NCBI RefSeq assembly: GCF_003574085.1
Contig: NZ_QWKZ01000020.1
Span: 1-34,733, forward strand
Direction: 5' to 3'
Source of the DNA: Meiothermus luteus
GTDB taxonomy: Bacteria > Deinococcota > Deinococci > Deinococcales > Thermaceae
DNA length: 34,733 nucleotides
The notes under the pieces are model-generated. The model was not told where the DNA came from. It worked only from the letters and a program-made list of their open reading frames with translations, and did no database searches. Positions 1 to 34,733 of the stretch are shown piece by piece (position 1 is the first letter of the stretch; each line of letters starts with the position of its first letter). The position numbers were made by a program, and so were the translations under genes.

Positions 1-1160
1 CCCCCCTCCAGGCCCACCTCCACCGCCCGGAGCATCAGGGCAGCGAAGTTGAGGCAGTAGGCCAGGAGCAGCAACCAGGGCGTGGCGTAGAGGGGTGTGG
101 GGGCAAAGATAAGAATCAACCCTACGGCCAGCAGCGTGCCGGGGAGCAGGTAGTGCAGGTCTAAAATTCGCCGCAGCTGCCGGGCGGCCTTGGACCAGGG
201 GGCTAGAAGAAGGCCCAGCACCAGCAAAAAACCGGTCGCCAGCAGGGCCAAACCCAGCGAGTTCAACAGTCCCTGGCGCACCAGGGGCAGCGCCAAAGCA
301 GTAGAAAAGGCCGGCTCAAAAGCCCCGCTGAAGGTGTTGAATAAAGCCCGCTGGAGCAAACCTACCAGGGGCAGGCCCACCCCCAACAGGGCAAAGAGAA
401 AAAAGCCCAACCGGGCCACCCAAGGACGATGGGGCCGCAGGGGCCACAGGGCAGGCTCCCCCACCGGGGAGCTGTGGAGGAGCACTGCCGGAAAGGCCAG
501 CAAACCTAGTAAAAGCCCCACCACGGCCGCCTCCCCTAAGGGGTCAGGGCTGGCCGGGGAAAAAAGCCGGCTGTAGGCCAGGGTGGGCAGGGTATACACC
601 TGCGCGGGCAGCCCCAGCACCGCCGGGACCCCGAAGTTGCCCAGAAGCGTGAGGTAAAGTGCCCCAAAGGCCGCTACCAGCGCCGAGAGCATCGGCGGCA
701 GAAGGGCTCGTAAGCGGCGCCAGCCCCGCACCCCATGGGCCTCGCAGGCCAGCAGCAAAGGGGCCAGCCGGTGCTCCAAGGCCGGACGCAACAACACGTA
801 GGCCATGGGCGCATAGTGGGCGGTCCAGGCCAGGAGAATCCCCCCCACCCCATACGGCTGTAGGCCGAGCATCTGCAGGGCATACAAAAAACCCAACGCG
901 CCCACAAAAGGAGGCACCAGGTAAGCCGAGAGCAAAAGCGCGTCCCACCCCGGGTGCAGCCGGGCGCGAAAGGCCAGCCAGGCCAGCCCACCCCCCATCA
1001 GCAGGCAAAGGAGGCTGCCGGCCAGGGCCAGCACGAGCGAAACCCCCACCAAGTCCAGTACCTTGGGGACCAAGCCCAGGTTTTCTACCCCCCGCGCAGC
1101 CAGCACCAGCAGGGGCGAGGCCACACCCAACCAGAGGAGCCACCGGAACAAAGAAGCCAT
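1..1160 (-). CDS. Fe3+-type ABC transporter permease, 3' end cut by window edge
   Basis: My reading of the minus strand from an ATG at 1160 stays open to base 1, giving about 386 residues of very hydrophobic protein with many membrane segments. The first half contains an EAA loop, the contact site for the ATPase: E140, A141, G146 and a closing LLP at 153-155. This fits the double-length FbpB/SfuB class of iron permeases, which carry two such halves; the second EAA loop would lie beyond the edge. The gene follows a solute-binding protein of the same class and cbiM on the same strand, so one operon is likely. The start is uncertain: no good ribosome site precedes 1160, and the frame is open upstream through a basic stretch with TTG codons near 1197-1203. 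Substrate (iron versus thiamine or another anion) is inferred from the neighbouring binding protein. Confidence 0.82.
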   Translation of the reverse strand, partial: MASLFRWLLWLGVASPLLVLAARGVENLGLVPKVLDLVGVSLVLALAGSLLCLLMGGGLAWLAFRARLHPGWDALLLSAYLVPPFVGALGFLYALQMLGLQPYGVGGILLAWTAHYAPMAYVLLRPALEHRLAPLLLACEAHGVRGWRRLRALLPPMLSALVAAFGALYLTLLGNFGVPAVLGLPAQVYTLPTLAYSRLFSPASPDPLGEAAVVGLLLGLLAFPAVLLHSSPVGEPALWPLRPHRPWVARLGFFLFALLGVGLPLVGLLQRALFNTFSGAFEPAFSTALALPLVRQGLLNSLGLALLATGFLLVLGLLLAPWSKAARQLRRILDLHYLLPGTLLAVGLILIFAPTPLYATPWLLLLAYCLNFAALMLRAVEVGLEG

Positions 1161-1215
1161 GCCCAAGCTAAATCCTCTGGCTTTCGTCCGCCGCGCCAAA
1201 CGCAAGGCCCTGCTG

Positions 1216-1893
1216 CTAGGTGGCCTCGTAGAGGCGGGGCTGCACCCAGGCCGAACCGCGCAGCCCACCCAGGGCCTTGGCCGCCGCCAGCACCGCCAAG
1301 TCCACCAAGGGCTCCAGTAGTATCACCGCCAAATAGGCCACCCCAAAAGAGGCCACCTGAGCCAGGTTCTCCGCTGCGAAACCATGACCATAAAACGCCC
1401 AGAAAGCCACCCAGACCACGATGCCCCCCTGGTAGGCCGCGGAGAGCCGGAGCACCTGCCCGTAGCTTAGCTCAACGTAAGGCGTGTGAGGCGGAATGAT
1501 CCGGCGGGCCAGCAGGTGCAGGGCGAAAAGCGGTGCCAGCAGGGTGGTAACGTTCATACCATACTGGGAAAGGTCCGCGGGAGCAAAGAAAAGCCCCTGA
1601 AGGAGCAGGCCCGCAGCCAGGCCAAGGGCGGCCGGCCCCAGGCCAAAGAGCAGGTAGATGGTGGTGCCCAAGATCAGGTGCACCTCTGAGACCCCCACCG
1701 GGGGGTGGGGCAGCACCTCAAAGCACACGAAGACCACCAGCGCCGCCAAAAGGCTGCGCAACGCCAAGGAGACCACACCATGGGTTTGCCCATGGCGGGT
1801 TGCCGCCTTCACGGCAAGACCCAGCGCGGCGGCTCCCGTCGCATAGCTAAGGTAGATCTTGGCCCCCTGAACAACCCCAGGTTCAATGTGCAT
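1216..1893 (-). CDS. cbiM: CbiM-type energy-coupling-factor cobalt permease (S component)
   Basis: This 225-residue membrane protein begins MHIEPG, matching the N-terminal Met-His start of CbiM/NikM proteins, where the N-terminus and early histidines bind Co2+ or Ni2+. A later conserved-looking segment around residues 70-100 (VHLILGTTIY and a long Leu/Gly-rich helix) also matches the family. About six membrane helices are visible. In the known system CbiM works with CbiN, CbiQ and the ATPase CbiO to import cobalt for cobalamin; none of these lies in the window. The start at 1893 is supported by a strong GAGGAGGT ribosome site. It sits between an iron-type binding protein (60 bases upstream) and an iron-type permease (downstream), an odd position. 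Nickel cannot be excluded as substrate. Confidence 0.8.
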   Translation of the reverse strand: MHIEPGVVQGAKIYLSYATGAAALGLAVKAATRHGQTHGVVSLALRSLLAALVVFVCFEVLPHPPVGVSEVHLILGTTIYLLFGLGPAALGLAAGLLLQGLFFAPADLSQYGMNVTTLLAPLFALHLLARRIIPPHTPYVELSYGQVLRLSAAYQGGIVVWVAFWAFYGHGFAAENLAQVASFGVAYLAVILLEPLVDLAVLAAAKALGGLRGSAWVQPRLYEAT

Positions 1894-1952
1894 ACCAACC
1901 TCCTCAGCGCCGATTTAACCACAAAGCTGGCCCCTAGGGGAAAGAGCCGCCC

Positions 1953-2906
1953 CTAGCGCAGGTTGAAAAGCGTGTTGAACTGTGAAAGAAGGCCCTGCCG
2001 GTTGGCCTGGACGTAGTCCGCCGCCGAGGGAATGGCCAGCACCTCGCCGCTCACCCCAGCCGGGCGGGGGGCCGAGGCCACCACCGGAATGTAGCCCTGC
2101 TGGGCGAAGAGGGCCTGGGCCTCTGCCGAGAGCAAAAAGCGCAAAAACCGCTCAGCCAGGGCAGGGTTTTTGCTGGTTGATAGAATGCCGATGGGCGTGG
2201 GCACCAGAATAGCCCCATCGCGAGGGTAGACCATCTTGAGAGGGGCCCCTTGGCGAATCAGGTCGCGGATGCCGAAATCGGTGATGATAGCCAGCGCATA
2301 CTGTCCTTCGGCCAGCTTCTGCTGTAAGACCGGGTTGGACTGCTCCACTCTCATCCCGTTGCGCCGGAGCTGCTCAAAAAAGCCGAAGCCAAAACGCTGG
2401 GTGAGGGTCCCCAGGGTGGAGAGGGCCGCCCCGGAAAAATTGGGGTTAGGCATGCCTATCAGGTCCTTGTACTCAGGACGCAGCAGGTCGCGCCAAGCGG
2501 CGGGCTCGGGAAGGTTACCCAGCCGGCGGGTGTTCACCGCGATGCCGTTGTAAAGGAGCCGTACCTCGTAGTAAAGGCCTCCTTGATAGGCGAACCTCAC
2601 CGGAAAGCCTGGGGTGGTGGCCCGCACCGCCCGGAGGCGGTTGGCCCCCGCGAGCTCGCGGAAAAAGGTTTCGTCCGCCACCCACAAGAGGTCAGGCTGG
2701 GGGTTGCCGGCCTCGAGCTCGGCCCGGAGCCGGGTAATCACCTCCCCGGTGCCGCTTCGGAAAACCTGGACGCTAACCCCGGGGTTGGCCCTCCTAAAGA
2801 GCTCCACCATGGGGTTTACGTTGGTCAGGACCTCCGAGGTGTAAAGGGTGAGGCTCTGGGCCTGGGCCAGGCCTAAAAAAAGCAGGAAGCCAAAGAACTT
2901 TCGCAT
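1953..2906 (-). CDS. Fe3+-type ABC transporter solute-binding protein
   Basis: The 317-residue product starts MRKFFGFLLFLGLAQA, a clear signal peptide with cleavage likely after AQA, so it is periplasmic. The body is a type II periplasmic binding fold: early TLYTSEV and the RAELEAGNPQPDLLWVAD segment are typical of the FbpA/FutA/AfuA group, which bind ferric ion, and of related 2-aminoethylphosphonate or thiamine binders. Length fits the group (about 310-340). I chose ATG 2906 over the in-frame TTG at 2918 because a GGGG ribosome site lies about six bases before 2906. It would deliver substrate to the permease at 1-1160. The intervening cbiM gene makes the operon unusual. Iron specificity is inferred from family resemblance. 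Confidence 0.85.
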   Translation of the reverse strand: MRKFFGFLLFLGLAQAQSLTLYTSEVLTNVNPMVELFRRANPGVSVQVFRSGTGEVITRLRAELEAGNPQPDLLWVADETFFRELAGANRLRAVRATTPGFPVRFAYQGGLYYEVRLLYNGIAVNTRRLGNLPEPAAWRDLLRPEYKDLIGMPNPNFSGAALSTLGTLTQRFGFGFFEQLRRNGMRVEQSNPVLQQKLAEGQYALAIITDFGIRDLIRQGAPLKMVYPRDGAILVPTPIGILSTSKNPALAERFLRFLLSAEAQALFAQQGYIPVVASAPRPAGVSGEVLAIPSAADYVQANRQGLLSQFNTLFNLR

Positions 2907-2953
2907 AGATTTCCCCAAACATACTCTAGGCCTATGGTCATGCCCGTGTCAGC

Positions 2954-3673
2954 TCAGACCGCCCCCGCGATAACGCGGTGGTCCTTTAGCTCCACCCCCA
3001 CCAATCCGTGCTTGGCACAAAGCCGCTCCAGGTTCCTCCGCCGCTCCTCCTTGCGGGCCGCATAGGACATGTTGGCCCCGTGGACGCTCACCACCACCCC
3101 CCGGCCTGGAAGCCCCAGCAAGGGGTACCCTGCCCCCACCACCCGCAGGTACCAGTCCCAGTCCCAGTAGTCGTCCATCTCGGGGTCGAAGGGACCCAGC
3201 TCATCGTGCAGGCGGCACGGGTAGGCCACCCCCGAGGCCAAAAGCAGGTTGTCCTTACGCAGCGCCTCTGGGGTAGCCCTGTGGTCAAAGGGGATGCGTT
3301 CCAGCTCGAGCCCATCCCGCTCATACACCAAATAGCCCCCCCGGTAGACCAGGCCATCTTGGGCCCGCAGGGCCCGCACCACCCGGTAGAGATGGGTCGG
3401 GTCCTGCCACCAGTCGTCGTCGTCCAAAAGGGCTATATAGGCTCCCTTGGCCCACCCAAGCCCGGTGTTGCGGGCCGCTACCTGGCCCCTACCCTGGCTG
3501 GGCACCGCGACCACGCGGGGGTCGCCCAACCCCCGGGCAGCCTGAAGTCCCGCGCCATCCCCATCGTCCACCACAATCGCCTCCCAGTCGGGGTAAAGCT
3601 GGAGCTGCAAGGAGCGCAGGGCCCTAAGAAGCAGGGACGGGCGGTTGAAGGTCGGTACGAGTATGCTGACCAT
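2954..3673 (-). CDS. Family 2 glycosyltransferase
   Basis: The 239-residue protein opens MVSILVPTFNRPSLLLRAL, the standard GT2 nucleotide-sugar fold. It has the VVDDGDG segment near residue 35-41 and an acidic DDDDWW cluster near residue 85-90, where the DXD-type metal/nucleotide-sugar site lies. A second acidic patch, PEMDDYWDWDWYLR, follows near residue 165-178 and resembles the ED-type catalytic region. There is no signal peptide or membrane anchor, so it is probably cytoplasmic. It likely transfers a sugar to a cell-surface glycan or exopolysaccharide precursor; donor and acceptor cannot be told. It is transcribed away from surE and no other glycan genes lie nearby, so it looks like a solitary gene. 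Confidence 0.85.
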   Translation of the reverse strand: MVSILVPTFNRPSLLLRALRSLQLQLYPDWEAIVVDDGDGAGLQAARGLGDPRVVAVPSQGRGQVAARNTGLGWAKGAYIALLDDDDWWQDPTHLYRVVRALRAQDGLVYRGGYLVYERDGLELERIPFDHRATPEALRKDNLLLASGVAYPCRLHDELGPFDPEMDDYWDWDWYLRVVGAGYPLLGLPGRGVVVSVHGANMSYAARKEERRRNLERLCAKHGLVGVELKDHRVIAGAV

Positions 3674-3773
3674 GGCTTTTCCCAGAGATTAAAACCCCTC
3701 TGTCAAGCCGATTTGGTACCATCCCTGACATTTCGCTGACTCCCCTCCTTCAGGCTGGAAGCAGGGAGCGGCT

Positions 3774-4508
3774 ATGCGAATCCTGGTAACCAACGACGAC
3801 GGCATCTACAGCCCGGGCCTCCGCGCCCTCGCCGAGGTGGCCACCGCCTTCGGTGAGGTGCGGGTGGTGGCCCCCGATGTGGAACAGTCCGCCATGGGCC
3901 ACGCCATCACCATCCTGCGGCCGCTGCGTTACCAAAAAGCGCCCATGGGGGGCCTCGAGGCCTACCGGGTGAACGGCACCCCCGCCGACTGCGTGGCCCT
4001 GGGCACCCACCGCTGGGAACAGATAGACCTGGTGCTCTCCGGCATCAACCTGGGCTCCAACCTGGGCCACGAAATCTGGCACTCGGGCACGGTGGCCGCG
4101 GCCAAGCAGGCCGCCCTGCTGGGTGTCCCGGCCATCGCCTTCAGCGCCTCCACCAACGGCCGGGAGCCCGACCTAGAGGCCCTAAAGCCCTGGGTGGGCC
4201 GGGTGTTGGAGGCCCTGCTGCGCGAGCCCAAGCCTTTCCTCCTCAACGTGAACTTCCCCCCCAGCCCCAAGGGCATGCTCTGGACCCGCCAGTCGGTCCG
4301 TCGCTACACCGGGCGGGTGATTCTCGGCGCCGACCCCATGGGGCGGGAACACTTCTGGTTCGCTGCCGAGCCCGACCATGCCCCTGAGGAGGGCACCGAC
4401 CGCTGGGCGGTAAACCAAGGCTTTATCGCCCTGACCCCCCTCCGGCTGGACCTAACCGACGAGGAGCGGCTAAGCCGCGCCTTCCAGCTGGCTGCGCTGG
4501 CCGACTGA
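3774..4508 (+). CDS. surE: 5'/3'-nucleotidase SurE
   Basis: SurE is a metal-dependent phosphatase that removes phosphate from nucleoside monophosphates and is linked to stationary-phase survival. The 244-residue protein starts [16 protein letters not shown], with the NDDG metal-binding motif at residues 7-10. It also has the [10 protein letters not shown] loop near residues 86-95 and the [11 protein letters not shown] segment just after it, both SurE signatures. Length matches the family (about 245-255). The ATG at 3774 is preceded by AGGGAG, a fair ribosome site. It is a single gene, converging on the TRAP binding protein with only six bases between their stop codons. Confidence 0.95.
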
Positions 4509-4514
4509 GGCCCC

Positions 4515-5588
4515 CTAGGTCGGAAAGGCGAAGGTCTCGTAGGAGAGCTCCGCCACCGAGAACCAGCGGTACTGCTCGCCCCGGAAGCCCCAGTAGGCGG
4601 CATAGACCTTCTTGTAGGTGGCATCCTTGGCGGCCTGCTCCTCGTAGAGGGCCCTGGCCTCTTCCAAGGCCTTTTTCATCACCTCCGCAGGCCACTTCCG
4701 AAGGCGTACCCCAGCGGAGAGAAGACGCCTTAGGGCTGGGGGGTTTTGCGCGTCGTACTTGGCCATCATGCTGAGGTTAACCTCCTGGGCCGCCACCTGG
4801 AAGGCCTCCTGGAACTCCTTGGGCAGCCTCGCCCACTCTCTTTGAGAGACCAGGAAGGAAAGCTGCGCTGAAGGCTCCCAGAAGGAGGGATAGTAGTAGT
4901 AGCGGGCCACCTTGTAAAAGCCGAGCTTCTCGTCGTCGTAGGGACCAGAAAACTCGGTGGCGTCAATGGTGCCGCGTTCCAAGGCGGGGTAGATGTCCCC
5001 GGCGGCCAGGGTCTGGGGCACCACCCCAAGCCGGCCCATCACGATACCCCCCAGGCCAGGGATGCGCATCCGCAGACCCCTCAGGTCCTCCAGGGCCCCT
5101 ATCTCCTTGCGGAACCAGCCCCCCATCTGGGCCCCGGTGTTCCCGCCGGGGAACTGGAGGACGCCGAAATCGGCGTAGACCTCCCGCAGGAGCTCCAACC
5201 CCCCGCCGAAGAGCATCCAGGCGTTGTGCTGGCGGTAGGTGAGGCCAAAGGGCACCCCCCCGTCAAAGGCCAAGGCCGGGTTCTTACCCACGTAGAAGGG
5301 TCCATAGGTGTGCCCCGCCTCCACCGTGCCCTGCTGCACCGCGTCCAGCACCTGCCCTCCGGGGACGATTTCCCCCGCCTGGTAAACCCTTATCTGGAAC
5401 CGGCCCCCGGTAAGCTCGGAAACCCGTTTGGCCAGGTCTTCAGCCCCGCCATAAAGGGTGTCCAGACTCCTGGGGTAGCTAGAAACAAGCCGCCAGCGCA
5501 CCTGGGGCTGAGCCTGGGCGTAGGCGGTGTGGGTGAGGCTCGTCGCCAGACCGGCCCCTATTCCCTTGAGGAAGCTCCTTCGCTTCAT
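4515..5588 (-). CDS. TRAP transporter solute-binding protein (DctP family), Tat-exported
   Basis: TRAP transporters import organic acids with a binding protein plus two membrane subunits. The 357-residue product starts MKRRSFLKGIGAG, a twin-arginine signal (RRSFLK) followed by a short hydrophobic stretch and an AYAQA cleavage region, so it should be exported folded. The mature part has DctP features: RWRLVSSYP at its start, GGRFQIRVYQAGEI, DAVQQGTVEAGH, and the central EDLRGLRMRIPGLGG segment. Family members bind carboxylates such as 2-oxo acids or lactate, and a Thermus homologue is known to bind calcium lactate; the ligand here is not determined. ATG 5588 is chosen because AAGGAGGG precedes it and the Tat motif follows directly. 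No DctQ/DctM membrane genes are in the window, so it is an orphan binding protein. It may have its own promoter in the 49 bases after dnaJ. Confidence 0.88.
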   Translation of the reverse strand: MKRRSFLKGIGAGLATSLTHTAYAQAQPQVRWRLVSSYPRSLDTLYGGAEDLAKRVSELTGGRFQIRVYQAGEIVPGGQVLDAVQQGTVEAGHTYGPFYVGKNPALAFDGGVPFGLTYRQHNAWMLFGGGLELLREVYADFGVLQFPGGNTGAQMGGWFRKEIGALEDLRGLRMRIPGLGGIVMGRLGVVPQTLAAGDIYPALERGTIDATEFSGPYDDEKLGFYKVARYYYYPSFWEPSAQLSFLVSQREWARLPKEFQEAFQVAAQEVNLSMMAKYDAQNPPALRRLLSAGVRLRKWPAEVMKKALEEARALYEEQAAKDATYKKVYAAYWGFRGEQYRWFSVAELSYETFAFPT

Positions 5589-5637
5589 TGGGCCCTCCTT
5601 GGAAAAGACTATCAGAAGGGGGCCCAACGTTGTAGCC

Positions 5638-6516
5638 CTAGCCCCTGGCCCTGACCAGCTCCGCCAGTTGGGCGTAAAGCCGCTCCTCCTCGGGGCTCGG
5701 ATGCGTGGGAATCACCACCCGTACCTCGGCGTACTGGTCCCCCCGGGTGCCGTCCTTGCGGGGCCAGCCTTTTCCCACCAAGCGCAGCTTGCGGCCGCTT
5801 TGGGTTCGCTTCGGGATGGTGAGCTCCACCGGCCCGTCCAGGGTCTGGACACGGACCTTGCCTCCCACCACGGCGATGGGGGCGGGCACATCCACAGTGG
5901 TGTAGATGTCGTCGCCTTCCAGGCGCATCTGGGGGCCGGGATGAAGCCGCACCACCAGGTACAGATCGCCTCCACCCCTCCCCTTTCCGGCCAGGCGTAT
6001 CCTCTGGCCCTCCCGCACCCCAGGAGGAATCCTCACCACAAGTCGCTCGGGGCCCACCGCGATGGTCTTCTCCCCACCCCGGTAGGCCTCCTCCAGGGTA
6101 AGGGGAAGCTCGGCCTCGAGGTCGGCCCCGCGGCGCACCTCAGCCCCAAAAAGATCGCCTAGGCTACCAAAGCCGCTTCCCCGAGCGCGCCCTCCAAAAC
6201 CGAAGAGCTGTTGGAAAAACTCGGAGAAATCACCGATGTTGCCTACAAAGCCACCAAAATCCCCCTGTCCGGGTGGGGGGCCCTGCCACTGCCCGCTCCC
6301 CACCGCACTGCCGTAGGTGTCGTAAAAGCGGCGCTTCTCAGGGTCGGAGAGCACCGTGTAGGCCTCGTTAATCTCCTTGAAGCGCTCCTCTGCCCCAGGC
6401 TCCTTGTTTACGTCGGGGTGGTACTTGCGGGCCAGCCGCTTGAAGGCCTTCTTTATCTCCTCCTCGCTGGCGTTTTTAGAAACCCCCAGGATTTTGTAGT
6501 AGTCCTTGTAGGCCAT
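5638..6516 (-). CDS. dnaJ: DnaJ co-chaperone without zinc finger
   Basis: DnaJ stimulates the ATPase of DnaK and delivers unfolded clients. The 292-residue protein has a J domain at residues 1-70 with the essential HPD at about 33-35 ([10 protein letters not shown]). A Gly/Phe-rich stretch follows at about 70-125 and two beta-rich C-terminal client domains to the end. The CXXCXGXG zinc finger of classical DnaJ is completely absent, so it is a type II (CbpA-like) form. Thermus DnaJ is also known to lack this finger. The start at 6516 follows AGAGGGG. It is third in the operon dnaK-grpE-dnaJ; 31 bases separate it from grpE. No dafA or clpB follows, unlike the T. thermophilus operon. Confidence 0.95.
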
Positions 6517-6547
6517 ACCACAGCCCCTCTAATTGGCCAGAAGCGGC

Positions 6548-7084
6548 CTAGTTGCTCTCTACGGGCGGCTGCGCTTCGGTCCTGGTTCCGCTGCCCACCA
6601 CCACCCGGGCCGGCCGCACCAGCATCTCGCCGTAGCGGAAGCCCTGTTGGTAGACGTGCATTACCTTGCCCTCCTCCCCCTCCACGGTGCCAATGGCCTC
6701 GTGGTAGCGGGGGTCAAACTCCGCGCCCACCCCTGGGACAGCCTCCACCCCCAGGCTCCGCAGGCTACGGGCAAAGTTCTCCAGGACGCTTTTGATGCCC
6801 GGAATCAGGTCCTCAGGCTTCACGTTGGCAAAGCCCAGGGCCCGCTCGAGGTCGTCCAGGGTCCCCAAAAGGGCCCGAATGGCCTCAAACTTACCGCTCC
6901 GGTGGGCTGATTCAAGCTCCTGGGCCATTCGCTTCTTGTAGTTCTCAAAGTCAGCGTACAAGCGCAGAAACTTGTCCTTGGACGCCTCGAGCTCGGCCTT
7001 CAAAAACTCCACCTCGCCTTTCAGGCGCTCCACCTCAGGAAGCTCCTCCATGGGGGTTTCGGCCGGGGTCTCTTTGTTCTCCAT
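6548..7084 (-). CDS. grpE: GrpE nucleotide exchange factor
   Basis: GrpE releases ADP from DnaK and acts as a thermosensor. The 178-residue protein has a long N-terminal coiled coil (about residues 15-75, with LKGEVEFLKAELEASKDKF and LYADFENYKKR) and a C-terminal beta domain including EFDPRYHEAIG and YQQGFRYGEMLVRPARV, both GrpE signatures. ATG 7084 is chosen over an upstream in-frame start because GAGGTG lies five bases before it and the upstream extension has no family resemblance. It sits between dnaK and dnaJ on the same strand. A 9-bp inverted repeat occupies the gap after dnaK. Confidence 0.95.
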   Translation of the reverse strand: MENKETPAETPMEELPEVERLKGEVEFLKAELEASKDKFLRLYADFENYKKRMAQELESAHRSGKFEAIRALLGTLDDLERALGFANVKPEDLIPGIKSVLENFARSLRSLGVEAVPGVGAEFDPRYHEAIGTVEGEEGKVMHVYQQGFRYGEMLVRPARVVVGSGTRTEAQPPVESN

Positions 7085-7107
7085 AACGCACCTCAGGAAA
7101 GCCCAGG

Positions 7108-7148
7108 GGGGTACGGCCGATGGCCCAACCGGCCCCTGCCCGTACCCC
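7108..7148 (-). repeat. Intercistronic inverted repeat between dnaK and grpE
   Basis: GGGGTACGG at 7108-7116 pairs perfectly with CCGTACCCC at 7140-7148, leaving a 23-base loop that itself holds complementary GGCC blocks. There is no run of T after it on the minus strand, so it is not a simple terminator. It lies between the dnaK stop (7159) and the grpE start (7084). A role in mRNA processing, stability or partial attenuation that lowers grpE and dnaJ relative to dnaK is inference. Confidence 0.6.
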
Positions 7149-7158
7149 ACCCAAGGGA

Positions 7159-9018
7159 TTAGTCGGCGGGTTTATAGTCGGCGTCAATCACATCGTCCGA
7201 CCTGGGAGCGCTCTGGCCCTGGCCTTGAACCGCCGCTTGCTCATAGGCCTGCAAGGCCGCGAGCAGCTCCTCGGTGGCCTGACGAAGCTCTGCATCGCTG
7301 CCATCGCGCTCCACCAGGCTCTTGGCCCGCTCTATGGCCGATTCCAACCGGCCCTTGGCCTCTGGCGTGCTGACCTTCTCGCCCATCACCCGCTCGGCCT
7401 GGATGCGGGCCGTATCCAGGTTGTTCCTGAGCTCGGCGTGCTCCTTGCGCCTGCGGTCGGCCTCTGCGTTGGCTTCAGCCTCCTTGATCATCCGCTCAAT
7501 TTCCTGCTCGGAGAGGGTGGTGGTGTTCTGGATGGTAATGGAGGCCTCGCGTCCGGTAGACTTCTCCTTGGCCGTCACGTGCAGAATGCCGTTGGCGTCA
7601 ATGTCAAAGGTGACCTCAATCTGCGGCACACCTGCGGGCATAGGGGGAATGCCGTCCAGGCGGAAACGTCCTAGGCTCTTGTTGTCCGCAGCCATGGGGC
7701 GCTCGCCTTGCAAGACGTGAATCTCCACTGAAGGCTGGTTGTGTTCGGCGGTGGTGAAAATCTCCGACTTGCGGGTGGGAATGGTGGTGTTGCGGGGTAT
7801 CAGCACGGTGCAGACCCCACCTTTGGTCTCCACCCCCAAGGAGAGGGGCGTAACGTCCAGAAGAACCACGTCCTGCACCTGCCCGGTGAGCACACCGGCC
7901 TGCACCGCGGCCCCCAGAGCCACCACCTCGTCGGGGTTGACGCTCCGGTTGGGCTCCTTGCCCAGGATTTCCCGCACAATCTGCTGCACCGCCGGAACCC
8001 GGGTGGCCCCGCCCACCAGGAGCACCTCGTCAATCTGGCTGGCGGAAAGCCCGGCGTCCCTCAAGGCCTGCTCCACCGGGGCGCGCATCCGCTTGAGGAG
8101 GGGTTGGATAAGCTCCTCAAACTTAGCCCGGGTGAGCTTTTTCTCAAGGTGCAAGGGCGTCTTGGAAACCGGGTCCAGGCCAATGAAGGGCAGGCTGATG
8201 GTGGTTTCGCTGACGTTGGAGAGCTCAATCTTGGCCTTCTCGGCGGCCTCAATAAGGCGCTGCAGGGCTTGCCGGTCGGCCTTGAGGTCCACCCCGCCCG
8301 ACTCCTTCTTGAACTCCTCCACCAGCCAGTTCACGATGGCGTGGTCCATGTCCGAGCCGCCCAGGTGGGTGTCCCCCGAGGTGGCCTTGACCTCAAAGAC
8401 CCCCTCGCCAATCTCCAGCACTGTCACGTCAAAAGTGCCCCCGCCCAGGTCAAAGACCAGCACCGTCTCGCTGCCCTTTTTGTCCAGGCCATAGGCCAAA
8501 GCCGCGGCAGTGGGCTCGTTGATGATGCGGAGCACCTCGAGCCCCGCAATCCGGCCGGCGTTGGCGGTGGCCTCCCGTTGGGCATTGTTGAAGTAGGCCG
8601 GAACGGTGATCACCGCCTTGGTAATCCGCTCCCCCAGCTTCTTGCTGGCATCGTCCACCAGCTTGCGCAAGACCATGGCGGATATCTCCTCGGGGGTGTA
8701 GAGCTTGCCCTGGATGTCTACCCGTACTCCCCCGTCGGGGCCCTTAACCACCTTGTAGGGCACCCGCTTGACCTCCTCCTGCACCTCTTCCCAGCGCCGC
8801 CCGATAAAGCGCTTGATTTCAAAAACAGTGCCCTCGGGGTTGAGCACAGCCTGACGCCGGGCCACTCGGCCCACCAGCTGCTCCCCTCCTTTGAAGGCCA
8901 CCACGCTGGGGGTGGTGCGCTCCCCCTCAGCGTTCTCCAGCACCACCGGGCTGCCGCCCTCCATGATGGCGATTACGCTGTTGGTCGTTCCTAGGTCAAT
9001 TCCCACGGCTTTTGCCAT
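7159..9018 (-). CDS. dnaK: Hsp70 chaperone DnaK
   Basis: DnaK is the ATP-dependent Hsp70 that binds exposed hydrophobic peptides in the cytoplasm. The 619-residue protein starts [19 protein letters not shown], with the phosphate-1 loop DLGTTNS, and has [14 protein letters not shown] near residue 190 (phosphate 2) and [14 protein letters not shown] near residue 330 (adenosine motif). The conserved linker [15 protein letters not shown] follows, then the substrate domain and a helical lid. It ends [12 protein letters not shown], close to the acidic EEVD-like tail of bacterial DnaK. ATG 9018 follows GGAGG with good spacing. It is the first gene of the chaperone operon and is divergent from ftsH, with a candidate housekeeping promoter in the 210-base gap. 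No CIRCE element is evident there. Confidence 0.97.
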
Positions 9019-9060
9019 ACATCCTCCACGGCCGTACTAAGCACGGCTCACCTGCCTACC

Positions 9061-9089
9061 AGGATAACTCTTGTAACTTCTATAGTCAA
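9061..9089 (-). promoter_or_regulatory. Candidate dnaK promoter
   Basis: Reading the minus strand, TTGACT (9089-9084) and TATCCT (9066-9061) are separated by exactly 17 bases, a good sigma-A type promoter. Transcription would start near 9054, leaving a leader of about 36 bases before dnaK. A second -35-like TTGACA lies upstream at 9113-9108. A 6-bp inverted repeat, AACTCT (9066-9071) and AGAGTT (9091-9096), brackets the promoter and could be an operator. It does not match CIRCE. Confidence 0.55.
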
Positions 9090-9174
9090 TAGAGTTGAGT
9101 GAGGTAATGTCAAATAAGACCCGCCCAGCCCCTCAACAGCCCGGCCTTTCCCTTCGGCCCTCCAGCGACCCCAC

Positions 9175-9218
9175 AGGGTACTTTTGACTACCTTCGCCGA
9201 TGGGTTTGGTAGTACCCT
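9175..9218 (+). promoter_or_regulatory. Inverted repeat and possible ftsH promoter
   Basis: A TTGACT -35-like box lies at 9184-9189. The best -10-like sequence downstream is TAGTAC (9210-9215), with a long 20-base spacer, so the promoter call is weak. The same segment holds an inverted repeat: ACTACC (9187-9192) with GGTAGT (9208-9213), flanked by AGGGT (9175-9179) and ACCCT (9214-9218). The repeat overlaps the promoter elements and ends about 10 bases before the ftsH start, where a repressor could act. No regulator is identified. Confidence 0.35.
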
Positions 9219-9228
9219 AAAGGTAACA

Positions 9229-11103
9229 ATGAACCGCCTGCCGCTCAACCTTTGGTTCGTCCTGCTCGCGGCCATTCTGGTCGCCTGGGCTTTCAGCCTG
9301 ACCTCGCACCAACAACCCAACAACACCATCGCCTACACCGTCTTTCTGAACGAGATTGAGCAAGGCCGGGTGGCCCGCATCGTTGTGGATGGGCGGCAGC
9401 TTACCGTAAGCCCGAAGGACGGCAGCGAGCCCTACATCACCTTCGCCCCAAGCCCGGTGGACACCGCCACCATCCGCGAGTGGGGGGAGAGGAAAATACA
9501 AGTAGAGGTGGCCCCGCCACGAAGGGAAAATCCCCTGCTGGGCTTCCTGATCCCTCTGTTGCTGGTTGGGCTGCTCATCGCCGTCTTCTTCCTCCTCTCG
9601 CGCAACCGCGGCCCCTCGGGGGACAACGCCTTCAGCTTTACCAAAAGCCGGGCCAGGGTACTCACCGAGGCCCCCAAGACCAGCTTCAAGGACGTGGCGG
9701 GGTGTGAGGAGGCCAAGGAGGAGCTTAAGGAGATCGTGGAGTTCCTCAAGTCGCCTGGCCGCTTCCACGAGATGGGGGCCCGCATTCCCAAGGGGGTGCT
9801 CCTGGTGGGCCCTCCCGGCTCGGGCAAGACCCACATCGCGCGGGCGGTGGCGGGCGAGGCCAAGGTGCCCTTCATCGCCGCCAGCGGCTCAGATTTTGTG
9901 GAGATGTTCGTAGGGGTGGGTGCAGCCCGGGTACGGGACCTCTTTGAAACCGCCAAGCGCCACGCCCCCTGCATCATCTTTATAGACGAGATTGACGCGG
10001 TGGGGCGGCGGCGGGGCGGGGGCATCGGCGGCGGCAACGACGAGCGCGAGCAGACCCTGAACCAGCTCCTGGTGGAGATGGACGGCTTTGAGAAGGAGTC
10101 CAGCATCATCGTCATGGCGGCGACCAACCGGCCCGACGTCCTTGACCCAGCCCTCCTGCGGCCAGGCCGGTTTGATCGCCAGGTGGCCATAGACGCCCCC
10201 GATGTGCGGGGCCGGGAGCAAATCCTACGCATCCACGCCAAGGGCAAGCCCCTCGCCGAGGATGTGGACCTGGCGCTTCTGGCCAAGCGCACCCCAGGAT
10301 TTGTGGGAGCCGACCTGGAAAACCTTCTCAACGAGGCCGCCCTGCTGGCCGCCCGGGAGGGGCGCAAAAAAATCACCATGAAGGACCTCGAGGAGGCCGC
10401 CGACCGGGTGGTGATGGGCCCAGCCCGCAAGAGCATGGTGGTAACCCCCAAGGACCGGGAAATCACCGCCTACCACGAGGCTGGGCATGCCCTGGCGGCC
10501 CACTTCCTGGAGCACGCCGATAAGGTCCACAAGGTGACCATCGTCCCCAGGGGCCGGGCCATGGGCTTCATGATGCCAAGCCGGCAGGACACCCTGCACT
10601 GGAGCAAAAAACGCCTCACCGACCAGATCGCCGTAGCCTTGGCGGGCCGGGTGGCTGAGGAACTGGTCTTTGACGATGTGACCACCGGCGCAGAAAACGA
10701 CTTCCGCCAGGCCACCGACCTGGCCCGGCGGATGATTACCGAGTGGGGGATGCACCCCGAGTTCGGCATGGTGGCCTACCAGGTGCGGGAGGACACCTAC
10801 TTGGGCGGCTACGACACCCGCCAGTACTCCGAGGACACCGCCCGGCGCATTGACGAGGCCGTGCAGCGCTTCTTACAGGAGCAGTACGAGCGTGTCAAGC
10901 AGCTCCTTACCGAGAAACGGGAGGTTCTCGAGCGGGTTACCCGGACGCTTTTGGAGCGAGAAACCCTAACCGGTGAGGAGTTCGTGCGGGTGGTGGAGGG
11001 AGAGCCCCTGGAACCCCCCCCCAGCGAGGAGCCCCAGGGAAAGGAGGAGAAGGACCCTCCGCGGGTGGTGCCCAAGGTCAAGCCCAATCTGGGGGGAGCA
11101 TAG
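9229..11103 (+). CDS. ftsH: ATP-dependent zinc metalloprotease FtsH
   Basis: FtsH is a membrane-bound hexameric AAA+ protease that degrades misfolded membrane proteins and some cytoplasmic regulators. The 624-residue protein has a first membrane helix at about residues 5-25, a periplasmic domain to about 100 and a second helix at about 103-123. The AAA+ module follows, with Walker [10 protein letters not shown] at about 194-202, Walker B IIFIDEID near 250, and the second region of homology with [17 protein letters not shown]. The zinc protease motif HEAGH lies at 416-420. The tail is acidic and proline-rich. ATG 9229 is chosen because AAGGT precedes it and the first membrane helix follows. 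It is divergent from dnaK, a sensible pairing of quality-control genes. Confidence 0.97.
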
Positions 11104-11155
11104 CCGTAACGCCACCCCCTTGGGCGAGGCGGGGTATAATCTGCCCACTTAAGGT

Positions 11156-11914
11156 ATGCGACTGGGCTTCAGCCCCTTCACCACCGGCTTGGACTACCGC
11201 ACCGCCTTTGAGCTGGCGGCCGAGCTGGGCCTTTTCTTGGAGATCGCCTACGACCAGCACGAGGCAGACCCCAGGCTCCCCGGGGCCAAGGAGCTGGCCG
11301 AGATGGGCCGGAGCGCGGGGGTAGGGTTTACCGTACACCTTCCCTTCGTGGACTGGAACCTGGCCTCGCTGGTCCCCTCGGTCTGGCGGCTTTCCCTCGA
11401 GCGCACCCAGAAGGCTCTAGAGTTCGCCGGGCAAATCGGGGCCTACTGCGGGGTTTTGCACACCGGCTCAGTGCCGCTGCGCCACCCCGAGGCCCTTACC
11501 CAAGCCCATCGGCTCCTCGAGCAGGCCCTGAGGGCGCTCGAGCCAACCGTCCCCCTGGCCCTAGAAAACCTGGGCCTGGATAAAAACGACCTGTTGGAAA
11601 CCCCCGCCGAGCTGGTCCGGTTGCTCCAGGCCCACCCCCAGCACAGCTTCTGCCTGGACGTGGGCCACGCCCTGGTGCAGCTCGGCCCAGAAGGACCTAA
11701 AACCTACCACCAGCTCCTGCAGGACCGCCTGATACACTGGCACCTGCACGACAACCGGGGGGCCTCCGATGAGCACCTGCCCTGTGGCGAGGGGGAGGTG
11801 GATTGGGCCTGGGTCCGGCAGGTCCTGAAGGGGTTCGGCGGAACGGTGGCGCTCGAGGTTACCGGAGGAGTGGAGGGGGTTCGCCGGAGCGTGGCCCTGC
11901 TGCGGCAGGCCTAG
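11156..11914 (+). CDS. Sugar phosphate isomerase/epimerase-like TIM barrel protein
   Basis: The 252-residue protein resembles the xylose-isomerase-like / AP endonuclease family 2 barrel. It has MRLGFSPFTT at the first strand, the FTVHLPF segment near 60, LHTGSVPLRHPE near 98-108, ALENLGLD with a metal-type Glu near 136, CLDVGHAL with Asp and His near 163-168, and HWHLHDNRG near 193-201, which together look like a divalent-metal site. Members isomerise sugars, epimerise hydroxypyruvate-type compounds or nick abasic DNA; the reaction here cannot be told. A perfect TATAAT (11135-11140) lies 15 bases before the ATG and AAGGT directly abuts it. It stands alone after ftsH, with 52 bases between. 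Confidence 0.8.
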   Translation: MRLGFSPFTTGLDYRTAFELAAELGLFLEIAYDQHEADPRLPGAKELAEMGRSAGVGFTVHLPFVDWNLASLVPSVWRLSLERTQKALEFAGQIGAYCGVLHTGSVPLRHPEALTQAHRLLEQALRALEPTVPLALENLGLDKNDLLETPAELVRLLQAHPQHSFCLDVGHALVQLGPEGPKTYHQLLQDRLIHWHLHDNRGASDEHLPCGEGEVDWAWVRQVLKGFGGTVALEVTGGVEGVRRSVALLRQA

Positions 11915-11987
11915 CTCTTCCCCGCAAATTTTCCAATCCTCGCAGGCAACCCCGGGGACATTTGCCCTTGGGATAAATTCCTATTAT

Positions 11988-12057
11988 CAAAGCCTAGGGG
12001 CAAGGCCCCCTGATTTTCTGGTAGGCTTTGGTCTGGCGCCCAGACCCTAGGGTCTGG
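11988..12057 (+). promoter_or_regulatory. Highly structured leader before the cytochrome bc operon
   Basis: CAAAGCCTA (11988-11996) pairs perfectly with TAGGCTTTG (12022-12030), enclosing a small GGGGC/GCCCC hairpin (11997-12001 with 12005-12009). Immediately downstream, GGTCTGG (12030-12036) and a second GGTCTGG (12051-12057) can each pair with the single CCAGACC at 12040-12046, so the two hairpins exclude each other. The second forms a perfect 18-bp palindrome at 12040-12057, ending 13 bases before the fbcC ATG and almost touching its GGGAGGA ribosome site. A -10-like TATTAT lies at 11982-11987, so part may act as DNA operator rather than RNA. No known riboswitch class is recognised. Confidence 0.6.
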
Positions 12058-12070
12058 CTGGGAGGAACGA

Positions 12071-12826
12071 ATGCCGATTGAACGCATAGAGGTCTATCTG
12101 GACAACGGAAGCGAGCCTGTGCAGGTACTCAAAGAGCCCCCCTTCAAGGTCACCTACGACACCCGGAACCTCACCGACGGTGAGCACCTACTCCGGGTGG
12201 TCACCCACTACACCAACGGCGCCAAGGAGGTAAAGGAGATTCCCTTCAAGGTGGCCAACACGCCCGGGGTGCTGGTGCAGGGCCTCGAGGAGGGCAAGGA
12301 GGTCTCGGGCAACCTGGAGGTGACCCTGCGGGTGGCCGATCCCGATGTCAAACCCACCCGCGAGCGCTTCCCGGGGCTGGGCGCGGCCATTGCCACCGCG
12401 GCCATTCTGGGCGGGGTCTGGCTGTTCTTCGCGGCTACCGGGGTCACCAACAAGACCCTGGAAGAAGTGGCCAAGCCTCCCGCTGCCGCCGAGGCCCACG
12501 GTGGCGGGCATGGCGGGGAGCAGGCCACGGCCCCGGTGGACGAGGCCCTCAAGGCCAAAGGGGAGCAGGTCTACAGCGCCAACTGCGCAGGATGCCATCA
12601 GCCCACCGGCCAGGGCCTGCCCGGGGTCTTCCCGGCGCTGGCCGGCAGCAAAAACGTGGGCGACAAGGCCTACACCATCAACATCCTGCTCAAGGGCAAA
12701 GGTGGGATGCCCAGCTTTGCTCAGCTCTCCGACGAGGAGCTGGCGGCGGTGGCCACCTACATTAAGAATAGCTGGGGCAACAGCTTCGGGGGCGTGACCC
12801 CCGATGAGTTCAAGGCCGCCCGCTAG
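12071..12826 (+). CDS. fbcC: Membrane-anchored cytochrome c subunit of the bc complex
   Basis: This subunit takes electrons from the Rieske protein and passes them to soluble cytochrome c or the terminal oxidase. The 251-residue protein has an N-terminal beta-rich Ig-like domain (about residues 5-62; strands around EVYLDNG and DGEHLLRVVTHY). A second short beta segment runs to about 90, with a single membrane helix at about 103-123, a His/Gly/Ala linker and one class I heme domain. The heme motif CAGCH is at 172-176 and the likely axial Met is M213 (GGMPSF). No cleavable signal is present, and the basic RER before the helix suggests an N-in, heme-out topology. First of four genes in the fbcCDFB order known from T. 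thermophilus; SD GGGAGGA precedes the ATG. Confidence 0.88.
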   Translation: MPIERIEVYLDNGSEPVQVLKEPPFKVTYDTRNLTDGEHLLRVVTHYTNGAKEVKEIPFKVANTPGVLVQGLEEGKEVSGNLEVTLRVADPDVKPTRERFPGLGAAIATAAILGGVWLFFAATGVTNKTLEEVAKPPAAAEAHGGGHGGEQATAPVDEALKAKGEQVYSANCAGCHQPTGQGLPGVFPALAGSKNVGDKAYTINILLKGKGGMPSFAQLSDEELAAVATYIKNSWGNSFGGVTPDEFKAAR

Positions 12827-12835
12827 GGAGGGAGC

Positions 12836-13327
12836 ATGTACCGGAACGACACGGTGGTGCCCTATTTCGCCCTGGTTTTCTCGGCCGCCCTCTTTCTGAT
12901 GGCCTACCTGAACGACCGCCTGCGGGTGGTACACGAGGCCGGGGTGGTGCCCCACCTTACGGTGGGCAACATCGGGTTGATGGCCTTCGCCCTGGTACTC
13001 TTTGTTTACGGCTTTATTGGCCTCCTGAGCAACTGGCTCGAGGGCTCCGAACTGCGCCCCGGAAAGCACACCCCCGAACCGAGCAGCCTGCCCATGGTGG
13101 CAGGGGTGGTCCTCTCGCTCTTGCTGGTCATGCTCTCCGGCTTCTTCGTGCGGACCCTCATCTTTGCCAACAACCCCGAGATTGGCTACTACAACGCCAC
13201 CACCCTCCAAGCCGGGGTCTTCGGGGCCATGATGTTCATCCTGGCCGTTCTCATCGCAATCTACAAAAAATACTTCATTGAAGAGGAAGTGCTCGCCGAA
13301 GACGAAAAGGGCGACTTCCCCTGGTAG
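12836..13327 (+). CDS. fbcD: Small membrane subunit of the cytochrome bc complex
   Basis: The 163-residue protein has four likely membrane helices at about 8-25, 43-65, 85-108 and 127-146, and a charged C-terminal tail (EEEVLAEDEKGDF). It has no heme or iron-sulfur motif. Its identity rests mainly on position: it lies nine bases after fbcC and nine bases before the Rieske gene, as fbcD does in the four-gene T. thermophilus cluster, where it is a structural subunit without cofactor. GGGAGGG gives a strong ribosome site. Similar small proteins outside Thermaceae are not known to me, so the function is inferred from the operon. Confidence 0.8.
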   Translation: MYRNDTVVPYFALVFSAALFLMAYLNDRLRVVHEAGVVPHLTVGNIGLMAFALVLFVYGFIGLLSNWLEGSELRPGKHTPEPSSLPMVAGVVLSLLLVMLSGFFVRTLIFANNPEIGYYNATTLQAGVFGAMMFILAVLIAIYKKYFIEEEVLAEDEKGDFPW

Positions 13328-13336
13328 GAGGCAACC

Positions 13337-13978
13337 ATGGCGGATCACGAAGCCACTACTCATGCTCATCACCACGAGGAAGACCCCCAGGCCCACGCCA
13401 CCCGGCGGGCTATCCTGCAGGCCGCCCTGGGGGTCAGCGCCGGGGCCACCTTGCTCTCCACTCTCTGGGTAGGCGCAAGCCTCATCCCCCGGGAGGAAAA
13501 GGTGCCCAGCAAGGAACCGGTGGCTGTGGGGGATGTTCTGGTCTTCGCCACCGGCCCCAAGGCCAATCAGGAAATCACCCTGGACGACCTGCGGGCGGCC
13601 CAAAGGGAACCCATTCCCTTTATCATCGCCTTTCCCAAAAGCCCCCAGAACGTGGTCAAAAAAGACCTCATCACCAACACCATCATGGTCATCCTGGCCG
13701 ACCCCGCCAGGATGAGCCCCGAGACCCGCCAGCACGCCTCGCCCGAGGGGGTGCTGGCCTACTCGGCGGTCTGCAAGCACCTGGGCTGCACCGTGAGCCA
13801 GTGGCAAAACGGTATCTGGCGCTGCCCTTGCCACGGCGGGGAGTACGACATCTACAACCAGGCCAAGGTGGTAGGCGGTCCGGTACCTAAGCCGGTGCCC
13901 CAGCTCCCGGTTAAGGTAGAAGGGGGCCGGGTGGTGGTGGCCGGCGAGTTCACCGACAAACCAGGCGCCGACGTATAG
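13337..13978 (+). CDS. fbcF: Rieske iron-sulfur subunit of the bc complex
   Basis: The Rieske protein oxidises quinol through a 2Fe-2S cluster. The 213-residue product has a His-rich N-terminus (residues 3-20), then TRRAILQAA, a twin-arginine-type signal-anchor, and one membrane helix at about 27-49. The cluster domain carries C146-X-H148 and C163-X2-H166 as ligands, with C151 and C165 placed to form the usual disulfide (CKHLGC and CPCHGG boxes). Residues 53-120 form an extra region before the cluster-binding fold. The Tat-type motif fits the known need to export Rieske proteins folded. Spacing is nine bases on both sides, and TAGGAGG precedes the ATG. Confidence 0.95.
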   Translation: MADHEATTHAHHHEEDPQAHATRRAILQAALGVSAGATLLSTLWVGASLIPREEKVPSKEPVAVGDVLVFATGPKANQEITLDDLRAAQREPIPFIIAFPKSPQNVVKKDLITNTIMVILADPARMSPETRQHASPEGVLAYSAVCKHLGCTVSQWQNGIWRCPCHGGEYDIYNQAKVVGGPVPKPVPQLPVKVEGGRVVVAGEFTDKPGADV

Positions 13979-13987
13979 GGAGGAACC

Positions 13988-15274
13988 ATGTACCAGTGGT
14001 TGGACGACCGCTTGAGCATAGGAAAGCTCTACGCCAAGGCTTTCCGCAAGGCTTTTCCGGTGCACCACTCGTTCTTCTTGGGCGAGATTACCCTTTTTTC
14101 CTTCATTACCCTGGTGCTCACCGGAATTTTCCTGACCCTAAACTACGAGCCCTCCATCCGCCCCGTCTCTGGGCCTCTCTCGGGCGGGCAGGAGGTACCG
14201 GCGGCCTATTACTCCATCCTCTACATTGACTCGTTGCCCTTTGGGGCGGTAATCCGTTCTCTACACCACTGGGCCGCCCACATCATGATCGCCGCGGCCT
14301 TCTTGCACATGCTGCGCATCCACCTGACCGGGGCCTACAAGAACCCCCGCGAACTCAACTGGATTGTGGGGGTCTTCTTGCTGGTGCTGGCCATTGTCAC
14401 GGCTTTCACCGGCTATGCCCTGCCCTTTGACAACTACGCCCTCACCGCGACCAAGATCGGCTACGAGATTGGGGCCGCGGCCCCCTGGGTGGGCAAGCTC
14501 CTGTCGGATATCCTCTTCGCCGGTGAGCTCTCCCCCACCAACACCCAGACCATCCCCCGGCTCTACCCCATCCACGTGCTCTGGCTGCCGCTGACCCTGA
14601 TTGCGCTCATCAGCCTGCACCTGGTCATCATGATTAAGCAGAAGCACACCCAGCCCCGCTATGCCGAGAAGGTGGCGCCAGGGAAAATCGTGGGGGTGCC
14701 CCTCTTCCCCCAGCAGGCGGCCATGATGGGCATTCTGTTCCTGGTCTACATCGGGGCTACCACCTTCATCGCCGGGGCCTTCCTGGCCCACCCGGTGCAG
14801 GCCTTTGGCCCCCCCACCGCCAACACCCCAGCGGTAAAGCCGGACTGGTACTTCCTTTGGATCTACGGGATTCTCCAGATCATCCCGGCCAACTGGCGCT
14901 TTGAGTTCCTAGGGGCCACCTTTGGCCCGCAGTTCTGGGGCGGCATCCTGGTACCCACCCTGATCATCCTGGGGGCGCTGGCGATTCCTTTCCTGGACTA
15001 CTCCAAAGAGAAGCAGCGCTACCTGGAGCTTCCCAGCCGGCACCCCTTCCGCACCAGCTTTGTGATTGGGATGCTGATGTTCTACATCATGAGCACCCTG
15101 GCCGGCTATAAGGTGGACCTCAAGCTATCCAACGAGCTGCTCTGGGTGTTGGTGCTGATTGTGCCGATAGTTACTGGCGTGGTCAGCTACCTTCTAATAA
15201 AGGCCATCTACAGCAAAGACTGGAACCAGGAAGTACGGGTGGAGCTAAAGGGGAAAGGCCCCGCCACCGACTAG
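13988..15274 (+). CDS. fbcB: Cytochrome b subunit of the bc complex
   Basis: Cytochrome b holds two b hemes and the quinol sites in the membrane. The 428-residue protein has heme ligands placed as H98/H112 in helix B and H196/H211 in helix D. The second pair is separated by 14 residues, as in b6-type proteins. The Qo-site signature reads PDWY (about residue 280) instead of the commoner PEWY. The protein is a full-length b (N- and C-terminal parts in one chain, eight or so helices) rather than split b6/subunit IV. GGGAGGA precedes the ATG. It is the last gene of the operon and is followed 14 bases later by a strong terminator. Confidence 0.95.
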   Translation: MYQWLDDRLSIGKLYAKAFRKAFPVHHSFFLGEITLFSFITLVLTGIFLTLNYEPSIRPVSGPLSGGQEVPAAYYSILYIDSLPFGAVIRSLHHWAAHIMIAAAFLHMLRIHLTGAYKNPRELNWIVGVFLLVLAIVTAFTGYALPFDNYALTATKIGYEIGAAAPWVGKLLSDILFAGELSPTNTQTIPRLYPIHVLWLPLTLIALISLHLVIMIKQKHTQPRYAEKVAPGKIVGVPLFPQQAAMMGILFLVYIGATTFIAGAFLAHPVQAFGPPTANTPAVKPDWYFLWIYGILQIIPANWRFEFLGATFGPQFWGGILVPTLIILGALAIPFLDYSKEKQRYLELPSRHPFRTSFVIGMLMFYIMSTLAGYKVDLKLSNELLWVLVLIVPIVTGVVSYLLIKAIYSKDWNQEVRVELKGKGPATD

Positions 15275-15288
15275 GCCCCCGCTCACCC

Positions 15289-15320
15289 AAGCCCCCCAAG
15301 CCCAAGGCGGGGGGCTTTTT
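15289..15320 (+). terminator. Rho-independent terminator of the bc operon
   Basis: AAGCCCCCC (15289-15297) pairs perfectly with GGGGGGCTT (15309-15317), followed by a run of T to 15320. It sits 14 bases after the fbcB stop codon and just before the next gene on the same strand. Confidence 0.9.
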
Positions 15321-15334
15321 GGTAGGCTAAAGGC

Positions 15335-15841
15335 GTGCCGCCCTTTGTCCTCCTCCTATGTCCCGCGCCCCCTCCTGGCTTTGGGCGGGTCGTGCCTTGG
15401 GGAGATGGGTGGGCGTTCTACCCCGAACTAGAAAAACCCCTAGCCGAGCTGGCCCAGCAGCTCTCAGGGGCACAGGGTTGCGTTGCTCTAGGGGTGGCCT
15501 GTGCGGAGGAGGCCCTGCGCCTATGGGTCTTCGCGCAAGGCCAGCTGGTCTTCCAGTACGATTCCAACCCCATGCACCTGGCCTGCCCGGTCTGTTCCTA
15601 CAGCGAAGACTCGGTGGGACCGGAGATGGGAGACGTGGAAGCGCTCTGCCGCCTTTTTGGGCTCAAGGAGGCCCGGCCCCTCAAGTCCTGGCTTCGGCGC
15701 AAGAAGGGCCTAGGCTTTCTCAGCGAAAAGGAGCGGTTTGAAAAGGTGCTCGAGCTGCTCGGGCTCCCTAAAGGACCCAGTAGACTAGAAGCCCAAGGAG
15801 CTCCCCAAGCTCCACAAGGGCACCGTACACATCCCCGCTAA
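15335..15841 (+). CDS. Conserved-looking protein of unknown function
   Basis: I do not recognise this 168-residue protein. Visible features are a GDGWAFYPELEKPLAELAQQL segment starting near residue 23 (amphipathic), a CPVC pair near 84-87 that could bind metal or be redox-active, and a basic stretch LRRKKGLGFLSEKERF near 120-135. There is no signal peptide or membrane helix. The start is a GTG at 15335 only 15 bases after the bc terminator, with a -10-like TAGGCT before it, so it may be leaderless. The last 24 residues or so run antisense through the end of cobS and look like low-complexity read-through (Gln/Pro/Gly-rich), suggesting an ancestral stop near 15775 was lost. Function unknown. 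Confidence 0.6.
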   Translation: MPPFVLLLCPAPPPGFGRVVPWGDGWAFYPELEKPLAELAQQLSGAQGCVALGVACAEEALRLWVFAQGQLVFQYDSNPMHLACPVCSYSEDSVGPEMGDVEALCRLFGLKEARPLKSWLRRKKGLGFLSEKERFEKVLELLGLPKGPSRLEAQGAPQAPQGHRTHPR

Positions 15842-16463
15842 GCCCACCCCCCAGCCTCCCGGCAGCCCAGCGGGCCAACAGCAGCATACCCACCACCGTT
15901 GCCAAGGCCACCCAGGGAAAGGCCAACAACGCGGGCAAGGCCAGCAGCAACGCCAGAGGCCAGCGCCCTTGGCGGCTTCTGGCACCTAGGCCCTCTGCCT
16001 TGGCCGCCGGGAAAAGGCTCATGGGCAGCAACACGGCAAAGCGCGCGACCGCAGGAAGGGCTAAGAGCAGCCATGGCGAGGGGCCGGTGGCCAGGGCCTG
16101 CCACTTGAGCAAAAGCACCACAAAGCCCACCCCAAAGGCAAAACTACCTATGTGCACGTCGGCCAAAAGGCGCAGCCGCTCAGCGGGGGGTTTTGAGGAA
16201 AGCAGCGCATCGGCGGCATCCAGCAAGCCGTCCAGGTGAAGCATCCCCGTGGCCGCCAGCCAGGCCGCCAGCAGAATCCCCCCCCGCAGCCCTTCGGGCA
16301 GCCCTGCGGTCAGCCAGGCCACCAGGGCCAGCACCGCCCCAATCAGGTAGCCGGCCGCCGGGTAGAAGGCCGTGGCGGCCCGCATCTCCTCAGGCCTTAC
16401 CTGGCCCAGGGGAGGGGTGGGAAAGGTAGTTAGAAAGCCAACCGCCAGCCAAAAGGGGCGCAT
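15768..16463 (-). CDS. cobS: Adenosylcobinamide-GDP ribazoletransferase (cobalamin synthase)
   Basis: CobS joins adenosylcobinamide-GDP to alpha-ribazole (phosphate), the last assembly step of the cobalamin nucleotide loop, in the membrane. The 231-residue protein starts MRPFWLAVGFLTTFPTP, the typical CobS N-terminus, and has the acidic Mg-binding region LHLDGLLDAADALLS near residues 79-93. Several hydrophobic helices cover the rest. The start at 16463 is chosen because this matches the family start and follows the preceding stop by one base; the upstream extension is antisense-like. It is the last gene of the cobalamin operon and its end overlaps a convergent unknown gene by 74 bases. Confidence 0.95.
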   Translation of the reverse strand: MRPFWLAVGFLTTFPTPPLGQVRPEEMRAATAFYPAAGYLIGAVLALVAWLTAGLPEGLRGGILLAAWLAATGMLHLDGLLDAADALLSSKPPAERLRLLADVHIGSFAFGVGFVVLLLKWQALATGPSPWLLLALPAVARFAVLLPMSLFPAAKAEGLGARSRQGRWPLALLLALPALLAFPWVALATVVGMLLLARWAAGRLGGGLSGDVYGALVELGELLGLLVYWVL

Positions 16464-16464
16464 G

Positions 16465-16677
16465 TCAAACCTGCCCAAAGCGGGCCTCAAACTCTGCCCG
16501 GCTCCGGATGGGCCGCCCCTCCTGGCGCAGCCGCATGGCCTCAGCCTGCACGGCTTTGGGGTAGGGGCAGTGGCGGCAGCCCGAACCGCAGCAGTAGCCC
16601 CGCTTGCGATGGTAGGCCGCAGTAAAAACCAGGAACCCCCCCTCGAGGTAGTAGTCCTCCCCCTCCCGCAGCTCCAC
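16465..16677 (-). CDS. Small DUF5522-like cysteine-rich protein
   Basis: The 70-residue protein contains YHRKRGYCCGSGCRHCPYP near residues 22-40, a compact cluster of four cysteines with a His, typical of the DUF5522 family of short proteins with unknown function. The pattern looks like a metal or iron-sulfur site. The GTG at 16677 begins three bases after the cobT stop, and its TGA lies one base before the cobS ATG, so it is translationally embedded between two cobalamin genes. A role in cobalamin assembly or metal handling is inference from position only. Confidence 0.75.
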   Translation of the reverse strand: MELREGEDYYLEGGFLVFTAAYHRKRGYCCGSGCRHCPYPKAVQAEAMRLRQEGRPIRSRAEFEARFGQV

Positions 16678-16680
16678 GCC

Positions 16681-17730
16681 TTACCCCTCCCTTCCAGAAA
16701 CCCCGGCCTCGGCAAAGGTGGCCATCCCTGAGATCACTTCCGCCGCGGCCCGAAGCACAGGAAAGCTCAACACCGCCCCGGTGCCCTCGCCCAGCCGCAT
16801 GTCCAGCTCAAGAATCGGCCTGAGCCCCAGCGCCTCGAGCTGCCTGGCGTGCCCTGGTTCCACCGAGCGGTGCCCAGCGAAGAGGTAGTCGCGCACCTCG
16901 GGGACCATCCGAACCGCCAGCAAGGCCCCCGCCGTCACCGGAAAGCCATCGGCAACCACCGGCAGCCCAGCCTCCGCACCCGCCAGGAAGACCCCGGCAG
17001 CCGCCGCAATCTCCAGCCCCCCCAGTTCAGCCAGCAGCGCCAGTGGCTCAGCCCGCGAAAATCCCCCTAAACGGCTCTCAGCCCGGGCCAAAGCGGCACG
17101 GACGGCCCCCAGCTTCCGCGCGTACCCTGCCTCGTCCACCCCCGTGCCCCGCCCGGTTACCGCCTCGGCGGGAAGCCCCAGCAGGGCCGCGCTCAACGCC
17201 GCCGCTGCGGTGGTGTTGCCGATGCCCATGTCTCCCGCTGCCAGCAGGGTGGCCCCTTCCCGGATGGCCTCCCGGGCCATCTCCATGCCCGCTTGAAGGG
17301 CAGCCTCAGCCTCAGCAAGGGTCATGGCCGGTTCCCGGGCGATGTTGCCGCTGCCCGGGCGCACCTTCCGATCAACCACCCCAGGGGCTTCCACCGCAGA
17401 AGCCACCCCCACGTCCAAGACCCGCACCACCGCCCCGCAGGCTCGAGCCACCTGGTTGATGGCCGCCCCACCCCGGACAAAGTTCCACACCATCTGGGCG
17501 GTCACCTCCGCAGGGTAGGCCGAAACCCCCTCGGCCACCACCCCGTGGTCGGCCACGCAGACCACCACCGCCCCTGGCCCAAGCCTGGGCTTGAGGGTTT
17601 GAGCAATGGCTGCAAGACGCACCCCCAGCTCCTCCAAAAAGCCAAGCGAGCCCGCGGGTTTGGTAAGCTGGTCGTGATAAGCCCTGGCTCGCTCCAGCCA
17701 CTCCTTGGATACGGGTTTGACCTCCACCAT
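16681..17730 (-). CDS. cobT: Nicotinate-nucleotide:dimethylbenzimidazole phosphoribosyltransferase
   Basis: CobT makes alpha-ribazole phosphate from dimethylbenzimidazole and nicotinate mononucleotide, supplying the lower ligand. The 349-residue protein has the N-terminal KPAGSLGFLEEL segment near residues 24-35, ADHGVVAEGVSAYP near 62-75, and the C-terminal LGEGTGAV near 317-324 containing the catalytic Glu. Length fits the family (about 350). I chose ATG 17730 over the GTG at 17742 because GAGGAG lies five bases before it. The ribosome site overlaps the cobU stop codon, so the two are coupled. Confidence 0.95.
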   Translation of the reverse strand: MVEVKPVSKEWLERARAYHDQLTKPAGSLGFLEELGVRLAAIAQTLKPRLGPGAVVVCVADHGVVAEGVSAYPAEVTAQMVWNFVRGGAAINQVARACGAVVRVLDVGVASAVEAPGVVDRKVRPGSGNIAREPAMTLAEAEAALQAGMEMAREAIREGATLLAAGDMGIGNTTAAAALSAALLGLPAEAVTGRGTGVDEAGYARKLGAVRAALARAESRLGGFSRAEPLALLAELGGLEIAAAAGVFLAGAEAGLPVVADGFPVTAGALLAVRMVPEVRDYLFAGHRSVEPGHARQLEALGLRPILELDMRLGEGTGAVLSFPVLRAAAEVISGMATFAEAGVSGREG

Positions 17731-17738
17731 AGCGCTCC

Positions 17739-18239
17739 TCACTTCAAGCGAAGGGAAAGACCCGCCACCAGCAGGTAAACCTCCTGGGCTTCCTGGGCCA
17801 GGCGCTGGTTGGCTGCTCCCAGAAGGTCGCGGTAGCGGCGGCCCAGGGGGTTTTCTGGCACCAGGCCCATTCCTACCTCGTTGCTCACCGCAATCAGGGT
17901 CTTCCCGCTGCGTCCCGCAACCTCCAAAAGCCGCTCCACCTCCCCCTCCACCGCACGCCCAGCCAGAAGAAGGTTGGACACCCAGAGGGTGAGGCAGTCC
18001 AACAGCACCACCCCATGCCGGGCCTGCCCCAAGGCCTGGGGCACCTCAAGAGGCGCCTCTAGGGTCTCCCAACCGGGAGGGCGCTCCTGTTGGTGCCGGC
18101 GAATGCGCTCCTTCATCTCCTCATCCAGGGGCTCCGCAGTGGCGATGAAGCTCACCCTATCCCCCCCCAGCCGATGGGCTAAGGACTGGGCGAACCGGCT
18201 CTTGCCGGCCCGCGCTCCACCCACCACCAACACCAACAC
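17739..18239 (-). CDS. cobU: Adenosylcobinamide kinase / cobinamide-phosphate guanylyltransferase
   Basis: CobU phosphorylates adenosylcobinamide and then attaches GMP, activating it for CobS. The 166-residue protein has the P-loop GGARAGKS at residues 7-14, the guanylylated histidine in RRHQQERP at H49, and the conserved VSNEVGMGLVPENPLGRRYRD segment running from about residue 121. The GTG start at 18239 shares one base with the cobC stop (TAGTG) and follows GAGGGGGG; the longer upstream reading has no family resemblance. Slightly short for the family (about 170-185) but complete. Confidence 0.95.
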   Translation of the reverse strand: MLVLVVGGARAGKSRFAQSLAHRLGGDRVSFIATAEPLDEEMKERIRRHQQERPPGWETLEAPLEVPQALGQARHGVVLLDCLTLWVSNLLLAGRAVEGEVERLLEVAGRSGKTLIAVSNEVGMGLVPENPLGRRYRDLLGAANQRLAQEAQEVYLLVAGLSLRLK

Positions 18240-18772
18240 TAGCCCCCCCTCACAAAAAGCAGCCTTTGTGCCCCCCAGTCCAGGCCCACCACCGCACAAG
18301 GCGGCAAAAAGCCTTCCTGCCCCAGCTCCCGCAGCACCAACCGCAGCACCCCCCCATGGGTGAAGACCAACACCCGGCCCTCGGGCAGGGCCGAGAGGGC
18401 CGCGTACACCCGGGTGCGAAATTCCGCCACCGACTCCCCTCCAGGGGCCCGAAAGCCGTCAAAGCGCAGCAAGGCCTGCTTGTGTTCCTCGGGAAGCTCT
18501 GTCCAGGCAAGGCCCTCCAGCCGACCAAAATCAATCTCCCGCAAGCCCCAAAGCCTCTCCTCGGGCTCACCGTAGGCCAGGCGTGCGGTCTCCACCGCCC
18601 GCCGCAGGTCGGAGGCCACCACCCGGCTAAAGCGCTCCTGCCGCAGCCATTCCCCAAGCTGCCGGGCCTGTGCCTGGCCTACAGGCGAGAGCGGCAGATC
18701 GGTCCACCCAGCAAGCCGCCCCTGGGCGTTCCAGGGAGTCTGCCCGTGGCGCACCAACCAAACCTCCTTCAC
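18239..18772 (-). CDS. cobC: Histidine phosphatase, probable alpha-ribazole phosphatase
   Basis: The 177-residue protein is a phosphoglycerate-mutase-type histidine phosphatase: LVRHGQTPWN at residues 6-15 with the phospho-accepting His in RHG, and the second catalytic His in FTHGGVLR near residue 138. In Salmonella the equivalent CobC dephosphorylates alpha-ribazole phosphate or cobalamin phosphate. The family is broad, so the substrate call rests on its place between cobU and the riboswitch-controlled upstream genes. Its GTG overlaps the preceding TGA by two bases (GTGA) and its TAG overlaps the cobU GTG. Confidence 0.88.
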   Translation of the reverse strand: MKEVWLVRHGQTPWNAQGRLAGWTDLPLSPVGQAQARQLGEWLRQERFSRVVASDLRRAVETARLAYGEPEERLWGLREIDFGRLEGLAWTELPEEHKQALLRFDGFRAPGGESVAEFRTRVYAALSALPEGRVLVFTHGGVLRLVLRELGQEGFLPPCAVVGLDWGAQRLLFVRGG

Positions 18773-19104
18773 GGCTCCACCCAGGCGTAAAAGGGGGTTT
18801 CCACAAACTCCGGTGGCCCCGCCAGGTAAACCCGCAGTCCTGTAAGGCGCAGGGTGTTCCCCTCCTGCTCAAAGTTGAGGGGGTCTTCGGGTAGGGTGTA
18901 AAGGAGGGTTTCGCCCGGAGGCAGCCCGGCGCGCATTAGATGGGCATGCCCCGACCCGCGCCCCGTCCGCAAACAGCCGGGCCGGGCTGCCCGCATCACC
19001 GCCACGTAGCGGGCCAACCGGGGCCCGTCCTGGGTCACCAGCCGCCGCACCTCGCCCAGGTCAAGCACCAGCAGGCTAGGGGTTACCTTCAAGCTGGCCT
19101 GCAT
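18769..19104 (-). CDS. Unknown protein in the cobalamin operon
   Basis: I do not recognise this 111-residue protein. It has no signal peptide or membrane helix. It has two visible parts: a helix-rich start (SLLVLDLGEVRRLVTQDG, ARYVAVMRAARP) and a beta-rich end (GETLLYTLPEDPLNFEQEG, LRLTGLRVYLAG). The ATG directly abuts the TAG of the ABC ATPase and its TGA overlaps the cobC GTG, so it is firmly inside the riboswitch-controlled operon. It may be a small cobalamin-related accessory protein; nothing in the sequence shows a specific reaction. Confidence 0.7.
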   Translation of the reverse strand: MQASLKVTPSLLVLDLGEVRRLVTQDGPRLARYVAVMRAARPGCLRTGRGSGHAHLMRAGLPPGETLLYTLPEDPLNFEQEGNTLRLTGLRVYLAGPPEFVETPFYAWVEP

Positions 19105-19875
19105 CTACCCTCCTATGAGCACCACCGGCCGCCCTTCCACATGGCGAACCCGAACATAGAGGCCGTAAACCCTTTGCAACAAACCCTGGCTTAAAACCTC
19201 GGTGGGGCTTCCCAAGGCCAACACCTGCCCCTCGGCCATAAAGGCCACCCGGTCGGCCTGTTGGGCCAGATTGGGGTCGTGCAACACGGTCAGAATGCCC
19301 ACCCCGGCCTCCCGCAAACCCGCCAGAAGACACAGGAACTCGGCCTGGTGGTGCAAGTCAAGGTGGTTGGTGGGCTCGTCTAGGAGCAAGAAGTGGGGCC
19401 GGGCCGCCAGGGCTCGAGCCAGCAAAACCCGCTGCCGCTCACCCCCCGAAAGGGTGGGCAACAGCCGGTCGCGGAACTCCCCCACCCCGGTCTGCTCCAT
19501 CGCCCAGAGCACCGCCTCGGCATCGGCCAGGCCAGGCCGCCCCAGCAAGCCCAGGTGCGGGGTACGGCCCAGGTAGACCACCTCCTCCACCGTGAGGTCT
19601 TCGGGATACTGGCCCATCTGGGGAAGAAAGGCAATCCGCTGCCCCCGTTCCCAGCTTCTGTAGTCCAAAAGCCGCCTGCCCTCGAGCCACACCGCCCCCC
19701 CCTGGGGCCGGAGCAACCCTGCCATAAGGCGCAGCAGGGTGCTCTTGCCCGCTCCGTTGGGACCCAATAAGGCCAGCCACTCCCCCCGTCGTAAACCGAG
19801 GCTCACGTCCCGCACCACGGGCCTTCCCCGGTAACCGTAGCGCACCTGCTGGGCCAGCAACTCCAAACCGTTCAC
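19105..19875 (-). CDS. btuD: ABC transporter ATPase of the BtuD/FecE type
   Basis: This 256-residue protein powers import of a metal chelate; the riboswitch points to a corrinoid. It has Walker [10 protein letters not shown] near residues 38-46, the signature LSGGERQRV near 138, Walker [13 protein letters not shown] near 158-169 and a switch His in [10 protein letters not shown] chose the GTG at 19875 because GGGGAGGG precedes it; the longer open frame runs into the riboswitch terminator. No BtuC permease or BtuF binding protein is in the window, so its partners must be encoded elsewhere. First gene of the cobalamin operon. Iron-siderophore transport is an alternative, but the B12 control argues against it. 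Confidence 0.88.
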
Positions 19876-19886
19876 ACCCTCCCCAC

Positions 19887-19923
19887 AAAAAAGCGTCCCT
19901 GGGGCCCAAGGACGAAACGCTTT
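19887..19923 (-). terminator. Riboswitch terminator hairpin before btuD
   Basis: On the minus strand an eight-pair stem GTCCTTGG/CCAGGGAC closes a GCC loop. An AAAGC/GCTTT extension (with a bulge) lies below it, and a run of six T follows at 19892-19887. It lies between the B12 aptamer and the btuD ribosome site, which starts only a few bases later. This is the expected position of an OFF-switch terminator. Confidence 0.8.
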
Positions 19924-19977
19924 CCCCAAATGCCCCCTTCCTGCGAGAGGTGCCTTCCAAACCGGGGTACGGAAGGC

Positions 19978-20090
19978 GTCTGGGCAGGTATTCGGGCTTC
20001 GGCTCTGGCCGTCACCGCTGCGCGACAGCGCCGGACTTGCACCGGACTTCCCCACTTTAAGCCGGGGCTACACGCCCAAGCACCCAGACC
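19978..20090 (-). promoter_or_regulatory. Cobalamin riboswitch (compact form)
   Basis: Read on the minus strand, the segment has the B12 box AAGCCCGAATACCTGCC (19999-19983), matching the family consensus closely. It also has the GGTGCAAGTCCGGCGCTG core and CGCGCAGCGGTGA. The ends GTCTGGG (20089-20083) and CCCAGAC (19984-19978) form the closing P1 stem. The aptamer is only about 113 bases, shorter than classical class I, because the peripheral stems between the core and the B12 box are nearly absent. A GCCTTCC/GGAAGGC hairpin (19977-19971 with 19958-19952) follows directly and may be the kissing-loop regulatory stem. It should switch off btuD-cobS when cobalamin is plentiful. Confidence 0.92.
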
Positions 20091-20127
20091 TTTAGCAGCT
20101 TGTGGGGCCCCTAGGGGGCCTAGGCAC

Positions 20128-20157
20128 ACCCTACACCCGCCAGCCCCTCCCCTTCAA
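20128..20157 (-). promoter_or_regulatory. Possible promoter of the cobalamin operon
   Basis: On the minus strand TTGAAG (20157-20152) and TAGGGT (20133-20128) are 18 bases apart. The start point would fall near 20120, about 30 bases before the riboswitch. Matches to consensus are moderate. Confidence 0.35.
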
Positions 20158-20160
20158 GCC

Positions 20161-21390
20161 CTACCAGCTCGGCCAGGCCGGGGCCGGCCTCAGACCCAGG
20201 CCCACCAGGTAGTCCCTAAACTCGGTGTAGTGGGTCACGCTTACCGGCTGGTGGCCGTGGGCCAGGATGCTTTGGTTGCGCTGCCTCACAAAGTTGCCCA
20301 GCTTGCCGTTATTGGTGTACTCGGCGTAAAGGCGCTGGGCCAGGGTGTTGCTGCACCCCAGCGCCCCATCAAAGCCCATCGCCACATTCAGGGCCTCGCG
20401 CAGGCCCACCGCCTCACGGTATCGCTTGGCCCAGGGGCGGTGCTTCTCGTACTCGCCGACAAAGGTTGTCTCGTCGTATAGCAAAACCCCGGTGCGCTCG
20501 AGGATATCCGCCTCCACCGCCATCTCGATGGCCCGGTAGAGCCTTGCCAGCGCGTCGTCGTAGCGCCCCCGTGCGGCCCGCCGTTCGGCATTGGCCAGCA
20601 GGTCGGCCAGAAGGGCAAAGGTGGGTTTGTTCTCCTTGTCCAGAATAGCCCTGAGCCGCGTTTTGGCGTCCTTGAGACCCTCCAGCACCCGCACCTTGGC
20701 CCCGTGCCCCCAGGCTTCGGCAATGGTCAGGGCGGGCTCGAGGTGCGCCTCCAGCTTCTGCCAGGCTGCTTTGTGGTGAAACAAATCCCAGTCCAGCATG
20801 GCCTCCGACACCCCTTTCAGGTGGGTATAAAAGCGCTGCTCCGATGGCGTGAGGGGTCGGGCCAACAGCTCGCTCAAAAAGTCCCGCGCGGCCCTAAAGT
20901 CGGCCCCATTCCAGGCCCGCCGGAACCCCTCCCACTCCCGCAGGCCATAGCGGTAGGTGGGGTCCTCTAGTAAGCGCATGCGTTCGCTGCCGCTTACCAC
21001 CCTCCCCTGGGCGTCGCGCTTTGTCCCGCCCACATAGCTAAAGGTGATGCCCTTCCCGCTCAAGGCCAGGACGAGCCCCGCCACCATGGTTTTGGTTCCG
21101 CCGGAAATGTCTACCAGAACCGGTCTCCCGTCCCACTCTAGGGCCTTTTGCAGGGCCTCCATCCCCTTTCGGTAGGCCTCACCTAGGTCTTCGTGGTCGT
21201 CTAGGAGCAAGGTGTGATGCCTGAACTGGTCGCCGTAGCGCTTGAGCAGCTCGCCCGCCACCGGGTAGCTCCACTGGCTGGCCACAAACACCACCCCTCC
21301 CAGCGGGGCGTGCTCGGTTAGGGAGAACTCGAGCGGCTCAATGGTCTGACCCACGGTCAGAATCAACACTTTATGGGTTTGAAGGTTCAT
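20161..21390 (-). CDS. CARF-HEPN CRISPR-associated RNase (Csm6/Csx1-like, TIGR02710-type)
   Basis: Proteins of this type sense cyclic oligoadenylate made by type III CRISPR complexes and then cut RNA. The 409-residue protein has an N-terminal Rossmann-like CARF domain: KVLILTVGQTIEPLEFSL at residues 7-24, LVDISGGTKTMVAGLVLAL at 92-110 with the GGTKTM ligand loop. A helical middle follows, then a C-terminal HEPN domain whose catalytic motif is R371-X6-H378 (RNQSILAH). ATG 21390 is chosen because the longer frame runs through CRISPR repeat; a TATATC box lies about seven bases before the ATG, so it may be leaderless. It lies 86 bases downstream of the array in the array's likely direction. No cas10, csm/cmr or cas1/2 is in the window. 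Confidence 0.85.
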   Translation of the reverse strand: MNLQTHKVLILTVGQTIEPLEFSLTEHAPLGGVVFVASQWSYPVAGELLKRYGDQFRHHTLLLDDHEDLGEAYRKGMEALQKALEWDGRPVLVDISGGTKTMVAGLVLALSGKGITFSYVGGTKRDAQGRVVSGSERMRLLEDPTYRYGLREWEGFRRAWNGADFRAARDFLSELLARPLTPSEQRFYTHLKGVSEAMLDWDLFHHKAAWQKLEAHLEPALTIAEAWGHGAKVRVLEGLKDAKTRLRAILDKENKPTFALLADLLANAERRAARGRYDDALARLYRAIEMAVEADILERTGVLLYDETTFVGEYEKHRPWAKRYREAVGLREALNVAMGFDGALGCSNTLAQRLYAEYTNNGKLGNFVRQRNQSILAHGHQPVSVTHYTEFRDYLVGLGLRPAPAWPSW

Positions 21391-21476
21391 GCACCAGATA
21401 TACCAAAAGCCAGCCTCACAAACCCCAAAAAACAACCCTGTCCTGTACGCTCTGTCAGCGAACAGTCCGCCACCAA

Positions 21477-21662
21477 GTTGCAATCCCCTTTCGGGGCTTT
21501 GGTTTTGCGACCCTTCTCCTAGAAACAATACTAGGACCGCCGTTATTATTCAGTTGCAATCCCCTTTCGGGGCTTTGGTTTTGCGACACGGAGATTCGTC
21601 TATTCCCAACGCAAAGTGCTTAGACGGGTTGCAATCCCCTTTCGGGGCTTTGGTTTTGCGAC
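21477..21662 (-). CRISPR. Short CRISPR array: three repeats, two spacers
   Basis: Three identical 35-base repeats lie at 21477-21511, 21553-21587 and 21628-21662, separated by spacers of 41 and 40 bases with unrelated sequence. On the plus strand each repeat begins GTTGCAATCCCC and ends GGTTTTGCGAC, with a CCCC-TTTC-GGGG hairpin inside. On the minus strand the repeat ends GGATTGCAAC, like the 8-base 5' handle of crRNAs in Thermus-type arrays, so minus-strand transcription from a leader at its right is likely. All three repeats are perfect, so the trailer end shows no decay. Repeat limits could differ by a base. I do not recognise the spacers. Confidence 0.95.
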
Positions 21663-21726
21663 AGCATACCCCGTTAATCGCCGTCCTGCAAGGGACTCTC
21701 TGAAAGGGTATTTATGAGAAAACCAG

Positions 21727-21753
21727 GTTATCCACAAGAGGGCTGTGGATAAC
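21727..21753. repeat. Perfect inverted pair of DnaA boxes
   Basis: TTATCCACA (21728-21736), the exact consensus DnaA box, is followed after seven bases by its exact complement TGTGGATAA (21744-21752). The flanking G and C extend the arms to 10 bp. It lies 65 bases from the last CRISPR repeat. DnaA binding is inferred from sequence identity with the consensus; the same DNA could also form a hairpin. Confidence 0.75.
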
Positions 21754-21883
21754 TGGGGCAAAAATTGCCGTTTGTGCGATGAATGCTTACAAACCCACAC
21801 TTTTGGATTTTTTGTGGCGTGGGTTTGCCTTTTATACGGTAAATCCGAGCTTTCAAGGTTCGCCGTCGGAAGGCCTGACGAGG

Positions 21884-21914
21884 CCATTATAGCATTTTGC
21901 GCAAAACATAATGG
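21884..21914. repeat. Imperfect 31-bp palindrome
   Basis: CCATTAT (21884-21890) and ATAATGG (21908-21914) flank the perfect 12-bp palindrome TTTTGCGCAAAA (21895-21906). Together they form 13 paired positions with a small asymmetric bulge. It looks like a binding site for a dimeric protein. No known operator is recognised. Confidence 0.6.
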
Positions 21915-22064
21915 TTCACTTTGCAAAAGCGCTTCCACAACCTTCCGCACGAGCAAAAAGCCCGCTCCTCGGGAAAAGAGGGGCCGTTTGCGACGGGGTT
22001 TTTGAGCCCTTAGAGTCCCGTAACGCCCACTGGTAACGGTGGGCCAAAAGGAACGGCAGCGGTC

Positions 22065-22093
22065 TTGACAACCCCTCCAAGCCCGACTAACCT
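22065..22093 (+). promoter_or_regulatory. Promoter of tRNA-Leu
   Basis: A perfect TTGACA (22065-22070) is followed after 17 bases by TAACCT (22088-22093), giving a start near 22100, a few bases before the mature tRNA. Confidence 0.6.
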
Positions 22094-22104
22094 TATGCTT
22101 GCCT

Positions 22105-22191
22105 GCCGGGATGGTGGAATTGGTAGACACGCCATCTTGAGGGGGTGGTGCCCGCAAGGGCGTGCGGGTTCAAGTCCCGCTCCCGGCACCA
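22105..22191 (+). tRNA. tRNA-Leu (anticodon GAG)
   Basis: The acceptor stem GCCGGGA (22105-22111) pairs with TCCCGGC (22181-22187), followed by encoded ACCA. The D arm TGGTGGAATTGGTAGACAC is standard. The anticodon stem CCATC/GGTGG encloses TTGAGGG with anticodon GAG, reading CUC and CUU. A long variable arm with CCC-GCAA-GGG marks it as class II leucine tRNA, and the T arm is GCGGG-TTCAAGT-CCCGC. Leu CTC codons are frequent in this window. A weak CCCCA/TGGGG hairpin follows before rtcB. Confidence 0.95.
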
Positions 22192-22243
22192 GGTTCGTAA
22201 GGGTCAAAGCCCCCAGCTAAAGGTTGGGGTCTTATCTATTTGC

Positions 22244-23419
22244 ATGAGAACCCACATCTTTGGCCAACACGACGAAAAGACCCTGGCCCAGTTTTACCAG
22301 GTGGCCCAGCGAGCGGTGCGGGCAGCCCTGATGGCCGACGGCCACTTGGGCTACGTGATGCCCATCGGGGGTGTGGCGGCGTACCGGAGCCAGGTAAGCG
22401 TGGTGGGCGTGGGCTTCGACATTGCCTGCGGCAACGCAGCCATACGCACCAACCTGCGCCTGGAAAAGATTGAGGGCCGCCTGGAAGAGTTAGCCGACGA
22501 GATCGCCGCGACCATCTCCTTCGGTCTGGGCCGCAGCAATCGGGCCAACGACGCCCCTACCGACCACCCTCTCTTTGAGGACGAGGCCTGGGAGGCCATT
22601 CCCAAAGCTCACCGGGAAGCGCTGCGGGAGAAGGCCCGGGCCCAGCTTGGCACGGTAGGCGGAGGCAACCACTATGTGGATGTTTTCGCCGACGAAAAGG
22701 AGCGCATCTGGATAGGGGTCCACTTTGGTAGCCGGGGCCTAGGGCACACCATCGCCAGCGGGTTCATGGCCCTGGCCCAGAACCGCTCGTGGGGCGAGCG
22801 GGTGCCAGAATCGGAGGCCCTGCTGGACTTGAAGAGCCCCCTAGGGCAGGCCTACTGGGCGGCCATGGGCCTGGCTGGGCGCTACGCCTACGCGGGGCGG
22901 GAATGGGTGGCCCGCAAGGTGGTGGCCCTTCTGGGGGCGCGGGAGGAGGAACTGGTCCACAACCACCACAACTTCGCCTGGAAAGAGGTGCACGACGGAG
23001 AGGAGCTGGTGGTGGTCCGCAAAGGGGCCACACCGGCCTTTCCCGGACAAAAGGGTTTTGTAGGGGGAAGCATGGGCGACGACGCGGTGATTCTCCAAGG
23101 CAGCACCCTGGCCTCCGCCCAACCCCTGCAAAAGGCCGCCCTCTTCAGCACTGTTCACGGAGCAGGGCGGGTAATGAGCCGTCGCCAAGCCCTAGGCAAG
23201 CGGCGCGGAAGCGGGGTGAACCCAGAGGCGATGCGGAGCTGGCTCAAACGCAAGGGGGTGGTTCTGCGGGGCGGAGACCTAGACGAAGCCCCCCAGGTCT
23301 ACCGCCGACTTTCGGATGTGCTGAAGGCCCAGGGGCCCACCATAGAGGTGCTGCACGTGTTGCGGCCGCTGGTGGTGGTGATGGCCGGGGCAGGAGAATT
23401 TGACCCCTACAAAGACTGA
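22244..23419 (+). CDS. rtcB: RtcB-family RNA ligase
   Basis: RtcB joins RNA 2',3'-cyclic phosphate (or 3'-phosphate) ends to 5'-OH ends using GTP and Mn2+. The 391-residue protein has the metal-binding Cys in FDIACGNAA (C62), H143 in [10 protein letters not shown]160 and H168 in [10 protein letters not shown], the VHNHHN cluster at 239-243, and the nucleophilic His of HGAGRVMSR at H305. All key residues are therefore present. ATG 22244 is chosen because the earlier frame reads through the tRNA; a weak AT-rich box precedes it and no clear ribosome site is seen. It begins 52 bases after tRNA-Leu. No archease or RtcA is nearby. Its end overlaps the convergent ABC ATPase gene by 13 bases. Confidence 0.93.
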
Positions 23420-24111
23420 GCCGCCTCGGTCAGGCCAGCGGAGGGGGTCTCTATCCGGGTTAGCCGGCCGTCGCGCAGGTGCAAGACGCGCTCCGCTTTG
23501 CAGGAGAGCTCGAGGTCGTGGGTAACCAGAATCACCGTGCGGCCCCCCTGCGCCTGGGCCAAAAGCAGCTCCACCACCCGTGCTCCGGAAGCCGAGTCCA
23601 GGTTCCCGGTAGGCTCGTCGGCAAAGAGAACCGGGGGGTCTAGGGCCAAGGCTCGAGCGATGGCCACCCGCTGCTGCTCACCCCCCGAAAGCCTGCTGGG
23701 CAGGTGCTTAGCCCGCTTCTCCAGGCCCACCGCAGCCAACAGCGCCTGGGCCCGCTCGGTGCGCTCCCTCAGGCTTTGGCCTGCCAGCATAAGGGGAAAG
23801 GCCACATTTTCCAGCGCGGTGAGGGTGGGAATCAGGTTCCACTGCTGAAAGACAAAGCCCATGTGCCTAAGACGCACCTCGGCCCGCTCATCCTCAGAAA
23901 GGGAGGAGAAAACCCGCCCGTCTAAGCGAACCTCGCCCTCGGTAGGCACATCAAAGCCCGCCAGGAGGTTCAAGAGGGTGGTTTTCCCTGAGCCCGATGG
24001 GCCCACAATGGCGGTAAGACCCGGGGGGAAAGCGTAGGTGAAGTGGTCTACCGCCACCACGTCCAGCTCGCCTTGGTGGTAGCGCTTATGAAGACGGACC
24101 GCCTCGAGCAT
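23407..24111 (-). CDS. MacB/LolD-type ABC transporter ATPase
   Basis: The 234-residue ATPase has Walker [10 protein letters not shown] near residues 37-45, [18 protein letters not shown] (Q-loop), the signature [16 protein letters not shown], Walker [17 protein letters not shown] and the switch His in VTHDLELS. This pattern, with the GNLDS tail, is typical of the MacB/LolD/FtsE group, which act with FtsX-fold permeases to move lipoproteins, peptides or antibiotics out of the membrane rather than import nutrients. The ATG at 24111 shares one base with the TGA of the permease, so the pair is coupled. The tail after the ATPase fold is short. Confidence 0.9.
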
Positions 24112-25250
24112 CAAACCCTCCCCAAAGCCTCCACAACCCGGATGCGGCTTGCGGTACGGGCCGGCAGAAAGCCCGCCACAAGCCCCAAGACCACCGCCAC
24201 CAGAAGGGCGAAGGAGGCCAGGCGAAGGGTCACCGCCGAAAGGGCCAGCCCCACCTCCCGCAAGGTGAACCAGTTGACCAGCCCAGAGGCGGCCTGGCCC
24301 AGCAGCAGGCCCAACAAGCCCCCCACCAGCCCCAAGACCAGGGCCTCCAAAAGAACCAGCCCGAAGATAAACCGCCGCTTGGCCCCTAAGGCCCGCATCA
24401 GACCGAACTCACGGATGCGCTCGTAGACCGACATCATCACGGTGTTGGCCACCAGCAGGCCGCCCACCACCAAGGCCACCAGGCTTATGCCAAAACGCAC
24501 CAGGTCGGAGATACGCACCGCCCGCTCGGCAAAGCGCATCACATCCCCGGTGGTCTGCGCGTCTATACCCGGCACCCGCTCCTCCAGGGCCCGGGCCACC
24601 TCTTCAGCCCGTCGGTCGGGCTCAATGGCGACAAGAATGGAGCTGTAGTTGGCGGTGTTGAGGACCGCGTGAATGGCCGAGAGGGGCACGTAGATAAAGC
24701 TGTCGGTTAGCCCTCCCGAGCGCTCCAGCACCCCCACCACCCTCAGGCTGACCTGCGGCGAGAGGCGCAGGGTCTTGCCCAGCCCTAGGTTGTTGCGCTG
24801 GGCCACACCCCCCCCTACCACCGCGCCCGAGGCCCCAGGGTCCATGGAGCCTTGGGCCAGCCCTAGGTTCGGGTAGAGGTCCTTGGGGGTTACGCCGGCC
24901 GGAAGCCCCTGAAAGACAAAGCTGCTGGACGGGTCAAGCCCTCCCCGAGCAAAAACCGCGGTGGGGATCACCTGGACGATGCCCAGCGACGGGGCCACCC
25001 TTCGGATGGCCTCCAAGGTCTCCGGACGCAGCTCCGGGTAGCCGGGGCTAAAGGCCTCGGCCCCTTCAGGCACCACCAGGATGGCTGGGCCCACCCGGGA
25101 CAGCTCAGCGCCCAAAGCCCTGCGCAGCCCCTCGCCAAAGGAGAGAAAAAGCACCATAGAAGCGGTGGAAACCACGATGCCCAGCAGCGTAAGCAGGCTG
25201 CGAACCGGGCGGGCCCGGAGGTTTCGGTAGACCAGCGCCAGCACTTCCAC
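24111..25250 (-). CDS. FtsX-fold ABC transporter permease (MacB-like)
   Basis: The 379-residue protein begins near [20 protein letters not shown], has one membrane helix at about 20-42, then a large extracytoplasmic domain (about 45-255) with [19 protein letters not shown], and three C-terminal helices of the FtsX fold, with the [19 protein letters not shown] motif before the third helix. Together with the downstream ATPase it forms a complete MacB-type module. No MacA adaptor is seen. I place the start at GTG 25250, with a TATCCT box seven to eight bases before it, suggesting leaderless mRNA; the longer frame to 25292 has no family resemblance. Substrate unknown. Confidence 0.85.
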
Positions 25251-25304
25251 GCCCAATAGGATAAGGGTTTTCCGCAGGCAAACTAGGGCCAAAAGCGGTT
25301 TTCC

Positions 25305-25496
25305 CTACTCGAGCTCCCCCCAGGCCCTCCTGCGGGCTACGGGGGCAATGCCGCGAATGTCCTGCCCCTTGAGCTTGGTCCAAAACAAGACCATCTCTCG
25401 CACCGCCCGAAGGCGCACTTCCACGGACAAACCTTCCCAGGCCTCCCTTTCCGGGGGCAGCTCACCAAAACGGAACTTCCGGGCTTGGGGTTTCAC
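25305..25496 (-). CDS. Small partner of the nucleotidyltransferase
   Basis: I do not recognise this 63-residue soluble protein. It is rich in Arg, Trp and Glu, with a predicted helix in EAWEGLSVEVRLRAVREMVL and the tail GIAPVARRRAWGELE. Its GTG overlaps the nucleotidyltransferase stop (GTGA), so the two are co-translated. The pairing resembles two-gene modules in which a nucleotidyltransferase neutralises or activates a partner. Confidence 0.6.
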   Translation of the reverse strand: MKPQARKFRFGELPPEREAWEGLSVEVRLRAVREMVLFWTKLKGQDIRGIAPVARRRAWGELE

Positions 25497-25921
25497 GGTT
25501 CCAGTTCCTCTATATCCTTCACATCTATAGCCCGACCAAAAGCCCGCTTAAGCTCAACCAGCGTTTTTCGGTCAACCACCCGGATGCCTTGCCCCTCAAA
25601 GGAAAAGCATCGGCTTTGCTCGTAGGCGCTATCAAAATCGGGGGTGGGCATGAGCACCAGGTCGATCCGGTTCGGCGCGTAGCCAAGCTGCACCACCCCA
25701 GGGGTACTCAGGTCTTCTAAGGTTAGCCCCAGATCACTTCCGCCGAAAAAATCCCGTATGGCCTCCAGCAGCCGAGGGGCCTCCTTGGGGTCTACCCACA
25801 GGTCCAGGTCTTTGGTGTGGCGGGGCGTTCCGTAAAACCCTACCGCATATCCCCCGATAACCATGTAGCGAGCACAGTGCTTCTCCAAGGTCTTGAGAAA
25901 CTCCAGCATCTCTGGGGTCAT
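25493..25921 (-). CDS. Nucleotidyltransferase-fold protein (MNT/DUF6036-like)
   Basis: The 142-residue protein has the polymerase-beta-type nucleotidyltransferase signature: MVIGGYAVGFYGTPR near residues 20-34, followed by HTKDLDLWVD with the catalytic-type D-X-D. A third acidic position may lie in IDLVLM near 86. Such proteins transfer AMP or other nucleotides; many are the antitoxin half of HEPN-MNT or AbiE-like modules. I chose ATG 25921 because a GGGG run lies just before it and the N-terminal extension is Ala/Arg-rich without resemblance. A TTGACG lies on the minus strand upstream, in the gap shared with alaS. Confidence 0.75.
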   Translation of the reverse strand: MTPEMLEFLKTLEKHCARYMVIGGYAVGFYGTPRHTKDLDLWVDPKEAPRLLEAIRDFFGGSDLGLTLEDLSTPGVVQLGYAPNRIDLVLMPTPDFDSAYEQSRCFSFEGQGIRVVDRKTLVELKRAFGRAIDVKDIEELEP

Positions 25922-25967
25922 TACCCCACTTAGTCTTGCGGCTGCCGGGCTCCTCGTCAACCGCAGT

Positions 25968-25996
25968 TTGCCCTGGGACAGAACTTTTCTTATGCT
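25968..25996 (+). promoter_or_regulatory. Promoter of alaS
   Basis: TTGCCC (25968-25973) and TATGCT (25991-25996) are separated by exactly 17 bases. Transcription would start near 26003, only about eight bases before the alaS ATG, so the mRNA leader is almost absent. Confidence 0.6.
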
Positions 25997-26010
25997 GGGT
26001 TGGTACTGCT

Positions 26011-28659
26011 ATGACCACCGCCGAGATTCGCGAAAAGTTCCTGCGGTTCTTTGAGTCCAAAGGCCATCTGCGCCTGCCCAGCTTCAGCGTGGTGCCCGAG
26101 GACGACCCCACCCTGCTCTTCATCAACGCCGGGATGACCCCCCTCAAGCCCTACTTCATGGGTAAAAAACCGGTCTTCCCCGGGCATGAAGGGGAGTGGT
26201 ACCGGGTGACCACCTGCCAGAAGTCGGTGCGCACCGGGGACATAGAGAATGTGGGCCGCACCAACCGGCACCAGACCGTGTTTGAGATGCTGGGCAACTT
26301 CAGCTTTGGCGACTACTTCAAGAAGGAGGCCATAGAGTGGGCCTGGGAGTTTTTGACCAGCCCCGAGTGGCTGGGGCTGGACCCCAACCGCATCTATGTG
26401 ACCATCTATATTGACGACGACGAGGCCTTCGCCCACTGGACAAGGGTGGGGGTGCCCCCCGAGCGGATTCACCGCTTTGGCGCCGACGAGAACTTCTGGC
26501 CACAAAACGCCCCTACCCAAGGCCCCAACGGGCCCTGTGGTCCTTGCAGCGAGATTTACTACGACCGAGGGCCCGAGTTCGGCTCGGACACCTGGGCCGA
26601 CTACTACGAAACGCGGGAGTCCAACCGCTTCGTGGAGATTTGGAATCTGGTCTTCCCCCAGTACAACCGCAAGGACGGGGGGGTATTGGAGCCCCTACCC
26701 AAGCCCAACATTGACACCGGGATGGGGCTTTCGCGGGTGGCCATGGTCCTGCAAGGGGTCACCGACTTCTACGAGACCGACGAGTTCACGCCCCTTATCC
26801 AGAAGGTCGTGGAGCTTACCGGGGTGAGCTACGAAGGCCCTCGCTCGGTGGCCCATCGGGTCATGGCCGAGCACGCTCGAGCGGTAACCTTCATCCTCTC
26901 CGACGGGGTGCACTTCTCCAACACCGGCCGGGGCTACGTGGTGCGCCGCCTGCTGCGCCGGGCGGTGCGCTTCGGCTATCTGCTGGGTTTGCGGGAACCC
27001 TTTTTGTATAAGTTAGCAGAAGTGGTGGCCGAGGTGATGGGGGGGGTCTATCCCGAGCTCAGGGCCAACCTGGAGAGCATTCAGAAGCAGATTAGGCTCG
27101 AGGAAGAGCAGTTCTTTCGGACCCTCGAGGCGGGCATCAAGCGCCTCGACACGATGCTTGCTGGGCTTGGCCCAGGGGATACCCTTTCGGGCAAGGATGC
27201 TTTTACCCTCTACGACACCTACGGCTTCCCCCTGGACCTGACCATTGAAATCGCCGGGGAACACGGCATCCAGGTAGACACCGAGGGCTTTGAGAAGGCC
27301 CTAGAGGAGCAGCAGGAGCGGGCCCGCTCCAAAACCGCCTTCAGCCGGGAGCTCTTCCAGCGGCGCAGCGAGGCCCTGGCCGCCTTGGTGGCCGACTACG
27401 GGGGCACCCAGTTCGTGGGCTACGAGAGCCTGGAAGCCCAGGCCCAGGTCAAGCTCCTGCTGGTGGGGGAGCAGGCCATAGAGGAGGCCCCCAGCGGAAC
27501 CGAGGTGCAGGTGGTGCTTGACCGCACCCCCTTCTACGCCGAAGGCGGAGGACAGGTAGGGGATACGGGAACCCTGGAGTGGGAGGGGGGCTGGGCCCGG
27601 GTCACCACCACCCAGAAAAGCCCCGAGGGGGTATTCCTCCATCTGGCCCGGGTGGAGGAGGGCACCTTGAAGGCCGGTACCTCGGTGCGGGCCCTGGTGG
27701 ACATCCACCGGCGCGACACCGAAAAGAACCACACCGCCACCCATCTCCTGCACGCCGCCTTGCGGGCGGTGCTGGGGCCCCATGTTCAGCAGAGGGGCAG
27801 CTACGTGGGCCCCGACCGGCTGCGCTTTGACTTCAGCCAGTTTGAGCCCATCTCGCCACGCGACCTGGCCCGCGTGGAGATGCTGGTCAACCGCTGGATT
27901 CAGGCCGACTTCCCGGTTAGCTACACCTACAAGCCTCTCGAGGAGGCCCGTAAAGAGGGGGCCATGGCCCTTTTCGGCGAGAAGTACGGCGACGTGGTGC
28001 GGGTGGTCAGCGTGGAGGGGAGCATAGACGGGGTCTCCTCCAAGGAGCTGTGCGGGGGCTGCCACGTGCGGCGGACCGGTGAAATTGGTAGCTTGGTCAT
28101 CGTAGGCGAAGAAGCGGTGGCCGCCGGGGTGCGGCGGATTGAGGCCCTCACCGGGGCTGCGGCCACCGCTTTCGTGCGGGAGACTCTGGAGCGGATACAG
28201 GCCTTGGGCCGGGAACTGGGGGTCCCCCCCGACCAGCTAGGGGAACGGGTGAGGAAGCTCCAGGAGGAGCTCAAAACGCGGGAGCGGGAGCTGGAGCGGC
28301 TGAGGCTCGAGCTGGCCCGGGCCCAGCTCGGGGGCTCTGCGGGGACAACCCTGCGGGAAGCGGGGGGCTACCGCTACCTGGCGGTACAGCTCGCGGGTCT
28401 CGAGGCGGGGGCCCTACGCGGGGTTGCCGACGAGCTTTTGGAAAGGCACAAGGCCGACCTGGTGGCGGTGGGCTCGGGGCAGAACCTGGTGATCAAGGTG
28501 GGCAAGGCTGCCCTGGAAAGGGGGCTAGACGCTGGGGCGGTAATGAAACGGCTGGCCGAGGCGGCCGGAGGACGGGGTGGAGGCAAAGGAGGCCTGGCCC
28601 AGGGAGGGGGCTTTAACCTGGAGAAAGCCTTCGCTGCTCTAGAAGGGGTGCTAGGCTAA
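26011..28659 (+). CDS. alaS: Alanyl-tRNA synthetase
   Basis: AlaRS charges tRNA-Ala and edits misactivated Ser and Gly. The 882-residue protein starts MTTAEIREKFLRFFESKGH, the standard N-terminus, and has the class II catalytic core (residues 1-240). The editing domain carries the zinc-binding H574-X3-H578 (HTATH) and C681-GG-C684-H685, and a C-terminal coiled coil and C-Ala domain follow. ATG 26011 is chosen because it matches the family start; the longer open frame is not conserved in style. Length is usual (about 870-890). It is followed 45 bases later by ruvX. Confidence 0.97.
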   Translation: MTTAEIREKFLRFFESKGHLRLPSFSVVPEDDPTLLFINAGMTPLKPYFMGKKPVFPGHEGEWYRVTTCQKSVRTGDIENVGRTNRHQTVFEMLGNFSFGDYFKKEAIEWAWEFLTSPEWLGLDPNRIYVTIYIDDDEAFAHWTRVGVPPERIHRFGADENFWPQNAPTQGPNGPCGPCSEIYYDRGPEFGSDTWADYYETRESNRFVEIWNLVFPQYNRKDGGVLEPLPKPNIDTGMGLSRVAMVLQGVTDFYETDEFTPLIQKVVELTGVSYEGPRSVAHRVMAEHARAVTFILSDGVHFSNTGRGYVVRRLLRRAVRFGYLLGLREPFLYKLAEVVAEVMGGVYPELRANLESIQKQIRLEEEQFFRTLEAGIKRLDTMLAGLGPGDTLSGKDAFTLYDTYGFPLDLTIEIAGEHGIQVDTEGFEKALEEQQERARSKTAFSRELFQRRSEALAALVADYGGTQFVGYESLEAQAQVKLLLVGEQAIEEAPSGTEVQVVLDRTPFYAEGGGQVGDTGTLEWEGGWARVTTTQKSPEGVFLHLARVEEGTLKAGTSVRALVDIHRRDTEKNHTATHLLHAALRAVLGPHVQQRGSYVGPDRLRFDFSQFEPISPRDLARVEMLVNRWIQADFPVSYTYKPLEEARKEGAMALFGEKYGDVVRVVSVEGSIDGVSSKELCGGCHVRRTGEIGSLVIVGEEAVAAGVRRIEALTGAAATAFVRETLERIQALGRELGVPPDQLGERVRKLQEELKTRERELERLRLELARAQLGGSAGTTLREAGGYRYLAVQLAGLEAGALRGVADELLERHKADLVAVGSGQNLVIKVGKAALERGLDAGAVMKRLAEAAGGRGGGKGGLAQGGGFNLEKAFAALEGVLG

Positions 28660-28704
28660 GGGGATTCACATTTTCTACCCCCGTTCGGGCCATAATAGGG
28701 GCCG

Positions 28705-29106
28705 ATGAAGGTGCTGGCCCTGGATGTGGGCGAGGCCCGGATTGGCCTGGCGGTGGGTGAGGTGGGCCTGCCCTGGGCTTTTGGCCGGGGCTACCTGGTG
28801 CGCAAAGGCCTAGCGGAAGACTTAAAGGCGTTGAAGGCGGTCGCGGAGCGGGAGGGAGCCCAGCGGTTGGTGGTGGGCCTGCCTCTGCGGACCGATGGGC
28901 GCCCAAGCGCCCAGGCCGAGCGGGTGCTGGCCCTGGTGGAGGCCCTGCGCCAGCAGGGCTTCCAGGTGGAGCTGGTGGACGAGCGCTACACCACCCAGCT
29001 AGGCCAGCGGCGCCTGCAAGAAGCCCCTAAGCGCGTCCGCAAGGAGAAGGGCCGGCTGGATGAGGCCGCAGCCGTTGCCCTCTTGGAGTCCTACCTGGCC
29101 TCCTAG
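28705..29106 (+). CDS. ruvX: YqgF/RuvX family nuclease
   Basis: The 133-residue RNase H-fold protein begins [19 protein letters not shown], with the first catalytic Asp in LDVGEARIG, and has [10 protein letters not shown] near residue 54-63, [10 protein letters not shown] near 90-99 and the last Asp in GRLDEAAAV near 119. In E. coli the homologue YqgF is essential and acts in rRNA maturation or Holliday junction processing; the exact role here is not shown. ATG 28705 follows CATAAT (28691-28696), and the spacing suggests a near-leaderless mRNA. The mltG ATG follows three bases after its stop. Confidence 0.93.
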
Positions 29107-29109
29107 ACC

Positions 29110-30165
29110 ATGGACGAACCCACCCCCCTCAGCGAAGCCTCTACCCAGGAGCGGAGCAGAACCCCCAACCGGTGGATTTTGCGGGGGGTCTTGGCGATGT
29201 TCCTGCTGCTGGCCGGCCTCATGGGGTATCTCCTCTACCTCATGGGCCCCACTGGAGCAGCGGCCGAGGTGCAGATTTCCAGGGGCAGCGGGGCCCAGGC
29301 GGTAGGGCGCCTGCTGGAGCAGGCCGGGCTGGTGCGCTCAGGGTACCTGTTTGCCCTATACCTGCGCTTTTCCGGCCTGGACAAGGCCCTAAAGCCAGGT
29401 TTTTACCGCCTCGAGGGCAAAGGGGTGCGGGCCATCGCCTTGACCCTCACCGACCCTTCCCGGCCCCTGCGGGTGCGGATCACCTTTCCTGAGGGCTGGC
29501 GGGCCTCGGAGATGGCCCAGCGGCTAAGCGAGCACAACCTGGACGGGGCCCGCTTCCTGGAGCTGGTGAACCAGCCGACCCCCGAGCTGCGCCTCCCTGA
29601 GGCCGAGGGCCCTACCCTAGAGGGCTACCTCTTTCCCGCCACCTACGAATTTCCCATGGACGCCACTCCCGAGGAGATTATCCGAACCATGACCCGCCGC
29701 ATGGCCCAGGAGTTCACCCCAGAGGCCCTAGAGCGCCTGCCCAGTCTGGGGCTAAAGAGCGTCCACGCCTGGGTTACCCTGGCCTCCATCGTCCAAGCCG
29801 AGGCCGCCAACCCCGGCGAGAAACCCTTCATCGCGGGGGTCTTCCTCAACCGGCTCGAGCTGGGCATGCCGCTCCAGGCCGACCCCACCGTGGCCTACGG
29901 CCTGGGCAAGCGTCTTCCCGAGCTGGACCGCAACGCGGGCGACTTCACCAAGGACACCCCCTACAACACCTATACCCGCCGCGGCCTACCCCCCGGCCCC
30001 ATTGGCAATCCCGGGGCCGAGGCCCTGCGGGCGGTGCTCAACCCGGTGCGCACCAACGAGAAGGGCCAAAGGTACCTGTACTTCCTACACGCCCAGGGGC
30101 GCCTCTTCCTGAACGTGGACTTCCAGGGGCACCTGCGGGATACCGCCCGGTACTACCTCAGGTAG
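29110..30165 (+). CDS. mltG: Endolytic peptidoglycan transglycosylase MltG
   Basis: MltG cuts growing glycan strands in the membrane and is thought to terminate their synthesis. The 351-residue protein has a cytoplasmic N-terminus, one membrane helix at about residues 24-46, a LysM-like domain, and the YceG catalytic domain. Key signatures are EGYLFPATYEFP near 174-185, the catalytic Glu in LASIVQAEA near 231, and YNTYTRRGLPPGPIGNPG near 291-308. Length fits the family. The start is ATG 29110, three bases after ruvX stops. Its end overlaps the convergent rhodanese gene by eight bases. Confidence 0.95.
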   Translation: MDEPTPLSEASTQERSRTPNRWILRGVLAMFLLLAGLMGYLLYLMGPTGAAAEVQISRGSGAQAVGRLLEQAGLVRSGYLFALYLRFSGLDKALKPGFYRLEGKGVRAIALTLTDPSRPLRVRITFPEGWRASEMAQRLSEHNLDGARFLELVNQPTPELRLPEAEGPTLEGYLFPATYEFPMDATPEEIIRTMTRRMAQEFTPEALERLPSLGLKSVHAWVTLASIVQAEAANPGEKPFIAGVFLNRLELGMPLQADPTVAYGLGKRLPELDRNAGDFTKDTPYNTYTRRGLPPGPIGNPGAEALRAVLNPVRTNEKGQRYLYFLHAQGRLFLNVDFQGHLRDTARYYLR

Positions 30166-30451
30166 AAGCCCGCTTCAGTCCGCGCAGCCCCCCCTCCAGG
30201 TGGTACACCCGCTCGTACCCCGCCGCCTCGAGGTACAACCCCGCTAGCTCGCTCATCACCCCCCGCTCGCAAACGAGCAGGATGGGGCGGTCCTTGGGAA
30301 GGTGGTGGTTGCCACCTTGGATGTCGGCCAGGGGCACCGAGAGGGCCTGGGCGAAGCCAATCGGCTCGGCCTGGCCGGCCGGCCGCACATCCACCACCAA
30401 GGGGTCCTCCTGGAGGAACTCCGCCAACGCCTCGGGACGAACGCCGCGCAT
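30158..30451 (-). CDS. Rhodanese-domain protein
   Basis: This 97-residue single rhodanese domain starts MRGVRPEALAEFLQEDPLVVDVRP (short CDC25-like fold) and has the active-site loop CERGVMS with the sulfur-accepting Cys near residue 61. The usual function is transfer of sulfane sulfur from thiosulfate or a persulfide. Its ATG at 30451 is preceded directly by GAGGT and, seven bases further, by a TATCCT box, so it may be leaderless. It overlaps the end of mltG on the other strand and follows an unknown protein on the same strand by only 14 bases. Confidence 0.9.
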   Translation of the reverse strand: MRGVRPEALAEFLQEDPLVVDVRPAGQAEPIGFAQALSVPLADIQGGNHHLPKDRPILLVCERGVMSELAGLYLEAAGYERVYHLEGGLRGLKRAST

Positions 30452-30465
30452 ACCTCAAGGATACC

Positions 30466-30927
30466 CTAGCGGCCCAGCACCTCTGGGCGGAAGGCCATCA
30501 GGGGAGGGCGCAGGCGCACCACGACCCACCCCCCTGCGGGTGGGGGTTCCAAAGCCGCCAAAACCAGCCGGAACCCCGCCTGGCCCTCCGGCCCCAAGAC
30601 CCGCAGCACAAAAAAAGGAGGCTCCAGCACCGCCTCCACCTGGCCCGAAAAGGCGTAGCGTCCCCCCTCCAGCCGCCGCACGGCCTCCCGCTGCCCCTGG
30701 ACCTCCTCCCAGAGCTCCACCTGGCCGTGCAGAATCAGCGGGGTCTCACCCCCCGAAAACGGGGCCAGGCCCCGGTCAAAGGCGTAAAGGGGGCCTAGGG
30801 GAGTAACAACCTCAATGAGCGGGCTGCCCACCGGCTCGGGGCTCACCGGAAAGCTCTGGGCATAAGCCGAAAAGCGCTCCCAGAAGTATTCCGGGCCCTC
30901 CTCTAGGGGCCTGGTACGAACAGTCAT
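30466..30927 (-). CDS. Unknown beta-rich protein
   Basis: I do not recognise this 153-residue protein. It has no signal peptide or membrane helix. Much of it looks like alternating beta strands (LIEVVTPLGPLYAF, LILHGQVELWEEV, FFVLRVLGPEGQAG, GGWVVVRLRPP), perhaps an OB-like or beta-barrel fold. ATG 30927 is chosen over the GTG at 30933 because GAGGTG lies four bases before it. It starts 21 bases after the nuoN stop and may be the tail of the complex I operon. A role with complex I is possible from position but not shown. Confidence 0.65.
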   Translation of the reverse strand: MTVRTRPLEEGPEYFWERFSAYAQSFPVSPEPVGSPLIEVVTPLGPLYAFDRGLAPFSGGETPLILHGQVELWEEVQGQREAVRRLEGGRYAFSGQVEAVLEPPFFVLRVLGPEGQAGFRLVLAALEPPPAGGWVVVRLRPPLMAFRPEVLGR

Positions 30928-30948
30928 CTGCACCTCAGGAACCCTACC

Positions 30949-33183
30949 TCAGCGCACGTTCAGGGTGATGGCGGCCAAGGGGGGCTCAGCCTCGGAAGCC
31001 CCAGCCTCGCGGACTTCGTAGGTAATCTCCCCAGGGCCTGGGTCAGAAAGGTAGCTCCACCCACAGGCCGCGCTCAAGGAGATTTCCCTACGGCCAACCA
31101 CCCGTTCGCCCCGCTTGACCAACACCGTGTAGCCGCTGGCCGAACCCACCCCACCGAAGCGGAAGGGCCGAGAAACGGTTCCGCCCGCCTGGAGGTTGGA
31201 AAGGGCAAAGCGCTGGCTGCAGATGGCCCCGGCCTGGGCCTCGGGCACCACCAGCGAGACCCGGGCGGCGGGAATTCCCTCGGCTCGAGCCTCATAGACC
31301 CGACTGCCCCCCGCCGGAGGCGGAACCCCCAGGCTCCACCGGCCCTCCGCATCGGCCTTTACCCGGCCCAGGCTTACCCCGTCCTCAAAGACCTCCACCT
31401 CCTGGCCTGGCGGGGCGGTGCCCTCTAGGACAAACCCCGTGGGGGCTACAGAGGCCCCCTCAGCCGGGGCGGTGATGGCCAGCCCAGGAGGGGCGAGTAG
31501 GGTGACCCTGGCTCGAGCCGCCCCCCCCTGCCCCTCCCTACGGGCCTCGTAGGTGTGCTCCCCCACTACAAGGGCCGAAGTGGGGAGCTCAAAGCGCCAG
31601 TGCCCATCCGGGCCCACCGCCACCCGGCCGACGGGGCGGCCGTTGTCAAGAATCTCTAGGCTCTCCCCCGGCCGACCGGTGCCCTCCAAGGCCAAGGGCC
31701 CTGCCGCCAGGGTGGCCCCATCGGGGGGAGCCATCAGCGTTACCCCAGCTTGGGAAAGGCCCTGCCCCGCCCCTAAGGCCCGCAGGGCCGGGCCTGGCAA
31801 CAAGGAGAGCAGCAGCAAAAGACCCATCCCCGACCACAGCACCCCAGCCCCAGGCAGCCGGGCGGCCGGGGCCATGAGTGCCTGAGTGAGGCTCAAAGGG
31901 GCCCCCACCAACGGCGCACCTGGGGCCTCTGAGCTGCCAAAACGCGCCACTGCTTCCTCGGTTTCCCTCTCTAAGGCCTCCTGGGAAGGCTCAGGCTGGG
32001 CAAAAAGGAGGAAGAAAACCCGGAGGTAGTAGTAGGCCCCCACCGCTGAGGCCACCAGGGCCAGCACCACCAGACCGTACAGCCCGGCTCGAGCTGCCTC
32101 CTGAAAGACCAGGTACTTGGCCCAAAACCCCGCCAGGGGAGGAAGCCCCAGGACCGAAAGCACCCCCAGCGCAAGCCCTCCGGCCACCAGCGGCCTGCGG
32201 TGCCAAAGCCCTCGCAACCGCTCCAGAGGCACCTCCTGGTTGGAGAGCATGGAGAGAGCGGCGAAAATCAGGCCCGTACCCAAAGCGTAGGTGAGCAGGT
32301 AAAAGGGCACCGTGGCCCCTGCGGTGGGGCCAAAAAGCCCCAACCCCAAATACCCCGCATTGGCGATGGAGGAGTAGGCAAAAAGCCGCTTGGCCTCGGT
32401 CTGGGCCAGGGCCCCAAGGTTGCCAAAGAGGACGCTTAGGGCCACCAGCACGGCCAGCCCCACCCCCCAGGCCTCCAGCCCCTGAGGGGTGAAGATGCGC
32501 AGCATAGCCGCGAAGGCCGCTGCCTTAACCGCGGTAGCCATGAAAAGCGAAACCACCGTGGGGCTGCCCTGGTACACGTCGGGGGACCACCAGTGGAAGG
32601 GCACCATGGCGGTCTTGAAGGCAAAAGCCGCCAAAATCAGGAGCAGCGCCGTGGTGTACAGCGGCCCTGAGCCGACTGCCCCGGCCATAAAGCTCCCGGT
32701 GGCCCCATAGTAAAGCGCCACCCCGTACAGGAAAACCGCAGCCCCCAAAGCGCCCAGCAAAAAATACTTGAGCCCTGCCTCAAAGCCCTTCTCGTCACGC
32801 TGCCAGGCCGAAAGCACGTATAAGGGCAGGGAAAAAATCTCCAGGGCGATGACCAGCACCACCAGGTTGGGGCTGCTGGCCATGAGGTGCATCCCGGTCA
32901 CCGCGTAGAGCACCAGTAGGGGGAACTCAAACTTCTTGGCTGGGCCCAGCAGCAGGGCCCAAAGCCCACCCAAAACCGCCACCAAGGTCAAGCCCCTGGC
33001 CAGGGGGTCAAAGCGGTAAAGTCCGCCAAAGGCCTCTACGACCTCCCCCCACCCCACCACGGCGAAAAGCCCGGCCAGCAGTAAAGCCGCCACCGATAGG
33101 ACCCGGTTGGCCTCGCGGGAGATGACGAAGGCCAGAAGCGACAGCAGGGTGGAGAAACTCGCCAGGGTATACAAAGTCAGCAT
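30949..33183 (-). CDS. nuoN: NADH-quinone oxidoreductase subunit N fused to C-terminal Ig-like domains
   Basis: NuoN is an antiporter-like, proton-pumping membrane subunit of complex I. Residues 1-395 show the NuoN core of the first 13 helices, with the FKTAMVPFHWW segment near 189-199 (key Lys) and the DVYQGSPTVVSLF motif near 202-214. A hydrophilic loop at about 396-447 precedes the last helix (about 449-466). Beyond it lie about 275 extra residues: one Ig/Big-like domain (about 480-562), a second, similar one (about 567-647; both read APPDGAT/APAEGAS, then G-RP/PPG-E, DG or DNG, and a Gly-Arg-Trp strand), and a third beta-rich domain (652-744) with two cysteines. The total of 744 residues is far above the usual 420-490. 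ATG 33183 follows GGAGGTG. It starts 31 bases after nuoM ends. Confidence 0.92.
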   Translation of the reverse strand: MLTLYTLASFSTLLSLLAFVISREANRVLSVAALLLAGLFAVVGWGEVVEAFGGLYRFDPLARGLTLVAVLGGLWALLLGPAKKFEFPLLVLYAVTGMHLMASSPNLVVLVIALEIFSLPLYVLSAWQRDEKGFEAGLKYFLLGALGAAVFLYGVALYYGATGSFMAGAVGSGPLYTTALLLILAAFAFKTAMVPFHWWSPDVYQGSPTVVSLFMATAVKAAAFAAMLRIFTPQGLEAWGVGLAVLVALSVLFGNLGALAQTEAKRLFAYSSIANAGYLGLGLFGPTAGATVPFYLLTYALGTGLIFAALSMLSNQEVPLERLRGLWHRRPLVAGGLALGVLSVLGLPPLAGFWAKYLVFQEAARAGLYGLVVLALVASAVGAYYYLRVFFLLFAQPEPSQEALERETEEAVARFGSSEAPGAPLVGAPLSLTQALMAPAARLPGAGVLWSGMGLLLLLSLLPGPALRALGAGQGLSQAGVTLMAPPDGATLAAGPLALEGTGRPGESLEILDNGRPVGRVAVGPDGHWRFELPTSALVVGEHTYEARREGQGGAARARVTLLAPPGLAITAPAEGASVAPTGFVLEGTAPPGQEVEVFEDGVSLGRVKADAEGRWSLGVPPPAGGSRVYEARAEGIPAARVSLVVPEAQAGAICSQRFALSNLQAGGTVSRPFRFGGVGSASGYTVLVKRGERVVGRREISLSAACGWSYLSDPGPGEITYEVREAGASEAEPPLAAITLNVR

Positions 33184-33214
33184 CGGACACCTCCGCTGGC
33201 TTTCAAAACCCCCT

Positions 33215-34636
33215 TCACGAGGCACCTCCAAAAAGCGCACCCAAGGCCCGCCCCAGCGGCTCCAGGTGGGCGGTGAAGAGCTTAGGGTAGAGGCCCATCA
33301 AGAGAAGTACCCCCACCGTTACCCCCGCAAAGGCCCACTCCCTGGCGTCCATGTCCGAAACCGCCTGGGCCTGCGGGGTTTCCTGGAAAAGCCGCTGAAA
33401 AGCGGTAAGGGCATAGGCCGCCGCCGCGATAACCGAGAGGAAGGCCAGGAAGGTAAGCCAAGGGGCAACCTGGTAGGCCCCCAAAAGCACCATCAGCTCA
33501 CCGGGAAAGCCCGAGAGGCCAGGTAGGCCAATCATGGCCATCAAGAGGAACATCCCCAAAACATACAACCCCGGGGCATACCGGGCCAGACCCCGCACGG
33601 GTTGGGTCTCCAAGCTCCCGGTGCGGGCGTAAACCCTCCCCACAAACAGGAACATAGCCGAGCCGTAAATCATAGAAGCCCCAAGGAGGTACAGAGCCCC
33701 CACCGCACCCTCAGGGGTTCCGCTGAAAAGCCCCAGGGCCGCCACCCCCATGTGCGATACCCCAGCGTAGGCCAGCAAGGTCTTCCAATCGGGCGCGCTG
33801 AAGGCCAGCCAAGCCGCATACAGGGCCCCAAAAGCAGCCAGGAAAAGGAGGAGCCCCTGCCACTCGCGAAATCCCTCAGGGGCCAGGGGAATGGCCCACT
33901 TGAAGAAGGCAAAGATGCCCACCTTGTAAAGCGTACCCAGGGCATCCGCCAGGCCCGAGGGGTGGTTTTGCTGGTGGAAGCTGGGCAGCCAAGCGTGAAG
34001 AGGAAACAAAGGTGTTTTGACCGCGAAGGCCACCAAAAAGCCTAAAAAGGCCCAGGTCGCCGCCGGGCCCGAAAGCGGCCTGGAGGCCAGGTCGGTGTAG
34101 AGAAAGCTCTCCGCGCCACTTATAAAGCGCACTGCAAATATTGCCGCCAGCATCGGCAGCGAGCCTACCAGGGTAAATAGGGCAAAAGTGTACACAGCCC
34201 TAAGTCGGTCTGGCCCCCCGTAGAACCACAGCATGAGGAGAGCTGGGATTAAGCTGGCCTCAAAGAAGAAGTAGAAGAAGACCAGGTCCTGGGCAGCAAA
34301 AATTCCCAGAAGCCCGGTCTGCATCAAAAGGGCATAGGCCAAAAACCGCACCGGAACATCGGCCAACCAGACCCCAAGGAGGACCACCAGGTTTACCGCC
34401 AGCCAAAGGAGAAGCCCGGCCCCATCCAGCCCCACCGCGTAGTACACCCCCGCGTCGGGGAGAAAGGGCGTCTGGCTGGCATAGGCCACCCCCTCCCCCG
34501 GGTAGCCCACAAAAAGGTAGAGGGAAACCGCTAGGCTAGCCAAAGAGGCCAAAACCGCAAAACCGCGCCCCAAGGCGGGCCAGAGCAGAAGCGCCAGGCC
34601 CGCCAGCAGGGGCAGCCAAAGCCCAAAGTGAATCAT
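33215..34636 (-). CDS. nuoM: NADH-quinone oxidoreductase subunit M
   Basis: NuoM is a proton-pumping membrane subunit of complex I. The 473-residue protein has about 14 membrane helices, with the conserved VFFYFFFEASLIPALLML helix holding the key Glu near residue 130 and the KTPLFPLHAWLPSFHQQ motif near 214-230, including the pumping Lys. It ends normally, without an extra domain. ATG 34636 overlaps the nuoL stop (ATGA), so the two are translationally coupled. Length matches the Thermus homologue (about 470). The start is unambiguous from this overlap. Confidence 0.95.
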   Translation of the reverse strand: MIHFGLWLPLLAGLALLLWPALGRGFAVLASLASLAVSLYLFVGYPGEGVAYASQTPFLPDAGVYYAVGLDGAGLLLWLAVNLVVLLGVWLADVPVRFLAYALLMQTGLLGIFAAQDLVFFYFFFEASLIPALLMLWFYGGPDRLRAVYTFALFTLVGSLPMLAAIFAVRFISGAESFLYTDLASRPLSGPAATWAFLGFLVAFAVKTPLFPLHAWLPSFHQQNHPSGLADALGTLYKVGIFAFFKWAIPLAPEGFREWQGLLLFLAAFGALYAAWLAFSAPDWKTLLAYAGVSHMGVAALGLFSGTPEGAVGALYLLGASMIYGSAMFLFVGRVYARTGSLETQPVRGLARYAPGLYVLGMFLLMAMIGLPGLSGFPGELMVLLGAYQVAPWLTFLAFLSVIAAAAYALTAFQRLFQETPQAQAVSDMDAREWAFAGVTVGVLLLMGLYPKLFTAHLEPLGRALGALFGGAS

Positions 34637-34733
34637 CGCAGCACCCCCCAGGCCAGCAAGAGCACCAAGGCTACCAGGAGCCCGGCCAGGTAGAAGCGCA
34701 AAGCGCCAGTCTCGAGCCGGGCCAGCAGGCCCC
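34633..34733 (-). CDS. nuoL: End of NADH-quinone oxidoreductase subunit L, cut by window edge
   Basis: The last 33 codons of a gene read from the right edge on the minus strand: LLARLETGALRFYLAGLL followed by a hydrophobic helix and the stop TGA at 34635-34633. This matches the C-terminal helix of NuoL. Its stop overlaps the nuoM start by two bases. The rest of the gene lies outside the window. Confidence 0.85.
   Translation of the reverse strand, partial: GLLARLETGALRFYLAGLLVALVLLLAWGVLR

Follow-up and report, generated by a model that had tools for sequence, protein, structure and literature searches.

A tail of three Ig-like domains on the complex I subunit NuoN of Meiothermus and its possible role as a periplasmic arm

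Few membrane proteins are as conserved as the core subunits of complex I, and NuoN usually ends shortly after its 14th transmembrane helix. The NuoN of Meiothermus luteus departs from this by a tail of 265 residues past the NuoN core, which raises the question of whether so large an addition is a genuine part of the protein and, if so, what it might do. The gene lies on the minus strand at positions 30,949–33,183 of the window, which is the whole 34,733-nucleotide stretch that was analysed and corresponds to one entire contig (C113) of a genome assembled in 224 contigs. The original prediction, made from the DNA letters, had placed a NuoN fusion at these coordinates and described one uninterrupted frame; both points hold, with a single protein of 744 residues, three-domain tail included, running from an ATG at 33,183 to a stop that ends at 30,949 and preceded by a ribosome-binding site, GGAGG, six bases before the ATG (33,190–33,194, minus strand). 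Directly upstream in the same operon is nuoM (33,215–34,636, minus strand), the gap between the nuoM stop and the nuoN ATG being 31 nt. The nuoN gene is the last of the nuoA-N operon: the full gene order was read in M. ruber, and in the genome of the window nuoM adjoins nuoN, whilst nuoK to nuoA continue on another contig (C144). On the minus strand 15 bases past nuoN (window positions 30,158–30,933) there is a 155-codon frame without a family match and then a rhodanese-domain gene, both of which are possibly co-transcribed with nuoN.

Structure prediction and family searches of the tail, which had been suggested together with the original prediction, define its composition. Two stretches match the Pfam family Big_6 (36.8–40.7 bits against a gathering score of 27.6; E 3e-10 for the tail alone), and an AlphaFold2 model of residues 441–744 built from 13 sequences has a mean pLDDT of 85.9, with values mostly above 90 across three confident beta domains; the linker that follows helix 14 (residues 462–478) is undefined in this model. 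The first domain, Ig1 (residues 480–562; 31,498–31,746, minus strand), was defined by Pfam, the model and a domain tree, and is the counterpart of an Ig domain found in sister genera, whilst Ig2 (residues 564–648; 31,240–31,494, minus strand) was assigned to Big_6 by Pfam and the model. The third domain, D3 (residues 649–744; 30,952–31,239, minus strand), has no Pfam match of its own and was defined from the model and by hhalign. Pairwise profile comparison returned hhalign probabilities of 99.6% for Ig1–Ig2, 90.7% for Ig1–D3 and 92.0% for Ig2–D3, and, on profile and model together, D3 belongs with Ig1 and Ig2 as a third, divergent repeat of one Ig family, such that the tail consists of three Ig domains; the same evidence rules out an unrelated beta fold for D3. 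The fusion and two Ig domains had thus been recognized from the outset with about the right limits, and it is the nature of the third domain that required revision. The two cysteines noticed there are present, although at positions 655 and 707 rather than 657 and 708. They are the only cysteines in the whole of NuoN, are invariant across fused and separate forms of D3, and with good reason can be taken to form a Cys655–Cys707 disulfide. When the model was compared with solved structures using Foldseek, its neighbours were S-layer proteins, the adhesins SiiE and BapA, and cell-adhesion Ig chains.

The fusion is no oddity of one genome: it is typical of the genus Meiothermus, and sister genera have a precursor with one Ig domain. 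When 50 genomes of the family were searched and the loci translated, this showed the full three-domain fusion intact in 14 of the 17 Meiothermus genomes that could be assessed, including the single-contig, closed genome of M. ruber DSM 1279; one further genome (G019) was left out of the count as its contig holds only the first 180 residues of NuoN. No Ig domain was found in the Thermus-type NuoN. Over their full length, the 13 fused proteins besides that of the window show 66–90% identity to it. Among the fused proteins, mean pairwise identity is 0.85 for the core, 0.54 for Ig1, 0.64 for Ig2 and 0.76 for D3, and the corresponding dN/dS values are 0.12, 0.31, 0.23 and 0.17. The low ratios in the tail domains (0.17–0.31) indicate that the tail is translated and under purifying selection. 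Together with the 14 intact frames, one of them from a closed genome, they exclude a sequencing or assembly error that joined two genes, the circumstance named at the outset as capable of overturning the fusion. That NuoN carries a three-Ig tail, genus-wide and under selection, can be regarded as practically certain. Exceptions do exist: in two genomes (G017 and G021) nuoN is cut short inside Ig1 and D3 is absent from the genome (G017 being 84% complete), and in a third (G010) Ig1 has been lost. The arm is therefore dispensable rather than essential. In G017, the nuoN junction looks as if the Ig1 and Ig2 repeats had recombined with each other.

The side of the membrane on which the tail lies follows from the topology of the core. 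Helices 1–13 (residues 1–398; 31,990–33,183, minus strand) were delimited by a structure-list match and Pfam: residues 2–399 align with Thermus thermophilus Nqo14 (E 6e-113), Proton_antipo_M covers residues 104–380, and the best NCBIfam model, TIGR01770, scores 313–319 bits, slightly below its curated cut-off of 332.6. Helix 13 is joined by a variable inserted loop (residues 399–445; 31,849–31,989, minus strand), predicted to be cytoplasmic, to the helix 14 region (residues 446–470; 31,774–31,848, minus strand), where Nqo14 ends. Hydropathy and homology together give the 14 helices of an antiporter-like NuoN core, and published structures have 14 helices per antiporter-like subunit (PMC7434922; PMC3046159). 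Lysine and arginine residues number about 17 in the odd loops versus 4 in the even loops, and by the positive-inside rule this excess, combined with 14 helices, puts both termini outside. The periplasmic C-terminus envisaged in the original prediction has gained support from this pattern, from conservation across the genus, from the structure model, from the conserved cysteine pair and from homologues that carry a single membrane anchor, with a LysM domain in M. silvanus; a periplasmic location of the tail is accordingly very likely. Counting against it is a weakly hydrophobic stretch at residues 423–441 which, if it were a helix, would flip the side of the tail. An AlphaFold2 prediction of full-length NuoN from eight sequences had a mean pLDDT of 52 and was left unused.

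The same three domains also occur outside complex I. Eight Meiothermus genomes encode a separate protein of 304–315 residues with one N-terminal helix followed by Ig-Ig-D3, and most of these genomes also retain the NuoN fusion; no separate copy was found in the M. luteus genome itself. These proteins share their domains with the NuoN tail, but are encoded by a gene of their own away from nuo and have no respiratory core. In the loci read, this gene adjoins one for a protein with a transmembrane (TM) helix, a long coiled coil and a helix-hairpin-helix (HHH) domain. Identity between fused and separate forms grows outward along the tail, from 27% for Ig1 to 41% for Ig2 and 59% for D3, and 34 residues of D3 are invariant. 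The two genomes of the M. silvanus genus each encode a protein of TM-Ig-Ig-D3-LysM architecture (LysM E 7e-13 and 1e-13), which has the same triplet and keeps both cysteines, but differs in having an N-terminal anchor helix in place of NuoN and a C-terminal LysM. Its gene is the second one upstream of nuoA, separated from it by an AMP-binding (PaaK-like) gene. The same spot in M. ruber, between the zinc-ribbon and PaaK-like genes, lacks a triplet gene, and no Ig gene was found at the heads of the nuo operons of the Thermus-type genomes or of a third genus (g3). A two-gene pair encoding TM-coiled-coil-HHH and anchored Ig-Ig-X proteins was also observed in Thermaceae and a related family (L039:3917-7189, L041:4743-7925, L045:3968-6879 and L088:4735-7499); the pair is old, given that a related one occurs in another family of the order.

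Taken together, these features can be accommodated if the tail acts as an arm in the periplasm by which complex I is tied to, or positioned against, the cell wall or a wall-bound partner, a reading to which we give an even chance, with the contact to the wall its inferred element. With 14 membrane helices placing the NuoN C-terminus outside, Ig1 and Ig2 would form a flexible, fast-evolving stalk and D3, the cysteine-bearing Ig domain, its conserved tip; that D3 is conserved near the level of the core while Ig1 and Ig2 drift is what suggests a stalk with a working tip. The D3 tip would recognize the same envelope target as the D3 of the separate anchored Ig proteins, since a common target in both settings is the simplest reading of their 59% identity. 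That target would most likely be peptidoglycan or a wall-bound protein, because the M. silvanus version carries a LysM, and complex I would thereby be tethered to the wall or positioned against it. Of the contacts proposed in the original prediction, peptidoglycan is consequently the best supported, by inference, and nothing was found in favour of another respiratory complex. Two observations weigh against contact with the wall: the NuoN tail of Meiothermus itself lacks a LysM (none was detected there by Pfam), and a triplet gene near nuo is known from the M. silvanus genus alone. The stronger claim, that a core proton-pumping subunit has a built-in wall anchor which fixes the Meiothermus respiratory chain relative to peptidoglycan, is put forward tentatively, the balance tipping slightly against it.

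The arm could alternatively serve as an internal or inter-complex brace, with Ig domains along the periplasmic face that stabilize the membrane arm, or that hold complex III or a terminal oxidase in a supercomplex. In its favour, D3 is under strong constraint (0.76 identity, dN/dS 0.17), and the peripheral arm of E. coli complex I does have lineage-specific extensions, the pressure to hold that arm intact being said to be met in a species-dependent manner (PMC8357420). However, the Thermus-type NuoN has no tail although Thermus generally grows hotter, the linker is undefined in the model, and D3 is also found in proteins that are not fused to complex I, which a complex-I-specific brace would not predict; we regard a brace as unlikely, though as the foremost of the alternatives.

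The losses of the tail in two genomes and of Ig1 in a third, along with the fast drift of Ig1, could instead point to passive accretion, in which an envelope Ig module was recombined onto NuoN and tolerated with little function. This sits poorly with a dN/dS for D3 of 0.17 against 0.12 for the core, with the 34 residues that are the same in every fused and separate D3 and with the retention of the tail across most of the genus, and passive accretion appears improbable. It is more doubtful still that the tail is cleaved after membrane insertion and then works on its own in the periplasm, with NuoN as no more than a delivery vehicle: anchored versions of the same three domains do exist separately in eight Meiothermus genomes, yet most of these genomes keep the fusion too, and an unsystematic look noticed no cleavage signal.

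A stepwise origin of the arm can be traced across the family and beyond. In the Thermus-type genus (g4), which is probably Thermus, NuoN has 426–427 residues and no Ig domain, and in length and C-terminal end it comes nearest to Nqo14 of T. thermophilus; in the other Deinococcota families read the C-terminus lies 10–25 residues past helix 14. Very long NuoN frames in other families (up to 1153 residues) were considered as further tails and rejected, as those read extend upstream only. Exactly one Ig domain, giving a NuoN of 550–565 residues, is present in M. silvanus (G001), its sister species (G002) and the third genus, which is probably Calidithermus. In a domain tree, which is indicative given its short domains and some long branches, the single Ig of the sister genera groups with Meiothermus Ig1 (support 90/94), and the D3 of NuoN groups with that of the separate Meiothermus proteins (support 100/97). 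These groupings suggest that Ig1 was probably acquired first and that Meiothermus then gained Ig2 and D3, the latter at least probably coming from the family of separate proteins.

Nqo14 of T. thermophilus complex I (PDB 4HE8, 4HEA) has the same 14-helix antiporter-like core and the same place after nuoM, but ends just past helix 14 at 427 residues, whereas the Meiothermus NuoN has a longer loop between helices 13 and 14 and three Ig domains. Among the solved-structure matches listed, all of which have at most 571 residues, there is no NuoN with a comparably large addition. The tail matches Big_6 in sequence and, in its predicted fold, the Ig chains of SiiE, BapA and S-layer proteins; carriers of Big_6 and Big_13 are, however, surface or secreted proteins such as adhesins and S-layer components, whilst NuoN is part of an energy-converting membrane enzyme. 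The open-licence literature searched yielded no description of a NuoN with Ig domains, of Meiothermus NuoN or of a wall anchor for complex I, although public databases must already contain the protein itself, within the genome of M. ruber. A conserved arm of this kind, fused to NuoN and lying in the periplasm, would mean that a pump of the respiratory chain can have a physical link to the envelope, and would make M. ruber, as a cultured type strain, a place to test how respiratory complexes are positioned. The family offers a natural comparison series for this, with no Ig domain in Thermus, one in M. silvanus and three in M. ruber, alongside the natural losses.

Two further observations concern the surroundings of the nuo operon. 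The AMP-binding (PaaK-like) gene (read at L034:17540-18688, L049:17418-18557 and L098:11801-12940) has about 380 codons and is found immediately before nuoA in Meiothermus and M. silvanus and nearby in the third genus; the two Thermus-type genomes read do not have it there. One genome of the third genus has, between nuoF and nuoG of its nuo operon, a gene (L047:8146-8526) for a 126-residue protein that by eye resembles four-helix-bundle proteins.
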